A DNA stretch of 64,000 bases from Myxococcus xanthus (GTDB taxonomy: Bacteria; Myxococcota; Myxococcia; Myxococcales; Myxococcaceae), in the NCBI RefSeq assembly GCF_900106535.1, contig NZ_FNOH01000009.1, forward strand, positions 124,001 through 188,000. Direction: 5' to 3'. The notes beneath the pieces are model-generated. The model did no database searches, was not told the DNA's origin, and saw only the letters and a list, made by a program, of their open reading frames with translations. Both the position numbers and the translations under genes were made by a program. This document shows, in pieces, positions 1 to 64,000 of this stretch. The stretch's first letter is position 1. Each line of letters begins with the position of its first letter.

Positions 1-171
1 GCCCAGGAAGGCCGTGGACAGGTCCACGTCCTCCACGGACATTTCCGGCATCGCGCAGTGGACCAGCTTGACGCACTCCAGCAGGGTGCTGTTTCCGCTG
101 GGTTCGACGTCCCCCGTCGAGCAAAGGTCGAGATGCGCGTCCTTGCGTCTGGCAGTGATGTCGTCGCCCAT
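1..171 (-). CDS. fni: Type 2 isopentenyl-diphosphate delta-isomerase, N-terminal fragment (runs off left edge)
   Basis: Only the first 57 residues are present. The N-terminus carries ITARRKDAHLDLC, then a spacer and a DVDLSTAFLG segment. This is the opening of the FMN-dependent type 2 IPP isomerases, whose RKxxHL stretch lies in the substrate/FMN pocket. The family interconverts IPP and DMAPP in the cytoplasm. Myxobacteria make isoprenoids through the mevalonate route, where this enzyme type is expected. The ATG at 171 is the only sensible start: upstream in-frame sequence has no start and no homology, and the SD is weak (GAG directly before ATG). The gene diverges from the DsrE-like gene at 333. 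Identity rests on the N-terminal motif only; the catalytic core lies outside the window. Confidence 0.85.
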   Translation of the reverse strand, partial: MGDDITARRKDAHLDLCSTGDVEPSGNSTLLECVKLVHCAMPEMSVEDVDLSTAFLG

Positions 172-332
172 CTCGTTGAAGTCCGGTCCGCCTGGGTGCC
201 ACGGCGCGTAAGTGCCCGAATGACCGAGGTTTCCTAGCAAGCCCGGCGGCCAAGGCGCAAGCCAAAGGGCCCGGGCGGTCAGTCCCGGCGTGTGGGTGGA
301 CGCTGGCGCCTTGTGGGCGGTATGAGCGCCGC

Positions 333-740
333 GTGAGCGCCCCCCCGACCCACGTGGTTGTCTTCCTGCACAGCGGCGACTACGACCGCGTGCACCAAGG
401 CCTGTCCATCGCCGCCGCCGCAGTGGCCTCTGGCCGCAAGGCGGAGGTGTACCTCTTCTGGTGGGCCCTGGAGCGCTTCCTCGATGGGGCGCTCGACGAC
501 CCGGACTTCATGGGTCGCGATGACGTCACCAACCGCTTCGAGTCGCGTGGGATGCCCACGTTGCGTGCCCTCCTCACACACCTGACCGATTCAGGACGCT
601 TCACGCTGGCCGGGTGCACGGGCTCGCTGGGCGCCCTGGGAGCGGAAGCGCGGGCGGATGCCAGTGGCATCGCCCTGTGGCTGGGCTGGAGCGCCATCCT
701 CCAGCGCACCGCGGGCGTGACGGACCGCTTCTATCTCTAG
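333..740 (+). CDS. DsrE/DsrF-like sulfur-relay family protein
   Basis: A 135-residue cytoplasmic protein with an alternating strand/helix pattern. It starts with a hydrophobic strand (HVVVFLHSGDYDRVHQGLS), then an alpha region and a second strand (AEVYLFWWALERF). A single Cys sits near residue 94 in FTLAGCTGSLG. Small size, the 'SGDYDRxxxGL' opening and a lone Cys in the second half fit the DsrE/DsrF/peroxiredoxin-like fold. Family members relay sulfur or act in redox, but no partner tus/dsr gene is nearby, so the substrate is unknown. The GTG at 333 is used; an ATG 13 bases upstream is out of frame and stops after four codons. The gene is divergent from fni and ends 34 bp before the convergent TonB receptor gene. 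Confidence 0.7.
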   Translation: MSAPPTHVVVFLHSGDYDRVHQGLSIAAAAVASGRKAEVYLFWWALERFLDGALDDPDFMGRDDVTNRFESRGMPTLRALLTHLTDSGRFTLAGCTGSLGALGAEARADASGIALWLGWSAILQRTAGVTDRFYL

Positions 741-773
741 AAGCGAGACGCCGCCCGCGGTGGTGTCCGGGCT

Positions 774-3206
774 TCAGATGCCCAGCTTGACGCCCACGAT
801 GACGGCCCGAGGCGCGTTGGGCCGGGCACCGTAGGGACGGCGCGACACGACGGCCTGCTCGTCCAGGATGTTGCGCGCGCTCAGGTACAGCTGCCCCCAG
901 CGGGAGAAGTTCCAACTCGCGTTGACGTCGAACGTCAGCAGCGCGTCCGTCAGCAGCTCCGGAGACACCTCGCCCTGCCCCGCCTGCTCGCGCATGGCGT
1001 CCACATAGAAGGCGCTCAGGGCCAGGCCGCCCCAGGACGTCTCCACGCCCGCGGTGGCGTAGAGCTGGTGCTGGGGCACGTAGGGCAGCTCGTCGCCCGC
1101 ACGCACGTTGCCGAACTGCGGGTCCGCCGACTGGAAGTCCTCACGCAGCCGCGTGCGCGTGAAGGTGTAGGACAGCGAGACGGGGAACGTCACGCCCCCG
1201 CCCGGACGGAAGGTCTTCTCACCGAAGACTTCCAGGCCGTAGATGTAGGCCTTGCCCGCGTCCGTCTGCCGGTCGAGGGCGTCGTTGAGACAGCCGCTGG
1301 AGAACGTGCAGATGTCGGTGAGGTTCGAGTAGTCGTTGAAGAAGCCCACCGCCTCCAGCCGCTCGCCACGGCGGGTCCACCGCGCGCCGGCCTCGTAGTT
1401 GATGCTCTTCTCCGGCAGCACCGCGTCCGGCTGTCCGGGCGCCGGGGGCGAGAAGCCGCGATAGGCGCCCGCGAACAGGCCCAGCTCGCGCGTCAGTGCA
1501 CCGTAGATGCCCATGCCCGGCATGAGCACCTCCAGCGCGCCGCTCGACTCGGTGCCCGTCATGTGGTTCCGCGACGCCGAGCGGATGATTTCCATGCGCA
1601 CGCCCGGCGTCAGCACCAGGGGCCCCCAGCCGATGGCGTCCGTCGCGTGCAGGGCGAGGGCGTGCGTGGAGTCCTTGTTGTCGGCCGTCGTGTACGTGGG
1701 CTCGCTGGTCCACACGAGCTGGCCGCCCTGCATCAGGAAGGCATCCTCGGTATGGAGGCGGCGGATGCTGTCGTAGTGGAAGCGCGCGCCCAGCTCGAGG
1801 TTGTGGCTCAGCGGCCCGGTGGTGGCCGTCCAACGCGCGATGCTCTGGAGTCCCTGGGACACGTACGTGCGGTCGTTGGGGCCGATGAGCAGCGCGTCCT
1901 GGGACGACGACGTGTCCAGCTCGCCCGTGAGCACGCCGTAGTAGATGGAGTTGCGCGCGCTCGCGGGGTCCGCCAACACGCTGGCGATGGAGGCGCCGCG
2001 GAAGCGGTTCACCTTGCGCCACACCCGGCTCAGGTCATGCCGGTAGACGGACGTCGTCACGGCCAGCCCGCCCGCTTCGAGCTCGTGGCTGAGCACCACC
2101 TGCGTGCGGTGCCACTTCATGTGGTCCAGGGCGCTCGCGACGTAGCGGCGCAGCGGCGCGGCGGCGAAGTCCGCGCTGCTCAGGCCCAGGTACGTCTCGT
2201 TCGAGTCCTCGTCCGAGTAGCCCAGCTTGAGCTGGAGCGTCTGGCGCACGGGGCCCTCGGGGACGAGCAGGTAGCTGCCCTTGGCCATCCACTCGTTGCG
2301 GGTGAAGCCCGTGTTGCCGCCAACGGTGTCCAGCTCCTTGAAGCCGTCACTGCGCAGGTGGACGCCTTCGAGCAGGAAGCCCGCGCGCTCGGTGCTGGCG
2401 CCGAAGACGCCGTGGGCCTTGCCGTAGAGGTACTCGCCGCCCGCCACGTCCAGCCAGGCGGACTCGGACGCGGGGATGTCCCGGGTGATGAACTCCACGG
2501 AGCCGCCCACCGTCTGCGGTCCCTGCTGGATGGCCGAGGGCCCCTTGAGCACGCGGATGCTCTGCATGCGCGTGGCCAGCGGGAAGTAGTAGGCCGCCGG
2601 CGCGGAGTACGGCGCGGGGCCGAAGAGGACACCGTCCTCCAAAAGGGTGACCTTCTTGCTGCGGTCCGGATTGACGCCGCGCAAGCCCACGTTCGGCCGC
2701 AGGCCAAAGCCGTCCTCGCCGCGGGAGTACACACCGGGCACCGTCTGGAGGATGGCGGCCGGGTCATCGCGCTCGAAGCGCTCCAACTGCGCGGGCTTGA
2801 GCACGTGGATGGAGCCGCTCGTGCGCGCCTCCGAGGTGCCCACCACCACGCTCTCGAATCTCTTCTCCACCGCCTCGGGTGAAGGCTCCAGCACCAGTGG
2901 CTCGCCCGCGGGGGGCTCGATGGCCAGCGGCGCGTCGCCCACGGGCGCCTGCGCCGGCTCGGCCTGCTGCGCCTCCTCGGCGGCGGTGTCCTGCGCCTGC
3001 GGCGCTTCAGGGACGACGACGGTGTCCTGCGCCTGCGGCGCTTCAGGAACGGCGGCGGCGTCCTGCACCTGCGACGGCTCGGGAGCCACGGCGGCGGCGT
3101 CCTGGGGCGGCTCGGACTGCGCCGCGGCCGGGGAGGCCCATGCCAGCAAGAGCGCAGGAAGTGTCCAGCTCCGCGCCCACATCAGCTTCTGCTCGAACAG
3201 TGCCAT
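774..3206 (-). CDS. TonB-dependent outer-membrane receptor (FecA-like), probably ferric-chelate uptake
   Basis: About 810 residues. A signal peptide (MWARSWTLPALLLAWASPAAAQ) is followed by an unusually long Pro/Ala/Gln linker with repeats of 'VPEAPQAQDT'. A plug domain follows (LQTVPGVYSRGEDGFGLRPN, VTLLEDGVLFGPAPYS, SIRVLKGPSAIQQGPQTVGG). The C-terminal beta-barrel ends YGARPNAPRAVIVGVKLGI, with the expected terminal hydrophobic residue. Plug motifs 'LRGVNPDRSKKVTLLEDG' are of the FecA/ferric-siderophore type. It lies 123 bp downstream of the delta-60 lipoprotein gene on the same strand, so both likely share the Fur-boxed promoter near 4850. The start is uncertain: ATG 3206, ATG 3182 (cleanest signal peptide) and TTG 3251 are in frame, and none has a strong SD. 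The iron-chelate substrate is inferred from context. Confidence 0.88.
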   Translation of the reverse strand: MALFEQKLMWARSWTLPALLLAWASPAAAQSEPPQDAAAVAPEPSQVQDAAAVPEAPQAQDTVVVPEAPQAQDTAAEEAQQAEPAQAPVGDAPLAIEPPAGEPLVLEPSPEAVEKRFESVVVGTSEARTSGSIHVLKPAQLERFERDDPAAILQTVPGVYSRGEDGFGLRPNVGLRGVNPDRSKKVTLLEDGVLFGPAPYSAPAAYYFPLATRMQSIRVLKGPSAIQQGPQTVGGSVEFITRDIPASESAWLDVAGGEYLYGKAHGVFGASTERAGFLLEGVHLRSDGFKELDTVGGNTGFTRNEWMAKGSYLLVPEGPVRQTLQLKLGYSDEDSNETYLGLSSADFAAAPLRRYVASALDHMKWHRTQVVLSHELEAGGLAVTTSVYRHDLSRVWRKVNRFRGASIASVLADPASARNSIYYGVLTGELDTSSSQDALLIGPNDRTYVSQGLQSIARWTATTGPLSHNLELGARFHYDSIRRLHTEDAFLMQGGQLVWTSEPTYTTADNKDSTHALALHATDAIGWGPLVLTPGVRMEIIRSASRNHMTGTESSGALEVLMPGMGIYGALTRELGLFAGAYRGFSPPAPGQPDAVLPEKSINYEAGARWTRRGERLEAVGFFNDYSNLTDICTFSSGCLNDALDRQTDAGKAYIYGLEVFGEKTFRPGGGVTFPVSLSYTFTRTRLREDFQSADPQFGNVRAGDELPYVPQHQLYATAGVETSWGGLALSAFYVDAMREQAGQGEVSPELLTDALLTFDVNASWNFSRWGQLYLSARNILDEQAVVSRRPYGARPNAPRAVIVGVKLGI

Positions 3207-3329
3207 CTGAAGCGTTTCGACCTTGTCTGACCGGGATGTCCGACGACTCAAAAGCCAGGAGCCAGGGCTGGAGGCCCGCCCGCGCGCGGACCGCCCTCCC
3301 CGGCTCCTGCTTCTACACTGCGTCAGCGA

Positions 3330-4811
3330 TTACCGCTTCTCAATGGGACCGCCGATGACGATCTTTCCATCCGACTGGATGGCGATGCCGCGAGCGGCCT
3401 CCTCGGTGCCCGCGGTCGCGACGTTGATCTTCGCGATGCCGCCGGTGCCGAAGGTCGTGTCGAGGTTGCCCTCGGTGGTGAAGCGCGCCACCACCATCTG
3501 GTTGTCCCCGTTGTCGCCACCCTCGGTCACGAAGCCCGCCGCGTAGATGCGGTTGGTCGAGTCGAAGGCAACGGACCAGAAGCGGTCGTTCTCCGTGGTG
3601 GAGATCGGCGTGGCCTTGATGATGACCTCCTCCGCCGAACCGTTCGTGGGGATGATGGCGAGGATGCCGTCGGCGTTCTGGTTGCCACCCGCGCGGTAAC
3701 CCACCGCGGCGGCCCAGTTGCCGTCAGACGACTTGGCCACGCCGAAGAAGGCCTGCTCCGGGCGGTCGAGGCTGAAGGTCTTGTAGCCTTCCGGCGCGAA
3801 GGTCGTGTCCGGCTGGCCGTCCTGCGTCTGCATCAGGAGGAGGGCCTGGATGTTCTGCGCGCCCAGGGAGCCGCTGCCCACGTGCAGGACGCGGTCGTCG
3901 TTCAGGACCACCAGGTTGCGGCCGCGGTCGTCGTCACCTACCAGGTCCAGCACCACGGCGCCGCCGGTGCCCCACGTCGGGTCGAGCGCGCCCGTCGAGG
4001 TGTAGCGGAAGGACACCAGGTCCACCTTGCCAGAGGACGCGGAGCGGCCGTAGCCGGTCGTCACGTAGCTGCCGTTGGACTGCATGCCCGCGGCGTAGGC
4101 CTCGGCCATGCCCCACTCGGGGTTGGTCTCGCTCTGGGCCTGGAACGGCGCGGACGTCACGACGCCCTTCCAGCCGAACGAGTCGTCCGCCTTGCCGTTG
4201 TCGTTCAGGCGCTGCAGCACGATGCGGTTGGCCGCCTGCGCACCCACGCCCGTGGGCATGGAGGTGTAGCCGGACGTCATGATCTTGCCGTCCGGCTGGA
4301 TGAAGCCGTAGCGCATGCCGTCGTTCAGGTTGGACAGGTTGAGGACGCTGAACCCGTTGGGCGTCTCGGTCGAGCCGAACGTCGTGTCCAGCGCGCCCGT
4401 CGCCGTCAGGCGGGCCACCACGCGGTCGGTGTCCACGCGCGTACCGTCCGCGCGCTTGTTGCCGAACAGCACGATGCGGTCCGTGCCGTCCACGCGCACG
4501 TCCCACAGCGAGTCACGCGTGCCGTCGCGGCCGGTGCCAAAGTCCACGTGCGTCACGCCGCCCGCACCGAACGTCGTGTCGTGCGTACCGTCCTCGTTGA
4601 AGCGGACCACCGCGATGTCGCTGTCCAGCGCGCCGGTGCCGGCGTCAGGCGTCGGGTTCGTGCCCGCGTCCGTACCGGCGTCCGTGTTGGTGCCCGCGTC
4701 AGGCGTCGGAGTGGGCTCGTCGTCGTCGCCACAACCCGTCATGCACGCCAGCGTGAGCGCCAACGCGGCTCCACGCACCAGGAAGCTACGGTGCTTCACC
4801 GTCTTCAACAT
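3330..4811 (-). CDS. Delta-60 repeat lipoprotein, likely iron-repressed
   Basis: A 493-residue predicted lipoprotein with lipobox LACMTGC (acylated Cys27). A low-complexity Asp/Thr/Pro/Gly linker follows, with repeated 'TDAGTDAGTNPTPDAG'-type units. Then come repeated delta-60 segments: 'GTHDTTFGAGG', 'GALDTTFGS', 'GNLDTTFGTGG', each paired with 'IQSDGKIVIGG' or 'IQPDGKIMTSG'-like strands. Such repeats build beta-propeller-like surface domains; no catalytic function is known. An Asp immediately after the lipidated Cys+1 Gly (CGDDD) is a common surface/outer-membrane context in myxobacteria, though sorting cannot be proven here. It is first in the leftward transcript that continues into the TonB receptor. 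A Fur-like box lies 36-55 bp upstream of its ATG. Its role in metal uptake is inferred from neighbours only. Confidence 0.85.
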   Translation of the reverse strand: MLKTVKHRSFLVRGAALALTLACMTGCGDDDEPTPTPDAGTNTDAGTDAGTNPTPDAGTGALDSDIAVVRFNEDGTHDTTFGAGGVTHVDFGTGRDGTRDSLWDVRVDGTDRIVLFGNKRADGTRVDTDRVVARLTATGALDTTFGSTETPNGFSVLNLSNLNDGMRYGFIQPDGKIMTSGYTSMPTGVGAQAANRIVLQRLNDNGKADDSFGWKGVVTSAPFQAQSETNPEWGMAEAYAAGMQSNGSYVTTGYGRSASSGKVDLVSFRYTSTGALDPTWGTGGAVVLDLVGDDDRGRNLVVLNDDRVLHVGSGSLGAQNIQALLLMQTQDGQPDTTFAPEGYKTFSLDRPEQAFFGVAKSSDGNWAAAVGYRAGGNQNADGILAIIPTNGSAEEVIIKATPISTTENDRFWSVAFDSTNRIYAAGFVTEGGDNGDNQMVVARFTTEGNLDTTFGTGGIAKINVATAGTEEAARGIAIQSDGKIVIGGPIEKR

Positions 4812-4846
4812 GATGTTTCCCCTCGCTCAGGAACTTGTCGAACTGC

Positions 4847-4866
4847 AAACGATAATCGTTATCAGT
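4847..4866. promoter_or_regulatory. Fur-like box, leftward (receptor/lipoprotein) side
   Basis: AACGATAATCGTTATCAGTT contains two overlapping dyads, AACGAT-A-ATCGTT and GATAA-TCG-TTATC. It matches 12 of 14 bases of the Fur consensus core TGATAATCATTATC. It stands 36-55 bp upstream of the delta-60 lipoprotein ATG, in an AT-rich patch unusual for this genome. Confidence 0.75.
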
Positions 4867-4955
4867 TTCTTCGTGTCCGCCTCGTACTCCGGAAGACCGC
4901 GACGGGTCAACACCCAACCTGTGGAAACTCGCACGTTTCCCCGGCAAACTTTGAA

Positions 4956-4974
4956 GTTGATTGTCATTAACAAC
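4956..4974. promoter_or_regulatory. Second Fur-like box, rightward (imelysin) side
   Basis: GTTGATTGTCATTAACAAC has GTTG/CAAC arms and about 11 of 15 matches to the Fur consensus (TGATAATCATTATC type). It ends 25 bp upstream of the imelysin ATG. It is weaker than the box at 4847. The two together suggest iron repression of both divergent transcripts. Confidence 0.55.
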
Positions 4975-4998
4975 ATCGGCGTGTTAGCGAGCCCGGAC

Positions 4999-6237
4999 AT
5001 GAACACCGAGTCATCGCGCCCCCTCTCCGTCCTGCGTGCGCGCGCCATCGCGCTCGCGGTGCCCGCCCTCCTCTCGCTGTCCGCGTGCAAGTCGGACAAG
5101 GTGACCCCGCCGGACGCAGGGACGGACAATCCGGGCGACACGGTGGCCGCGACGCGCGCCGCGCTGCTGGAGTCGTCCGGAGCCTGTGTGCTGCAGACGG
5201 CACGTGAGTTCCAGACCGCGGCCACCGCGCTGGAGAGCGCCGTCGCGGCCCACGCGGCCACGCCGGATGCCACCACGCGAGACACCGCGCGCGAGGCCTA
5301 CCACCAGGCCATGGACGTGTGGCAGATGGCGGAGGTGATGCAGTTCGGTCCCGCCGCGCCCCGCAGCCTCCCGGGCGGCGCGGAGATTCGCGACAACATC
5401 TACTCGTGGCCCCTGGTCAGCCGGTGCGCCATCGAGGAGCAGCTCGTCAACCGAAGCTATGAGTCGGAGAGCTTCGACAGCTCACTGGTGAGCCGCCGCG
5501 GCCTGTACGCGCTGGAGTACCTGCTCTTCTTCGAGGGCAACGACACCGCCTGCCCTGGCACCTCCGTCATCGTGTCCCAGGGCACGTGGGCGGCGCTGTC
5601 CGCGGACGAGCGGGCCGCGCGCAAGCGGGCGTACGCCGCCGTGGTGGCCGCCGACGTCCACCGCCGCGCGGACGCGCTGGTGAACGCGTGGGCCCCGGAC
5701 CAGGAGAATTTCGGCCGGACGTTGACGACGGCGGGCTCCGGCAATGCCGTGTACCCCTCCACGCAGGCGGCGCTGAACTCCGTGAGCGACGCCATCTTCT
5801 ACTTCGAGCGCGAGGTGAAGGACCTCAAGGTGGCACGGCCGCTGGCGCTGCGTGACTGCGCCACGTCGACGTGCCCCGAACACCTGGAGTCACAGTTCGC
5901 CGCGCGCTCGAAGGCGAACATCCGGGCCAACCTGGTGGGCTACCGGCGCATCACGGAAGGCTGCGGCGAGAACTTCTCCGGCACGGGCTTCGACGACCTG
6001 CTGGAGGCCTCGGGCGCCGACGCGCTGGCGGCGAAGCTGCGCGAGCGCAACGCGGCGGCGGCAGCGGGCATCGACGCTGTTCCGGGTGAAGACCTGGCGA
6101 CGGTCCTGGCTCAGGACAAGGCCGCGATGCGTACGATGTACGACGTCATCAAGAGCGTGACGGACGTGCTCAAGACGGAGCTCGTCACCGTGCTGGACCT
6201 GGAGCTGCCCCAGTCCGTCGAGGGGGACAATGACTGA
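4999..6237 (+). CDS. Imelysin-family (M75-like) lipoprotein
   Basis: A 412-residue lipoprotein: signal and lipobox LLSLSACKSD, then an all-helical imelysin domain. Family hallmarks are an N-terminal helix with AREAYHQAMDVWQMAEVMQFGP, the segment IRDNIYSWPLVSRCAIEEQ, and RGLYALEYLLFFEGND, which aligns with the GxHxxE motif of imelysins. Here the motif His is Tyr (GLYALE). Imelysins are periplasmic or outer-membrane proteins of iron-uptake loci; despite the peptidase name, proteolysis is doubtful. The frame is open far upstream, but the ATG at 4999 gives the lipoprotein signal and follows the Fur-like box. The stop overlaps the next gene by 8 bp, indicating translational coupling with the HTTM protein. 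Confidence 0.88.
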   Translation: MNTESSRPLSVLRARAIALAVPALLSLSACKSDKVTPPDAGTDNPGDTVAATRAALLESSGACVLQTAREFQTAATALESAVAAHAATPDATTRDTAREAYHQAMDVWQMAEVMQFGPAAPRSLPGGAEIRDNIYSWPLVSRCAIEEQLVNRSYESESFDSSLVSRRGLYALEYLLFFEGNDTACPGTSVIVSQGTWAALSADERAARKRAYAAVVAADVHRRADALVNAWAPDQENFGRTLTTAGSGNAVYPSTQAALNSVSDAIFYFEREVKDLKVARPLALRDCATSTCPEHLESQFAARSKANIRANLVGYRRITEGCGENFSGTGFDDLLEASGADALAAKLRERNAAAAAGIDAVPGEDLATVLAQDKAAMRTMYDVIKSVTDVLKTELVTVLDLELPQSVEGDND

Positions 6238-7684
6238 GGTGGCGTCCGGCGAGCGCCCCGCTTCCGGGCGCATCTGGAAGGTGCTGCTGGCGCCGCGAGA
6301 CATCGCGGCGCTGGTGGCGTTCCGCGTGGCGCTGGGGCTGCTCATCTTCGTCTCGGCGGTCCGGTTCCTCGCATATGGCTGGGTGGACGTGCTGTTCACC
6401 GGCCCCCGCTTCCACTTCACCTACTGGGGCTTCGGCTGGGTGCCCGCGCTGCCGGCGCCGTGGATGCACACTGTCTTCGCGGCGCTCGCGATACTCGGGC
6501 TCTGCATGGCGGCGGGCCTCTTCTACCGCGTGACAGTGGGCCTGCTGTTCGTCGCCTTCTCCTACGTCCAGCTCGTGGACGTCAGCAACTACCTCAATCA
6601 CTACTACCTGGTGAGCCTGCTCCTCGGGCTGATGCTCATCGTGCCGGCGCACCGGGCCTTCTCGGTGGATGCCTGGCGCAAGCCCGCGCTGCGCAGTGAC
6701 TGGCTGCCCTCGTGGTGCACGCTGCTGCTGCGCTTCCAGGTGGGCGTGGTCTACGTCTTCGCGGGGCTGGCGAAGCTGACCGGTGACTGGCTGCTCCATG
6801 CCCAGCCGCTCAGCATCTGGCTGTCGGCTCGGACGAGCCTGCCCGTCATCGGTCCCATGCTCGACGAGCCCTGGGTCGCCTACGTCGCGGCCTGGTCGGG
6901 ATTCCTCTTCGACACCACCATCGTCGTCTTCCTCCTCACCCGGAAGCTGCGGCCCTTCGCCTATGTGGTGGTGCTCGGGTTCCACGCGGCCACCTCCGCG
7001 CTGTTTCCCATTGGCATGTTCCCCTTCATCATGGTCACCGGGGCCCTGGTCTTCTTCGAAGCCTCCTGGCCACGGCGGCTGTTCCACGGGCTGCGCGCCC
7101 GCCTCGCGCGGACGTCCGTCGCGACTTCGGCCGCCTCGGAAACGCCCGCGACGCCCGCCCCGAGCGCTCCCGGCTGGAAGGGACAGGTGGCGCTCGGACT
7201 GGCCCTGACCTACGCCGTCGTGCAGGTCGCCATTCCGCTGCGCACCCACCTCTACGGCGGCAACGTCCTGTGGCACGAGCAGGGCATGCGCTTCTCCTGG
7301 CGAGTGATGGCGCGCGAGAAGAACGGCAGCGTGACATTCATCGTCCGCGACCCGGCGTCGGACCGGGAATGGCACGTCGCGCCCAGCCAGTACCTCACCC
7401 GCCTCCAGGAGCGGGAGATGTCGGTGCAGCCGGACCTCATCCTCCAGTTGGCGCGGCACATCGCCCGGGACTTCGAGGCGCAGGGCAAGGGCCGCGTCCA
7501 GGTCCACGTCGACGCCCAGGTGTCCCTCAATGGCCGCCCCGCGGAGCTGCTGGTGGACCCGGACGTGGACCTCGCTCGAGAGGTGGACAGCCTCGCGCCC
7601 AAGCGGTGGATCCGCCCCGCGCCGGAGTCGCCGCCCATCCGCTTGCGCGCTCCGCTGCGCGGCGCGACGGCCGAGCGCCCGTAG
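6230..7684 (+). CDS. HTTM / vitamin K-dependent gamma-carboxylase-like integral membrane protein
   Basis: A 484-residue polytopic membrane protein. The N-terminal part has about four to six hydrophobic segments, with 'YLNHYYLVSLLLGLMLIVPA' (121-140) and VYVFAGLAKLTGDWL (174-188). The Lys in AGLAKL (Lys182) lies where human gamma-carboxylase has its catalytic base lysine. 'LGFHAATSALFPIGMFPFIM' is another HTTM signature. A soluble C-terminal domain starts 'MRFSWRVMAREKNGS' and runs to residue 484, as in the carboxylase family. The biochemical activity of bacterial HTTM proteins is mostly unknown, and no vitamin K enzyme is visible nearby. Its coupling to imelysin (8 bp overlap) argues for a role in the same iron-responsive surface system. 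Confidence 0.82.
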   Translation: MTEVASGERPASGRIWKVLLAPRDIAALVAFRVALGLLIFVSAVRFLAYGWVDVLFTGPRFHFTYWGFGWVPALPAPWMHTVFAALAILGLCMAAGLFYRVTVGLLFVAFSYVQLVDVSNYLNHYYLVSLLLGLMLIVPAHRAFSVDAWRKPALRSDWLPSWCTLLLRFQVGVVYVFAGLAKLTGDWLLHAQPLSIWLSARTSLPVIGPMLDEPWVAYVAAWSGFLFDTTIVVFLLTRKLRPFAYVVVLGFHAATSALFPIGMFPFIMVTGALVFFEASWPRRLFHGLRARLARTSVATSAASETPATPAPSAPGWKGQVALGLALTYAVVQVAIPLRTHLYGGNVLWHEQGMRFSWRVMAREKNGSVTFIVRDPASDREWHVAPSQYLTRLQEREMSVQPDLILQLARHIARDFEAQGKGRVQVHVDAQVSLNGRPAELLVDPDVDLAREVDSLAPKRWIRPAPESPPIRLRAPLRGATAERP

Positions 7685-7855
7685 GAGCGGGGCGCGGTAA
7701 TGGGCAAGGGGCTGGGTGGAGGGTGCGCCGTTGCAGCCAGGCCCCCTGCCCCCTGCCCCCTCTCCCCGGGGGGCGCCGTCCCCCGTCATTGCCGAGCCCT
7801 CGCGCTTGTTTACGTTTCCAGAGGGCCCCGCAGGGTCTCCGGAAACGAGGCGGCC

Positions 7856-8839
7856 ATGGCGCTCAATTCTTCCCACGATACGGCCCGCGCCGGCGCGGAC
7901 CGGCCAGCACTGCACGGCGGAGGCGGTTGGCACCGGTTGGGCAATACGCTCAAGACGACCGTGCTGCTGGCCGGGCTCACGGCCCTGGTGCTCGTCATCG
8001 GCGACCGGCTGGGCGGCCCGCAAGGCCTGCTCTTCGCCGGCCTTTTCGCGGTGGTGATGAACTTCGGCTCCTACTGGTTCAGCGACCGGATTGCCTTGGC
8101 CATCCACGGCGCCAGGCCGTTGCCCTACGAGCAGGCGCCCTGGCTGCACGACATGGTGGCGCGGCTGGCCTCCCGCGCGGGCATGCCGAAGCCCAAGGTC
8201 TACATCCTCCCCACGGCGGCGCCCAACGCGTTCGCCACGGGCCGCAACCCGAGCCACGCCGCCATCGCGGTGACGGCGGGCCTGATGGAGCTGCTCGACC
8301 GGCGCGAGCTGGAAGGCGTGCTGGCCCATGAACTGGGGCACGTTCGCAACCGGGACACCCTCATCGGCACGGTGGCGGCGACCCTGGCCGGCATCATCAG
8401 CTACGCCGCGCAGATGCTCTTCTGGTTCGGCGGCTCCATGCTCAGCCGGGGCGACAACGACGAGCGCGGCGGACTGGGCAGCGCCTTCGCCAACCTGGGT
8501 CTGCTGCTGGTGGCCCCCATCGCCGCCACGCTGCTCCAGCTCGCCGTCAGCCGCTCACGGGAGTACGGAGCGGACCAGACGGGCGCCGAGCTGGCGGGCG
8601 ACCCGGACGCGCTCGCCAATGCCCTGCTGAAGTTGGAACGCAGCGCGGAGGCCATTCCCTACGACAAGGCCCCGGCCACCTCCCACCTCTTCATCGTCAA
8701 CCCGCTCCACCGAGGCGGAGTCATGGCCCTGTTCTCCACCCACCCGCCCATCCCCGAGCGGGTCCGCCGGCTGCGGGAGCTGGGCGCCCGCCTGGGAGCC
8801 CGCACCGGTGGGCGCGGCGGCTGGGAGTACGCGTACTGA
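7856..8839 (+). CDS. htpX: HtpX-like M48 zinc metalloprotease
   Basis: 327 residues, inner-membrane. Two N-terminal TM helices (TVLLAGLTALVLVIGDRLGG and GLLFAGLFAVVMNFGSYWF) precede the catalytic domain. The HELGH zinc motif is at 158-162 (VLAHELGHVRNRDTLI), followed by more membrane-associated helices. SRSREYGADQTGAEL supplies the third (Glu) ligand, and FSTHPPIPERVRRLREL is the conserved C-terminal HPP motif. HtpX degrades misfolded membrane proteins together with FtsH. The frame is open 52 codons further up, but the ATG at 7856 gives the standard length and N-terminus (about 290-330 residues). The gene appears to be a single transcription unit. Confidence 0.93.
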   Translation: MALNSSHDTARAGADRPALHGGGGWHRLGNTLKTTVLLAGLTALVLVIGDRLGGPQGLLFAGLFAVVMNFGSYWFSDRIALAIHGARPLPYEQAPWLHDMVARLASRAGMPKPKVYILPTAAPNAFATGRNPSHAAIAVTAGLMELLDRRELEGVLAHELGHVRNRDTLIGTVAATLAGIISYAAQMLFWFGGSMLSRGDNDERGGLGSAFANLGLLLVAPIAATLLQLAVSRSREYGADQTGAELAGDPDALANALLKLERSAEAIPYDKAPATSHLFIVNPLHRGGVMALFSTHPPIPERVRRLRELGARLGARTGGRGGWEYAY

Positions 8840-8990
8840 GGCGACGGACGGCGCCCCGGACGCTCGCCGGGCCGCTGGCCGGGGCGACGCAGGGAGTGAA
8901 CCGAAGCACGTCTAGCAGTGGACCCTTGACGCCCCGGGGGCTGACGGTAGGCTGCCCCGCTTTTTGCATTTCCCCGTGGAGGTCGTTCCC

Positions 8991-10019
8991 GTGCTGGTCC
9001 TGGTCCTCGCCCTTGCTGTCGGGCTCGCCATCTCGCTCTATTTCAATCTCTTCGCCGGCCCCAAGCACGCCGCGCTTCCGTCGTCGTCCACGTCGTCGTC
9101 GGCGCCCCGCGCCGAGCTGGTGACGGACACCCAGGCGCGTGCCAAGGCCGAGGCGGAGCTGCAGCGCAAGCAGAAGGAGCTGGACGAGCAGCGCACTCAA
9201 CTTCAGGACGTGAAGGAGCAGCTGAAGCAGGCCAAGCGCAAGCTCTACGAGCAGAAGGAGTCCGACAAGAGCGCGCAGGACCTGGCCAAGGCGCGCGCCG
9301 AGGTGGAGCGCAACGCCTCCACGCAGCTCGAGCGGACCCGTGAGGAGCTGTCCCACGCGCTGGTGGAGAACCAGCGGCTGAAGGCGGAGATGGAGTCCAA
9401 GGGCCGCCGCCCGCAGCCCGCGCCGGCCGCCCCCATCGCAGCGCCCGCCACGCAGGTCGCCGCGCCCGCCCAGGAGGGCGAGGCCGTCATCGCCGCGGTG
9501 GTGCCGGTGGTGCCCACGGCGACGGAGACGGTGCCGCAGGAGCGTGGCCAGCGCCGCTACCGCGAGCTGAACGACGCCGACCGCGAGAAGATGGAGCGGC
9601 TGGAGCAGGCGGCGAACAAGGACCGCCTCCGCGCAGTGGAGCTGGAGAAGGAGCTGCGCCGGGTGAAGGGCCGCAACGAGACGCAGCAGCGCGTCTATGC
9701 CGCCACCAAGCACGACCTGGACCTGAGCCGCGACAAGTACAAGGCCCTGGAGAAGCGCCTCAACCGCACGCTCCTGGAGCGCGACCTGATTCGCCGGGCC
9801 ATCAAGGACCTGGAAAAGAAGACGGGCATGCTCGCAGACCGCACGGAGCTGACGCCCGAGGAGGTCGCCGCCAGCGACCAGCGCACCGAGGAGACGTCGC
9901 GCGTGCGCGCCGAGGCCGAGGCCCAGGCCACGCCCAAGACGGAGGCCCCGGCCGACACCGAGCAGCAGGCGCCCGAGAGCGCTCCGGCCGACGCGGAGTC
10001 CAAGCCCGCGCAGGCCTGA
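8991..10019 (+). CDS. Membrane-anchored coiled-coil protein of unknown function
   Basis: 342 residues. A single N-terminal TM helix (LVLVLALAVGLAISLYFNLF) is followed by a Ser-rich linker and two long charged coiled coils, about residues 45-135 and 185-290. A Pro/Ala/Val-rich hinge separates them, and the tail is acidic and Ala/Pro/Glu-rich. Upstream in-frame TTG 8964 and GTG 8976 are possible, but GGAGG at 8978-8982 sits 8 nt before GTG 8991, which fixes the start there. With this start the protein begins directly with the TM segment. The architecture suggests a type II-anchored periplasmic or cytoplasmic scaffold. No catalytic motif is visible and I do not recognise the family. Confidence 0.75.
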   Translation: MLVLVLALAVGLAISLYFNLFAGPKHAALPSSSTSSSAPRAELVTDTQARAKAEAELQRKQKELDEQRTQLQDVKEQLKQAKRKLYEQKESDKSAQDLAKARAEVERNASTQLERTREELSHALVENQRLKAEMESKGRRPQPAPAAPIAAPATQVAAPAQEGEAVIAAVVPVVPTATETVPQERGQRRYRELNDADREKMERLEQAANKDRLRAVELEKELRRVKGRNETQQRVYAATKHDLDLSRDKYKALEKRLNRTLLERDLIRRAIKDLEKKTGMLADRTELTPEEVAASDQRTEETSRVRAEAEAQATPKTEAPADTEQQAPESAPADAESKPAQA

Positions 10020-10059
10020 CGCACCCGCCCTCCCATGGGCACATTGAAGGGCTCGGCAT

Positions 10060-10085
10060 CCTGGAGGACCTCCAGGGCCGGGCCC
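10060..10085. terminator. Possible bidirectional hairpin between convergent genes
   Basis: CCTGGAG-gac-CTCCAGG is followed directly by the palindrome GGGCCGGGCCC. It lies between the coiled-coil gene (ends 10019) and marR (ends 10101). There is no U-tract, so terminator function is tentative. Confidence 0.4.
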
Positions 10086-10100
10086 TTCGTCATTTCCACA

Positions 10101-10556
10101 TCAGGTGTCGGACGGGCCGCAGCCGCCTTCCAGCGGCACCGGCCCCCGGGCCTGGAGGAGGCCCGTCAGGAGCTTGACCGTGAGGCGCTTGAACTCCGCC
10201 ATCTCCTGCACCGTGAGGTAGCGAAGCAGCTCCACGTCCGTCCAGATGAGCGCGTCGCGCAGCAGGTTCAGCTCCGTCTGCCCGGCCGGGGACAGCTCCA
10301 GGCGCGCGCACCGGCGATCTTCCGCGATGCTTCGCTTCACCAGGCCGTCCTCCTCCAGGCGCGCGACGAGCCGGCTCACCGAGGGTGCGTCCACGAGCAT
10401 CCGCTCCGCGATGGCGGACTGGCTGCGCACACCGTCGGCGATGGATTTCAGCGCCAACAACTGCATGAAGGGTCTGCTGGTCTGCTCGCCTAGCCGCTCG
10501 GTGAGGAGGCGACGGATGGCGCGCCGCAGCGAGGCCATTTGCTCCGGGACAGTCAT
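10101..10556 (-). CDS. MarR-family transcriptional regulator, probable repressor of the adjacent RND efflux operon
   Basis: 151 residues with a central winged helix: QLLALKSIADGVRSQSAIAERM, recognition helix around VDAPSVSRLVARLEEDGLV, and wing KRSIAEDRRCARLELSPAG. This is the canonical MarR layout with helical dimerisation ends. It diverges from the outer-membrane factor gene. A perfect ATGGTTG-N7-CAACCAT dyad lies 13-33 bp upstream of its ATG, inside its likely promoter (TTGACA at 10595-10590 on the minus strand). This is the expected arrangement for autorepression and ligand-released repression of the pump. The SD (AGGGGGAG) abuts the ATG at 10556, so ATG 10538 is an alternative start. Confidence 0.9.
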   Translation of the reverse strand: MTVPEQMASLRRAIRRLLTERLGEQTSRPFMQLLALKSIADGVRSQSAIAERMLVDAPSVSRLVARLEEDGLVKRSIAEDRRCARLELSPAGQTELNLLRDALIWTDVELLRYLTVQEMAEFKRLTVKLLTGLLQARGPVPLEGGCGPSDT

Positions 10557-10568
10557 CTCCCCCTAAAG

Positions 10569-10589
10569 ATGGTTGCAGACATCAACCAT
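10569..10589. promoter_or_regulatory. Candidate MarR operator palindrome
   Basis: ATGGTTG CAGACAT CAACCAT: perfect 7-bp inverted arms with a 7-bp spacer. It is located between the -35 (TTGACA, 10595-10590 minus) and the presumed -10 of marR, and upstream of the outer-membrane factor gene. Operators of this size and spacing are typical for MarR dimers. Confidence 0.65.
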
Positions 10590-10676
10590 TGTCAATTACA
10601 TCGACGCGACGCGTTTGGTCACAACGGGGGGGAAGTTTTCAGCCCACACGCAGTTCCCTCATTTCTTCCTCCTCGT

Positions 10677-12065
10677 ATGGCATCCCCTTCCGTCATTCTC
10701 TTGGCGCTCGTCGCAGCGTCGACGCTGACCGAGCCGTCACCGTCCATTCCTGCGCCCGTCCCCTTCCAGCCGAAGGTGGAGGACGCGATGCTCACCCCCG
10801 TTGCCCCCGCCCAGCGGCAGGTAACGACCTGGGACGAGGCGCTCGCGCTCGTCCGGGAGCGATCCACCAACCTCCGAAGCGCCGAAGCCGGCGTGGAACG
10901 CGCCGCGGGCCGCTCCCGGCAGGCCCTGGCCGCGCTGCTCCCCAATGCACGTCTGTCGTCCAGTGTCGGTGTGGACCTCCTCAACCCCGACCTCCCCGTG
11001 GGCGCTGGCGGTACGCCGCTGGTGGGCATTGGTGGCGGCGACACCCGCGGTCCCTCCACGCCGCTGCTCACCGCCACGGCGAACGTGACGCAATCCCTGG
11101 TGGACGTCAGCGCCTGGCGCGGGCGCGCCTCGGCCGTGGCCGCCGAGGAAGGCGCGGCGGCGACGCTGGGCGAGACGCGGCGGCTGCTCACGCGGGGGCT
11201 GGCCCAGGTGCTGGTGTCCACGGTGGCGGCGGAGCGGGCGGCGGAGATCAACCGCGTGGGCCTGCGGCAGGCCTTGGAGCGCTTCGCGCTCGCGCAGCGC
11301 ACCTATGAACTGGGCGCGGGCAACCAGTTGGACGTGGTGCGCGTGGAGCAGGACGTGGCGGTGGCACGCAGCGCCCTCGTCGCGGGAGACGAGCAGTTGC
11401 GGCGCAGCCGTGAGGCCCTGGGTCTGGCGGTGGGCTTCGGCAACGCCGTTGGCGTCAGCCGGGACTTCAACCTCCAGGGGCTGGTGAACGAGACGCAGCG
11501 GGCCTGCACGCCCTTGAAGGACATGAACGAGCGGACGGACCTCGTGGCCTCGCGCGCGCAGTTGGAGTCCGCGCGTGACAGCCGCCAACAAGCCACCGCC
11601 GGATACCTGCCCACGCTGGGCCTGTCGAGCACCGCAGTGGGCCTCACCACGGACCCCGGCTTCGGCCGCGTGGCCATCTGGAGTGTGTCCGCGGTGCTCT
11701 CCGTCCCCATCTGGGAAGGTGGCCTGCGCGGCGGCTTGATTCGCGAGCGAGAGGGGCTCGAGCGCCAGGCGGCGGAGGCGCTGGAGAGCACCCGCCGCGA
11801 CGTGTCGATTCAGGTGGCCCAGGCCCGGCGCGCCGTGGAGGTGGCCGAGGCCCTGGTGACGACGGCGGTGGCGTCCCGCGACCTCGCGGACCGGACCGAC
11901 CGCCTCACCCGCCGTTCTTTTGAAGTGGGCCGCGGCAGCAGCCTCGAGCTGGTGCAGAGCGGAGCGGCCCTGCGCCAGGCGGAGCTGACCCTGGTGCTGC
12001 GTGAATTCGAGCTCGTCCAGGCGCGCCTGGACGCATTCCTGACGGAGGCGCGGTGCGACTGGTGA
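10677..12065 (+). CDS. TolC-family outer-membrane efflux protein
   Basis: 462 residues. A signal-like N-terminus (MASPSVILLALVAASTLT) is followed by two internally homologous long helical halves. The first runs TTWDEALALVRERSTNLRSAE... to the loop VDVSAWRGRAS. The second contains ARRAVEVAEALVTTAVASRDL and FEVGRGSSLELVQSGAALRQAEL, typical of the TolC/OprM outer-membrane factor family. It forms the exit duct of a tripartite efflux pump. It is first in an operon with a membrane-fusion protein and an RND permease. The ATG at 10677 is chosen since it starts the signal peptide; the frame is open upstream. The stop overlaps the fusion-protein start. Confidence 0.9.
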   Translation: MASPSVILLALVAASTLTEPSPSIPAPVPFQPKVEDAMLTPVAPAQRQVTTWDEALALVRERSTNLRSAEAGVERAAGRSRQALAALLPNARLSSSVGVDLLNPDLPVGAGGTPLVGIGGGDTRGPSTPLLTATANVTQSLVDVSAWRGRASAVAAEEGAAATLGETRRLLTRGLAQVLVSTVAAERAAEINRVGLRQALERFALAQRTYELGAGNQLDVVRVEQDVAVARSALVAGDEQLRRSREALGLAVGFGNAVGVSRDFNLQGLVNETQRACTPLKDMNERTDLVASRAQLESARDSRQQATAGYLPTLGLSSTAVGLTTDPGFGRVAIWSVSAVLSVPIWEGGLRGGLIREREGLERQAAEALESTRRDVSIQVAQARRAVEVAEALVTTAVASRDLADRTDRLTRRSFEVGRGSSLELVQSGAALRQAELTLVLREFELVQARLDAFLTEARCDW

Positions 12066-13213
12066 ATCAGATGAAGGCGATGTGGGGTGTCACCCTGCTG
12101 GCGGTGGTGGCGGGCTGTTCGGCCCAGAAGGCCGCCCCGCCGGCCCCTCCGCCCCGCGAGGTGGAAATCGTGACGCTCACCCCGCGCGAGGTGCGCGAAA
12201 CGGGGGAGTACCTGGGCTCGCTGATGTCGCGGCAGAGCGTCAACGTGCTGCCCCAGGTCGCGGGCTACGTGCGCAAGATTCACGTGCGTCCCGGTGACAA
12301 GGTGGAGGCCGGCGCCGCGCTCATCGAGGTGGACTCGCGCGAAGGCACCGCCGCGCTCGACAGCGCGCAGGCGCAGCTCAGCTCCACCCAGGTGAGCCTG
12401 GAGCTGGCGCGCCGCACGCTGGAGCGCACCGAGGCGCTCTACAAGGAAGGGCTCGCGAGCGCGCAGGAGCTGGAGCAGGGCCGCGCGCAGGTGGAGGCAG
12501 CCCAGGCCGCGGCGCGTTCATCCGCCGCGCAGGTGACGCAGCGCCAGGTGCAGCTCCAGTACCACGTGGTGCGCGCGCCCTTCGCCGGCACGATGGGCGA
12601 CGTGCTGGTGCGGCTGGGTGACTACGTGGGCATGACGACGCCGCTCACCAGCGTGGCGCAGTCGGACGTGCTCGAGGTGAGCGTGTCGGTGCCGTCGCCG
12701 CGCGCCCGGTCGATGAAGCCCGACACCGCGCTCGAAATCCTCGACAGCACGGGCAAGGTGCTGATCACCAGCAACGTCTTCTACATCGCGCCCCAGGCGG
12801 ACCCCCGTACCCAGTTGGTGGAGGTGAAGGCCGCCTTCCGCAACACCGTGGGCCTGCGGCCCAGCGAGCTGGTGCGCGCGCGGCTCGTGTACTCGGCCCG
12901 GGATGCGCTGCAGATTCCCGCGCTCGCCATCGTGCGGCAGAGCGGTCAGCCCTTCGCGCTGGTGGTCCTGGCGAAGGACGGGAAGACGGTGGTGGAGCGC
13001 CGCCCCATCACGCTCGGCGCGCTGGGCGAGATGGCCTACGTGGTGGAGAGCGGGCTCCAGTCGGGCGACCAGGTCGCCGTGTCCTCGCTGCAAGCGCTGC
13101 GTGACGGCATGGCGGTGAAACCCAAGCAGGCCAACGCCCCCAACGCCCCCACTGGCAGCGGCCCGCCCCGGGCCTCTGGCAATGGTGGCGGCACTGTCGG
13201 CGGGAGCCGCTGA
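12053..13213 (+). CDS. RND efflux periplasmic adaptor (membrane-fusion protein, AcrA/HlyD type), lipoprotein
   Basis: 386 residues with lipobox TLLAVVAGCSAQK. The biotinyl-lipoyl half is GYVRKIHVRPGDKVEAGAAL; then a helical hairpin (SAQAQLSSTQVSLELARRTL ... EALYKEGLASAQELEQGRAQ), the second lipoyl half (VRAPFAGTMGDVLVRLGDYV), a beta-barrel and a membrane-proximal domain. This is the AcrA/MexA layout. It links the inner-membrane pump to the TolC-like channel. GTG 12053 follows GGAGG (12044-12048) with a short spacer. GTG 12062 overlaps the upstream stop as GTGA and ATG 12071 begins the cleanest signal; any of the three is possible. The C-terminus is Pro/Asn/Gly-rich. Confidence 0.92.
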   Translation: MRLVNQMKAMWGVTLLAVVAGCSAQKAAPPAPPPREVEIVTLTPREVRETGEYLGSLMSRQSVNVLPQVAGYVRKIHVRPGDKVEAGAALIEVDSREGTAALDSAQAQLSSTQVSLELARRTLERTEALYKEGLASAQELEQGRAQVEAAQAAARSSAAQVTQRQVQLQYHVVRAPFAGTMGDVLVRLGDYVGMTTPLTSVAQSDVLEVSVSVPSPRARSMKPDTALEILDSTGKVLITSNVFYIAPQADPRTQLVEVKAAFRNTVGLRPSELVRARLVYSARDALQIPALAIVRQSGQPFALVVLAKDGKTVVERRPITLGALGEMAYVVESGLQSGDQVAVSSLQALRDGMAVKPKQANAPNAPTGSGPPRASGNGGGTVGGSR

Positions 13214-13235
13214 ACGAAGGGCCGGATAGAGCACC

Positions 13236-16200
13236 ATGTTCGTCGATTTCTTCATCCGTAGGCCCGTCTTCGCCATCGTCTGCTCCATCCTGCTGACGCT
13301 GGTGGGGCTGATTGCCATCCCCACGCTGCCCATCGCCCAGTACCCGGACCTGGCGCCGCCACAAGTCACCGTGACGAGCACCTACGTGGGTGCGAGCGCC
13401 GAGGTGGTGGAGAGCGCCGTCACCATCCCGCTGGAGCAGGAGCTCAACGGCGTGGAGGGCATGCGCTACATCACCTCCACCAGCAGCAACGACGGCACCA
13501 GCCAGATCACCATCACCTTCGAGGCCACGCGCGACATCGAGGTGGCCGCCGTCGACGTGCAGAACCGCGTCAGCCGCGCCGCGGCGCGCCTGCCCTCGCA
13601 GGTGAACCAGACGGGCATCGTCGTCAACAAGGCCTCCAGCCAGATGCTGCTGACGGTGGGCCTGTTCAGCGAGGACAACCGCTACGACGCCAAGTTCCTC
13701 AGCAACTACGCCGACGTGAGCCTGAAGGACGCCATCAAGCGCGTGCCCGGCGTGGGTGACGTCCGCATCTTCGGCGAGCGCAAGTTCTCCATGCGCCTGT
13801 GGCTGGACCCCACGGAGCTGGCGCGGCGCAAGCTCACGCCCCAGGACGTGACGCGCGCGCTCCAGGAGCAGAACCTCCAGGTGGCCGCGGGTCAGATTGG
13901 CCAGCCGCCGTCCACCGAGGACCAGCCCTACCAGATCGCGGTGCGGGCCCGGGGCCGACTGGTGGAGCCGGCGGAGTTCGGCGACATCGTCCTGATGCGG
14001 GACACGGATGGCACGAGCATCCGGGTGAAGGACGTGGGCCGCGTGGAGCTGGGCGCGGAGAACTACGGCTCCGTCCTGCGCTTCAACGGCAAGACGGGCG
14101 TGGGCCTGGGCATCTTCCAGTTGCCCACCGCCAACGCGCTGGACGTGCGCGACGGCGTGTACGCGGAGCTCGAGCGGCTGTCGAAGCAGTTCCCGCCCGG
14201 CATGCAGTTCCAGACGGGCACCGACACCACCCTGGCCGTCCGCGCCTCCATCAACGAGGTCATCAAAACGCTGGTGGAAGCCATCGTCCTCGTCATCCTC
14301 GTCATCTTCCTGTTCCTGCACGGCTGGCGCAGCGTGCTCATCACCGCCTTCACCCTCCCCGTCTCACTGATTGGCACCTTCGCCTTCGTCCACCTGATGG
14401 GCTTCTCCATCAACACCCTCACCCTCTTCGGCCTCACGCTGGCCACGGGCCTGGTGGTGGACGACGCCATCGTCGTCATCGAGAACATCGAGCGGTTGAT
14501 GGTGGAGCGGCGCCTGTCCCCCGTACAGGCCGCGCGCGAGGGCATGAAGGAGGTGACCGGCGCGGTCATCGCCATCTCCGTGGTGCTGGTGGCGGTGTTT
14601 GTCCCGGTGGCGCTCTTCCCGGGCACCACTGGCGCCATCTACCGGCAGTTCGCGCTGACCATCGCCGCCTCCGTGGCGCTGTCCACCTTCTGCGCCCTCA
14701 CCCTCACCCCGGCGCTCAGCGCGAAGATGCTGAAGCACCACGAGGGACCGAAGTGGGTCTTCTTCCGCTGGGTGGACACGGTGCTGGACGGGACAAAGGC
14801 GCTCTACGGCCGGGGCCTGCGCAAGCTGCTGAAGCATCCGGTCCTGGTCCTGCTCGCCTTCCTGGCGTGCATCGGCGGCACGGCGCTGCTGTTCCGCGCC
14901 GCGCCCACGGGCTTCATCCCCGACGAGGACCAGGGCTATCTCATCATCTCCATCCAGGGCCCCGAGGGCATGTCGCTCGCCCAGACGGAGAAGGTGCTGG
15001 CAGAGGCGGAGGCCGTCCTACAGGCGCAGCCCGAGGTGCGCGCCATGTTCGCCATTGGCGGCTTCTCCATGATGGGCAGCGGCCCCAACATGGGCACCAT
15101 CTTCTCGTCGCTGACGTCCTGGGAGGAGCGCAAGGGCAAGGACCAGTCGGTGGCCGCGCTGGTGGAGCGGCTGCGTGCCCCGCTGAGCCGCATCGGCGGA
15201 GCGCGCGTGATGCCCTTCCAGCCGCCCGCCATCCGAGGCGTCGGCAGCGTGGGCGGCTTCCAGTACATCGTCGAGGACATCGACGGCACCAGCTCGCTGG
15301 ATGACCTGGCCGCGGCCACGCAGATGCTGGTGGCGAAGGCCAACGAGCACGAGCAACTGCGCGGTGCCTTCAGCACCTTCAACGCGGACACGCCGCTGCT
15401 CGACGTGGAGGTGGACCGGCAGAAGGCGAAGGCGCTCGGCGTGCCGATTGAGCAGGTGTTCGGCACCATGCAGGTCTACATGGGCAGCCAGTACGTCAAC
15501 GACTTCAACTACGCCAACCGCACCTACCGGGTGTACGTCCAGGCGGAGCAGCAATTCCGCGACAGCCCGTCGGACATCGGCGCCTTCTACGTGCGCAGCG
15601 ACACCGGGGACATGATTCCGCTGGAGTCGCTGGTGAAGGTGGAGCCCACCGTGTCCGCCCAGGTCATCCGCCACTACAACCTGTTCCGCTCGGCGGAGAT
15701 CAACGGGCAGCCGGCGCCGGACGTGTCCTCCGGACAGGCGCTGGAGGCCATGGAAACGCTGGCCACGCAGCACCTGCCTCAGGGCATGAGCGCGGAGTGG
15801 ACGGGCATCAGCCTGGAACAGAAGGAGAGCGGCGGGCAGACGGCCATCATCTTCGCGCTGGGTCTGCTGTTCGTCTTCCTGGTGCTCGCGGCGCAGTACG
15901 AGAGCTTCAGCCTGCCGCTGGTCATCATCTTCTCCGTGCCCCTGGCCATCATGGGCGCGTTGGGGCTGCAGTTGGCGCGCGGGTTCGCCAACGACGTGTT
16001 CTGCCAGGTGGGACTGGTGATGCTGGTCGGCCTGGCCAGCAAGAACGCCATCCTCATCGTGGAGTTCGCCGAGCAGCTCCGGGAGGGCGGGAAGAGCGCC
16101 ATCGACGCGGTGGTGGAGGCGGCGGAGGTCCGCCTGCGCCCCATCCTGATGACGTCCATCGCCTTCCTCCTGGGCGTGGTGCCGCTGATGACGGCCTCCG

Positions 16201-16382
16201 GCGCCGGCGCGGCGTCCCGCAACTCCCTGGGGACGGCGGTGTTCGGCGGCATGCTGGTGTCCACGGTGGTGAACTTCGTGTTCATCCCCGGGCTCTACGT
16301 GCTGATGCAGAAGCTCCGCGGCGACGCGAAGCGGGCCACCGGTGAGGACGAAGCGGTGCCCACGCCCGCCGCGTCCCACTGA
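13236..16382 (+). CDS. RND multidrug efflux permease (AcrB/MexB, HAE1 family)
   Basis: 1048 residues, the usual length of HAE1 pumps. The N-terminus MFVDFFIRRPVFAIVCSILL is characteristic. Two large periplasmic loops flank TM1-2 and TM7-8. The TM4 proton-relay motif GLVVDDAIVVIEN carries the paired Asp (about 409-410). The C-terminal half has GLASKNAILIVEFAEQLREG and ATG-free RPILMTSIAFLLGVVPLM. It exports hydrophobic compounds across both membranes using the proton gradient, with the adaptor and TolC-like partner encoded immediately upstream. The gap after the adaptor gene is 22 bp. Control is likely by the divergent MarR protein. Substrates cannot be predicted from sequence. Confidence 0.95.
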   Translation: MFVDFFIRRPVFAIVCSILLTLVGLIAIPTLPIAQYPDLAPPQVTVTSTYVGASAEVVESAVTIPLEQELNGVEGMRYITSTSSNDGTSQITITFEATRDIEVAAVDVQNRVSRAAARLPSQVNQTGIVVNKASSQMLLTVGLFSEDNRYDAKFLSNYADVSLKDAIKRVPGVGDVRIFGERKFSMRLWLDPTELARRKLTPQDVTRALQEQNLQVAAGQIGQPPSTEDQPYQIAVRARGRLVEPAEFGDIVLMRDTDGTSIRVKDVGRVELGAENYGSVLRFNGKTGVGLGIFQLPTANALDVRDGVYAELERLSKQFPPGMQFQTGTDTTLAVRASINEVIKTLVEAIVLVILVIFLFLHGWRSVLITAFTLPVSLIGTFAFVHLMGFSINTLTLFGLTLATGLVVDDAIVVIENIERLMVERRLSPVQAAREGMKEVTGAVIAISVVLVAVFVPVALFPGTTGAIYRQFALTIAASVALSTFCALTLTPALSAKMLKHHEGPKWVFFRWVDTVLDGTKALYGRGLRKLLKHPVLVLLAFLACIGGTALLFRAAPTGFIPDEDQGYLIISIQGPEGMSLAQTEKVLAEAEAVLQAQPEVRAMFAIGGFSMMGSGPNMGTIFSSLTSWEERKGKDQSVAALVERLRAPLSRIGGARVMPFQPPAIRGVGSVGGFQYIVEDIDGTSSLDDLAAATQMLVAKANEHEQLRGAFSTFNADTPLLDVEVDRQKAKALGVPIEQVFGTMQVYMGSQYVNDFNYANRTYRVYVQAEQQFRDSPSDIGAFYVRSDTGDMIPLESLVKVEPTVSAQVIRHYNLFRSAEINGQPAPDVSSGQALEAMETLATQHLPQGMSAEWTGISLEQKESGGQTAIIFALGLLFVFLVLAAQYESFSLPLVIIFSVPLAIMGALGLQLARGFANDVFCQVGLVMLVGLASKNAILIVEFAEQLREGGKSAIDAVVEAAEVRLRPILMTSIAFLLGVVPLMTASGAGAASRNSLGTAVFGGMLVSTVVNFVFIPGLYVLMQKLRGDAKRATGEDEAVPTPAASH

Positions 16383-16400
16383 GGTCCGCGGGCGCTGGAA

Positions 16401-16438
16401 GAAAAACGGCCCGGCTCCTCACATGAGGGGCCGGGCCG
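16401..16438 (-). terminator. Intrinsic terminator of the Cys-rich lipoprotein gene (minus strand)
   Basis: The stem CGGCCCGGC...GCCGGGCCG with inner CCTC/GAGG and loop ACAT (16407-16438) is flanked on the left by GAAAAA. On the minus strand it therefore reads as a GC hairpin followed by UUUUUC. On the plus strand there is no U-tract, though the hairpin may also protect the 3' end of the RND mRNA. Confidence 0.75.
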
Positions 16439-16502
16439 AATGCTATCTGGGCATCAAGCGAACAGTGGCGCTAGCGCCTCCCCGTCGCGGATGAGCCGCG
16501 CC

Positions 16503-16967
16503 TCAGGTCTCGGAGATGGGATACCCGCCACCGCACCCGCACGTCCTGGCGCGATCAAACCGGAATTCCGTGCAGGTTCCACCCTGCGAGTTGGAGCACA
16601 CGCGATAGCTGTTGCGATCCTGGTACTCGGTACCAGTCGTCACCAACTGCCCGTCGACGCGCGTCTTGCAGATAGGGTTCAGCGGGTCGCAAGCCGTCTT
16701 CGGTGCGCACTCGTATTGAGCAGACCAGTCAGTACAGACCAGGTAGCCAGCGCCAATGCAGTTCCCTTCGCTCGCGGGCTGGCATGAACTCGTCAGCGCC
16801 TGCAACATCTCCGCATCGGGAACCGGAATGACGGAGCTCAACTCAATGCTGCTTGAGGAGAGTTCACCATCGCCAGAAAGCTGCTCTTCCGCAGGACCAC
16901 ACGCGGACAGCATCACCAGCACCGCCGCTCCAACAAAACCCCTGAGCTTCGTCATATGCAACACCAT
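16503..16967 (-). CDS. Small cysteine-rich lipoprotein, unknown function
   Basis: About 154 residues with lipobox AVLVMLSACGPAEE. A Ser/Glu-rich spacer precedes a secreted domain with ten or so Cys: SSCQPASEGNCIGAGYLVC, APKTACDPLNPICK, YRVCSNSQGGTC, ARTCGCGGG. Many disulfides are likely, fitting an extracytoplasmic location. The family is not recognised; short Cys-rich lipoproteins of this style are common in myxobacteria. Start choice: ATG 16967 lies just behind GGCGGAAG; ATG 16952 (MTKLRGF) is the alternative. It is convergent with the RND operon and bounded by the U-tract terminator at 16401. Local base composition upstream is clearly lower in GC. Confidence 0.7.
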   Translation of the reverse strand: MVLHMTKLRGFVGAAVLVMLSACGPAEEQLSGDGELSSSSIELSSVIPVPDAEMLQALTSSCQPASEGNCIGAGYLVCTDWSAQYECAPKTACDPLNPICKTRVDGQLVTTGTEYQDRNSYRVCSNSQGGTCTEFRFDRARTCGCGGGYPISET

Positions 16968-17495
16968 CAAGCTTCCGCCGCCAGAAGCCAGTTTGACGAC
17001 CCGTCGCCATCTGCCTTCAGGTCATAGTTGTCGTGACAGAGGATGCGGCAATTTGCTCCAACCGGAGATCCCAGACACGACATAGCACAATCCACATCAA
17101 GCAACTCAAACTACCCTCCAAACAAGAACCTACACAAAGACAGACACAAACACCTTGACACCCACCGAAAAGCCAAACAAGGCCATGCGAAATTGAAATT
17201 TCCACCACCCCTGCAATCACCTATACAAATCCACACGCCATCTGTTTGGAGTTTGTACCGAGAAACCAGTCCGACGTCCCGGTGGACAAGATCTCGCACA
17301 AACCAAGCTCTTGACCTTCCCGAGCCCCGGGTCCTGGAAGACCGAGTCAGCACAGTCGAGACGTGTCGGGATGCTCCCCCTGGAGTACGCTGAGGCCCAC
17401 TGGAGGTAGCCCCTCCCCCTCGGCGGCCCCCGAGCAGGCGCCTGCGCCCCCTGGAGACGAGACTTGCGGTTGGACGGCCCGCCACGTAGCGAGGA
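16968..17495. other. Low-GC, G-poor intergenic region
   Basis: This 528-bp gap has no convincing gene. About 17085-17200 is strikingly poor in G on the plus strand (runs such as AACAAGAACCTACACAAAGA) and low in GC compared with everything around it. A 67-codon open frame on the minus strand here (17017-17220) has no SD and an odd composition and is not called. It may be a long leader or upstream region for the lipoprotein gene, or foreign DNA. Confidence 0.5.
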
Positions 17496-19043
17496 ATGCC
17501 CGTGAAGCTCTCTCTCGCGACACGCATCTTCCTGGGCTACGCCGTGGTGCTCGGCACCTTCGGGCTGGTGTCCCTGTTCAGCGTGACGGAGCTCCACCGC
17601 AACCGGCTGGAAATCCGGCTGGTGAGCCAGGGCTACCTCCAGCTCTCCCAGGACGCCGCGGAGCTGGAGACCTTCCACGCCACCCAGGAGAAGGACACCG
17701 AGCGCCTGATTCAAGAAGGCAACGTCGAAATCCGCCGCGCCTTCATCCGGCTGGCCCGGACCTACAACTCGCCCCTCATGACCCAGCGGCTCGCCGCCGC
17801 CCAGGCCAAGGCGCATGAGGTGCTGGCCTCCGCCCCCGACAGCGAGGGGCCCTTCATCCGGGGCCTGGAGGACCGCTTCGGCGAGCTCCAGGCCCGCTAC
17901 CGCGACTACGGCCGCGCCGCGGAGGCCGTCTTCGCCGTCCTGTCCACCGAGAATCCGAACCGGGAACAGGTCGCCGTCGCCACCGCCGAGCTGCGGCAGG
18001 AGGAGAACGCCATCGGCCGAGAGATTCGCGTGCTGCGCGCCGCCCTGTCCAACCGCATCCGCGAGCGCGTGGACGGCGCCGAGGAGCGCGAGCGCACCAC
18101 CGGCCTCTTCATCATCGGCTTCTCCGTGGCCGCCATCGCCGTGGGCGTGGGCGCCACTGCATGGTCCGCCCGCACGCTGCGCCCCATGCGCAACCTCATC
18201 CGGGGCGTGTCCCGCATCGGCCGTGGTGACTACAACGCCCAGCTCGGCGTGCGCGGCGACGACGAGGTGGCCGTCCTGGCCCGGGAGTTCGACCAGATGG
18301 CCCGCTCGCTCCAGGCGCGTGAGGCCCAGCTCAAGGCCCAGGCCGAGGCCCTCATGCGCGCGGAGCAACTGGCCGCCGTGGGCCGCATCTCCGCGCAAAT
18401 CGTCCACGAGGTGCGCAACCCCCTGTCCTCCATTGGCCTCAACGTGGAGTTGCTCCAGGACGGGTTCGAAACCGCCCGCTTCGCGACCCCCGAGGACGCG
18501 GCCGAGGTGAAGGACCTCATCTCCGCCGTCACCCAGGAGGTGGACCGCCTGGCGGATGTCACCGAGCAGTACCTGCGCATGGCCCGCCCGCCCCGGCCCG
18601 ACCTGGACCCGCGCGACGTCACCGCCGTGCTGGACACCGTGCTCGACTTCACCCGAGAGGAGTTGGAGCGCGCCGGCGTGGAAGTGGTGCGCGACTTCGC
18701 CCTGGATACCCCGCATGTGCTCGCCGACGAGGGCCAGTTGCGGCAGGTCTTCCTCAACCTGCTGCGCAACAGCCGCGAGGCCATGCCGTCCGGCGGCCGC
18801 CTCACCATCGTCACCCGTCCGGCGGAGGACGCCGTGGAAGTCACGGTGCGCGATACCGGACAGGGCATGACGGAGGATATCCGACAGCGCCTCTTCGAGC
18901 CCTTCTTCACCACCAAGGAGGGGGGCACGGGCCTGGGCCTGGCCGTCAGCCAGCAAATCCTCCAGGTGCACGGTGGCTCGCTCTCCTGCCAGAGTATTCC
19001 CGGCCAGGGGACGGCCTTCGTGTTAAGGCTTCCTCGCGCATGA
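17496..19043 (+). CDS. Membrane-bound sensor histidine kinase (HAMP-HisKA-HATPase)
   Basis: 515 residues. TM1 (IFLGYAVVLGTFGLVSLF) is followed by a helical sensor region of about 170 residues, TM2 (TTGLFIIGFSVAAIAVGVGA, near 205-225) and a HAMP (RTLRPMRNLIRGVSRIGRGD). The H-box is IVHEVRNPLSSIG (His304), the N-box FLNLLRNSREAMPSGG, and the G boxes VRDTGQGM and GGTGLGLAV. It autophosphorylates and passes phosphate to an unknown regulator; no response regulator gene is adjacent, so it is an orphan kinase, common in myxobacteria. Its last bases overlap the M16 protease start (ATGA at 19040-19043), so the two are translationally coupled. Confidence 0.93.
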   Translation: MPVKLSLATRIFLGYAVVLGTFGLVSLFSVTELHRNRLEIRLVSQGYLQLSQDAAELETFHATQEKDTERLIQEGNVEIRRAFIRLARTYNSPLMTQRLAAAQAKAHEVLASAPDSEGPFIRGLEDRFGELQARYRDYGRAAEAVFAVLSTENPNREQVAVATAELRQEENAIGREIRVLRAALSNRIRERVDGAEERERTTGLFIIGFSVAAIAVGVGATAWSARTLRPMRNLIRGVSRIGRGDYNAQLGVRGDDEVAVLAREFDQMARSLQAREAQLKAQAEALMRAEQLAAVGRISAQIVHEVRNPLSSIGLNVELLQDGFETARFATPEDAAEVKDLISAVTQEVDRLADVTEQYLRMARPPRPDLDPRDVTAVLDTVLDFTREELERAGVEVVRDFALDTPHVLADEGQLRQVFLNLLRNSREAMPSGGRLTIVTRPAEDAVEVTVRDTGQGMTEDIRQRLFEPFFTTKEGGTGLGLAVSQQILQVHGGSLSCQSIPGQGTAFVLRLPRA

Positions 19044-20371
19044 GCTTCACTACGTACCGGGACGTGCTGCCCTCCGGGCTGCGCGTCGTCACTATCGAGA
19101 CGCCCCACCTCCACACCGCCCTGCTCGCCGTCTACGTGCGGACGGGCAGCCGCCACGAGACGCTCGTCAGCAATGGCGTCAGCCACTACCTGGAGCACCT
19201 CTTCTTCCGCGGCAGCGAGGGCTGGCCGGACACCGTGAAGATGAACGCGGCGGTGGAGGAGGTCGGCGGCAACCTCAACGGCGTCACCACCCGGGACCAC
19301 GGGTACTACTACACGCCCATCCACCCCGCGCACCTGCGCGTGGGCCTGGACATCATCGGCGACATGCTCACCCGTCCCCGCCTCACCGACATGGAGGTGG
19401 AGCGGCAGATCATCCTCGAGGAGATGCTCGACGAGGTGGACGAGAAGGGCCGGGACATCGACCTGGACAACCTGTCCAAGCACCTGCTCTTCCCCGGACA
19501 CCCGCTGGCCCTGAAGATCGCCGGCACGCGCGAGTCCGTCACGAACATGACCCACACGCAGATTCTGGAGCACTTCGCCCAGCACTACGTCGCGGGGAAC
19601 ATCGTCGTCACCGCCGCCGGCCGGGTGAAGCACTCGGAAGTCCTGGAGATGACCGAGCGAGCCTTCGCCCGGCTCCCGCGCGGCCCGTCCAGCGTCGAGG
19701 CGCCGCCGCCCCTCACTCCGCCCGGCCCGCGCCTGCACTTCGTCAGCCATGACGAGTCGCAGACGGAGTTCCGCCTCAACTTCCGCGGCGTCCCCGAGCA
19801 GCACGAGGACTACCCCGCGCTGCAGATCATCCGCCGCGTGTTGGATGACGGCCTGTCCTCACGACTGCCGTTCGAAATCGTGGAGAAGCGCGGCCTGGCG
19901 TACTCCGTGAGCGCGTCGCTGGACGCGTACCACGACGCGGGGCTCCTCGAGATCGAGGCCGCCAGCGCTCCGGAGAAGGCCGCGACGGTCATCACCGAGG
20001 CCTTCCGCGTGCTGTCCACGCTCTGTGAGAACGAGGTGGGCGAAGAGGAGCTGGCGCGCGCCAAGCGCCGGCACCGCATGCTGCTGGAGTTCTCCCAGGA
20101 CTCGCCGGGCGAGCTGTCCGGCTGGTTCGGCGGCACGGAGCTGTTCCGCACGCCGGAGTCGTTTGGCCACCGCGCCGACCTGGTGGACTCGCAGTCCGCC
20201 GCGCGCGTGCGCGAGGTGGCCCGGCGCTACTTCAACCGGGAGAACCTCACGGTGGTGGCGGTGGGCCAGCGCAAGGGCCTCAAGGCCCTGGAGCGCGTGG
20301 TGGCGGATGCCCCCGGCCTTCCCGGGCCGGAGGCCGCGCCGCGGGCGGTGGTCAGCGGCGGCCGCGGATGA
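19040..20371 (+). CDS. M16-family zinc peptidase (pitrilysin/processing-peptidase type)
   Basis: 443 residues in two related halves. The inverted zinc motif HYLEHLFF gives HxxEH at 49-53. The downstream acidic helix (MEVERQIILEEMLDEVDEKG) supplies the third ligand. The C-terminal half has the conserved R/Y-type segment (EKRGLAYSVSASLDAYHDAG) that contacts substrate. Single-domain bacterial M16 proteins of about 420-450 residues act in the cytoplasm or periplasm on small peptides; no signal peptide is seen here. It is coupled with the upstream histidine kinase, so its expression probably follows that gene. Its 3' end overlaps the convergent TPR lipoprotein gene by 20 bp. Confidence 0.92.
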   Translation: MSFTTYRDVLPSGLRVVTIETPHLHTALLAVYVRTGSRHETLVSNGVSHYLEHLFFRGSEGWPDTVKMNAAVEEVGGNLNGVTTRDHGYYYTPIHPAHLRVGLDIIGDMLTRPRLTDMEVERQIILEEMLDEVDEKGRDIDLDNLSKHLLFPGHPLALKIAGTRESVTNMTHTQILEHFAQHYVAGNIVVTAAGRVKHSEVLEMTERAFARLPRGPSSVEAPPPLTPPGPRLHFVSHDESQTEFRLNFRGVPEQHEDYPALQIIRRVLDDGLSSRLPFEIVEKRGLAYSVSASLDAYHDAGLLEIEAASAPEKAATVITEAFRVLSTLCENEVGEEELARAKRRHRMLLEFSQDSPGELSGWFGGTELFRTPESFGHRADLVDSQSAARVREVARRYFNRENLTVVAVGQRKGLKALERVVADAPGLPGPEAAPRAVVSGGRG

Positions 20372-21677
20372 TGATCGGGCCCGAGGACTTCTTCTTGGGC
20401 TTCGGCAGCAGCGCGTTCAGCGCCTTCTGGGTGCGGAGGTAGTCCGGGTTCTCCGGCTCCCGCTTCAGGGCCTCGTCGATGAGCTTGAGGCCCTGCGTCA
20501 CCTTCGTCTGCATCCGCGCATAGAGGGCGGCGAGCTGGGCCTTCTCCTCGATGGTGGCCTCGCTCATGCTGAGCAGCAGCTCCAGTGACGTCTCCGCGTC
20601 CGTGATGCGGTCCGCATTCAAGTGGATGCGCCACATCCGGGCGTGAACGGGCGCGAAGCGGGGCTCCGCGGACAGCGCGAAGCGGTAGGCCTCCTCCGCG
20701 CCGCGGCGGTCCCCTTGCTCCTCCAGCGAGCGCCCGCGCACGTACTGCGCCCGGGCCAGCCGGGGGTTGAGCTGGAGCGCCTGGTCCACCAGGGACTGCG
20801 CATCCGCGCGGCGGCCCTGCACCCGCACCGTCTCCGCCAGCCACGCCAGCGCGTCGGCGTTCTGCGGCTGCGCCTCCACCAGCCCGCGCAGGGCCTCCTC
20901 CGCGTCCGCGGCCCGGCCCAAGGCCAGCAGCACCCGTGCGCGCAGCGTCACCACCTCCGGCCGCTCCGCGTCAGCGCCCTTCACGGCGTTCAGGTCGGAC
21001 TCGGCCAGGTCCGGGAAGCCGCTGACCAGGAAGTAGCGCGCGCGCAGCAGCCGCGCGGAGGCCAGCGCCGGGTCCTGGTTGAGGAGCCGGTCCATGAGGT
21101 TGGCGGCCAGGAGCTCGTCGCCCTTGAGCCAGAGCACCTCGGCCTCGACGGACTTGGCCTCGGCGTCGTCCGGGTTCTCCCGCAGGATGTTCTCCAGCGT
21201 CTTGAAGGCGGCATCAATCATGCCCTCACGCGCCTGGATACGGGCCAGCCGCAGCACGTCCGCGTCCGGCAGGTTTCCCGCGTCCCGCATGGTGATGAGC
21301 GCCGCGAGCGCGTCCTTGGTGAGGCCCTGCTGGAGATAGATGTCGGCCAGTTGGCGCTGGATGGTGGGGTCCGAGCCCGGCAACATGGAGGCGGCCTGCT
21401 TCAAGGCCAGGATGGCGGCGCCCTCGTTGCCCGCCATGCGGTGGGCCTGTGCCATGAGCAGGTGCGGCTCCGGATTGTCAGGCGCCGCGGTGGCGGCCCT
21501 GCTCAGCGCGGCAAGCGCGGCGTTGGCCTGTCCGCTGGACAGGTGGCCGCGGGCCTCGGTCAATGCTGCCTGGGCCCGCTTGGCCTGGTTCTCCGCGGCG
21601 GCAACTTCCGGCTCTTTGCAAGCAAGCAGCGGAAGGAGCGCCAGGGTCCACGGTCTGATTCGAAAAAGACGGTGCAT
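20352..21677 (-). CDS. TPR-repeat lipoprotein
   Basis: 441 residues with lipobox LLPLLACKEPE (Cys20), then at least nine tetratricopeptide units. Examples are ANAALAALSRAATAAPDNPE, AEEALRGLVEAQPQNADALA, and RRGAEEAYRFALSAEPRFAP. The tail is basic (PKPKKKSSGPIIIRGRR). TPR lipoproteins serve as scaffolds in the periplasm or at the outer membrane, for example in secretion or motility machines. No partner can be named. It is convergent with the M16 gene, overlapping by 20 bp, and divergent from the small gene at 21718. Confidence 0.88.
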   Translation of the reverse strand: MHRLFRIRPWTLALLPLLACKEPEVAAAENQAKRAQAALTEARGHLSSGQANAALAALSRAATAAPDNPEPHLLMAQAHRMAGNEGAAILALKQAASMLPGSDPTIQRQLADIYLQQGLTKDALAALITMRDAGNLPDADVLRLARIQAREGMIDAAFKTLENILRENPDDAEAKSVEAEVLWLKGDELLAANLMDRLLNQDPALASARLLRARYFLVSGFPDLAESDLNAVKGADAERPEVVTLRARVLLALGRAADAEEALRGLVEAQPQNADALAWLAETVRVQGRRADAQSLVDQALQLNPRLARAQYVRGRSLEEQGDRRGAEEAYRFALSAEPRFAPVHARMWRIHLNADRITDAETSLELLLSMSEATIEEKAQLAALYARMQTKVTQGLKLIDEALKREPENPDYLRTQKALNALLPKPKKKSSGPIIIRGRR

Positions 21678-21717
21678 CGCTGAGGCGCAGGGTACCGGAT
21701 GTTATCCTCCTTCGTCG

Positions 21718-22062
21718 ATGGACCCATTCGTTCGGCGCCTCGTGGAGAGGCTCCATGACCCCAGCAAGCCGCTGTCGCGGAACCGGCACTTCCACACGTT
21801 CGAGACCCCCGAGGGGCGAGCGGCGCTGAAGGTCGTCCGACGGCTGCGCAGCCTCCAGAAGGACATCCTCGCGTGCCACGCGGAGGGCTTTCGCGCGCGA
21901 ATCTTCCGCCACGCGACTGGGAAGGGCGAACACCGCATCGAGCTCCTCATGGAGCGCCTCTCCGGCCGCCGCGTCTCCATGCTCCAGTCCGACGAATTCG
22001 AGCTGCTCACCGCGCTGCCCGGCGTGCGTGACGCGCTGGAAGTGTTCGACGAAGCGGCATAG
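21718..22062 (+). CDS. Conserved hypothetical small basic protein
   Basis: 114 residues, cytoplasmic, rich in Arg and His with a central helix (ALKVVRRLRSLQKDILACHA). No motif is recognised. The ATG at 21718 gives the sequence MDPFVRRLVERLHDPSKPL. Support comes from codon usage (strong G/C at third positions), its position in the gap after the divergent TPR gene, and the lack of a better frame. The frame is open upstream into the antisense of the TPR gene, which should be ignored. Confidence 0.6.
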   Translation: MDPFVRRLVERLHDPSKPLSRNRHFHTFETPEGRAALKVVRRLRSLQKDILACHAEGFRARIFRHATGKGEHRIELLMERLSGRRVSMLQSDEFELLTALPGVRDALEVFDEAA

Positions 22063-22473
22063 GCTCCTCGCCATGGACTCCTGTCGGCACCTGGCCCCCG
22101 TGTCCCTGCGCCGCCTGCGCGGCTGAGCGCGGCAGCAAGCGGACTGCTTTGCGCTGTTCGGACGCCGCAGCACTGCGTCCGTTCCAGGCGATGTGTGCCC
22201 TGGTAGGGCCTCCCCGGTCTCTTTGCTGCCTTCGTGCCCGCTTTCCGCGTCGCGGAAGGCCTGGGCGCGATGTGCCGCGCTCCTGTTCCTGAGCCACGGC
22301 CTCGCCTGGTGTGCGCCGCGTGCGTGACGAACCTCCGTCATGCGTGCGCGGCGTCCACGCGCGTGCGGGCTGCCGGGCGCTCATGCCAGGGTCCTGACAC
22401 ACCCCGCGCCTGAGGGCCTCCCGCGACTCGTTCCCGGCCATGCGCCGCCACGAGCCTCTGGAGCCCTTTCCGC
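22063..22473. other. 411-bp gap without a supported gene
   Basis: No frame here has a start with SD and plausible composition. It contains the short perfect dyad TTCCGCG-T-CGCGGAA (22243-22257) and a 17-codon open frame beginning MDSCRHLAPV at 22073. Nothing else notable was seen. Confidence 0.4.
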
Positions 22474-23367
22474 ATGTCAGCGCCCGCTTCGCCCCGCTTT
22501 CCGCCGCCCCTTCTTCCACTGCTCTGCTGCCCCATCTGCCAGTCACCGCTTCGCCAGGAAGCAACGGCGCTGCGCTGTGTGGCGCGCCATGGCTTCGACG
22601 TCGCCAGACAGGGCTATGTCAACCTCCTGCCGGGCCACCGGGCCCCGGGCAATGCCGACACCCAGTCGATGGTCGCCGCGCGAGAGACATTCCTCGCGCG
22701 AGGCCACTACGAACCGTTGGCCGCGCTATTGGCGGAGCATGCCGCGCGGCTCACCGGCGCCGATGCCACAGAGGGCTGCGTGCTCGATGTGGGAGCGGGT
22801 ACCGGGCACTACCTGGCCCGTGTCCTCGACCGGTGCCCGGCGCTGACGGGGCTCGCCATCGACATCTCCCGCTTCGCTGCCCGCCGGGCCGCTAGGGCCC
22901 ACGCCCGCGCGGGAGCCCTCATCGCGGACGGCGAGCGGACGTTGCCCATCCGAAATCACAGCGTTGCACTGGCGCTCAGCGTCTTCGCTCCTCGCAACGT
23001 CACAGAGCTCCACCGCATCCTGAATCGCCGAGGCGCACTGCTCATCGTGACACCCACGGACCAGCACCTGACACAGCTCATCCAACCCATGGGGCTGCTG
23101 AGCGTCGACGCGCGAAAGGAGGAGCGGCTCCACACACGGCTGCGGGCCACGTTCAAGCCAGGCGTCCGGGAAGCGCTGGAGCTGACCTTGCGGCTGACGC
23201 GCGACGACGCGTTCCACATCGCGGCCATGGGGCCCAGCGCGTTCCATGCATCCACGGAGGAGCTGCGGCGGCGCGCGGACGTGTTGCCCGAGCTCCTCAC
23301 CGTCAGCGCGTCCTTCACCGTGGCCAGCTACCACCGCGTGGAGAGGAACGGCTCCGCGCCCGCCTGA
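22474..23367 (+). CDS. rlmA: 23S rRNA (guanine-N1)-methyltransferase, RlmA family
   Basis: 297 residues. The N-terminal zinc site is CPICQSPLRQEATALRCVARH (Cys-x2-Cys ... Cys-x3-His), directly followed by GFDVARQGYVNLLPGH, the signature of RlmA/RrmA. SAM-binding motif I is VLDVGAGTGHYL; the catalytic domain continues with LALSVFAPRNVTELHRIL, matching 'FAP...E..RVL' of the family. It methylates a guanine in hairpin 35 of 23S rRNA (G745 in E. coli, G748 in Gram-positives); which one is not decidable here. The 3' end is followed by a strong hairpin. It is convergent with the DUF779/ALDH genes. Confidence 0.9.
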   Translation: MSAPASPRFPPPLLPLLCCPICQSPLRQEATALRCVARHGFDVARQGYVNLLPGHRAPGNADTQSMVAARETFLARGHYEPLAALLAEHAARLTGADATEGCVLDVGAGTGHYLARVLDRCPALTGLAIDISRFAARRAARAHARAGALIADGERTLPIRNHSVALALSVFAPRNVTELHRILNRRGALLIVTPTDQHLTQLIQPMGLLSVDARKEERLHTRLRATFKPGVREALELTLRLTRDDAFHIAAMGPSAFHASTEELRRRADVLPELLTVSASFTVASYHRVERNGSAPA

Positions 23368-23385
23368 GCAGCGCTCGCGCGAGGA

Positions 23386-23417
23386 GCCCAGACCGCGATG
23401 CGCCGCGCGGTCTGGGC
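23386..23417. terminator. Perfect 12-bp hairpin between convergent genes
   Basis: GCCCAGACCGCG (23386-23397) pairs perfectly with CGCGGTCTGGGC (23406-23417) around an 8-nt loop, 18 bp after the rlmA stop. There is no U-tract on either side, so it is a likely but unproven bidirectional terminator. Confidence 0.6.
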
Positions 23418-23495
23418 CCCTGCCCCGCGCAGGGCATGGGGTTGAAGGCCAGGGAGAAACCCGGCGTCCCACCCCACGGGCTGACGCCGGAACGG

Positions 23496-23932
23496 CTACT
23501 CCGGAGGTCCACGCCGGGGCGGAGGCGCGTTCTTCACCCGTTCGTATTCCTCGTCCGTGAAGACGCGGCTGCGGGTGAGGAAGCGAACGCCCAGCGGGGA
23601 CTCCAGGCTGAAGCCGGCGCCCCGCCCCTTCACCACGTCCAGGGTGAGGTGCGTGTGCTGCCAGTACTCGAACTGCGCGCCGCCAATGTAGACGGGGCAG
23701 CCCTCCACCTCGCCCAGGAAGACGTCTCGCTGGCCCACGCGGAAGTCCCCCACGGGGTAGCACATGGGCGCGCTGCCGTCGCAGCAGCCTCCCGACTGAT
23801 GGAACATCAAGGGCCCGTGCGTGGCGCGGAGCTGGCGGATGACGGCGGCGGCCTCGGGCGTCACGTCCACCCGGGCCACCGCCGTGGCGCCGTCCTGTCC
23901 GCCCGTGCCGGGGCCGGCACCGGCGCCACCCA

Positions 23933-23933
<1 letters not shown>
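23496..23933 (-). CDS. DUF779 protein, partner of the aldehyde dehydrogenase
   Basis: 145 residues. The core FHQSGGCCDGSAPMCYPVGDF with a paired Cys, plus 'YIGGAQFEYWQHTHLTLDVV' and FSLESPLGVRFLTRSRVF, matches DUF779, which is nearly always encoded beside ExaC-type aldehyde dehydrogenases. The role is unknown; the Cys-rich centre suggests metal or redox binding. The ATG at 23933 overlaps the dehydrogenase stop (TGATG), so the two are co-translated. The N-terminus is Gly/Ala-rich and poorly conserved. The frame is open upstream within the dehydrogenase gene, but that is an overlap shadow. Confidence 0.85.
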
Positions 23934-25453
<1,520 letters not shown>

Positions 25454-25493
25454 TGCGCTCTCCTGGGGTGGTTTGGTGACCGGGCCCCCCAGA

Positions 25494-25508
25494 GCAGCGC
25501 GCGTGCCA
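25494..25508 (-). promoter_or_regulatory. Sigma-54 promoter of the ALDH-DUF779 operon
   Basis: Minus-strand TGGCACGCGCGCTGC matches the -24/-12 consensus TGGCACG-N4-TTGC at all but one defined position, with exact GG-N10-GC spacing. The GC element is about 41 nt before the GTG at 25453. Confidence 0.8.
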
Positions 25509-25582
25509 GTGCTCGCGTCCGTCGACGTTGCGGCGCGTCGTGTCCCGCTCTGCGACACCTGTCCGGACACGCATGGCGCGGA

Positions 25583-25602
25583 GCGCGACAGGTGCGTCGC
25601 GC
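25583..25602. promoter_or_regulatory. Candidate activator-binding dyad upstream of the ALDH promoter
   Basis: GCGCGAC-AGGTGC-GTCGCGC: perfect 7-bp arms, 6-bp spacer, about 75-95 bp upstream of the -24 element. ACCTGTC (25557-25563) and GACAGGT (25587-25593) form a second inverted pair. This is the distance expected for an enhancer bound by the AcoR-like protein encoded next door. Confidence 0.5.
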
Positions 25603-25628
25603 GATGGACACCGTCCTCCAGTGAACGT

Positions 25629-27842
25629 TCAGGCGCGCGAGGGCAGCGTGATGCCGAAGCGCTCCGCCATCCGGTAGAGCGTGCTCCGTGCGATGCCCAG
25701 ACGCCGGGCGGCCTGCGCCACGTTGCCGCCACTGAGCGCCAGGGCCTCCTGGATGGCGCGGGCCTCCAGCTCGCGCAACGGACCGCCGGCGGCACCCGCG
25801 CTCGGTTGACTCGGCGGACTGGAAACAGGCGGCACGGCGGGCCGTGGTTCTCCTTGGGCCCCGGGCGAGAGCGGGCTTCCCAGGCCTGACGGCAGGGCAT
25901 CCACGTCCAACACGGGGGCGCCTCCCGCGCGCACCAGCGCCAACCGCAGCACTGTCTTCAGTTCGCGCACGTTGCCGGGCCAGGGGTGGGCTGCGAGCCG
26001 GGTGAGCGCAGCGGCGGAGATGCTCGACGTGGCCAGGCCTTCTTCTTCCGACAACCTCCGGAGGAGTGCATGGGCCAGTTCCGGCAGGTCGTTGCGCTCG
26101 CGCAGCGGTGGCAGCCGCAGCACCGCGCCCTGGAGGCGGAAATAGAGGTCGGAGCGGAACGTGCCGTTGCGCACGGCCGCGTCCAAATCCCTGCAGGTGG
26201 CGCCCACCAGGCGGAAGCGCGAGCGTCGCACGCGGGACTCTCCCACGCGCGAATAGGCACCGTCCTCCAGCACCCGAAGCAACAACACCTGGAGCGCGGG
26301 CGGCATCTCCGCCAGCTCGTCGAGGAAGAGCGTTCCGCCGTCCGCCGCCGCCAGCTTTCCCTCCGCGCCGCCGACGCGCGCGCCGGTGAAGGCACCAGGC
26401 GCATGGCCGAACAGTTCACTCTCCAGCAACGCGGGCGACAGCGCGCCGCAGTTCACCGCCACGAAGGGCCCCGTGGCGACCGTACTGGCCGAGTGCAGTG
26501 CGCGAGCGAGGAGCTCCTTGCCCGTGCCCGTCTCCGACAGCAGGAGCACCGGCAAGCTCGTGGGCGCGAACCGCTCCGCTTCTCGCAACGTGGCGCGGTG
26601 CTGCGGGTCGTTCCCCTTGAGCGCCGCCCACGGTCCAGGTGGCACCACCGTATCCGCCCCCCACAGGTCCCGGGACAGCGCGCGAGGCCCACGGCCCTCA
26701 GTGGAAGGCTCCGCCACCGTCGGACGTGAATCCGCGCTCCCAGGGGTCATGCCCAGGGACCGGACACCAGAAGATTCCAGCCGCACCAGCACCGCGAGCG
26801 CCGAGCTCGCATCCCCCGTCCCCACCGCCTCCGCATGGATGCGCCAGGCCGGCCCCTGTGAAGCAAGACGCGTCTCCAACGCCGCGCCTCGAAACGCGGC
26901 GTCCGTCAGCACCCGCCACGAAACACCGAGCGCCGCCTCCACCGCCATCGGCCCCTGTCCACCGAGCAACGCGCGCGCGGCGGCATTGAAGCGACTCACC
27001 CGCCCCATCGGCTCGACGACGAGCACCGGGCCATCCTCACGCGACAGGCGCGACTCCAATCCCCCCCGCGCCGCAGCGGCCACTCGGGCCCAGGCGACCT
27101 CGCGCAGCCGCGCCTCGGCGGCATGGGCCACACTGGCCACCGCCACCAGCACCAGCGGATCCGCCGCGCCAGCCGGCCCCGTGACGTCCAGCACGGCCAC
27201 CAGCTCTCCAAAGGGGTCATGGACCGGCGCCGCGTAGCAGACGAGCCCATGGTGCCGCTGCGCGTAGTGCGCCGGCCCCACCACCGCGACGGCGGAGGAC
27301 TCCGCCAAGGCAGTGCCAATGGCATTCGTCCCGCGAGAGGTCTCATCCCAGCAGGCCCCCTCCACCAGGCGCACATAATCCGCGTGGTGGGTGAAGTCCC
27401 CGCCCGAGCTGCGGGTCGCCAGGATGACGCCCTCGCGGTCCGCGAGCAGCGCCACCCGCCCCGAAGGCAGGGGCGCCGCCGACAACATCTCCAACATGCC
27501 GCCCAGCTCGTGCCACACCGGCTCCAGCCGGGCCCGGCGCTCGACCAGCGCCAAGCTGCCCACACGGGGCCCTTCGTCCGGCTGTCCGGTGCTCGGGGCG
27601 CCCAGCGACCGTGAGCGCTGCCAGCGGGGGAGGATGGAGCGCAACTCCGGGCGCAACCCGGCCTCCCCGTCGAGTGCCCCCACGAGGAACTGCTCCCACA
27701 GGAGCGGTGATGCGCTGAGCGTCAGCGTCCCCAAGGACCTCGAATCTTGGTTGAATCCCGATGGCGGCAACAACCTGGGAACGCCGCAATGTTCCTGTCC
27801 CAACCTGATGCGGCGCATCACGAGATATGGGTCGCCCCTCAC
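25629..27842 (-). CDS. AcoR-like sigma-54-dependent activator (GAF-AAA+-Fis HTH)
   Basis: Up to 737 residues. The N-terminal AcoR-type sensory part ([11 protein letters not shown] with [19 protein letters not shown] and [14 protein letters not shown]) is followed by a PAS-like stretch. The AAA+ domain has Walker A SETGTGKE, sigma-54 contact loop GAFTGA, Walker [14 protein letters not shown] and the arginine-finger region [10 protein letters not shown] Fis-type HTH follows ([20 protein letters not shown]). It activates sigma-54 polymerase when its GAF domain binds a small effector. It sits just upstream of the sigma-54-promoted ALDH gene, its likely target. The start is uncertain (ATG 27842, ATG 27818 or further in). 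Confidence 0.88.
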
Positions 27843-27874
27843 CCACCTTCGACATCCGGCGCCGGGACCTCACC

Positions 27875-27926
27875 TGACACGTCATTGACGCGTCAGGCGG
27901 CGACGCGACACGGCGCTGACACGTCA
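27875..27926. promoter_or_regulatory. Three TGACRCGTCA enhancer-like boxes
   Basis: TGACACGTCA at 27875-27884, TGACGCGTCA at 27886-27895 and TGACACGTCA at 27917-27926. Offsets of 11 and 31 bp place all three on one helix face. They end 75 bp before the -24 element at 28001. The same box pair recurs upstream of the two small genes at 38334 and 38866. Confidence 0.7.
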
Positions 27927-27999
27927 ACCGCCCCCTCCGGACCCAACCCACTTCACAGGTCCCTCTCACACACCTCTGAGGTCCCCCCCGCAACAAACG

Positions 28000-28014
28000 T
28001 GGCGCGTTGCGTGC
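28000..28014 (+). promoter_or_regulatory. Sigma-54 promoter of the OmpA/MYXO-CTERM operon
   Basis: TGGCGCGTTGCGTGC: GG-N10-GC with TGGC and TGC kept. It predicts a transcript start near 28026 and a leader of about 60 nt to the TTG start at 28088. Confidence 0.75.
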
Positions 28015-28087
28015 AAAACACTCCGCGTCTCAAGTATGGCGGACGCCCGCGTGCGCTTTTCCGGCGCCACGCGAGGGGGAGGAACTC

Positions 28088-29929
28088 TTGTCTTCACATC
28101 CGTATCACCCATGGCTTGGAGGTCTGGCCGTCCTCTGGGCGGTCACGGCTCAGGCCCAGGCGCAGCGCATTCCCGGCATCGAGCTGGAGCGGCTGCAACT
28201 CAATCCCGGTGCACGCGACAGTCTGGTGTTGTCCACCGGCGACCTCATGTCCCGCGGCGAGTACCGCCTCGGCTTCACCGGGCACTATGAGAAGGAGCCC
28301 TTGGTGCTCGTCTCCGGTGGAGAGCAACAAGGTGTCATCGTCTCCAACCGCGTGACGGTGCACCTCAGTGGTGCCTATGCCATCACCGACTGGTTGGAGC
28401 TCGGCGCGCAGGTGCCCATCGTTTCCCAGTGGGGACCGGACACCGCGGCGCTGGGCGTCGCCACGCCGTCCACGAGCGCGCTTGGCACGCCGTGGGTCCA
28501 GGCGCGCGCGGGAATCCTCTCCGAGCAGCGCGGAGGGCTGATGGATTTGGGCCTGCACCTCGGCGCGGCCCTGCCCATTGGCAGCACGGAGACGCTCACC
28601 CGGGACCAGGGCTTCGTCTTCTCGCCTCGGCTCGGCCTGGGCAAGCAGTTGGGTGGCACGTGGCGCGTGGGCGCCGACCTGGGCGCGCTGGTGCGGACCA
28701 AGACGTATGCGCTGTCCCCCAACACGCAGCCGCACCTCGACGAGCAGGGCACGGAGCTGAACGGCGGCGTCAACCTGTCCGCCGGCCTGCTCGGCTTCCG
28801 CCAGGAGCTGGTGGTGCGCGGCACCCTGCCCGTCGCGGATGCGCCGGAGTCGATGGAAGTGCTGCTGGGCGTGCGCGTTCCCATGCCCGCGGGCACGGAA
28901 GTCTACGCCATGGGTGGCCCTGGCTTCGGCAGCACGCCGGGCACGCCATCGTTCCGGGTGCTCGCCGGCCTCACCTTCGGCACCCCCGCCTCCACGCCCA
29001 ACGCATGTGTGGAGGGTCAGCCGCATGACCCCGCCCGCTGTCCGGACTTCGACCTGGACGGTGACGGCATCAAGAACGCCGCCGACCACTGCCCCACCGT
29101 CGAGGGCCTGTCGGAGCTGAATGGCTGCCCGGACGGGGACGACGACGGCGACGGCCTGCCCAACCTGGCGGACCGCTGCCCGAAGGAGGCGGAGAACTTC
29201 AACGGCTTCGAGGACCAGGACGGCTGCCCGGATGACCCGGACACGGACGGGGACGGCATCTCCGACGCCAAGGACCAGTGCCCGGACCAGGCCGAGGACA
29301 AGGACGGCTTCCAGGACGAGGACGGCTGCCCCGACCCGGACAACGACAACGACGGCGTGCTCGACACCGCCGACCGCTGCCCCAACGAGGCCGGCCCCAA
29401 GGAGAACCGCGGCTGCCCGGACAAGGACACCGACGGTGACGGCATCGTCGACCGGCTCGACAACTGCCCCACCGAGCCTGGCCCGGCGAAGAACCACGGC
29501 TGCAAGGAGAAGCAGCTCGCGCAGATTGGCGAGAATCGCATCCAACTGCTCGAGGCCGTCTACTTCGAGAACAACAAGGACATCATCATCGCGCGCAGCA
29601 ACAAGCTGCTCGACACGGTGGCCAACATCCTCATCGCCCACCCGGAAGTGGAGAAGGTGCGTGTCGAGGGCCACACCGACAACCGCGGCAACCCTGACTA
29701 CAACCTGGACCTGTCCCAGCGCCGCGCCGACGCCGTCGTTCGCTACCTGGTGAGCAAGGGCGTGGCCCGGGAGCGCCTGGATGCCAAGGGCTTCGGTCCC
29801 ACCCAGCCCATCGCGGACAACAACACCACCCAGGGCCGCGCGAAGAACCGCCGCGTGGAGTTCAAGATCGTCGGCGACGCAGAGGGCGTGCAGACGCAGC
29901 AGGGCGAACCCTCTCCCGACACCCACTGA
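28088..29929 (+). CDS. Outer-membrane beta-barrel/TSP3-repeat/OmpA-domain protein
   Basis: 613 residues. A signal peptide ([15 protein letters not shown]) is followed by a beta-rich region (about 25-315) resembling an outer-membrane barrel. Five to six calcium-binding thrombospondin type 3 repeats follow ([45 protein letters not shown]; about 318-472). The C-terminal peptidoglycan-binding OmpA domain is at about 490-600 ([32 protein letters not shown]). The start is TTG 28088: GGGGGAGG lies 5 nt upstream and the start follows the sigma-54 promoter; the open frame upstream to 28007 overlaps that promoter. It is first in an operon with the MYXO-CTERM protein 20 bp downstream, and may anchor or display it. 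Confidence 0.9.
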
Positions 29930-29949
29930 GAACCGAGGCAGACATCCCC

Positions 29950-32900
29950 ATGAAAACGCGTGTCCTCTTCAAGACGGCGGCGCTCTGTCTCGCGCTGCTC
30001 TCATCCCTGACCGGCTGTGATTCGGGCGGTGCCCGGACAGCCGTGCCCCCCACCGAGCCCGTGCTCGTGAGCCGGACCGCCTCCCTCGTCGGAGACGGCC
30101 AGCTCGAGCCCGGCGAGCAATGTGACGACGGCAACACCACCAGCGGCGACGGCTGTTCCGCCACCGGCACCATCGAAGAAGGCTACCTGTGCCACGTGCC
30201 CGGGCGCCCCTGCTCGCTGGCGAGCCTGTGCGGCAACAACGTCGTCGACTCCGGCGAGGCCTGTGACAGCAACGTCCCCGGCTCCAACTGCACGGCGACC
30301 TGTGACCTGGCCCTGTGCGGCAACGGCGTGTTCAACAACCGCGCCCACCCGTCCTACGCGCAGGAAGTCTGCGACGACGGCAACCGCTACGAGGGCGACG
30401 GCTGCAACCGCCTGTGCGAGGTGGAGCCTGGTTTCGCCTGCACCGGCAGCCCCAGCCGCTGCGTGCGCGCGGGCGTGACGGTCTTCAACACCGGCGTGGA
30501 CGAAAACAACCGCCGGCTGGAGGTCGGCCCGGATCCGCACTGGTTCTACAGCGGCACCACCACGGGCGCGGCCACCGGTCCGCGGGCCGCCAGCGACTGG
30601 CCCCAGGAAATCCAGACGGCCCGCTTCATGGAGGCGCCGCTGGGCGCCCCCGTCTGCGTGTACCAGGACTTCATGGTGCCCTCGACGACCAACGTCTCGC
30701 AGTTCCGTCTGCGGCTGGCCACCTTCAACGACAACGACTTCGCCAGCGCGCGGGTGAACGGGCAGAACTTCACGCCCACCGTCGTCAACCAGCCGGCGGG
30801 CATGCCCTGGCAGAAGAACATCTTCCGCGAGTTCGGCGCCAACGCGCCCTGGCGCACGGGCCTCAACCGCATCGAGCTGTGCAACGAGAACGCGGAAAGC
30901 GAGCCCAACGCCTTCCGCTACCTGTTCGTGGACGCGTACGACGACCGCTGCGGCGACGGCGCCGTGTCCCTGCGCGAGGAGTGCGACGACGGCAACGTCA
31001 CCAACGGTGACGGCTGCTCCGCCACCTGCGGCATCGAGGCGGGCTACGGCTGCACCGGCCAGCCCAGCACCTGCGCCCAGACGTGTGGCAACGGCACGCT
31101 GAACCCGGGCGAGCAGTGCGACGACGGCAACGCCACGACGGGCGACGGCTGCAACGCGAGCTGCCGCGTGGAGTCCGGCTACGCCTGCCCCACCCCGGGC
31201 GAGGCTTGTGTGCCCACCTGCGGCAACGGCACGCTGAACCCCGGCGAGCAGTGTGATGACGGCAATGCCTACGACTCGGACGGTTGCTCCTCGGCGTGCC
31301 GCATCGAGCGCGGCTACGAGTGCCAGGGCGCTCCGTCCACCTGCGCCCCCCTGTGCGGCAACGGCCGGATGGATGCGGGTGAGCTGTGCGACGACGGCAA
31401 CACCACCCTGGGTGATGGCTGCTCCAACGCCTGCACCCTGGAGCTGGGCTACGCCTGCCCCGCTCCGGGCCAGGCCTGTGTGTTCACCTGCGGCAACGGC
31501 AACGTCGACCCGGGCGAGCAGTGTGATGACGGCAACCTGAATCCGACGGACGGCTGCAGCACCGAGTGCCGCGTGGAGGATGGCTACGCCTGCAGCACGC
31601 CCGAAACCGGTCCTTCCGTCTGTGTCGAGAGCTGTGGCAACGGCGCCCTGGAAGAGAACGAGGCGTGCGATGACGGCAACACCACCGCGGGCGACGGCTG
31701 CTCGACGGGCTGCCGCGAGGAGCCGGGCTATACGTGCAGCGGTGAGCCCAGCACCTGCGCCACCTCCTGTGGCGACGGCACCCGCGCGGGCGCCGAGGCG
31801 TGTGATGACGGCAACACCACGGCGGGTGACGGCTGCGACGCCACCTGCACCCTGGAGCCGGGCTACGCCTGCCCCACTCCGGGCGAGGCCTGTGTGCCCA
31901 CCTGCGGCAACGGCACGGTGGACAACGGCGAGCAGTGCGACGACGGCAACACCACGGCGGGCGACGGCTGCAGCGGCAGCTGCCGCGTGGAGAACGGCTA
32001 TACGTGCAGCGGCGCGCCCAGCACCTGCGCCACCACCTGTGGTGACGGCACCCGCGCGGGCGCCGAGGTGTGTGACGACGGCAACCTCAACAACGGCGAC
32101 GGCTGCTCCTCGCGCTGCCTCCTGGAGGACGGCCAGCCCTGCAATGCGTCCGGCGTCTGCGAGAGCGGCATCTGCAACCCCAACACCAACACCTGCATCA
32201 GCCCCAACGTCTGCGGCAACGGCATCCTCGACGAGGGTGAGCTCTGCGACGACGGCGACACCACGGCGGGCGACGGCTGCTCGGCCACCTGCGCCATCGA
32301 GGACGGGTTCGGCTGCACCGGCATCCCGTCGGTGTGCGCCGTGACGTGTGGTGACGGCATCAAGGCGGACAGCGAGGCCTGCGATGACGGCAACACCACC
32401 AACGGGGACGGCTGCTCGGCCACGTGCACCGTGGAGAGCGGCGCCGCGTGCCAGACGGCGGACGTGAGCGTGTTCATCACCCACCAGGGCAACGCGAACT
32501 GCACGCAGGTGTCGGACATCGACGCCCCCGTGCTGCCCGACGCGGCCATCCAGGCCGGGCTGGACGTGCCGGGCCGCTACCGCATCCGGTACGTGTCCGG
32601 CGCGGTGAGCTACTCGGGTGGCGTCAACTGGTACCCCGGCGTCATCGGCGTCAGCGCCAACGCGGGCACGCAGGTGCAGGGCTTCTCGCTGGGCTACACG
32701 CCCCGCAGCGGTCCGGGCTCGGCCACGCGCGCCGAGGCCATGCCCCTGGGCTTCCCCCTGTCCCGCGACTTCACGGCGGCCACGGGTGACGTGCGCATCG
32801 CGCTGGTCGACACCGACTGCAACCTGGCCAACAACTCCGACACGGCGGTGACCTACCGCGTGGACGCGCTGTCCATCTGCCAGACGGCCCCTGTCGTCAC

Positions 32901-33306
32901 GTCTCCGACGCCGGGCGGCACCGCCGGCGAGGAACTCGAGGGCACCGCCACGCCGGGCGCCACCGTGGACGTGTACCTGGACGGCAACCCCGCGCCGGTG
33001 TGCACGGTCGTCGCCGACGCGGAGGGGAACTGGAGCTGCACGCTGCCGACGGACCTGGAGGAAGGGCCGCACACCGCCGTCATCACCTCCACCTTCCCGG
33101 GCGCGCCGCAGACCTCCACGACGGTGGACTTCATCGTCGACTACTCGCCGCCGGCGCCTCCGGTCATCACCGGCCCCACGCCGGGCGCCGTGCTGGACAC
33201 GCAGACGCCCGTGCTGAGCGGCACGGCGACCCCGGGTGACGAGGTGACGGTGTACGAGGGCGGAACCGCCCTCTGCACCACCACGGCCGATGCGGCGGGC
33301 AACTAG
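29950..33306 (+). CDS. Giant cysteine-rich (DUF4215) repeat surface protein, cut by an in-frame amber codon
   Basis: 1118 residues to the TAG at 33304. Lipobox-like signal [10 protein letters not shown] at the N-terminus, then cysteine-rich units. Thirteen copies of the CDDG[N/D]...GDGC unit (Myxococcus Cys-rich/DUF4215 repeat) flank a beta domain at about 178-330 beginning [20 protein letters not shown]. After the repeats comes a lectin/Ig-like region and tandem Ig-like modules with '[19 protein letters not shown]'. The frame stays open, with clear homology, past the TAG to a MYXO-CTERM tail at 34047, so the natural product is about 1365 residues. MYXO-CTERM proteins are processed by a myxosortase and shown on the cell surface. 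It is co-transcribed with the OmpA protein from the sigma-54 promoter. Confidence 0.85.
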
Positions 33307-34047
33307 AGCTGCACGCCCACCACGCCCATGGCCGAAGGCCCGCACACGGTGACGGCCACCGCCACGCCTCCGGGCGGCAACCCCGGCCCCACCTCCACGC
33401 CCGTCACCTTCACCATCACCCTGACCGCGACGGAGCCGCCGGTCATCACCGGGCCCGCCGACGGCGCGGTGCTCAACACGTCGACGCCGCCCCTGAGCGG
33501 CACGTCGGCTCCGGGCACGGTGGTGACGGTGTACGAGGGCGACACGGTGCTCTGCACCACCACCACCAACGACGTGGGCGCGTGGACCTGCACGCCGGCC
33601 CAGCCGCTGGAGGATGGCCCGCACACGGTGACGGCCACCGCCACCGACAGCGAGGGCCGCACCAGCGAGCCCTCCGCGCCCAGCGAGTTCATCATCGACA
33701 CCCAGGAGCCCGACACGCGCATCTCGCGCACGCCGCCCTCGCGCGGCGGCAACCGGACGGCGACCTTCGAGTACGGCGCCTCCGAGGAGGACGTCACCTA
33801 CGAGTGCAGCTTGAACGGGGGCCCCTTCGAGCCCTGCCGGGACAGCTATGACGTGGGCGAGGGTCAGCACACCCTGCGCGTGCGGGCCACGGACCGCGCG
33901 GGCAACGTGGACAGCACCCCCGCGGCGTACTCGTGGACGGTGGAGCTCACCCGGGCCTTCGCCGGTGGCGGCTGCAGCACGGCGCCCGCCGCGTCCTGGC
34001 TGGCGCTCCTGGGCCTGCTCGGCCTCCGCCGGAGGAAGCGCGGCTAA
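33307..34047 (+). pseudogene. C-terminal part of the same surface protein with MYXO-CTERM signal, separated by TAG
   Basis: It is in the same frame as the upstream gene. Directly after the stop it continues SCTPTTPMAEGPHTVTATAT, where sister modules read GNWSCTLP and GAWTCTPA. The TAG thus replaces a Trp TGG codon. Two Ig-like modules follow, then 'TPAAYSWTVELTRAFAGGG' and the MYXO-CTERM signal with its invariant Cys, a hydrophobic helix and RRRKRG. There is no SD or start for independent translation. Without readthrough the upstream product would lose its sorting signal and be secreted or degraded. A sequencing or assembly error is also possible. Confidence 0.8.
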
Positions 34048-34066
34048 GGGCTGACCGCTACACCTT

Positions 34067-34135
34067 TCCGCCGGGAGGTCCACACCTCCCTCTGAGGCCA
34101 ACTCCGCCGGCCTCGTGGGCCTCCCGGCGGATTTT
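34067..34135 (+). terminator. Terminator of the OmpA/MYXO-CTERM operon
   Basis: TCCGCCGGGAGG (34067-34078) is the perfect complement of CCTCCCGGCGGA (34120-34131), with a nested CCGCCGG/CCGGCGG hairpin (34104-34130). It is followed by TTTT at 34132-34135, and lies 20 bp after the operon's last stop. Confidence 0.65.
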
Positions 34136-34169
34136 CCCCCCGCCACGCGCCAGCCCGTATGCTGGGGCC

Positions 34170-37100
34170 GTGCACGTGGCGGGGCGATTGAATGAGACGT
34201 ACGAGGAGGAGCTCCTCCTCGCGATGGACGAAGGACTGCTCTCCGGCGAGGAGGTGGCGCTCCTGCGTGAGGACGCGCTCCGCCTGCGGCGTGGCCCCCT
34301 GGAGCTGCTGCGGGAGCGAGGCCGGCTGTCCGAGGACTCCCTGGTGGCGCTTCGTGGCGAGCTCGCCTCCGAGAGCACGGACCCGAGCGTTGGCCGGCCG
34401 CTCGAGGCCGCCACCCTGACGCCCGTCACCCCGGGCGTGTCCCCGCCCCCCGCCGTGGAGCCGGACGGCCCCACCTTCCCGGTGCCGGACTGGGACCGCT
34501 ACCAGCCCGTGCGCTTCCTGGGCCAGGGTGGAATGGGCCGGGTGTTCCTGGCGTATGACCCCATGCTCCGCCGCAACGTGGCGCTGAAGTTCGTGCGCGG
34601 GGACGACCCGGAGCTGGCCCGGCGCTTCCTCTCCGAGGCCCGCGCGCAGGCCCGCGTCCGACACGAGCGGGTGTGCGAGGTGTACGAGGTCGGCGAGGTG
34701 CGCGGCCGGGGCTACATCGCCATGCGCTTCGTGGACGGCCAGTCGCTGGGACAGTTGGCGCGCTCGCTCACGCTGGAGCAGAAGGTGCTGGTGCTGCGCC
34801 AGGCCGCCGAGGGCGTGCACGCCGCCCATGGCGCGGGCCTCATCCACCGCGACATCAAACCCGGCAACATCCTGGTGGAGCGCACCGAGGACGGCGGGCT
34901 GGCCCCCTTCGTCATGGACTTCGGTCTGGCGCGTGACTGGCGCGAGGAAGGCGCCGCGCCCAACGCCGTGCAGGGCACCCCGCATTACATGGCCCCGGAG
35001 CAGGCGCGCGGTGAGGTGTCACGTCTGGACCGGCGCGCGGACATCTACGCGCTGGGCGCCACGCTCTATTCGCTCCTCACCGGCCGGCCGCCCTTCACCG
35101 GCGCCACCGAGGCGGAGGTCATCACCCGGCTCCAGCACGAAGAGCCGGCGCCGCCGCGCGCGCTCGATGCCGACATTCCATCGGACCTGGAAGCCATCGT
35201 CCTCAAGTGCCTGGAGAAGCAACGGCCCGCCCGCTACGACTCGGCGCGGGCGCTGGCGGAGGACCTGGAGCGGTTCCTCGAAGGAGAGCCCGTCCTCGCG
35301 CGACAGGGACTGGGCTACCGCCTGCGCCGCAAGGCCCGCAAGCACCGGGTGGCGCTGACGCTGGGCTCCGCGGCCCTGACGATGGTGTTGCTGGCGCTCA
35401 TCCAGGCGGGCATCGCCCGCGGCGAGGTGGCCGAGCGCGAACGCCTCACGCGCCGCTTCACCGAACGGGTGGAGCGCATCGAGGCCTCCGCGCGCTACTC
35501 CGCCCTGTCCCGCCTGCACGACACCCGTGAAGACCGGCGCGAGCTGCGCGCCAGCATGGACGCGCTGGAGGCCGAGGTGCGCGAGGCGGGCCCTCACGCA
35601 CTGGGCCCCGGCCAGTACGCCCTGGGCCGCGCGTTGCTCGTGTTGGATGAGCGGGACTCCGCGCGCAAGCGCCTGGAGGCCGCGTGGGCCCAGGGCTACC
35701 GCGAGCCCCGGGTGGCCTGGGCGTTGGCGCAGGTGCTGGGAGACCTCTACCAGGAGCGGCTGCTGCTGGACGTGGAGCGCCGCAGCCCGGAGCAGCGCGA
35801 GGTCCGCCGCAAGGAGCTGGAGCAGAACTACCGGGACCCGGCCCTGGCCTACCTGCGCCAGGCCGAAGGCCCCGACGTCCCTGTCCCACCGCTGTATGTG
35901 AAGGCGCTGTTCGCCTTCTACGAGGGCCGCCACGAAGAGGCCCTGACCCACCTGGAAGCCATGGGCCGCGCGCAGCCCTGGTTCTACGAAGCGCCTCTGC
36001 TGCAAGGCGACGTGCTGCTGGCGCGGGCCACGCAGCGCTGGCACCAGGGCGACAAGGCCGGCTCGCAGGAGGACCTGGACGCGGGCCGCCGCGCCTATGC
36101 CTCCGCCGTCGCCACCGCGGAGAGCCAACCCATGGGCCACTACGTCCTGGCGCGCCTGGAGCTGGCCGCGCTGGTGATGGAACTGTACGGCGAAGGCAAC
36201 GTGCTGCCTCACTATGAGCGCGGCGTGGAAGCGGCGACCCGCGCGCTCACCACCGCGCCGGATCACCACCGCTCGCTGGTCGTCCTCTCCCGCCTGCACC
36301 GCCGTCTCGCCGAGCAGCGCACCAGCCAGGGACGCGAGGACGCCGAGCCGCTGCTGGAGAAGTCCATCCACGCCGCGCGCGAGGCCCTGGCCCTGGCGCC
36401 GCCCAGCGACCGTGTCGCGCTGGAGCTCGCCATCACCCACCGGCTGTGGGCCCGCTACCGCCAGGAGCGTGGGCAGGACCCGAGCGAGCAGCTCCGCCTG
36501 TCCATCGAGGCCTTCGAGCGCCTGCGCCCCGAGGAGCGCGACTATGCCTTCCACGCCAACCTGGGTCTGACCTATCAGGTGTGGGCGGACGCGGAAGCCG
36601 AGCGCGGCGTGGACCCGCTGGAGCACCAGGGCAAGGCGATTGACGCGTACCTGGAGGCCATCCGCGTGCGGGAGAACCAGGCCGACGCGTGGATCAACCT
36701 GGGCAACGCCCTGCGCCGCCGCGCTTCGAATCCACGCGCCACCGACGCCGCGGGAGATTTGACGCGGGCTCGTGACGCACTGGCGAAGGCACTGGCGCTC
36801 AATCCCGGCAACGTCGTGGCCAGCTTCCGCGGCGCGGAAATTTCCGAGCAGTTGGCGCGCTGGCGCTGGAGCCACGGCGAGCCCTTCGAGGCGGACCTGG
36901 AGCAGGCGCTGGCCCTGTTCCGGCAGGGGCTGGGAATCAACGCAAAGCTCCCCCCGCTCCACAACGGGCTGGGCGCGGCGCTGCTGTGGCAGGCCGAGCA
37001 ACGCTGGGAGGAAGGCGGCGACCCCGAGCCCCTGCTCCAGCAGGCGCAGGCGGCCTTCGAGGAAGCCCGGACGCTGGCGCCCAGACAGGTGTACGCCCAC

Positions 37101-37841
37101 AACAACCTGGGCGAGGTGTGGACCCTGAGCGCCACCTTCCAGTCCGCGCGCAGGGAGAATCCAGGGCCGAGTGGCCGCGCCGCCGTGGAAGCCTACCGTC
37201 AGGCACTCTCACTCCAGCCCCAGGACGCCGACCTCTGGGCCAACCTCGGCCGCGTGCAGACACTGCTGGCGACGTGGAGCTTGGAGACCGGCGGCGACCC
37301 ACGGGCGGAGCTGGCGAAGGCCGAGGAGTCCCTCGCGCGGGCCACCACGCTGAATCCCCGCCAGGGCCACACGTGGCGCAATATGGGCGAGGCCCGCGCG
37401 CTCAAGGCCCGCTGGCTGGCGCACCGGGGCGCCGCTCAGGAATCGGACTTCGAGCTCGCGTCGCAGGCCTTCCAGCAAGCCCTGTCGCTGGAGCCCCGCC
37501 GGCATGACTACCGGCTGGCCACCGCGCGATTCCAGCTCGCCTGGGCCGCGTGGCGTCAGCAGCGGAACGAGGACGCCGCGCCGCTGCTGAACCAGGGGCT
37601 CGCGCTCGTGGCGGAAGTCCTGGCGGACCGGCCCAGGTGGGCGCGGGCCCAGGCGCTTCGTGGCGGCGGGCTGCTCGCCCTGGCGGAGACGCGCGCCTCC
37701 TCGGAGCAACGGCAGGCCTGGCGCATCGAGGGCCAGGAGGTGTTGCGGCAAGCACTGGCCCGCAACCCTCACCTGGAATCCGAATGGAGAGGCCGGCTCG
37801 GCGCGGCTCGCGAGCCGCTGGCCGGCCCTCCTACGCCCTGA
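34170..37841 (+). CDS. Hanks-type Ser/Thr protein kinase with TM segment and C-terminal TPR array
   Basis: 1223 residues. After a short leader region (about 110 residues) the kinase domain has the P-loop GQGGMGRVFLAYD, catalytic loop HRDIKPGN, DFGLARD and APE motif GTPHYMAPEQARGE. All catalytic residues are present, so it should be active. A TM helix (VALTLGSAALTMVLLALIQAG, near 394-415) puts the long TPR region (about 430-1210) outside the membrane. TPR units such as 'LEQALALFRQGLGINAKLPP' suggest protein-partner sensing. GTG 34170 is chosen as a start near the operon terminator; GTG 34176 is equally possible, and the SD is weak. It is convergent with the small gene at 37848, which ends 6 bp away. 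Confidence 0.88.
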   Translation: MHVAGRLNETYEEELLLAMDEGLLSGEEVALLREDALRLRRGPLELLRERGRLSEDSLVALRGELASESTDPSVGRPLEAATLTPVTPGVSPPPAVEPDGPTFPVPDWDRYQPVRFLGQGGMGRVFLAYDPMLRRNVALKFVRGDDPELARRFLSEARAQARVRHERVCEVYEVGEVRGRGYIAMRFVDGQSLGQLARSLTLEQKVLVLRQAAEGVHAAHGAGLIHRDIKPGNILVERTEDGGLAPFVMDFGLARDWREEGAAPNAVQGTPHYMAPEQARGEVSRLDRRADIYALGATLYSLLTGRPPFTGATEAEVITRLQHEEPAPPRALDADIPSDLEAIVLKCLEKQRPARYDSARALAEDLERFLEGEPVLARQGLGYRLRRKARKHRVALTLGSAALTMVLLALIQAGIARGEVAERERLTRRFTERVERIEASARYSALSRLHDTREDRRELRASMDALEAEVREAGPHALGPGQYALGRALLVLDERDSARKRLEAAWAQGYREPRVAWALAQVLGDLYQERLLLDVERRSPEQREVRRKELEQNYRDPALAYLRQAEGPDVPVPPLYVKALFAFYEGRHEEALTHLEAMGRAQPWFYEAPLLQGDVLLARATQRWHQGDKAGSQEDLDAGRRAYASAVATAESQPMGHYVLARLELAALVMELYGEGNVLPHYERGVEAATRALTTAPDHHRSLVVLSRLHRRLAEQRTSQGREDAEPLLEKSIHAAREALALAPPSDRVALELAITHRLWARYRQERGQDPSEQLRLSIEAFERLRPEERDYAFHANLGLTYQVWADAEAERGVDPLEHQGKAIDAYLEAIRVRENQADAWINLGNALRRRASNPRATDAAGDLTRARDALAKALALNPGNVVASFRGAEISEQLARWRWSHGEPFEADLEQALALFRQGLGINAKLPPLHNGLGAALLWQAEQRWEEGGDPEPLLQQAQAAFEEARTLAPRQVYAHNNLGEVWTLSATFQSARRENPGPSGRAAVEAYRQALSLQPQDADLWANLGRVQTLLATWSLETGGDPRAELAKAEESLARATTLNPRQGHTWRNMGEARALKARWLAHRGAAQESDFELASQAFQQALSLEPRRHDYRLATARFQLAWAAWRQQRNEDAAPLLNQGLALVAEVLADRPRWARAQALRGGGLLALAETRASSEQRQAWRIEGQEVLRQALARNPHLESEWRGRLGAAREPLAGPPTP

Positions 37842-37847
37842 CGTGGC

Positions 37848-38198
37848 TCAGTACTCCTTGGGCGGGTCCGTCGTCACGTCCAGGTTGCCGTTCTTCGTCT
37901 CCAACTCGAGCCCGTGGCTGCGCGCCTCGGGGGAGCCGCCAGTCACCACCGTGAACGGGTACGAGCCGACCGCGGCCCCGTCGGAAACGGGGTCCTCGCG
38001 CTGGGCTGCGGCCAGAGAGGTGTTGTTCAAGTTGAACGACGCCGTCGAATCCAGGCACGCGGGGGGATTCACCGTCACGTCCGATGCGGCGCCAATCATT
38101 TCAATGGAGAAGCGGACCGTGTCTCCGTGCCGGACCTTGTTGTTGGGGATGTAGCTCAGGTTCCCGGACTTGTTGATGAGAACAGTGATGATGGCCAT
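37848..38198 (-). CDS. Small beta-rich protein, paralogue A (sigma-54-controlled pair)
   Basis: 116 residues, no signal peptide. The N-terminus MAIITVLINKSGNLSYIPNN and the pattern 'NNKVRHGDTVRF' suggest a small beta-sandwich, cupredoxin- or Ig-like, but metal ligands are not conserved. One Cys is shared with its paralogue (VNPPACL), as is the tail ETKNGNLDVTTDPP. The ATG at 38198 follows AGGAG with 9-nt spacing. A sigma-54 promoter (38257-38271) and a paired box (38334-38374) lie upstream. About 45-50% of residues appear shared with paralogue B. The family is unknown to me; strong sigma-54 control suggests a condition-specific product. Confidence 0.8.
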   Translation of the reverse strand: MAIITVLINKSGNLSYIPNNKVRHGDTVRFSIEMIGAASDVTVNPPACLDSTASFNLNNTSLAAAQREDPVSDGAAVGSYPFTVVTGGSPEARSHGLELETKNGNLDVTTDPPKEY

Positions 38199-38256
38199 GG
38201 GCCGTGGCTCCTGTGCCCCACTGGGGCGTGTGATGAACTGCTGCCGGTTGTGACCT

Positions 38257-38271
38257 GCATGCACCATACCA
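38257..38271 (-). promoter_or_regulatory. Sigma-54 promoter of paralogue A
   Basis: Minus-strand TGGTATGGTGCATGC: exact GG-N10-GC spacing. The GC element is about 58 nt before the ATG at 38198. Confidence 0.75.
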
Positions 38272-38333
38272 GATGGGTCTGGTTCACGGCGTCCTCAATG
38301 ACTCACAACCGCAGCACGCCCTCAGCGGAATCT

Positions 38334-38374
38334 GGACGCGTCACCCCACCCATAAGGTCTGGCCTGACACGTCA
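38334..38374. promoter_or_regulatory. Paired enhancer boxes upstream of paralogue A
   Basis: GGACGCGTCA (38334-38343) and TGACACGTCA (38365-38374), 31 bp apart, about 64 bp upstream of the -24 element. Same motif and spacing as at 27886/27917. Confidence 0.7.
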
Positions 38375-38381
38375 GGGCGGC

Positions 38382-38729
38382 TCAGAGCTCCGGCGGATCC
38401 GTCGTCACGTCCAGGTTGCCGTTCTTCGTCTCCGCCTCGCCTCCGAGGTGCGGCTTCTCCGGCACGGGAGGGACCTCCACGGTGAACCCATACGTCATGA
38501 ACGCGGCCGATTCGGAGACCGGGTCCTCGTAGATGGGGGGCGCCGCGGAGGTCCGGTCCAAGGTGACGGGATTCGTTGCGACCAGGCACGCGGGCGGATT
38601 CACCTTCGCCCACAAAGGGCCGTTGATTTGGTCGAGCACGAAGCGGACGGGTTGCCCACGCCGGACCTTGTTGTTGGGCTCGTAGACCAGATTCCCCGAC
38701 TTCATGATGGTGACGGTGACAACGGTCAT
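38382..38729 (-). CDS. Small beta-rich protein, paralogue B (sigma-54-controlled pair)
   Basis: 115 residues, paralogue of the product at 37848. Shared blocks are SGNLVYEPNNKVRRGQPVRF, VNPPACL, EDPVSESAAF and ETKNGNLDVTTDPPEL. There is no signal peptide or TM helix. Each gene has its own leader, sigma-54 promoter and box pair, offset by 531-533 bp, so the whole unit was duplicated in tandem. The ATG at 38729 follows GGGAG. It lies 185 bp downstream of the activator gene at 38915, reading in the same direction. The function is unknown. Confidence 0.8.
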   Translation of the reverse strand: MTVVTVTIMKSGNLVYEPNNKVRRGQPVRFVLDQINGPLWAKVNPPACLVATNPVTLDRTSAAPPIYEDPVSESAAFMTYGFTVEVPPVPEKPHLGGEAETKNGNLDVTTDPPEL

Positions 38730-38788
38730 GGGCGCGGCTCCCGTGCCCCCAATGGGGCAATGAGAAGGATTGCTGCGGGCTGTGAGTT

Positions 38789-38803
38789 GCAGACACCGTA
38801 CCA
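38789..38803 (-). promoter_or_regulatory. Sigma-54 promoter of paralogue B
   Basis: Minus-strand TGGTACGGTGTCTGC, exact GG-N10-GC spacing and near-identical to the paralogue A promoter. The GC element is about 60 nt before the ATG at 38729. Confidence 0.8.
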
Positions 38804-38865
38804 GTCAGGAATGGCGCGAGGCCCCCCTCGACAATCGACACCCGCGCCGCCCCTGAAAGGCAAAT

Positions 38866-38907
38866 GGACGCGTCAACCGAACCCACCAGGTCCGGGTTGA
38901 CGCGTCA
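38866..38907. promoter_or_regulatory. Paired enhancer boxes upstream of paralogue B
   Basis: GGACGCGTCA (38866-38875) and TGACGCGTCA (38898-38907), 32 bp apart, about 64 bp upstream of the -24 element and just after the stop of the activator gene. Confidence 0.7.
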
Positions 38908-38914
38908 GCCAACA

Positions 38915-40528
38915 CTACCCACCACTGAGGCCCAGCTCCCGGACCCGCCGCTGGAGCGCGCGCTTGGAGACCTCCAGCCGCTGCACCATCCGGTCGAGGT
39001 CGCCCTCGCACTCGTGGAAGCAGCGCGTGATTTCCTCGGGGCTCAAATCGCGCGCGGTGCGCAGGAGCGAGCTCTTGTCGATGAGGACGTAGACGGACGG
39101 CCGGGGAATGCCCAGCCAGTCCGCGGTGGCCTTGAGGTCCCAGGAGCTGGCGCGAAGGGCCTCCAGCAACTCCTGCTCGCCCACGTCCGCGGGCTTTCGC
39201 CGCGGTGCCTTCGCGCCATCGCCCGCCTCCTCACCCGTGCGCACGGTCAACGGACGCCCGGGGACTGGCTGCGCGTCCGCGTCCAGCACCTGCTCCAGCC
39301 GTGCATCGGCGCGCAGCCCCGGCGTGCCCCGGCTGCCGATGACGAGCTGACGGGTGACGTTGCGCAACTGGCGGATGTTGCCGGACCACGCGTGGCGCAC
39401 CAACTGGACGGCCAGGGCCGCGGGCAGCCAGGGCTCGGCGCGCGGGTCCGAAGTCGTCAGTTGACCGCCCTCCCCCATGGCCTCCAGCTCCTGGCGAGAG
39501 AAGTGGAGGAAGAGCAGGCCCACGTCCTCGCGGCGCTCACGCAGCGGAGGCACCAGGATTTCAAAGCCGGCCAGCCGGTGCAGCAGCGGGGCCTTGAAGG
39601 TGCGCTCCTGGATGCGGGCCTCCAGATGCGCGTCCGTGGCGGAGACCAGCCGGACGTCGACAGGCACCGGCGTATGGCCGCCCACCGGATAGATTTCGCC
39701 TGTCTCCAGCACGCGAAGCAGCGCGGCCTGCACCTCGGGCGGCGCCTCGCCAACCTCATCGAGGAAGAGCGTCCCGCCCTCGGCCGCGCGGAAGAAGCCT
39801 TCCCGGTCGCGGCTGGCGCCCGTATAGGCCCCGCGCTGCGCGCCAAAGAGCTCCGCGGCAACCAGCTCCTTGGCGAGCGCTCCCAGGTTGACGCTGACGA
39901 AGGGACCGGCGCGGCGGGGACCACTGGTGTGGATGGCGCGCGCCACCAGCTCCTTGCCCGTGCCCGTCTCGCCGCGGATGAGCACCGGCACGGCGAGGTC
40001 GGCCACCCGGATGATGTCCTCGCGCACGCGGTGGATGCCCTCACCGTGGCCAACGATGCCCAGGTCCAACACGCCCGGCTGGCGGAAGGACGAGGCCAGG
40101 TGGAGCAACAGCACCACGCGGTCGGCCAGCACCAGCGGCACTCCATCGGACAGCTCCTCGCGAGAGAACTCCCGGCCGCCCACGACGGGCTCGTTCGCCA
40201 CGCGCACCTGGGTGCCGTCCTCCGGCACCAACATCCGGAGGCCGCCTCGTGGGCCGGGCTCGAACTCCACCGGCTTGCGGCTGAGGAATGGGTCTCCCAG
40301 CGGGAGGGCCATGAGCCCCCCGGGCCGGGAGAAGTCCGGCGCGTTGCGAGACAGGGCCGCTGTGCGCCCCTGGGACGCGAGCACCTCCAGCAATAGCCGC
40401 TCGCCAATGCGCTGCGGCTGGGGATGGGACACAATCGTCAAGGCAGGCACGGAGAGCGCCACCGGGCTCTGCCCGGCCTGTGCGCGGCCCGCGGTGGTCG
40501 ACATGTCTGCGGCGAGTTTCTGCTGCAT
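38915..40528 (-). CDS. Sigma-54-dependent activator with FHA-like N-terminus and two C-terminal HTH motifs
   Basis: About 537 residues. The N-terminal beta-rich domain (LTIVSHPQPQRIGERLLLEV ... VPLVLADRVVLLLHL) resembles the FHA domains of myxobacterial enhancer-binding proteins, which read phospho-Thr. The AAA+ domain is complete: GETGTGKE, GAYTGA (Phe to Tyr in the sigma-54 loop), [14 protein letters not shown] and the LLHRL/RE region. The C-terminus has two Fis-like helices in tandem: LKATADWLGIPRPSVYVLID and LDRMVQRLEVSKRALQRRVR. No receiver domain. It is the nearest candidate to bind the TGACRCGTCA boxes. Start uncertain: ATG 40528, ATG 40504 or ATG 40600; none has a good SD. Confidence 0.88.
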   Translation of the reverse strand: MQQKLAADMSTTAGRAQAGQSPVALSVPALTIVSHPQPQRIGERLLLEVLASQGRTAALSRNAPDFSRPGGLMALPLGDPFLSRKPVEFEPGPRGGLRMLVPEDGTQVRVANEPVVGGREFSREELSDGVPLVLADRVVLLLHLASSFRQPGVLDLGIVGHGEGIHRVREDIIRVADLAVPVLIRGETGTGKELVARAIHTSGPRRAGPFVSVNLGALAKELVAAELFGAQRGAYTGASRDREGFFRAAEGGTLFLDEVGEAPPEVQAALLRVLETGEIYPVGGHTPVPVDVRLVSATDAHLEARIQERTFKAPLLHRLAGFEILVPPLRERREDVGLLFLHFSRQELEAMGEGGQLTTSDPRAEPWLPAALAVQLVRHAWSGNIRQLRNVTRQLVIGSRGTPGLRADARLEQVLDADAQPVPGRPLTVRTGEEAGDGAKAPRRKPADVGEQELLEALRASSWDLKATADWLGIPRPSVYVLIDKSSLLRTARDLSPEEITRCFHECEGDLDRMVQRLEVSKRALQRRVRELGLSGG

Positions 40529-40623
40529 GGGTATTCGTGTGAGTCCTGGGATACCCGCTGAGCCTACACTTCCAGAAGCCCGAGCGCTGGCTTCATCCAC
40601 CGAGGAAACGACGTGAGAATCCC

Positions 40624-41052
40624 GTGAGTTGGGCGAAGTGGTCGGTGCCGGGGCCGCGACCTATCCGCATCCGCTGCCTCCAACCTCCGGACCTCCTGGG
40701 ATACGTCCACATCCTCCGAGACTTCGCGTCCCCGCCTGAGGGGCGCACACGCACTGTCCGCATCTACACACCCGGTACGTATGACGCCTCACCTGACAGG
40801 TCCTTTCCTGTCCTCTCCATACAGTCCGAGTCCGCGCTCTTCGATACTTGGTGCGCCAACCACCGTGGGACGAGCCCCGAAGCAACGTGGCGGCCCGGGC
40901 CGAGCACTCCGTGCGCTTCGTCATTGAAACACTGAAGCCATACATCGAACGCACGTAGCGCGCCCGCAAGGGGCCCTGGACTGGGCTACGCGGACCACGC
41001 GCGGGACTTGCAACGGCGGCTGCCGGAGGCCATGCGCTGGCTGCTGGGATGA
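40624..41052 (+). pseudogene. Broken esterase (put_esterase/EsD-type alpha/beta hydrolase) remnant
   Basis: The frame from 40624 carries TRTVRIYTPGTYDASPDRSF, the opening of esterase-D-like hydrolases, then FPVLSIQSESALFDTW where intact relatives read PVLYMxDGQNLFD. The central catalytic part is missing. A different frame (40887-40958) continues EHSVRFVIETLKPYIERT, the conserved helix before the nucleophile region. The final stretch DYADHARDLQRRLPEAMRWL ends in a stop at 41052. Deletion plus frameshift make it non-functional. Weak box-like TGACGCCTCA (40782-40791) lies inside it and is probably chance. Confidence 0.65.
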
Positions 41053-41105
41053 CGGCCGACGGCCCCGGCCAGCGCGTCGCGGGAGAATGGTAGGGTTTCC
41101 GCCAG

Positions 41106-41633
41106 ATGGACGCCCTGCTCCCCGTCACTCCGACCGAGGTTTTCGTCACCCTCCTCTTCGGCGCCATCTTTCTCTATGCCACCTGGGTCATCGGGAGCTT
41201 CACCCGTGACGCGATGGTGGAGCGAGATGTGCTCAAGCATGGCGAGGACGCCGAGGCCACGGTGCTCGAGCTGAGGGACACGGGCTTGCGCGTCAACCGC
41301 CGTCCCGTCTTCGAACTGCTCCTGGAGGTCCGTCAGAGGGGACGCGCGTCGTATCAGGCGCGAGTGAGGAAGCGGCTGGGTCCACACCAGAGCGTCGGGT
41401 CGCTGGGCGTGGGGATGCGCCTGAACGTCAAGGTCGACCGGGCCGAACCGAGCAAGGTCGCCATCGTCGGCGCGGCCATGACGGCGCCTGTCGGGGCCTT
41501 CGTGCTCCAGGGCATGCCTTCCGCGGGGGACCCGGTGAAGGCGATGCAGGACCTTCAGTCGCTGATGGACAAGGGGCTCATCACCCCGGAAGAGTTCGAG
41601 GTGAAGAAGGCGCAGATTCTCGCGCGTATCTGA
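41106..41633 (+). CDS. SHOCT-domain membrane protein 1
   Basis: 175 residues. An N-terminal TM helix (EVFVTLLFGAIFLYATWVIG) precedes a beta-rich middle domain (EATVLELRDTGLRVNRRPVF, GMRLNVKVDRAEPSK). The short C-terminal SHOCT helix pair is AMQDLQSLMDKGLITPEEFE. SHOCT motifs mediate oligomerisation. It is homologous to the next gene along its whole length, so the two arose by tandem duplication. The spacing (21 bp) indicates an operon. The function is unknown. Confidence 0.82.
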   Translation: MDALLPVTPTEVFVTLLFGAIFLYATWVIGSFTRDAMVERDVLKHGEDAEATVLELRDTGLRVNRRPVFELLLEVRQRGRASYQARVRKRLGPHQSVGSLGVGMRLNVKVDRAEPSKVAIVGAAMTAPVGAFVLQGMPSAGDPVKAMQDLQSLMDKGLITPEEFEVKKAQILARI

Positions 41634-41654
41634 GAACGCGCATCGAGGTGATGG

Positions 41655-42188
41655 GTGCTGACCGCGGTCCTGGCGATGTTGCCCTTCCTGCTCTTCTCGC
41701 TCGTCGGCCTCGGCGCTGCGGGGTACTTCTTCTATTCGCACGCGCAGACGCAGCGCCTCCGCGAGCACGGGACCGCTGGCGAGGCCACCATCCTCCGGAT
41801 GGACCGCACGTCGATGCAGATCAACAGGAGTTACGTCTACGACTTCCTGCTGGAGTTCAAGGTGCCGGGCCTCCCCACGTACAGGCGGCAGCACCGCAGC
41901 CGGGCGCATGATTGGAAGGCCTTCATCCTGGAGCCCGGCGTGCGCCTCAAGGTGAAGATCGACCCGAACGACCCTCAGCGGTTCGTCGTCCTGGGGCCCG
42001 TCGATCAGCAGCGTCCCCAGAGCATCCAGGCCCTCGTCGCGGCGGCCACTGGCTTCACCGAGGTCAGGACCCTGGCGGCTCCGGACCCGGTGAAGGCCTT
42101 GAAGGACCTCCAGTCGATGCTCGACAACGAGCTCATCACGCAGGACGAATACGCGCAGAAGAAGGCGGAGATTCTCGCGCGGCTGTGA
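41655..42188 (+). CDS. SHOCT-domain membrane protein 2
   Basis: 177 residues with TM helix LTAVLAMLPFLLFSLVGLGA, a middle beta domain (EATILRMDRTSMQINRSYVY, VRLKVKIDPNDPQRF) and SHOCT end LKDLQSMLDNELITQDEYAQ. It is a full-length paralogue of the preceding gene. The start is GTG 41655, shortly after GAGGTGAT. It is convergent with the response-regulator operon, ending 12 bp from it. Confidence 0.82.
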   Translation: MLTAVLAMLPFLLFSLVGLGAAGYFFYSHAQTQRLREHGTAGEATILRMDRTSMQINRSYVYDFLLEFKVPGLPTYRRQHRSRAHDWKAFILEPGVRLKVKIDPNDPQRFVVLGPVDQQRPQSIQALVAAATGFTEVRTLAAPDPVKALKDLQSMLDNELITQDEYAQKKAEILARL

Positions 42189-42200
42189 AGCGGCCTCGCC

Positions 42201-43700
42201 CTACACGATGGACGCGGCGGCCCGCTGCACCTGGGGCACGCCGGGCAGCGTGGGCGCGGGATTGAGCGCCTGGACCAACAGTGAGCGCAGCGCGTCCGCC
42301 AGGTCATCCGTCGCGCCCAGGGCTCCCGCGGGAGCCCCCTGCAACGCCGCGGGGACCTCCGCGCCCACCACCACCACCGGCATCCGGACCTCCCAGGCCA
42401 GGTAGTGCGCGAGCCGCACGGAGGGCTCGGCCACATCCATCAGCAGCGCGCCCATGGCGCCCGCCGTGAAGGGACGCCACAGCGGCCGCGCCGCCTCCGC
42501 GGGAGGCAGCACGCAGAAGTCCAGGCGCAGCACCTCGCTGAGCACCAGGCGCCCCAGCGTGCCGAAACCACTCTTCACCGCGGTGGGCTCGGCCGACAGC
42601 GCTTCCATGCCGGGCATGCGGGAGAGGACCCGCCGGGCCGCGCTCGCGCCACTGCCGCACACGAAGATTTTCGCGGTGGCCACCTTCGCGGGCGCTCGCG
42701 TGCGGAGAATCCGGCCGCGCAGCGCGTGCACCTCCGCCGCGCCCAGCAGCTCGCCGGACGCAGCCTCCACGCCGTCCCCGTCCGCGGCTCTCGCCACGCC
42801 CCGCTGCATGAGCGTGGTGAGGACGTTGAGCACCTCCAGGTCGGTGGCCGGCGCCAGGTCCAGCACCTCGCCCAGGGCGCGTGGCTGGCGAAGCAGGTCC
42901 ACCACCTGCTGCGTCACCGGATGCTGGTCTCCTTGCAGGTCCGCGTCCGGCGCCAGCATCAGCCGCGTGTGGCGCGGCGGCAGGCCGGGCATCAGCCGGT
43001 TCACCTCGTCCGACTGACGCATGCCCTCCAGCAGCGCGTCATCCATGCCGCGGTTGATGCGCGGCCGTGCCGTGTTGCCTCCGGGCGAGAAGGTGAACGT
43101 CCCGTCCACCCACGCCAGCAGGCGGAACAGGGCCTTCTCCCCTTCCACGCGCCCCAGCTTCGCATTCACCGGGCGGCCTTCGACGACGGAAATCTCGCCC
43201 CGGTCGTTGCCGCGCTCCAGCGTCAGCCGGCCGCTGCGCCGGTTCATGCCCAACAACTGCATCAGGTCCGGGATGCTGAGCTGGCTGAGCGAGCCTTCGA
43301 TTTCCTGCTGCTCGCTCTTGAGGTCCTTGGCCGCCTCGCTGCGCCGGAAGATGTGCTCGATGCGGCTGAGCACCTCGTCCAGGTTGAAGGGCTTGCGCAG
43401 ATAGCCGTCCCGCAGGCCGCGCAGCCGGTCCGACTCGAAGCTCGCGGTGGTGAGCACCACCGGGATGTCCTCGGTGCGCGGGTTGGTGCGCAGAATCTGG
43501 ATGAAGGTGCGCGCGTCCAGCAGCCGGCAGGCCTCGTCGAACAGCGTGAGGTCCGGGTGGCGCAGCACGGCCACCTCCAGGGCCCGCGAGCCATCCGGCG
43601 CGTAGTGCACCTGATAGCCCTTGGTGCGCAGCGCCCGCGACAGCGAGCGCACCGACTCGAGGTCAGGGTCGGCGATGAGGATTTTCCGGACCGGGGCCAC
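42201..43700 (-). CDS. Response regulator with receiver, DUF4388 (PATAN) and C-terminal nucleotide-binding-like domain
   Basis: 499 residues. The receiver domain (1-120) keeps the phospho-Asp (LTLFDEAC, Asp55) and Lys103 (LRKPFN), though the acidic pocket is ADPD rather than DD. A DUF4388/PATAN domain follows (EGSLSQLSIPDLMQLLGMNR, RSGRLTLERGNDRGEISVVE). It is a common myxobacterial output module with protein-interaction roles. The C-terminal part (from about 340) starts AKIFVCGSGASAARRVLSRM, resembling a P-loop without a proper GKS/T. It is last gene of a four-gene operon, 19 bp after the REC-GAF gene. No DNA-binding domain. Confidence 0.85.
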   Translation of the reverse strand: MAPVRKILIADPDLESVRSLSRALRTKGYQVHYAPDGSRALEVAVLRHPDLTLFDEACRLLDARTFIQILRTNPRTEDIPVVLTTASFESDRLRGLRDGYLRKPFNLDEVLSRIEHIFRRSEAAKDLKSEQQEIEGSLSQLSIPDLMQLLGMNRRSGRLTLERGNDRGEISVVEGRPVNAKLGRVEGEKALFRLLAWVDGTFTFSPGGNTARPRINRGMDDALLEGMRQSDEVNRLMPGLPPRHTRLMLAPDADLQGDQHPVTQQVVDLLRQPRALGEVLDLAPATDLEVLNVLTTLMQRGVARAADGDGVEAASGELLGAAEVHALRGRILRTRAPAKVATAKIFVCGSGASAARRVLSRMPGMEALSAEPTAVKSGFGTLGRLVLSEVLRLDFCVLPPAEAARPLWRPFTAGAMGALLMDVAEPSVRLAHYLAWEVRMPVVVVGAEVPAALQGAPAGALGATDDLADALRSLLVQALNPAPTLPGVPQVQRAAASIV

Positions 43701-43719
43701 GGTGGCGCTCCGCTTCGTG

Positions 43720-45570
43720 TCAGTAGGGCTGCAGGTCGTATTCGGCCTGCAGCTTGGAGATGAGCCCGTCCACCACCGCGGTGTCCGAGGTGTGGAACCC
43801 CCACGTCGCTCCGTGGCCCCGCCGCTGGATGAGCGCGTAGGCCGCGTTCTCGGAGAGCCAGAGGATGAACTCGTGCCGCGCGATGCGGTCGTCGCCTTCC
43901 AGGAACACAGGCGTCAGCGCGGGGTGTGACTCCAGGTCGACGCGGCGGCCCAGCAGGTAGATGCGCGACGCCAAATCTGGAGGCGCGGACTCCAGCCCGG
44001 CGGCGATGTTCAGGTCCGTGCGAATCTCCGGCCCGCCCACGTACAGCAGGCCGCGCGAGCCTGGGTCCCGCATCATCTCCCGGGCAATCTCCGCCTGGAG
44101 TTCGTCGAAGAGGACGTCGGACACCTTGCCCCGGCGGCTCGGCTCGGAGCGCTCGTCCACCGGCAGCCGGGGGCTGTTCGGCGTGCCCAGGAGCAGGTCC
44201 ACCTCGTCCCAGAAGGGCAGCCCGTCCAGCATCAGCCGGCGCTGCAACGACGCGCGCCGCTCGTCCATGCGGCGGCGGCAGCGGTGCACCAGCTCGTCGA
44301 AGTCCTCGCCGTCCTTGGGGAAGGTGCTGGCCCCGCCCACCATCGCCAGCGGGAGGCGCTGGTCCACCTCCATGGCCTCGGGCTCCTCGCGCACGGCGGC
44401 CACGGCGCGGCGCACGAACATCAACGCCCCGAAGAAGTCCGTCTCAGGCAGCAGGAGGTAGAACTCCTGGTCGCTCGCCTTCGCGATGACATCCGAGTCG
44501 CGGATGATCTTGCTGAGCGCCTTGATGATGCCGCGCACCGCCTTCTTCGCGTCCGCCGCGCCCTGGCGCACGCGCACCAGCGGCAGGTTGTCGATGGAGA
44601 AGGTCAGCAGGGAGAACGTCCGCCCGTAGCGCCGGGCCTTGTAGATTTCCTTGGACGCGTAGTCGGTGAAGTAGCTGAGGTTGTACGCCGCCGTCTCGCG
44701 GTCTCTCAGGCCCAGGCGCTGGAGCGCGAGCATCTTCCGGCCGTTCTTCAGGCCCACCGCCGCGAAGTCACCCAGCAGGCGGGCATCGCGCGAATGCTCG
44801 GGCCGGAAGTCTCCTGACAGCGGGTCGGAGAGTTGCGCCAACCCGACGACTTCCCCCGACGCCACCAGGGGCACGTACATCACCGACGAGCGCTCGTCGC
44901 GGGCCAGCCACGGCTGGGCCTCTCTCAGGCGTCCGGACAGCGGCCCTTCCGGGCTCATCTTCTCCGCGAGAAACTGCCGGTCCAGCAGCCCGCGGTAGGC
45001 CCGCAGCACCAGGTCTCCCCGGTCGTCCACCACCCACAGCGCGGCGCTCTGCGCGTCGCAGATGGCCGCCAGCTCCGAGGTGAGCCGCTCCTGGAGCCAC
45101 TCCAGGTCGGGATGGGACAGGAGCTCCAGGCAGCGCTGGTGCAGGTTGTGGAAGCGGGCGAACTCCAGGTTCTCGTCACGAAGCTGCGTCCGCTCGCGGC
45201 GCAGGGACGCGCGCTCCAGCGCCCGGTCCACGGCGAGCAGCATGTCGTTGGCGTTCACCGGCTTGGAGAGGCAGTCCGCCGCGCCCGAGCGCAGCGCCAC
45301 CTCCGAGCCCCGGATGTCGGTGCGCTGGCTGACGAGGATGACCTCCTGGTCGGGGTCCCGCTCGCGCAGGCGCGCGGTGAGAGCGAAGCCGTCCACGCCT
45401 GGCATCACCACATCGGTGATGACCAGGTCGAACGACGTGCGTGCCGCCTCTTCGAGCGCGAGCGTTGCGTTCTCCACGGCCACCACGCGATGCCCGTTAT
45501 GCGTGAGCAAGTCGCTGGCGAGCTGACGGAAGAACATGTCGTCGTCGACGACGAGGATGGGTCCGGCCAC
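43720..45570 (-). CDS. Response regulator with receiver, GAF and degenerate GGDEF domains
   Basis: 616 residues. The canonical receiver has DDD acidic pocket, Asp53 (LVITDVVMPG) and Lys103 (LSKPVN). A helical linker is followed by a GAF domain (AICDAQSAALWVVDDRGDLV). Next is a diguanylate-cyclase-like domain with KARRYGRTFSLLTFSIDNLP and, at the active-site position, KASDQEFYLLLP instead of GG[D/E]EF. It should not make c-di-GMP but may bind nucleotide or serve as signalling scaffold. The C-terminal ~180 residues (RGLLYVGGPEIRTDLNIAAG) are unassigned, rather like a chaperone or enzyme-regulator tail. It is in an operon with dapF, 38 bp downstream of it. Confidence 0.85.
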   Translation of the reverse strand: MAGPILVVDDDMFFRQLASDLLTHNGHRVVAVENATLALEEAARTSFDLVITDVVMPGVDGFALTARLRERDPDQEVILVSQRTDIRGSEVALRSGAADCLSKPVNANDMLLAVDRALERASLRRERTQLRDENLEFARFHNLHQRCLELLSHPDLEWLQERLTSELAAICDAQSAALWVVDDRGDLVLRAYRGLLDRQFLAEKMSPEGPLSGRLREAQPWLARDERSSVMYVPLVASGEVVGLAQLSDPLSGDFRPEHSRDARLLGDFAAVGLKNGRKMLALQRLGLRDRETAAYNLSYFTDYASKEIYKARRYGRTFSLLTFSIDNLPLVRVRQGAADAKKAVRGIIKALSKIIRDSDVIAKASDQEFYLLLPETDFFGALMFVRRAVAAVREEPEAMEVDQRLPLAMVGGASTFPKDGEDFDELVHRCRRRMDERRASLQRRLMLDGLPFWDEVDLLLGTPNSPRLPVDERSEPSRRGKVSDVLFDELQAEIAREMMRDPGSRGLLYVGGPEIRTDLNIAAGLESAPPDLASRIYLLGRRVDLESHPALTPVFLEGDDRIARHEFILWLSENAAYALIQRRGHGATWGFHTSDTAVVDGLISKLQAEYDLQPY

Positions 45571-45608
45571 GGCGCGTTCTGACCTGGGAGCGAGAGGAAC
45601 GCGGGAGG

Positions 45609-46460
45609 TTACCGGCCCGAGGGAGTCGCGACAACGCCCTCGAAGACGAAGGCCACCGGTCCACGGAGGCGGATGTCGGACAGGTCGGCGGGGACGCGGA
45701 TGCTCAGGTCTCCCCCTGGCAGGGTGACGCGCAGCCAGGCATCGGCCGGGAGCCGTTTGGCCAGCACGGCGGCCACGGCGGACGCGCAGGCGCCCGTCCC
45801 ACAGGCCTGGGTGAGGCCGCAGCCTCGCTCCCAGACCACCACGGTGAGGCCGTCCGAGTCCACACGGACGAACTCCACGTTGGTGCGGTCCGGAAAGGAC
45901 GGGTGGTGCTCCAGCAGGGGCCCCAGGCGCGAGGCATCCTCCAGCGGCTGGTCCAGGAGGACCATGTGGGGATTGCCCATGCTCACCGCGTAGGCGCGCA
46001 GGGGCGGATGGCCCGGCACCAAGGCATCCAGAAAGGGCTGCCCCGTGGCGCCCGAAGGCAGGTTGGGGGCCACCAGCCGGGCGGGCCCCATGGAGATGTC
46101 CACGGCCACCACGCCGCCCTCGCCATACGAGGGGTAGCAGGTGAGCACGCCCGCCCCGGTCTCCACGTTGATGTGGCCTGGCGTCTGGCCCGAATCATCC
46201 ACCAGGAACTTCACCGCGCAGCGCAGTCCGTTGCCACACATCTCCGCGATGCTGCCGTCGGCGTTGTGCACGACCATGCGGGCAATGCCACGCTCGGAGG
46301 GCAGCAGCGCCAGCACCCCGTCCCCGCCAATGCCCAGGCGCCGGTCGCACATCCACCGCGACGTGGCGGCGTCGATGTCCTCGCCGGAGCCGCGCCGGTC
46401 CAGCACGACGAAGTCATTGCCCAGGCCCTGATACTTGAAGATGCGCTCGCGAGCTTCCAC
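45609..46460 (-). CDS. dapF: Diaminopimelate epimerase
   Basis: 283 residues, full length. The two catalytic Cys are in conserved settings: NADGSIAEMCGNGLRC (Cys75) and GCGLTQACGTGACAS (Cys220). Other family signatures are KYQGLGNDFVVLDRR and AVSMGNPHMVLLD. It converts LL- to meso-diaminopimelate, the precursor of lysine and the peptidoglycan cross-link residue, in the cytoplasm. It sits between a giant coiled-coil protein gene (24 bp upstream) and two signalling genes, an unusual context for a biosynthetic enzyme. The ATG at 46460 gives the standard length. Confidence 0.96.
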   Translation of the reverse strand: MEARERIFKYQGLGNDFVVLDRRGSGEDIDAATSRWMCDRRLGIGGDGVLALLPSERGIARMVVHNADGSIAEMCGNGLRCAVKFLVDDSGQTPGHINVETGAGVLTCYPSYGEGGVVAVDISMGPARLVAPNLPSGATGQPFLDALVPGHPPLRAYAVSMGNPHMVLLDQPLEDASRLGPLLEHHPSFPDRTNVEFVRVDSDGLTVVVWERGCGLTQACGTGACASAVAAVLAKRLPADAWLRVTLPGGDLSIRVPADLSDIRLRGPVAFVFEGVVATPSGR

Positions 46461-46484
46461 GAGCGCAATCCTAGTCGCGAGCGG

Positions 46485-49400
46485 CTATTCGCGCTCGTCC
46501 GGCTTCGTGGGCGATGTCTGGGGCGGCAGGTCCAGCGCGGGCACCGCGCCTCGGGGGCGCCGCGCCGGGGCCTTGGCGCCCTGCTCCGTCCCGGCTGGGG
46601 GGACCAGCTCATTCCTGGCCGGCTCGGGCGCGTCCAACAGGGCGAAGCTGTCCGCGCGGGACGCCGGCCGCTTTGCCGCGGCCAGTTCGGCCTCGCGGTC
46701 CGCGAGCTTCTGCTGGAGGTCCTCCACCAGGGACTGGAGGAGCTCCATCTCCGCGGCCATCTCCAGGACGTCTTCGGGCTGGGAGGACACCTTGAGGGAC
46801 TCCACGGTGGACAGGAGTTCGGTCCGCTCCGCCTCCAACGCGTCCACGCGGGCCTTCTGGGACTGGAGCTGGGTTTCGAGCCCCCGGAGCTGTTCATCGA
46901 GCTGGGAGCGCTCGGTCTGGAGCAATGCGAGCTGCCCGGCCGCGCTGCCGTCGTGCTGCTGGAGCTGCTGCCTGGCCACTTCGAGCGCCTGGGACAGGCG
47001 GGTGCGCTCGGCGCGCTCGGCGTCGAGGATCCGGACGGCGTCGGTGGACGCGGCTTCCAGGGCGGTGACGCGGCCTTCGAGGCGGACCCGTGCGGCGCGG
47101 GCGACGGACAGGTCGGACTGGAGGCGCTCGCGGTCGGAGTCCGCACGGGCGAGGCGCTCCTGGGCGGACTGAAGCGTGGCCGCCCGCTCCGTGGCGGCGG
47201 TCAGGTCGGCGCGGAGCACATCGAGCTGGGACGTGAGCTCGGCGACGTGGGATTCCAGTGTGGCCCTGTCGGCTTGGGCACGGTCAGCGGTGTCGGAGAG
47301 CCGGGCCGCGCGGTCGCTGGCCTCCGCCAGTTGCGCATTGAGATTCGCGGAGGCCTCGGCGAGCCGCGATTCCAGCTCGGCTTGCTGTGCCTCGAACCGG
47401 GCGTTGAGGTCCGCAAGCCGGGTCTCCGACTCGGCGCGCTGTGCCTCTGCGTGGGCCACGGCCTCCGCGAGCCGGGCCTCCAGTTCGCCACGCTGCGCCT
47501 CGGAGCCGGCCACGGCGTCCGCCAACTGAGCCTCCAGCGCGCCGCGCTGTGCATCTGCGTTGACCGCGACTTCCGCCAGCCGGGCCTCCAGCGCCGTGCG
47601 TTCGGCCTCGGTGCGAGCAGCAGCCTCCGCGAACTGCTGCGCCGCCTCCACACGTAGCGCATCGGAACGAGAGACAGCTTCCGCGAGCTGCGCCTCGAGT
47701 TCGGAGCGCTGGGCGTTGGAACGCGCGACGGCTTCCGCGAGCTGCGCTTCAAGTTCGGCGCGCTGAGCATCAGAACGCGAGACGGCGTCCGACAGCTTTC
47801 CTTCGATTTCGGCGCGCTGGGCCTCCAGCTCGCTACGGGCCCGCGTCAGTCCATCGGCGGAGTCCATGAGCTGGGCCTCCAGCGCGTTCGCCCGCGCCTG
47901 CTCCGTGGCGGTGGCCTCGGTCGCGCGGGCCAGCTCGGCCCGCAGCGTCTCCAGCGCGGCGCGCTCGGCTTCGAGCGAGTTCTCCATCGCGGTGGCCTTG
48001 CCCGCGAAGCGCCGCGCCGTCTCGAGCTGCACCATGAGCAACTCGGCGTTCTCCCGCTGCGCCGCGAGCCGGTCCTGCGCATCCACCAACTCTGCATCGA
48101 GCCGAGCGATGTGCATGCCCCGCTCGTGCAGGGTCGCCATGGCGTGCTGGAGCTGTGCCCCCAGACGCATGCTCTCCTGCCGCGCGGCGCCCAAATGCGC
48201 CAGTTCCTGCTGCGCCGCGGCCAAGGCCGTCCGTTCGCGGTCTCGCTCCGCCGCCAGCGCTTCGATTTCGCCCTGCTGCCGCTCCGCCCGAGCAAGCGCA
48301 TCGTCCAGCGCACGCTCGACCGCGGAGAGTCGCTCCTGCGCGGCGGCTTCCTGCCGGGTCAGCGCCTCGCGAGCCTCGGTGGCGGCCTCACCGACACGGC
48401 CCGCCTCCGCCTCACGCTCCGCGACCTGCTCACGCAGTTGGGCGACCTGCGTCTCCAGCGCCTCGATGGTTCCCGCACGCTCGGCGAGCTGGGCATCCGC
48501 CGCGCTTCGGGCCGACTCAAGGTCCGCCAGGGACTGAGCCAACGCGACCGCACGCGCCGCGTCCGACTCCTGCGCCGCGCGCGCCTCCGAGAGCCGCGAC
48601 TCCAACGCCGAGCGCTGTTCCTTCGCCGTGTCCTCCGCCCACGCCCGCTCCGACTCCAGGCGCGTCACGGTATCGCGCAGCTCCTGCTCGCGAGCCTCGG
48701 CCGCCAGGCGCTGCGCTTCGAGCGCGCGCTCCTGCTCAGCCATGACACGTTCGGCGGCAGCCAGCCGCTCCTGCCGGGCCTGGTCGCGCTCGGACGTCTC
48801 CGTGCGCAGCGTTTGCAGCGCGGACTCCGCATCGGTTCGCGTGCGTTGCTCCGCTTCGAGCACCGCGCGGACCTGCGCCAACGCGGCTTCGGCCTCGGCG
48901 CGGCCCTGCTGCTCGGACTCCAGTGCCGAGCGAGTCTGTCCAAGCGCGGCACCGGTATCGGCGCGAGTCTGCTGCTCCGCTTCGAGCGTCGCACGCGACT
49001 GCGCCAGTGCAGACTCAGCCTGTGCGCGAGCCTGCTGCTCCGCGGCAAGTGCCTCACGGGCCTGGGACAGGGCAGCCTCGATGGCCGCGCGAGCCTGCTG
49101 CTCCGCCGTGAGCGTCTCTCGAGACCGCGACAGTGCGGTCTCAAGCTCGATAAGCGTCTGCTGTTCCGCCGTCAGCGACTCACGCGACTGCGACAGGGCT
49201 GTCTCAAGCTCGGCACGAGCCTGCTGCTCCGCCTCGAGTGCCGCGCGAGCCTGTGCGAGAACGGACTCGGTCTCTGAGCGAGCCTGCTGTTCCGCAGCGA
49301 ACGCCTCGCGAGACTGCGCCAGCACGGCCTCGGTCTCGGCGCGAGCCTGTTGCTCCGACGCGAACGCCTCGCGAGACTGCGCCAGCACGGCCTCGGTCTC

Positions 49401-52400
49401 GGCGCGAGCCTCTTGCTCCGCCGCGAACGCATCGCGCGACTGCGCCAGTACGGCCTCGGTCTCGGCGCGCGTCTGCTGTTCCGCAGTCAGCGCAGCACGT
49501 GCCTCGGCCAGGGAAGCTTCGGCATCGGCCAGCGACTGCTGTTCCGCCCCGAGCGTCGCACGGAGCTGAGCCAGCGCGGCCTCCGCCCCCGAGCGAGCCT
49601 GCTGCTCCCCCCCGAGCACCCCCTGCACGCGAGCCAGCTCGGCCTCGCCATCGCCGCGCCCCTGGCGTTCGACGTCCAGGTCCACACGAACCTGGGCGAG
49701 CGCCTCACGCTCCGCTGCGAGCGCCTCCTCGGCCCGAGCACGCGCCTCGCGCTCGGAAGCCGCCTCGGTCTGGAGCCGGGTGACGACCTCGTCCGCGCCG
49801 AAGGCACGCTCCCGCATCGCGGCGAGCTCCGCGGCCAGCCGTTCACGCTCCTCACGTTCGGAAGCGAGCGCCGTCTGGCCCCGAGCCTCGTGCCGGACCA
49901 GCGCCTCCTGGGCCGAGACCAGCTCCGCCTCGGTCCGCGCGCGCAACGCCAGCGCCTCATCCAGGCGAGCCTGAACCCCTACAAGCGAGTCCTCCGCCTG
50001 AGCCCGTCGCTCCGCCTCCGCGGTGAGCGCCACCTCCAACCGCGCGCGCTCTTGTCCCTCCACTTGGAGCAGCGCCTGCGCATCCCCGAGCGCCGCTTCC
50101 CACCGAGCGCGCCGCTCCTCCTCGGAAGCAAGCGCGTCCCGAACCTGGGTCAGCGACTGGCGAGCCTCATCCAGTCCAGCCCGAGTCTCAGCGAGCGTCG
50201 CCTCGGCATCGCTGCGCCGCGCCTGCTCGGCCTCGAGCTGCGCACGCAGCGCCTCCAACGCAAGGGCCCGCCCCTCCTGTTCGGAGTCCAGCGAGTCCCG
50301 GACCTCCGCCAGGGAGTTCTCCAGCGCCGTGCGCCGAGCAACCTCCGCGTCCAACGCCTCACGGGTCCGCGAGAGCGTGGCCTCGGCGTCCGTCAGCCGC
50401 TGCGCCGCGCCCTCCAGCTTCCCACGCGCCAGCCGCAGCGCCTCTTCCACCGCGGCCCGGGCCTCCCGCTCCGAGTCCAGTTCCCCGCGAACGCGCCCGA
50501 GCTGCTCCTCCGACGCCTGCCACTCCAGGTGCGCGGACTCCAGCTCCTCTCGGGCGGTCCGCAGCGCGGACTCCAGCTCCTCCGCGCGCTCCGAGGACTG
50601 CCGCCCCGTACGAGCGTGCGAGGAAGCCTCGGCCTCCAGCTCCACCACGCGCCGGACCAGGGCCGCGCGCTCCTCCGCCAGCTCCTGCCGCCGGGCTTCG
50701 ACCTCTCCCTTCGCGGAGACCTCATCAAGGACCTGCTGCTCCAGCGCCGTCGCCCGAGCCCGCTCGTCCTCCAGCTCGCGCTCCAGCGACGTCAGCCGGG
50801 ACTGGAGCGCGTCCCGCTCCGTCTCCAGCGCCTGCCCCAGGCGCTCCTCGGTCCGAGCGCGCTCCGCCTCCAGCGCCTCCAACCGCTGCGAGGCGTGATG
50901 AAGCGACTCCTCCCACTTCTGCGCCGTGGCCCGCGCGGAAGCCTCCGCGTGCGTCAGGGCCTCCACCTCCTGGCCCAGGCGGGACTGCGACTCGCGAGCG
51001 GCGGTCAGCTCCGTCTCCAGGCCCCGGACCTCCGCCTGGAGCGACTCCAGCCGCGACTCCGCGTCCTTCTGAGCTCCCTCCGCCGAGGCCGTCCGCTGCC
51101 GCGCGTCCACCAGCTCCCGAGCCGTGCGCGCCAGCTCCGCATCCTTCACGGAGACGGCGGCGCCCGCGTCCCGGGACGTCTCCGCCGCCTGAGCCGCCTC
51201 GGCCTTCAGGTGCTCCACGGCCGCCAGTGCCGCCGAGTACTGCTCCGCGATGCGCAGCTCCCGCTCGCGCGCGGCCTCCGCGGCACGCCGACGGTCCTCG
51301 GACTGCTCCACGGCGCGCTCGGCCGCCAGCCGGTCCCGCTCGCGCTCGATGCGCAGCGTGGCCTGCTCCTCCTGGAGGTCCCGCACCTGCGTATACGCCT
51401 GCGTCAGCCGCTCGCGGGCCTCCTCTAGAGAAGCAGCCGTCTCCTCACGACGAGCACGCTCCAGCCGCAGCGACTCCTGGGCCGCCAACACCTGCACGCC
51501 CGCGTCCGCCTGAGCACGCTGCGCGGCCTCCACCTCCAGCCGCTGCGCCGCCAGCCGCCGGTCCGCGTCGGCCAGCCGCTCCTGCGCCACCTGGAGCTCC
51601 AGCTCGCGGCGCCGCAGCTTCCCGGACAGGTCGTCCCGCTCGCGCTGTGCTTCCTGGCTCCCCCGCGCCTGATCCAACTGCGCGGTGAGCCGGGCCACCT
51701 CATCACGAGCCGTCTCCAAGGAGGGCCGCAGCGACGCCGCCTCCGCCTCGCGGTCCGTCAGCTCCGCGCGGAGCTTCGTCAGCGACTCCTTCAGCCGGCC
51801 GCTGCGCTCCTCCCAGGACTTCGCGCGCGCCACCACTTCATCGAGCTTGCCCCGCGTGAAGGCCAGCGGCTCGGGAGGCAGTTGCACCCAGGTCGGGTCC
51901 ACCACGCGCGCCGGGTCCTGCCCCGCCACCACCAGGAAGTAGGCGGCCTCGCTGTGATTCACCAGGGTGCCGTCCACCTGGAGCCCTTCGCCCCGCTCGA
52001 AGGCGAGCTGGTAGCCCAGCACCGGGGACTGCGTGGCCACCTCCACAGAGGCGAAGTGGACCGACAGGGCGTCCAGCAGTTGACCATAGGTGGGCGGCAC
52101 GCCCTCCTCGGCCTCCAGCAACTGGGGCAACGCGAGCCCCGCGACGTTGCGCAGGCCGCCCACGAGGAAGCCCTGCTTCGTCACCAGCCGCGCCAGCTCC
52201 GCCAGCAGCTCCGGCGCCTTCACGTACGGCGCCAGGTCCGCGACCAGCACCACATCGAAGCTGCCCGACTCGAAGTCGTCGTAGACGTTGGCCCTGAAGC
52301 GCAAGGCGGGACCGCCGTGCGCCTTTTGCGCGGCCTCGACCGCCGCTACATCCCTGTCGCACGACACGACCGCGCGCGCGCCTCTCTCCACGAGGAAGCG

Positions 52401-52529
52401 TGCGCTCTCGCCCCCGGTGGAGGCGACCGCATCGACTTCCAGGACCCGTCGACGGGCGAAGAGGCTCTCCGCGAAAATGTAGCGGGGCAGCAGCTCGCTG
52501 GGCCCCAAGCGGCGGAATGTGTGGTGCAT
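46485..52529 (-). CDS. Giant methyltransferase-like/coiled-coil protein (2014 residues)
   Basis: Residues 1-250 form a Rossmann/methyltransferase-like domain: RVLEVDAVASTGGESARFLV, SCDRDVAAVEAA, FDVVLVADLAPYV. The SAM glycine loop is imperfect. Residues about 255-1930 are almost entirely charged helix. One block has 12-13 repeats of 21 residues of the type EQQARAETEAVLAQSREAF (63-bp DNA repeats, 48814-49612). A second block has eight 18-residue repeats of the type AQRAELEAQLAEAVARS (47338-47769). The C-terminal ~80 residues are basic and Pro-rich (RRPRGAVPALDLPPQTSPTK). It is likely a structural or scaffold protein; similar coiled-coil giants act in myxobacterial motility or cell shape, but this one is not identified. 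First gene of the dapF operon. Confidence 0.85.
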   Translation of the reverse strand: MHHTFRRLGPSELLPRYIFAESLFARRRVLEVDAVASTGGESARFLVERGARAVVSCDRDVAAVEAAQKAHGGPALRFRANVYDDFESGSFDVVLVADLAPYVKAPELLAELARLVTKQGFLVGGLRNVAGLALPQLLEAEEGVPPTYGQLLDALSVHFASVEVATQSPVLGYQLAFERGEGLQVDGTLVNHSEAAYFLVVAGQDPARVVDPTWVQLPPEPLAFTRGKLDEVVARAKSWEERSGRLKESLTKLRAELTDREAEAASLRPSLETARDEVARLTAQLDQARGSQEAQRERDDLSGKLRRRELELQVAQERLADADRRLAAQRLEVEAAQRAQADAGVQVLAAQESLRLERARREETAASLEEARERLTQAYTQVRDLQEEQATLRIERERDRLAAERAVEQSEDRRRAAEAARERELRIAEQYSAALAAVEHLKAEAAQAAETSRDAGAAVSVKDAELARTARELVDARQRTASAEGAQKDAESRLESLQAEVRGLETELTAARESQSRLGQEVEALTHAEASARATAQKWEESLHHASQRLEALEAERARTEERLGQALETERDALQSRLTSLERELEDERARATALEQQVLDEVSAKGEVEARRQELAEERAALVRRVVELEAEASSHARTGRQSSERAEELESALRTAREELESAHLEWQASEEQLGRVRGELDSEREARAAVEEALRLARGKLEGAAQRLTDAEATLSRTREALDAEVARRTALENSLAEVRDSLDSEQEGRALALEALRAQLEAEQARRSDAEATLAETRAGLDEARQSLTQVRDALASEEERRARWEAALGDAQALLQVEGQERARLEVALTAEAERRAQAEDSLVGVQARLDEALALRARTEAELVSAQEALVRHEARGQTALASEREERERLAAELAAMRERAFGADEVVTRLQTEAASEREARARAEEALAAEREALAQVRVDLDVERQGRGDGEAELARVQGVLGGEQQARSGAEAALAQLRATLGAEQQSLADAEASLAEARAALTAEQQTRAETEAVLAQSRDAFAAEQEARAETEAVLAQSREAFASEQQARAETEAVLAQSREAFAAEQQARSETESVLAQARAALEAEQQARAELETALSQSRESLTAEQQTLIELETALSRSRETLTAEQQARAAIEAALSQAREALAAEQQARAQAESALAQSRATLEAEQQTRADTGAALGQTRSALESEQQGRAEAEAALAQVRAVLEAEQRTRTDAESALQTLRTETSERDQARQERLAAAERVMAEQERALEAQRLAAEAREQELRDTVTRLESERAWAEDTAKEQRSALESRLSEARAAQESDAARAVALAQSLADLESARSAADAQLAERAGTIEALETQVAQLREQVAEREAEAGRVGEAATEAREALTRQEAAAQERLSAVERALDDALARAERQQGEIEALAAERDRERTALAAAQQELAHLGAARQESMRLGAQLQHAMATLHERGMHIARLDAELVDAQDRLAAQRENAELLMVQLETARRFAGKATAMENSLEAERAALETLRAELARATEATATEQARANALEAQLMDSADGLTRARSELEAQRAEIEGKLSDAVSRSDAQRAELEAQLAEAVARSNAQRSELEAQLAEAVSRSDALRVEAAQQFAEAAARTEAERTALEARLAEVAVNADAQRGALEAQLADAVAGSEAQRGELEARLAEAVAHAEAQRAESETRLADLNARFEAQQAELESRLAEASANLNAQLAEASDRAARLSDTADRAQADRATLESHVAELTSQLDVLRADLTAATERAATLQSAQERLARADSDRERLQSDLSVARAARVRLEGRVTALEAASTDAVRILDAERAERTRLSQALEVARQQLQQHDGSAAGQLALLQTERSQLDEQLRGLETQLQSQKARVDALEAERTELLSTVESLKVSSQPEDVLEMAAEMELLQSLVEDLQQKLADREAELAAAKRPASRADSFALLDAPEPARNELVPPAGTEQGAKAPARRPRGAVPALDLPPQTSPTKPDERE
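47338..47769 (-). repeat. Eight tandem 54-bp (18-residue) repeats in the coiled-coil gene
   Basis: Unit AQRAELEAQLAEAVARSN and variants. 18 residues equals five straight alpha-helical turns, not a multiple of the heptad, unlike the neighbouring 21-residue block. Units vary most at codons 14-18. Confidence 0.7.
48814..49612 (-). repeat. Twelve to thirteen tandem 63-bp (21-residue) repeats in the coiled-coil gene
   Basis: Unit EQQARAETEAVLAQSREAFA, exactly three heptads. Several adjacent copies differ at only a few residues, pointing to recent unit expansion or gene conversion. Confidence 0.75.
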
Positions 52530-52633
52530 CGGTGTGTTCGGGAGTGGGAGTATACCCCCGGGCAGGCGCGCCCCAAGTTAAGCGCCGGGGCTGGAAATGG
52601 GCCTCGCGCTCGTACGTCAGGAGGGCAGGCGAC

Positions 52634-53470
52634 ATGAACGGAACGGCACAACAGGGATTCGGCTATCGGGCGCGGCGTACCTTCACGCGGCTCCTCGTCT
52701 TCACTCTCATCCTGGGCCTGGGCGGCGTGGTCGTCTTCCTCCTCTCCCAGCTCAACGCGCGCACCTTCACCCTGGCCCTCCAGGACGGACAGTTGGTGGT
52801 GATGAAGGGTCGCAACGCCCCCATGGGCGCGGTCCCCTACCGGACCGGGGACCCGCGGCTGGCGGACGCCTATGCGCCCGTCGCCATCGAAGGCCAGGAC
52901 GTCTCGGCCCTCCTGACGCGCAAGTTCACCGACCGGGACGAGCTGGACCAGGCCCTGTTCCCCGTCCTGGAGGGCCTGGCCCGGCCGCGCATCGCGTCGG
53001 ACGAGCCGGCCCGGGTCGACCAGGGCCTCTACTACCTCCGGCGCGCGGAGAAGCTCTCCGGCATCACCGAGGAGCAGCGCCTGTCGCTCCAGAAGCACAT
53101 GGTGGACGTGGCCTACTACCAGGCCCGGCAGAAGCTGGAGGACGCCCGCCGGCTGGTCAGCGAGGCCCTCACCCAGCTCAAGCTGGCCGCGGAGAGTCAG
53201 AGCCGCCACGCGCGCAGCGCCAACCAGATGCTCTCCGCCGTGGCCCCGCCGGCCCGCGATTTGGAGGAGTCGCTGCGGCGCGCCGTGCACACCCTCAGCG
53301 GCCCCCAGGCGGCCCCCCAGGCGCCGTCCCAGCCCGCGCCGCAGCCCGCCCCCACCGCGCCGTCCCCGGCCCCCACGCCGCAGCCGGAGACCACCGGGGA
53401 GGCCCTGGACGGAGCCCCCCAGGCCCCCACCGGGACGGATGCGGGCGGTGTGGTTCCAACCCCTCCGTAG
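52634..53470 (+). CDS. Single-pass membrane protein with helical domain and Pro/Ala-rich tail, unknown function
   Basis: 278 residues. A cytoplasmic stub is followed by TM (LLVFTLILGLGGVVVFLLSQ), then a mixed domain (ARTFTLALQDGQLVVMKGRN, VPYRTGDPRLADAYAPVAIE) and a helical part (LYYLRRAEKLSGITEEQRLS). The Pro/Ala/Gln tail runs from about residue 220 to the end. The ATG at 52634 is preceded by AGGAGGGCAGG. It diverges from the giant coiled-coil gene with a 104-bp gap, so the two may share a control region. The family is not recognised. Confidence 0.78.
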   Translation: MNGTAQQGFGYRARRTFTRLLVFTLILGLGGVVVFLLSQLNARTFTLALQDGQLVVMKGRNAPMGAVPYRTGDPRLADAYAPVAIEGQDVSALLTRKFTDRDELDQALFPVLEGLARPRIASDEPARVDQGLYYLRRAEKLSGITEEQRLSLQKHMVDVAYYQARQKLEDARRLVSEALTQLKLAAESQSRHARSANQMLSAVAPPARDLEESLRRAVHTLSGPQAAPQAPSQPAPQPAPTAPSPAPTPQPETTGEALDGAPQAPTGTDAGGVVPTPP

Positions 53471-53623
53471 GGCCCTTTCTGACCGTCCACGGTGGATTCC
53501 AGGTGGCCCACACTCCACGTTCCTGAGTGGGGTCACCGAGTGTTCACGGAATGACTGCGAGATCGTCTCGGAGATCGATCATAGATTGCACGGGCCATGC
53601 CGGGCCGAGCACTAGATCTCGCG

Positions 53624-53652
53624 TTGACAGGTCGGGTACCCCCCCATAGCTT
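53624..53652 (+). promoter_or_regulatory. Candidate sigma-70-type promoter of nrdAB
   Basis: TTGACA (53624-53629), 17-bp spacer, TAGCTT (53647-53652). It would give a leader of about 250 nt before the nrdA start. Confidence 0.5.
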
Positions 53653-53674
53653 GTGGCTGGTCGATGGCGCCCCA

Positions 53675-53807
53675 CCAGCCGATGTGGCAGGGAGCGGGGA
53701 AGAGGAGGGACTGTGGGTTTCTTGCTTACAACATCGGTCTGGCCCATAAATCCCCCCAGACACACCATCGATTCCAGCCGCTAGTCCCGTCCCGCCGAAA
53801 CGGGACT
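53675..53807 (+). other. Structured leader upstream of nrdA: two stem-loops
   Basis: Stem 1: CCAG-CCGATGT (53675-53685) pairs with ACATCGG-T-CTGG (53731-53742), 11 bp with one bulged base around a purine-rich 45-nt loop. Stem 2: AGTCCCG (53783-53789) pairs with CGGGACT (53801-53807). No B12-box or NrdR box was recognised. The rest of the gap 53471-53908 holds no gene. Confidence 0.5.
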
Positions 53808-53908
53808 TACCTGAACAATTTTCCAGTAACGTGGTGGGGAAGTCCGCTTCCCTGGACAGGCCTCGTGTCTGCCCAAAGCGCCCTGCTTTTGTCTGGAGTG
53901 AGCCGCTC

Positions 53909-56425
53909 GTGAACTTCGATACGCCCGTGAAGCCGTCCGCCAACATGTCTGTCCCGCCCGTCGCCTCCGGTCCGTCCACGCCGGCGACGACGACAGCGCC
54001 GACGGGCGCCGCTGCCTCGGGCGCGGTTGCTTCCGAGCCCACGGCGGGCGACTTCAGCGCCACCTCCATGCGGGTGCGTAAGCGCAACGGCGGCACGGAG
54101 ACGGTGGACCTCAACAAGATTGTGCGCGCCGTGGGCCGCTCCTGCGTGGGCCTGCCCCGCGTGGACGCGATGCGCGTGGCCACCAAGACGATCTCCGGCC
54201 TGTATGACGGCGCGACGACGCGCGAGCTGGACAGCCTCTCCATCCAGACGGCCGCCGCCCTCATCGTCGAAGAGCCCGAGTACGGCCGCCTCTCCGCGCG
54301 CCTGCTGGCCACCTTCATCCAGAAGGAAGTCAGCAACCAGGACATCCACTCCTTCAGCCAGTCGGTGGCCGCGGGCCACAAGCACGGGCTCATCGCGGAC
54401 CGGCTGCTCCAGTTCGTCCAGGCCAACGCGCGCAAGCTCAACGCGGCCATCGACCCGTCGCGCAACGACCTCTTCGAGTACTTCGGCCTGCGCACCGTCT
54501 ACGACCGGTACCTGCTGAAGAACCCGCAGACGCGTGAGGTGCTGGAGACGCCGCAGGAGTTCTTCCTCCGCGTGGCCAGCGCGCTCAGCGGCGACAATGT
54601 GAATGAGGCCATCGAGCTGTACCGGCTGTTCAGCTCGCTGGAGTACCTGCCCAGCTCCCCCACCCTGTTCAACTCGGGCACGCGCCACGAGCAGCTTTCG
54701 AGCTGCTTCCTGCTGGACTCGCCCGCGGACGAGCTGGACGCCATCTACAAGAAGTATTCGGACATCGCGATGCTGTCGAAGTTCTCCGGCGGCATCGGCG
54801 TGGCGTACCACCGGGTGCGCGCACGCGGCTCGCTCATCAAGTCCACCAACGGGCACTCCAACGGCATCGTCCCCTGGCTGAAGACGCTGGACGCCTCCGT
54901 GGCGGCGGTGAACCAGGGCGGCAAGCGCAAGGGCGCGTGCTGCGTGTACCTGGAGACGTGGCACGCGGACATCGAGGACTTCCTCGAGCTGCGTGAGAAC
55001 ACCGGCGACGACGCGCGCCGCACGCACAACCTGAACCTGGCCAACTGGGTGCCGGACCTCTTCATGAAGCGCGTGGAGGCGGACGGCGACTGGAGCCTGT
55101 TCGACCCGAAGTCCGTCCCCCACTTCACGGACCTGTACGGCGACGCCTTCGAGCAGGCCTACGCGAAGGCCGAGGCCGACGGCCTGGCCATGCGCAAGGT
55201 GAAGGCGCGTGACCTCTACGCCCGGATGATGAAGAGCCTGGCGCAGACGGGTAACGGCTGGATGACCTTCAAGGACATCAGCAACCGCAAGAGCAACCAG
55301 ACGGGCAAGGCGGGCAACGTCATCCACCTGTCCAACCTGTGCACCGAAATCCTGGAGGTGACGAGCCAGGGTGAGACGGCGGTGTGCAATCTGGGCTCGC
55401 TGAACCTGAGCCGGATGCTGGTGGACGGGAAGTTCGACTTCGAGCGGCTGCGCGCCAACGCCCAGCTCGCGATGCGGCAGCTCGACCGCGTCATCGACCT
55501 GAACTACTACCCCATCCCCACGGCGGCTTCGTCCAACAAGCGCTGGCGCCCGGTGGGCCTGGGCCTGATGGGGCTCCAGGACGTCTTCTTCCAGCTCAAG
55601 CTGGCCTTCGACTCGGCGGAGGCGCGTGCGCTCTCCAAGAAGATTTCGGAGGAGATCTACTTCGCGGCGCTGACCACGTCCTGCGAGCTGGCCGAGCAGT
55701 ACGGCGCCCACGAGTCCTTCGCGGAGACGCGGGCGGCCAAGGGCGAGCTCCAGTTCGACCACTGGGGCGTGGTGCCCGAGGACACGGCGCGCTGGGACGC
55801 GCTGCGCCAGCGCATCATGAAGCACGGCCTGCGCAACTCGCTGATGATTGCCATTGCCCCCACGGCGACGATTGCGTCCATCGTGGGCTGCTACGAGTGC
55901 ATCGAGCCGCAGGTGTCCAACCTGTTCAAGCGCGAGACGCTGTCGGGTGACTTCCTCCAGGTGAACCGCTACCTGGTGCGCGACCTCCAGGCGCTCGGGC
56001 TGTGGAACGAGAACATCCGCAACCGCATCAAGATGGCGGAAGGCAGCGTTCAGGACATTACGGAGCTGCCGGAGAACCTGCGCGCGGTGTACCGCACGGC
56101 GTGGGAGCTGCCGATGCGCTCGCTGCTGGACATGGGCGCGGACCGCGGGGCGTTCATCGACCAGAGCCAGTCGCTCAACCTCTTCGTCGAGACGCCGAAC
56201 ATCGGGAAGCTGTCCTCGATGTACTTCTACGCGTGGCAGAAGGGCCTGAAGACCACGTACTACCTGCGCTCGCGTCCGGCGACGCGGATTGCCAAGGCCA
56301 CGGTGGGCGCGGGTGGTGGCGCCAGCGTGGCGCAGGCGGCCCCTGCTCCGGTGGCGAAGGCGACCGAGGCCGAGGCGGTGGCCTGCTCGCTGGAGAACCC
56401 GGAGGCGTGCGAGGCCTGCCAGTAG
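53909..56425 (+). CDS. nrdA: Class I ribonucleoside-diphosphate reductase, large (alpha) subunit
   Basis: 838 residues. A low-complexity Ala/Thr/Pro N-terminal extension (about 50 residues) precedes an ATP-cone (MRVRKRNGGTETVDLNKIVR, about 53-140), which allows dATP inhibition. The barrel carries LPSSPTLFNSGTRHEQLSSC, FSGGIGVAYHRVRARGSLI, 'NLCTEILEVTSQGETAVCNL' and 'MIAIAPTATIASIVGC'. The radical-transfer region (KTTYYLRSRPATR) is present. The C-terminal redox tail ends with CSLENPEACEAC. It reduces ribonucleotides to deoxyribonucleotides with NrdB. GTG 53909 follows GGAG (53895-53898); upstream in-frame GTG 53831 is less likely. The leader can fold. Confidence 0.94.
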   Translation: MNFDTPVKPSANMSVPPVASGPSTPATTTAPTGAAASGAVASEPTAGDFSATSMRVRKRNGGTETVDLNKIVRAVGRSCVGLPRVDAMRVATKTISGLYDGATTRELDSLSIQTAAALIVEEPEYGRLSARLLATFIQKEVSNQDIHSFSQSVAAGHKHGLIADRLLQFVQANARKLNAAIDPSRNDLFEYFGLRTVYDRYLLKNPQTREVLETPQEFFLRVASALSGDNVNEAIELYRLFSSLEYLPSSPTLFNSGTRHEQLSSCFLLDSPADELDAIYKKYSDIAMLSKFSGGIGVAYHRVRARGSLIKSTNGHSNGIVPWLKTLDASVAAVNQGGKRKGACCVYLETWHADIEDFLELRENTGDDARRTHNLNLANWVPDLFMKRVEADGDWSLFDPKSVPHFTDLYGDAFEQAYAKAEADGLAMRKVKARDLYARMMKSLAQTGNGWMTFKDISNRKSNQTGKAGNVIHLSNLCTEILEVTSQGETAVCNLGSLNLSRMLVDGKFDFERLRANAQLAMRQLDRVIDLNYYPIPTAASSNKRWRPVGLGLMGLQDVFFQLKLAFDSAEARALSKKISEEIYFAALTTSCELAEQYGAHESFAETRAAKGELQFDHWGVVPEDTARWDALRQRIMKHGLRNSLMIAIAPTATIASIVGCYECIEPQVSNLFKRETLSGDFLQVNRYLVRDLQALGLWNENIRNRIKMAEGSVQDITELPENLRAVYRTAWELPMRSLLDMGADRGAFIDQSQSLNLFVETPNIGKLSSMYFYAWQKGLKTTYYLRSRPATRIAKATVGAGGGASVAQAAPAPVAKATEAEAVACSLENPEACEACQ

Positions 56426-56500
56426 GCATGGGACGTTGACGGTTTCGCAGTTGGAAGAACGTTGGAGACACCGCGCCGCAGCGCGAGGAGCACGGAAGCA

Positions 56501-57511
56501 ATGCTGTTGAACCCTGGCCTGAATCTCACGCTGCGCCCGATGGCGTATCCGCAGTTCTTCGAGATGTACCGGAACGCCATCAAGAACACCTGGACCGTGG
56601 AGGAGGTGGACTTCTCCACGGACCTGGTGGACCTGCGCTCGAAGATGACGGACGCGGAGCGCCACCTCATCCACCGGCTGGTGGCGTTCTTCGCGACGGG
56701 TGACAGCATCGTCGGCAACAACCTGGTGCTGAACCTCTACAAGCACCTGAACGCCCCTGAGGCGCGGATGTACCTGTCGCGCCAGCTCTACGAGGAGGCG
56801 CTGCACGTCCAGTTCTACCTGACGCTGCTGGACACCTACGTGCCGGACCCGGCGGAGCGGGCGATGGCCTTCGCGGCCGTCGACAACATCCCCTCCATCC
56901 AGCGCAAGGCGCAGTTCTGCATGAAGTGGATGGACAGCATCCAGGGGCTGGACACGCTGCAGACGAAGGCGCACCGGCGGCAGTTCCTGCTGAACCTCAT
57001 CTGCTTCGCGGGCTGCATTGAGGGCCTCTTCTTCTTCGCAGCCTTCGCCTACGTGTACTTCCTGCGCAGCAAGGGCCTGTTGAACGGCCTGGCGGCGGGT
57101 ACCAACTGGGTGTTCCGGGACGAGAGCGCCCACATGGCGTTCGCGTTCGAATCCATCCAGGTGGCACGCAAGGAAGAGCCGGACCTCTTCGACGCACAGA
57201 TGGAGCGCGACGTGGTGGCCATGCTCCGCGAGGCCGTGGAGTGCGAGACGCAGTTCGCCCAGGACCTGCTGAGCGGCGGTGTCATGGGCCTGTCCGTACA
57301 GGACATGCGCGGCTACCTGGAGTACGTGGCGGACCAGCGGCTCCAGATGCTGGGCATGACGCCGGTGTTCGGCACGAAGAACCCGCTGCACTTCATGGAC
57401 CTGCAGGACGTGCAGGAGCTCACGAACTTCTTCGAGCGCCGCGTGTCGTCGTACCAGGTGGCCGTGGGTGTTGGCGCGGCCACGGACGTCGTGCTCGACG
57501 CGGCGTTCTGA
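56501..57511 (+). CDS. nrdB: Class I ribonucleotide reductase, small (beta) subunit
   Basis: 336 residues. The diiron ligands are recognisable: EEALHVQFY (Glu, His and, seven residues on, the radical Tyr as in E. coli E115/H118/Y122), CIEGLFFFAAFAY and RDESAHMAFAF. It thus has the classical Tyr radical rather than a Tyr-less class Ic site. The C-terminus is the usual flexible tail binding NrdA. The ATG at 56501 is 75 bp after the nrdA stop, with GGAAG upstream, so nrdAB are co-transcribed. The hairpin at 57532 may end the transcript. Confidence 0.95.
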   Translation: MLLNPGLNLTLRPMAYPQFFEMYRNAIKNTWTVEEVDFSTDLVDLRSKMTDAERHLIHRLVAFFATGDSIVGNNLVLNLYKHLNAPEARMYLSRQLYEEALHVQFYLTLLDTYVPDPAERAMAFAAVDNIPSIQRKAQFCMKWMDSIQGLDTLQTKAHRRQFLLNLICFAGCIEGLFFFAAFAYVYFLRSKGLLNGLAAGTNWVFRDESAHMAFAFESIQVARKEEPDLFDAQMERDVVAMLREAVECETQFAQDLLSGGVMGLSVQDMRGYLEYVADQRLQMLGMTPVFGTKNPLHFMDLQDVQELTNFFERRVSSYQVAVGVGAATDVVLDAAF

Positions 57512-57531
57512 GCGGCTGTGCGCTGTGTCCC

Positions 57532-57552
57532 GGGGCGCGGTTTACGCGCCCC
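57532..57552 (+). terminator. Hairpin after nrdB
   Basis: GGGGCGCG-gttta-CGCGCCCC, 20 bp after the nrdB stop; no clear U-tract follows, so it is a possible terminator. Confidence 0.45.
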
Positions 57553-57970
57553 CGTTGAGGTCACGGGGGGCCATCAGTGACTCTCAGGTTGCCATCAGCC
57601 TCGGCTGGGCCACTTCCACCAGGGGGGCCCCCCCGCCCTTGCGCCGCATCCTCACCACCTCCTCTGGAGGCATTGCCCACTCGCCACGTCACGCCCCGCG
57701 TGCACCGCCATGCGCGACAAGCCCATCGCACGTGCGACTGCGGTAACACCACCTCACCCCAGCGCAAGTGCGTCGGCGTCTGCTCAACGGCGCGTCACCC
57801 GCTCGTCCATGACGTCTCGATGCGCCTGGTAGCGCTCCGTCATGGCCTTTTCCGCGCCCACATCCGACCAATGTGCTCGGTCGCCTGTCTACTTCCTATT
57901 TGGCTAGGTAACTCCTGTTCGAGCCCTTACCGGCGCGCGTGACGGCGCCAAGTGTGACGCCGAGCGTCCG
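57553..57970. other. Gap without a supported complete gene
   Basis: No intact gene. On the minus strand a 34-residue open stretch (57784-57888) reads GAEKAMTERYQAHRDVMDER with plausible helix composition and may be a gene remnant. A few AT-richer patches mark the start of the accessory region. Confidence 0.35.
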
Positions 57971-58402
57971 TCAAACGGAAGGCAGGTTCGCCTGAAAGGG
58001 CTCCAGCGCCGAGGACTGAATGCGAATCTTGGAGAAGCCTCTTCCCAGATCAAGCGTGTCGACCCTCATGAACAAGAACCGCTCCTGCGTCCTCGCCTGG
58101 ATTTCAGACCAGGGAATGAAGAGCGGGGGATGGAACGGTCGGAAGACGAAGAACGGAACGAGATAGAGGCCTCGCTCGTCGCCCCCCACGTTGAGACATT
58201 TCCGGTAGTAGATCCGGCCCACCTGCCCCCAGACGAAGTACTTCAGTGGGCTCGGCACGGCCCCCCCAGCGGGATAGTTCTGCGCGAGCTGCCGCCAGCC
58301 GCTCACAGCGGCAAAGATGAAGGTGGTAAGGACGAACATCCCCACGAGCACTGGGAGAATGGCCGCAGGCGGAAGTTGGTGAGTGGCGGCGAGCACATTC
58401 AT
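57971..58402 (-). CDS. Small membrane protein, unknown function
   Basis: 143 residues. One N-terminal TM helix (LPVLVGMFVLTTFIFAAVSG) is followed by a soluble domain (QVGRIYYRKCLNVGGDERGL, FRPFHPPLFIPWSEIQARTQ) reminiscent of short PH-like/bPH domains of bacterial membrane proteins. No close family is recognised. The ATG at 58402 starts MNVLAATHQL. It is isolated in the accessory region and lies next to the transposase remnant. Confidence 0.65.
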   Translation of the reverse strand: MNVLAATHQLPPAAILPVLVGMFVLTTFIFAAVSGWRQLAQNYPAGGAVPSPLKYFVWGQVGRIYYRKCLNVGGDERGLYLVPFFVFRPFHPPLFIPWSEIQARTQERFLFMRVDTLDLGRGFSKIRIQSSALEPFQANLPSV

Positions 58403-58533
58403 GGCTCGCGATTGTACCCAGATTCTCAGGCAGTCTGCGCCCCCAAGCGTAGGCAGGAAAACAGACGGTCAAGTCCCGAATCCTGTGTAGTTGGTTCGGA
58501 GGGGGTTCGGGGGAGGAAGGATCCTTGGCTGCA

Positions 58534-58749
58534 TCATGCAGCGGAAGTGTCAGGGGTTGATTTCAGTAGAGACATGTCGAGATAGCGACGGCCAACCCAG
58601 ACGCCGGTGACTTCAAGTGCGACGGCGGTGATGAAGCGCAGGGCGCTGGCGCGGTCCGGAAAGGCACCGATGCCGCGGGTGCGGCGATTCACCTCGCCAT
58701 GGAGGCGCTCCAGGCCATTGGTGCTGCGAAAACGCGTCCAGTTGGCCAT
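58534..58749 (-). mobile_element. IS256/Mutator-family transposase, C-terminal remnant
   Basis: 71 residues: RSTNGLERLHGEVNRRTRGI, then GAFPDRASALRFITAVALEV and WVGRRYLD. These match the C-terminus of IS256-type transposases (TTNxLERxNxExRRRxRxxGxFP). The N-terminal and catalytic DDE parts are absent. Upstream sequence still resembles the element for a few codons, then homology stops. Without terminal repeats it is a dead fragment, and it marks this stretch as a recombination site. Confidence 0.82.
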
Positions 58750-58826
58750 GTGGAAGGCGAAGAAGGCCGTCCCTTATTGGCGGACACTCTCTAGCTGCGA
58801 TTTGTCGTATTGACTGACGGGATGCC

Positions 58827-59789
58827 TCATCTGCTTGGCATCCCATGAAGCCACCACATCAACGCCCCCACCACGAGCTGGCCACCGACGAACAGCGCCA
58901 GCCTCCATGGTAGGCGCACCGGCCGCCCCTGGAAGTCGTCAAAGCGCACCAGGGCGAACAGGGCCCAGACCAGCGTCATCACGCCACTGAGCACGAAGCC
59001 CTTTACCGGGCTCTCCACCGGCGGGGCGAAGATGAAGTGGTAAAGCACCGCGGGCACCACGAAGGCCACCAGCAGCACCAGTCCCCAGACGCGCGCAGCA
59101 GGGACCAAAGTCGCCGCCCTGCGCATCCTCCGGGCCCTCCCGAGCTTCGGCGCCATCTCGCTCACCGGCGTCGGCTTGGGCAGCACCGTCCCCTTCCACA
59201 CCAGGTAGTGCGTGGCCATCAGCCGCGAGGCTCGCGTCAGGTTGAAGCCCTCCACCGGCGTCCCCGCCGCCATCGAGCTGCGGCAGCTCACCGCCCAGTC
59301 GATGTAGTGGTGGACCTCCTCCAGCGGCAGCTTGACGATGCTCCGGATGACCTCGCGCGCCACCACGGGCGCCAGCGGGTCCACGGTCCACCCGTCTGCC
59401 CCCAGCGTGCGCAGCGCCTCGTCCTCCCGCTTCGCACCAACGGGCACGCCCTCTTCGTCCTGGGACTCCAGTTCCCACGCCATGGTGCCCACCTCGCCCA
59501 TCCACACCCGCGTGCTCTTGAAGCCCGCTTCCTTCGCCAGGCTGGCCACGCGCGTCAGGAAGCCGTCCTGCTCCGCCGCCTCCGCCTCGCCTTCGACGCG
59601 CGGCGCACCGAGCACCTGCACGTCGATGAGCGTCAGCGCCGGCCTGAACTGGAAGACGTCCGCGACGACGATGTCGCTCCGAGGCTGCTCCCCGAACGAC
59701 GTCCCCAGTGCGGCGTCCATCCACTGACGAACCCTGGACCGGTCCGGGCTCCCATGAATCCAGAGGTGATTCGCGATGCCGTAAGCCAT
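58827..59789 (-). CDS. Hypothetical protein with soluble N-terminal and three-TM C-terminal parts
   Basis: 320 residues. N-terminal soluble domain (MAYGIANHLWIHGSPDRSRV, ADVFQFRPALTLIDVQVLGA) with no recognised motif. The C-terminal third has three hydrophobic segments (VWGLVLLVAFVVPAVLYHFI, 'GFVLSGVMTLVWALFALVRF', LALFVGGQLVVGALMWWLHG). The start at 59789 follows a strong SD (GAGGAG, 3-nt gap). The frame is open further up, but without SD. Downstream of a possible cargo operon; whether it belongs to it is unclear. Confidence 0.72.
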   Translation of the reverse strand: MAYGIANHLWIHGSPDRSRVRQWMDAALGTSFGEQPRSDIVVADVFQFRPALTLIDVQVLGAPRVEGEAEAAEQDGFLTRVASLAKEAGFKSTRVWMGEVGTMAWELESQDEEGVPVGAKREDEALRTLGADGWTVDPLAPVVAREVIRSIVKLPLEEVHHYIDWAVSCRSSMAAGTPVEGFNLTRASRLMATHYLVWKGTVLPKPTPVSEMAPKLGRARRMRRAATLVPAARVWGLVLLVAFVVPAVLYHFIFAPPVESPVKGFVLSGVMTLVWALFALVRFDDFQGRPVRLPWRLALFVGGQLVVGALMWWLHGMPSR

Positions 59790-59878
59790 GAGCTCCTCAA
59801 CCCGGATGCCTACCAGAGACGCGGCGCCATGCTCCAGGGTGATTGGTGCCCCGCCGCTCACGGATACCACCCCGGGCC

Positions 59879-60203
59879 ATGGTAGACAGGGACGCACCGC
59901 ATGAGCCGGACCGCCTGTCCCAGCACTTCTGGTTCTGGGGGCGCTTCTTCGCCGTCCACGCCCTTTGGGCGCTGGCGCAGACCGCAGTGGCCAGCGCCTT
60001 TGGGGCACGGCCCGTGTCCCTCGGCCTCGGCGACGGCCCCCTACTCTCCGCCCGCCTGGAGAGCATCCTATGGGCCTTCCGTCCGGTCATGCTCGGCAGC
60101 GCGGTGAGTTTTGACGAGCCCGGCGAGAGCGCCTCCGCTCCAGCCCGCGCGCCCCCTGCACGCCGTCGGTATCCTCCTGCCCTGAACTCACTGGGTGTGC
60201 AGC
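59879..60203 (+). other. Possible remnant of a membrane-protein gene
   Basis: The plus frame from ATG 59879 reads HFWFWGRFFAVHALWALAQT and 'RLESILWAFRPVMLGSAVSF', with coding-like composition, but it loses it near 60130 and runs into the antisense of the SUKH gene. It is best read as a truncated gene, not a functional CDS. Confidence 0.35.
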
Positions 60204-60944
60204 CTACTTCTTCACCTGGAGTTCCGCGACGCGCGCGGATGAGATCTCTCCCAGAATTCTCCGCAGCCTTCCGACACTATTGCCGCCGAGGTCAAAAGCC
60301 CTCCGATTCCCGGTTCCCGCTCTTGGCGTGCCCGTGCACACCATGACTGCATCCGGTCGCTCATACAATCTGCAGAGCGGGCCAGTGGGGATGGGCTGGA
60401 TGAATCCAAGACTGCTCATCACTGGGTCGAGGTCCACCAGGAAGTCGGTGGTGTCGCCCTTGAGACTGCCGCTGCAGGTGTGCGGCGCCCTGTCAATGCG
60501 GAAGAGGGAGAGCGCTCCCCACGCCAGCATCTCCCTCAACGTCTCGAAGGCGTCGGTCAATTCCTTGCCGCGCGCTTCGCGGGAAGTGACCATGGCATCG
60601 TTTCGCGAGGGCGCATTGAAGTCGTAGAAGAGGTGCAGCGGCATCATCGCATCGGACTCATAGGCGATGAGCAGAAAGCGAGGTTCGGGCTTGACCAACT
60701 TCTGGGCGTAGCACGCCAGCACGCGCTCGGCGGAGAAATCCAGGGTGGGATAGGCCAGGGGCCCCATGCTCTGGCCCATGCGACTCAGGAACCAGCGATA
60801 GAACGGCGGCAGGGGGCGGCCGACAATCCGCTCGATCTTCTCAATCGTGACAGGCACTGCGCCCCGCCACTGCTCCTCGAGCCCAGGGACAGTCCGCAAC
60901 AGCAGGCGCTCCATCTCGAGCTCTACTTCCTCGTGTGTTGACAT
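60204..60944 (-). CDS. SUKH (SMI1/KNR4)-like protein, second of two paralogues
   Basis: 246 residues. The SUKH signature is TIEKIERIVGRPLPPFYRWF, then MGPLAYPTLDFSAERVLACY, RFLLIAYESDAMMPLHLFYD and LREMLAWGALSLFRIDRA. SUKH proteins are immunity partners of polymorphic and type VI toxins. It is the third gene of the toxin cluster, 41 bp after the first SUKH gene, and its paralogue over its whole length. Start ATG 60944 (MSTHEEVELEMERLLLRTVP); the open frame upstream is not supported by SD. Confidence 0.82.
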   Translation of the reverse strand: MSTHEEVELEMERLLLRTVPGLEEQWRGAVPVTIEKIERIVGRPLPPFYRWFLSRMGQSMGPLAYPTLDFSAERVLACYAQKLVKPEPRFLLIAYESDAMMPLHLFYDFNAPSRNDAMVTSREARGKELTDAFETLREMLAWGALSLFRIDRAPHTCSGSLKGDTTDFLVDLDPVMSSLGFIQPIPTGPLCRLYERPDAVMVCTGTPRAGTGNRRAFDLGGNSVGRLRRILGEISSARVAELQVKK

Positions 60945-60985
60945 GGAGTCTGCTGGAATTCCGTAATCGTCCGGAGGACTGCGAG

Positions 60986-61741
60986 TCATCCAAGCGCTGG
61001 GGTCCATTCGTCGACTTCGACCTCCAACGAGGACTCGGTGGTGAGCCTTCCCAGGAGCCTTCTAAGTACTCCGGCATCACGGCCGCCCAGAGTGAAGGCC
61101 TGGTTCCCCAGGAGTTCTTCTCGGGGCGTGCGCTCGCATATCAAGACCGCATCGTTCCGTTCATACAGTCCACAGCGAGGACCGGTTGTAATCGGCTTGG
61201 TGAACCCCAGACTGAACATCACTGGATCGAGTTGAGAGAGGAGGTCTGGATCGTCACAAGAGAGCATTCCTTCACATCGCTGAGGCATCGTGTTGACCCT
61301 GAACTTCAGGAGCGCCCCCCAAGCCAACATTTCACCCAGAGTTTCGAACCTGTCATGAAGCTCGCCGCCATTGGCGTACCGCTCCGTCACCAGCGCATCG
61401 TCCCGTACCGGTGCGTCAAAATCGTAGAAGAGATGCAGTGGCATCATCTCATCAGACTCATATCCAATGAGCAGAAACCGCGGTTCTGGATGGATCGTCT
61501 TCTCTGCGTAGCAGCGGAGAATACGCTCTGCTGAGAAATCCAGGCTCGGATAGGTCAGAGCCCCCATGCAACGTCCCATGCGACGCAGGAACCACAGATA
61601 GAACGGAGGCAGAGGCCGACCTGCCAGTCGCTCGATATGTGCAATCGTCTCCGGGCTGGCACCCTGCCACTGCTCTGAGAGTCCTGGAACGATCCTCAGG
61701 AGTAGATCTTCCATCTCGGCTGCTAGTTCGTGTGCTGACAT
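60986..61741 (-). CDS. SUKH (SMI1/KNR4)-like immunity protein, next to the toxin
   Basis: 251 residues: TIAHIERLAGRPLPPFYLWF, then MGALTYPSLDFSAERILRCY, RFLLIGYESDEMMPLHLFYD and LGEMLAWGALLKFRVNTM. The ATG at 61741 lies inside the toxin gene (19-bp overlap with its end), so it is co-translated with the toxin. This is the expected toxin-immunity arrangement. Base composition here is lower in GC than in neighbouring chromosomal genes. About half the residues match the following paralogue. Confidence 0.86.
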   Translation of the reverse strand: MSAHELAAEMEDLLLRIVPGLSEQWQGASPETIAHIERLAGRPLPPFYLWFLRRMGRCMGALTYPSLDFSAERILRCYAEKTIHPEPRFLLIGYESDEMMPLHLFYDFDAPVRDDALVTERYANGGELHDRFETLGEMLAWGALLKFRVNTMPQRCEGMLSCDDPDLLSQLDPVMFSLGFTKPITTGPRCGLYERNDAVLICERTPREELLGNQAFTLGGRDAGVLRRLLGRLTTESSLEVEVDEWTPALG

Positions 61742-62871
61742 TCCAGTACCTTGTCTTCAGGACAGAGCATCGCGGGGAGGAGAAAGTTGCATGTCAGACA
61801 TGGCGGAACGGTCTTGCCATGACCGAAGTGACCTTCGACTTCCTCGCCACTCTCCGCATCGCGAAACTTGATTTTCGCATCAACTGGCTGCTTTTCGCTG
61901 TGGTGCCAGCGCTCGGTGATGCCTCTTGGATATGCATTGTCCTCCAGGCAGTATACAAGTGCCTTGGGCCCAGCACAGGAGCCGGGCGGATATGCTGCGG
62001 ACGAGGTCTCGCCACGCTTGCTCTTCCTTGCGCGGGACTCAAGTCTCTCCCATATCTTATCAAAATCGGTCTTTCGACTACCAAATCGTCCCCTAATGAA
62101 GGATTTGACCTTTTGTTTTGTGGCGTCAATCGGCAGTCCACTCTCCGGACCGACCCACTTGAGGTCCGAAATGCTGTCACAGACGCCTTTGAGCGTTGGC
62201 CCTGAGTGATCCGCATAGGTCTTCTTCTTGCCGCACAGGCACTGAACCACGCCCAGCATGGTTGAAAAAGGACTGGGGAGTTCGCCGCCACGCACTTTCC
62301 TCGCAACCCTCTGAGCCAGCCGCCCCGCGTTGACCTTCGTCGTAGGATTCTCTTCGAGCGTGCTTTCGGGGCCATGGCGCTTCCTGCAAAGTGGGCATCT
62401 GTCATTCCCGTTGACAGCAGTGACCGTGCCGCTCACCTGAAGCAAGCCCATCATCGTCGCCGCATTGGCTGGGCTCCCGCTCGGTCCGCAGTTGTTGAGC
62501 ATGGGGTCGCCGAGCAGTTGGACGTTTTTACCCTCGATCTTCGTGTCCATGGACCCGGGCCCGACGAAACTAGTCGGACCTTCCACATTGGAGGAAACCA
62601 CTCCGCCGCCGGTTCCTTTGCTGGCCACATCCCCCATGGAGCCAAACGTTGCGCCCCGAATCGCAACCTTCTTCCCTTCAATTGTGACGCTTTTCGAGTA
62701 GTTCTTTGGCTCGGTCCCGCTTTTGCCGATATTGGGTAGCGGTGTTGGTACAAACGGGGCCGGCGGCCCTGGCATCTTGCACACGTTCGGCAGGGTCGCT
62801 GCGGCAACCCCACTGCTTCCTTCAGTTACCGGGGTCTTGGGCGCATTCACTGAGACCTTGGGCATGGGCAT
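61723..62871 (-). CDS. DUF4150/PAAR-like polymorphic toxin with possible YwqJ-type deaminase C-terminus
   Basis: About 382 residues. The N-terminal Tox-PAAR-like domain (KVSVNAPKTPVTEGSSGVAA, NIGKSGTEPKNYSKSVTIEG, GPGSMDTKIEGKNVQLLGDP) fits a type VI spike tip. A linker with CPLCRKRH (possible zinc site) follows. The C-terminal domain has YPPGSCAGPKALVYCLEDNA and, about 55 residues on, TVPPCLTCNFLLPAMLC. This resembles the C-A-E...PCxxC layout of YwqJ-type deaminases, but the catalytic Glu position is Gly (CAG). The family and activity are therefore unsure. Start ATG 62871 or ATG 62865, behind AAGGAGAGG. Two SUKH genes follow. Confidence 0.8.
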   Translation of the reverse strand: MPMPKVSVNAPKTPVTEGSSGVAAATLPNVCKMPGPPAPFVPTPLPNIGKSGTEPKNYSKSVTIEGKKVAIRGATFGSMGDVASKGTGGGVVSSNVEGPTSFVGPGSMDTKIEGKNVQLLGDPMLNNCGPSGSPANAATMMGLLQVSGTVTAVNGNDRCPLCRKRHGPESTLEENPTTKVNAGRLAQRVARKVRGGELPSPFSTMLGVVQCLCGKKKTYADHSGPTLKGVCDSISDLKWVGPESGLPIDATKQKVKSFIRGRFGSRKTDFDKIWERLESRARKSKRGETSSAAYPPGSCAGPKALVYCLEDNAYPRGITERWHHSEKQPVDAKIKFRDAESGEEVEGHFGHGKTVPPCLTCNFLLPAMLCPEDKVLECQHTN

Positions 62872-62878
62872 CCTCTCC

Positions 62879-63928
62879 TTACGAGACTTGGGGCGCATGC
62901 AGGAGCATCGCCCCCCGCAGCCCCCCATCGGAACCGGCCATCACCAGGGCCCGCGGGCCTCGCGCATACCCCCGGGCGAATGCCCGGACTGCAAGGACGC
63001 CCCCAAGCACTCCGGATGCAGCACCGACATCGCCCCAACAGGTGCTCGGAGCCCTGTAGCTGGTGGACTTCCAGACGGATGGCGTCCGTAGCACGACGAA
63101 GCCCCACTCCTCGCTTCGATAGCGCTCGCCATTGATGTCCGTATACAGGTCGTCGACCCCTTCATGGGGCAACTTGAGTCCCGCGACGACGCCCTCGACT
63201 GCCTGGGTCATCCCGACGCCGAGAGAGCCCGTACTGCTTTCGCGAAGCTGGCGCTCTCGTGCGGTGTGCGCTCCCCGCACGACGGCCAACCCTGACAGCC
63301 CCAGACGGCGCCGCGTCCCGGCGCTCATCAGCGCCAGACAGGCGGCGCCCTCGCCAGGCGTGAAGCCACCGCGAATCCCCGGCTGCGCGAAGCGACGAGC
63401 CTGCTCCAGCCAGAGGAACGTCTCCGCGTGGTGGTAGCTGTCCGCACCCGCCACCAGGAACAGGTGGTCCCCGCCATCGACACACTCCCGCAGGGCCTGC
63501 TCCACCGCCCGGAGCGCTCCCGCGTGGCCGCGCCCCGCGAGCACGACGCGCGTGCCTGCGCTTCTCCCTCGATAGCGAGCCTCCATGGCGTCGACCAGCC
63601 AGCTCGCATCCTCCTCCAAGAAACCGGGGCGGGCTTCCGGACACGACAGCAGCACGCTGAGCCGACTCCGCAGCAGCGCTTCAGGCCCCAGTTCGGCCTC
63701 GACCTCCCCCAACGCACTCTCGAGCAGCGGCAAGAGCCGATTCCGCCCCTCCAGCGCTGGGTCAAGGATCCCGTCCGATGCAATCACCACGGGCTCCCCC
63801 CGGGCGTCGGCGAAGGGAAACTCGGCGTAGCGAGAGATGCCAGCACGCACGGCCGCCGCGCTGCTCTCCGCCGTATACCCGACGGGGGTTCGCGCGCCGA
63901 CTGCAACGACCTCCAGGGAGGTGCTCAT
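62879..63928 (-). CDS. Thiolase-fold (beta-ketoacyl synthase-like) protein lacking the active-site Cys
   Basis: 349 residues. The start MSTSLEVVAVGARTPVGYTA and patterns 'LFLVAGADSYHHAETFLWLE', GGFTPGEGAACLALMS and YTDINGERYRSEEWGF match ketoacyl-synthase-like proteins. The nucleophile region reads LAGRGHAGALRAVEQAL, with no Cys where KAS enzymes have one. It is probably not a synthase. Such dead thiolase-fold proteins occur beside type VI cargo genes and may help load effectors. SD AAGGAGG precedes ATG 63928. Its start overlaps the upstream gene's stop (ATGA). Confidence 0.8.
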   Translation of the reverse strand: MSTSLEVVAVGARTPVGYTAESSAAAVRAGISRYAEFPFADARGEPVVIASDGILDPALEGRNRLLPLLESALGEVEAELGPEALLRSRLSVLLSCPEARPGFLEEDASWLVDAMEARYRGRSAGTRVVLAGRGHAGALRAVEQALRECVDGGDHLFLVAGADSYHHAETFLWLEQARRFAQPGIRGGFTPGEGAACLALMSAGTRRRLGLSGLAVVRGAHTARERQLRESSTGSLGVGMTQAVEGVVAGLKLPHEGVDDLYTDINGERYRSEEWGFVVLRTPSVWKSTSYRAPSTCWGDVGAASGVLGGVLAVRAFARGYARGPRALVMAGSDGGLRGAMLLHAPQVS

Positions 63929-64000
63929 TCCGCCTCCTTCAATTCTGCAATCTCCGTCTCGTCGAGGTAGTCCGCATCCGGCGCGGGCACACACAGCGTT
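63925..64000 (-). CDS. C-terminal end of an upstream gene of the cargo operon
   Basis: Only 24 residues are in the window, ending VPAPDADYLDETEIAELKEA. The stop overlaps the ATG of the thiolase-fold gene (ATGA), so they are translationally coupled. The product is unknown because the rest lies outside. Confidence 0.6.
   Translation of the reverse strand, partial: TLCVPAPDADYLDETEIAELKEAE

Follow-up and report, generated by a model that had tools for sequence, protein, structure and literature searches.

In myxobacteria, sigma-54 activators (bEBPs) with an FHA input domain are found beside Ser/Thr kinases. Two regulons of Myxococcus xanthus show how bEBP sites can be arranged at sigma-54 promoters. 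The Nla28 regulon has many targets and relies on bEBP-bound tandem repeats with the half-site CT(C/G)CG(C/G)AG (PMC9765219). The NmpR regulon has paired palindromic bEBP sites (GCGCA-N5-TGCGC) before its sigma-54 promoters, the sites being 14 bp apart at mxan_4236 (PMC11841059). The TraAB system of outer-membrane exchange combines a barrel-TSP3-OmpA protein with a cysteine-rich repeat partner and a MYXO-CTERM signal (PMC3325183, PMC6372800).

The locus analyzed here lies in a 64,000-nucleotide stretch of M. xanthus DNA (the window) and resembles each of these systems in part. It shares tandem sites at sigma-54 promoters with the Nla28 regulon, but the operator, the activator and the targets are all different. 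It shares paired palindromes with the NmpR regulon, whose activator, however, is of the response-regulator type and whose operator differs from TGACRCGTCA. Its surface operon has the TraAB composition, except that the TraB-like protein falls below the family cut-off (NCBIfam TraB 261.7 bits, cut-off 700) and the cysteine-rich partner has no PA14 match. Finally, its activator has the central AAA+ domain and the nearby kinase gene of FHA-type bEBPs, from which it differs in a tandem C-terminal HTH and in an FHA domain unconfirmed by Pfam. The sigma-54 regulon is a known kind of system, whereas this particular regulon and the co-variation of its operator and activator appear to be new; no paper on TGACRCGTCA as an operator was found in the literature searched, which included few subscription papers. 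We consider it very probable that the TGACRCGTCA boxes are enhancer operators of a sigma-54 regulon and that they are bound by the bEBP encoded at 38915-40528.

The features of the locus are collected in Table 1. The preliminary description of this DNA had reported seven boxes in three upstream regions, and all seven lie at the coordinates it gave, five of them exact (27875, 27886, 27917, 38365 and 38898) and two matching at 9/10 positions (38334 and 38866). The box offsets are also as described (31 bp plus the additional 11 bp, 31 bp and 32 bp), and the window contains zero further exact copies. A sigma-54 promoter was defined by a GG and a GC element separated by 10 bp and by a match to TGGCAYG-N4-TTGCW. 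All three promoters in the window are of the GG-N10-GC form and agree with the consensus at 9-10 of the 12 scored positions. Each box set does precede one of them, the nearest box core lying at 74 bp (operon), 63 bp (gene A) and 63 bp (gene B), and nowhere in the window does a box overlap a promoter. Since the window has only a mild excess of individual boxes (17, with at most one mismatch, vs 9.3 by chance), the evidence resides in the pairing, the spacing and the promoter, not in the word alone. A box pair together with a sigma-54 promoter was observed three times, compared with 0.0017 expected per 64 kb in a first-order Markov simulation of the window.

Table 1. Features of the locus, in window coordinates
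Feature	Position	Strand	Basis or remark
Second sigma-54 activator, 737 aa, divergent from the TraB-like operon	25629-27842	-	Fis-type HTH
Operator box TGACACGTCA, set 1, distal	27875-27884	.	Exact match
Operator box TGACGCGTCA, set 1, middle, 11 bp offset from the distal box	27886-27895	.	Exact match
Operator box TGACACGTCA, set 1, proximal, 31 bp offset	27917-27926	.	Exact match
Sigma-54 promoter TGGCGCGTTGCGTGCA, TraB-like operon	28000-28015	+	10/12 consensus positions, gap 74
TraB-like outer-membrane protein (barrel, TSP3, OmpA), TTG start	28088-29929	+	Pfam OmpA, TSP_3
Cysteine-rich surface protein, DUF4215/myxo_disulf_rpt repeats, Ig-like end	29950-33306	+	Profile matches
Ig-like protein with weak MYXO-CTERM match	33328-34047	+	Profile matches
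Ser/Thr protein kinase with TPR repeats, last operon gene	33933-37841	+	Pfam Pkinase 2e-39
Small protein A, no signal peptide evident	37848-38198	-	
Sigma-54 promoter TGGTATGGTGCATGCA, gene A	38256-38271	-	Sequence
Operator box GGACGCGTCA, set 2, proximal to gene A	38334-38343	.	9/10 match
Operator box TGACACGTCA, set 2, distal	38365-38374	.	Exact match
Small protein B, 54% identical to its homologue A and likewise ending in ETKNGNLDVTTDPP	38382-38729	-	
Sigma-54 promoter TGGTACGGTGTCTGCA, gene B	38788-38803	-	Sequence
Operator box GGACGCGTCA, set 3, proximal to gene B	38866-38875	.	9/10 match
Operator box TGACGCGTCA, set 3, distal	38898-38907	.	Exact match
Sigma-54 activator (bEBP), proposed binder of all boxes	38915-40528	-	Pfam, motifs, structure model

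The preliminary description spoke of a local regulon. Comparative evidence upholds the regulon but not its being local, as the genome has members outside the window and so do other genomes of the family. A search of the 9.26-Mb genome with a strict pair pattern returned 7 sites, three of them the window sets, vs 0 for the reversed control. Three further pairs precede sigma-54 promoters of two near-identical trypsin-like lipoprotein genes and of a gene for a secreted protein of ~330 residues. The remaining pair (G000:C22:11393-11434) lies within the coding sequence of fdhD with no promoter role evident, and was judged a chance match. This fdhD-internal pair recurs in many genomes of the genus and is probably a by-product of the protein sequence.

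Exact boxes number 71 in the whole genome (strand-counted); many of them are single and probably represent background. Those within 45 bp of another exact box are spaced 11, 20-22, 31-34 or 42 bp, that is, by whole helical turns. The exact-box scan adds pairs 20-22 bp apart, several of which are upstream of sigma-54 promoters, and one of the added pairs precedes another lipoprotein start resembling those of the trypsin-like genes. A search for one box followed by TGG-N9-TGC at a gap of 40-70, with no second box, found three sites in the genome and missed the three in the window; therefore, we adopted the two-box pattern.

Among 96 Myxococcaceae genomes, the pair-plus-promoter pattern is present in 52, with about 130 matches (fdhD sites and some chance matches included) vs 2 for the reversed control. 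Rescanning with wide limits yielded box offsets of 11-12, 20-22, 30-34 and 42-43 bp, and box-to-promoter gaps clustered at 49-53, 60-65, 72-75 and 82-85 bp. Both the box spacings (11, 21, 32 and 43 bp) and the gaps (about 51, 62, 73 and 84 bp) track the helical repeat. Outside the modal class, all 22 offsets amount to one, two or four turns, and 30 of 36 gaps share the phase of the main cluster; the corresponding p-value of about 2e-8 is optimistic, because related genomes are not independent. Such phased spacing is what would be required of dimers of one protein placed on one face of the DNA, towards the promoter. The GAC/GTC core of both boxes and the promoter's GG/GC did not vary across the 38 activator-adjacent promoters compared, unlike most of the columns flanking them.

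Genera without close relatives of the activator are, with few exceptions, also without pairs. The activator type is present with no clear adjacent pair or pair-plus-promoter match in G045 and G083, and the same holds for the close paralogues L201-L203, L205 and L210. The gene order of activator, small gene(s), convergent kinase and surface operon is kept in Myxococcus, Citreicoccus and Corallococcus, and Corallococcus is among the genera that keep the set 1 pair with the operon. In most loci the kinase gene faces the activator module in convergent orientation; Hyalangium and many paralogue loci have the activator plus kinase alone.

The activator itself has a AAA+ domain (Pfam Sigma54_activat, 8.7e-58) with a GAFTGA-type loop (GAYTGA) and Walker A and B motifs (GETGTGKE and TLFLDE), and the AAA+ fold resembles NtrX/FleQ (Z about 21). 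The isolated C-terminus matches the Fis-type HTH_8 (25.5 bits, cut-off 22), and the structure model places two HTH units there, one formed by helices 451-485 and a second by helices 497-531. The N domain is beta-rich in the model and may be FHA-like. Pfam returned no PF00498 match for it, its SR motif lines up with FHA profiles at an hhalign probability of only 9.9, and Foldseek and VIA searches with the whole protein matched almost only the AAA+ part.

The distal box of set 3 is 7 bp past the activator stop codon, and orthologues have it at the same position. In most close orthologues the box pair begins within ~25 bp of the stop codon, ahead of a small gene. A Corallococcus subgroup differs: there the first promoter comes almost directly after the stop codon, and the recorded pair precedes the second small gene. 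The preliminary description had proposed this adjacent activator as the binder, and the comparative evidence, namely its linkage to the boxes and the co-variation with its recognition helix described below, makes it the likely one. As a separate observation, in some species a channel-like gene replaces the small gene behind the activator. A mechanosensitive-channel-like gene stands behind a box pair directly after the activator at L141, L153, L158, L170 and L178, and at other places at L107 and L114. The gene that follows a box pair and a sigma-54 promoter at L113 (G046) is terpene-cyclase-like and similar to geosmin synthase.

Activator paralogues of 60-67% identity have the same layout, and their adjacent boxes differ with the recognition helix of the first HTH (HTH1). 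Paralogues with YVLI, YMLI or YLLI in this helix adjoin TGACRYGTCA, with somewhat degenerate outer halves, and those with YDLI that have an adjacent box adjoin CGACRYGTCG; with YELI both box classes occur. Many YDLI paralogues have no box nearby. Among 20 further paralogue loci, those of the YDLI type had CGAC clusters only and none had TGAC clusters; 5 of the 20 had been picked for nearby CGAC pairs, so that the unbiased part of the test is small and comes down to L372 and L374, together with the lack of wrong-class clusters. Independent helix/box switches on the tree are few. The strongest evidence that the box is read by the adjacent activator, via HTH1, comes from this co-variation.

Where His precedes the conserved Arg in a YDLI-type helix, CCACGCGTGG is found in place of CGACRYGTCG at two loci (L193 and L216), possibly as a third operator class. 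No such palindrome lies alongside 4 of the 6 loci with this HR combination, so the HR-to-CCAC rule is weak. The genome also codes for a paralogue 58% identical to the activator (L161, G000:C1:1033953-1035512), which has its own small gene and convergent kinase; no box of the TGACRCGTCA type was found adjoining it.

An alternative binder, at least at the TraB-like promoter, is the second activator of the window. This complete bEBP carries a Fis-type HTH, starts only 33 bp from set 1, is nearer to the OmpA promoter than the activator at 38915-40528, and has an orthologue beside the operon in L166, a member of the M. xanthus-like group. However, it is distant from the other box sets, and no orthologue occurs within the 4 kb examined at seven Corallococcus operons (L122, L124, L125, L128, L129, L132 and L139) or at the g17 operon (L110), all of which retain the box pair and the promoter. 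Because it was not found within that distance where the boxes and the operon are kept, we regard it as an unlikely binder. Marginally less likely still is that the boxes are sites of some other protein, a repressor or a global regulator, which modulates sigma-54 promoters activated by something else. Palindromes of the TGACRCGTCA type would also fit dimeric repressors, and many single boxes are away from sigma-54 promoters. Yet the spacing is locked in helical phase with a sigma-54 promoter at 50-85 bp, the window boxes leave the promoters free, and the box class tracks the recognition helix of the adjacent activator. A chance or repeat artefact of a GC-rich genome, with which the mild enrichment of single boxes and the one genomic pair of seven inside fdhD would agree, is refuted for the set as a whole by the simulation, the reversed-pattern controls and the conservation of boxes amid varied flanks, and we give it next to no credence.

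The preliminary description had linked the OmpA operon and the two small proteins in one sigma-54 regulon, a link that the comparative evidence strongly supports. The product of 28088 is one among several TraB-like paralogues in the genome, and the true traB is located elsewhere (G000:C1:510977-512530, 1019 bits). With its TraB-like and cysteine-rich repeat proteins, the region 28088-34047 makes up a surface operon of TraAB-like composition, separate from the true traB. The true start of the kinase is probably near 34044. For the small proteins, searches against Pfam, NCBIfam and PDB sequences all came back empty. Their structure model suggests a cupredoxin-like fold; the model is modest, and its Foldseek matches are weak and plastocyanin-like (best E 0.05). 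We also considered the conserved tail DVTTDPP as a signal common to other proteins, and rejected this since the DNA pattern is restricted to the small genes in 13 genomes. It resembles the final strand of the fold with a short extension.

From the boxes, promoters, spacing, conservation, linkage and co-variation, all read from the sequence, we infer the following course of binding, activation, kinase control and target function. The bEBP at 38915-40528 would bind each TGACRYGTCA palindrome as a dimer, probably via its first HTH. Where at least two boxes share a helix face, its AAA+ ring would be able to assemble and then activate sigma-54 polymerase sitting on that face at a distance of 50-85 bp. 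In this way the bEBP would switch on the TraB-like operon and the two small proteins, as well as the trypsin-like lipoproteins and other secreted proteins encoded elsewhere. The convergent Ser/Thr kinase would be the likeliest upstream signal, perhaps acting through the FHA-like N domain, and because the kinase may itself be a target of the regulon, the circuit may feed back.

The locus may further be one copy of a duplicated, self-contained Myxococcaceae signalling module whose paralogues are insulated by a simple operator code, a reading to which we give even chances. The module would comprise a tandem-HTH activator, a small cupredoxin-like target gene and a convergent Ser/Thr kinase. In the code, the residue after the conserved Tyr of HTH1 would set the outer base pair, V, L or M specifying T:A and D specifying C:G, while E would tolerate both. 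Perhaps His before the conserved Arg would alter the next base, as the two CCACGCGTGG loci hint. For predatory, kin-recognising bacteria, the analysis provides a predicted regulator, operator and target list for surface and secreted proteins, including a TraB-like operon. The paralogous modules, in turn, would offer a natural data set on how sigma-54 activators change their DNA specificity after duplication and avoid cross-talk.
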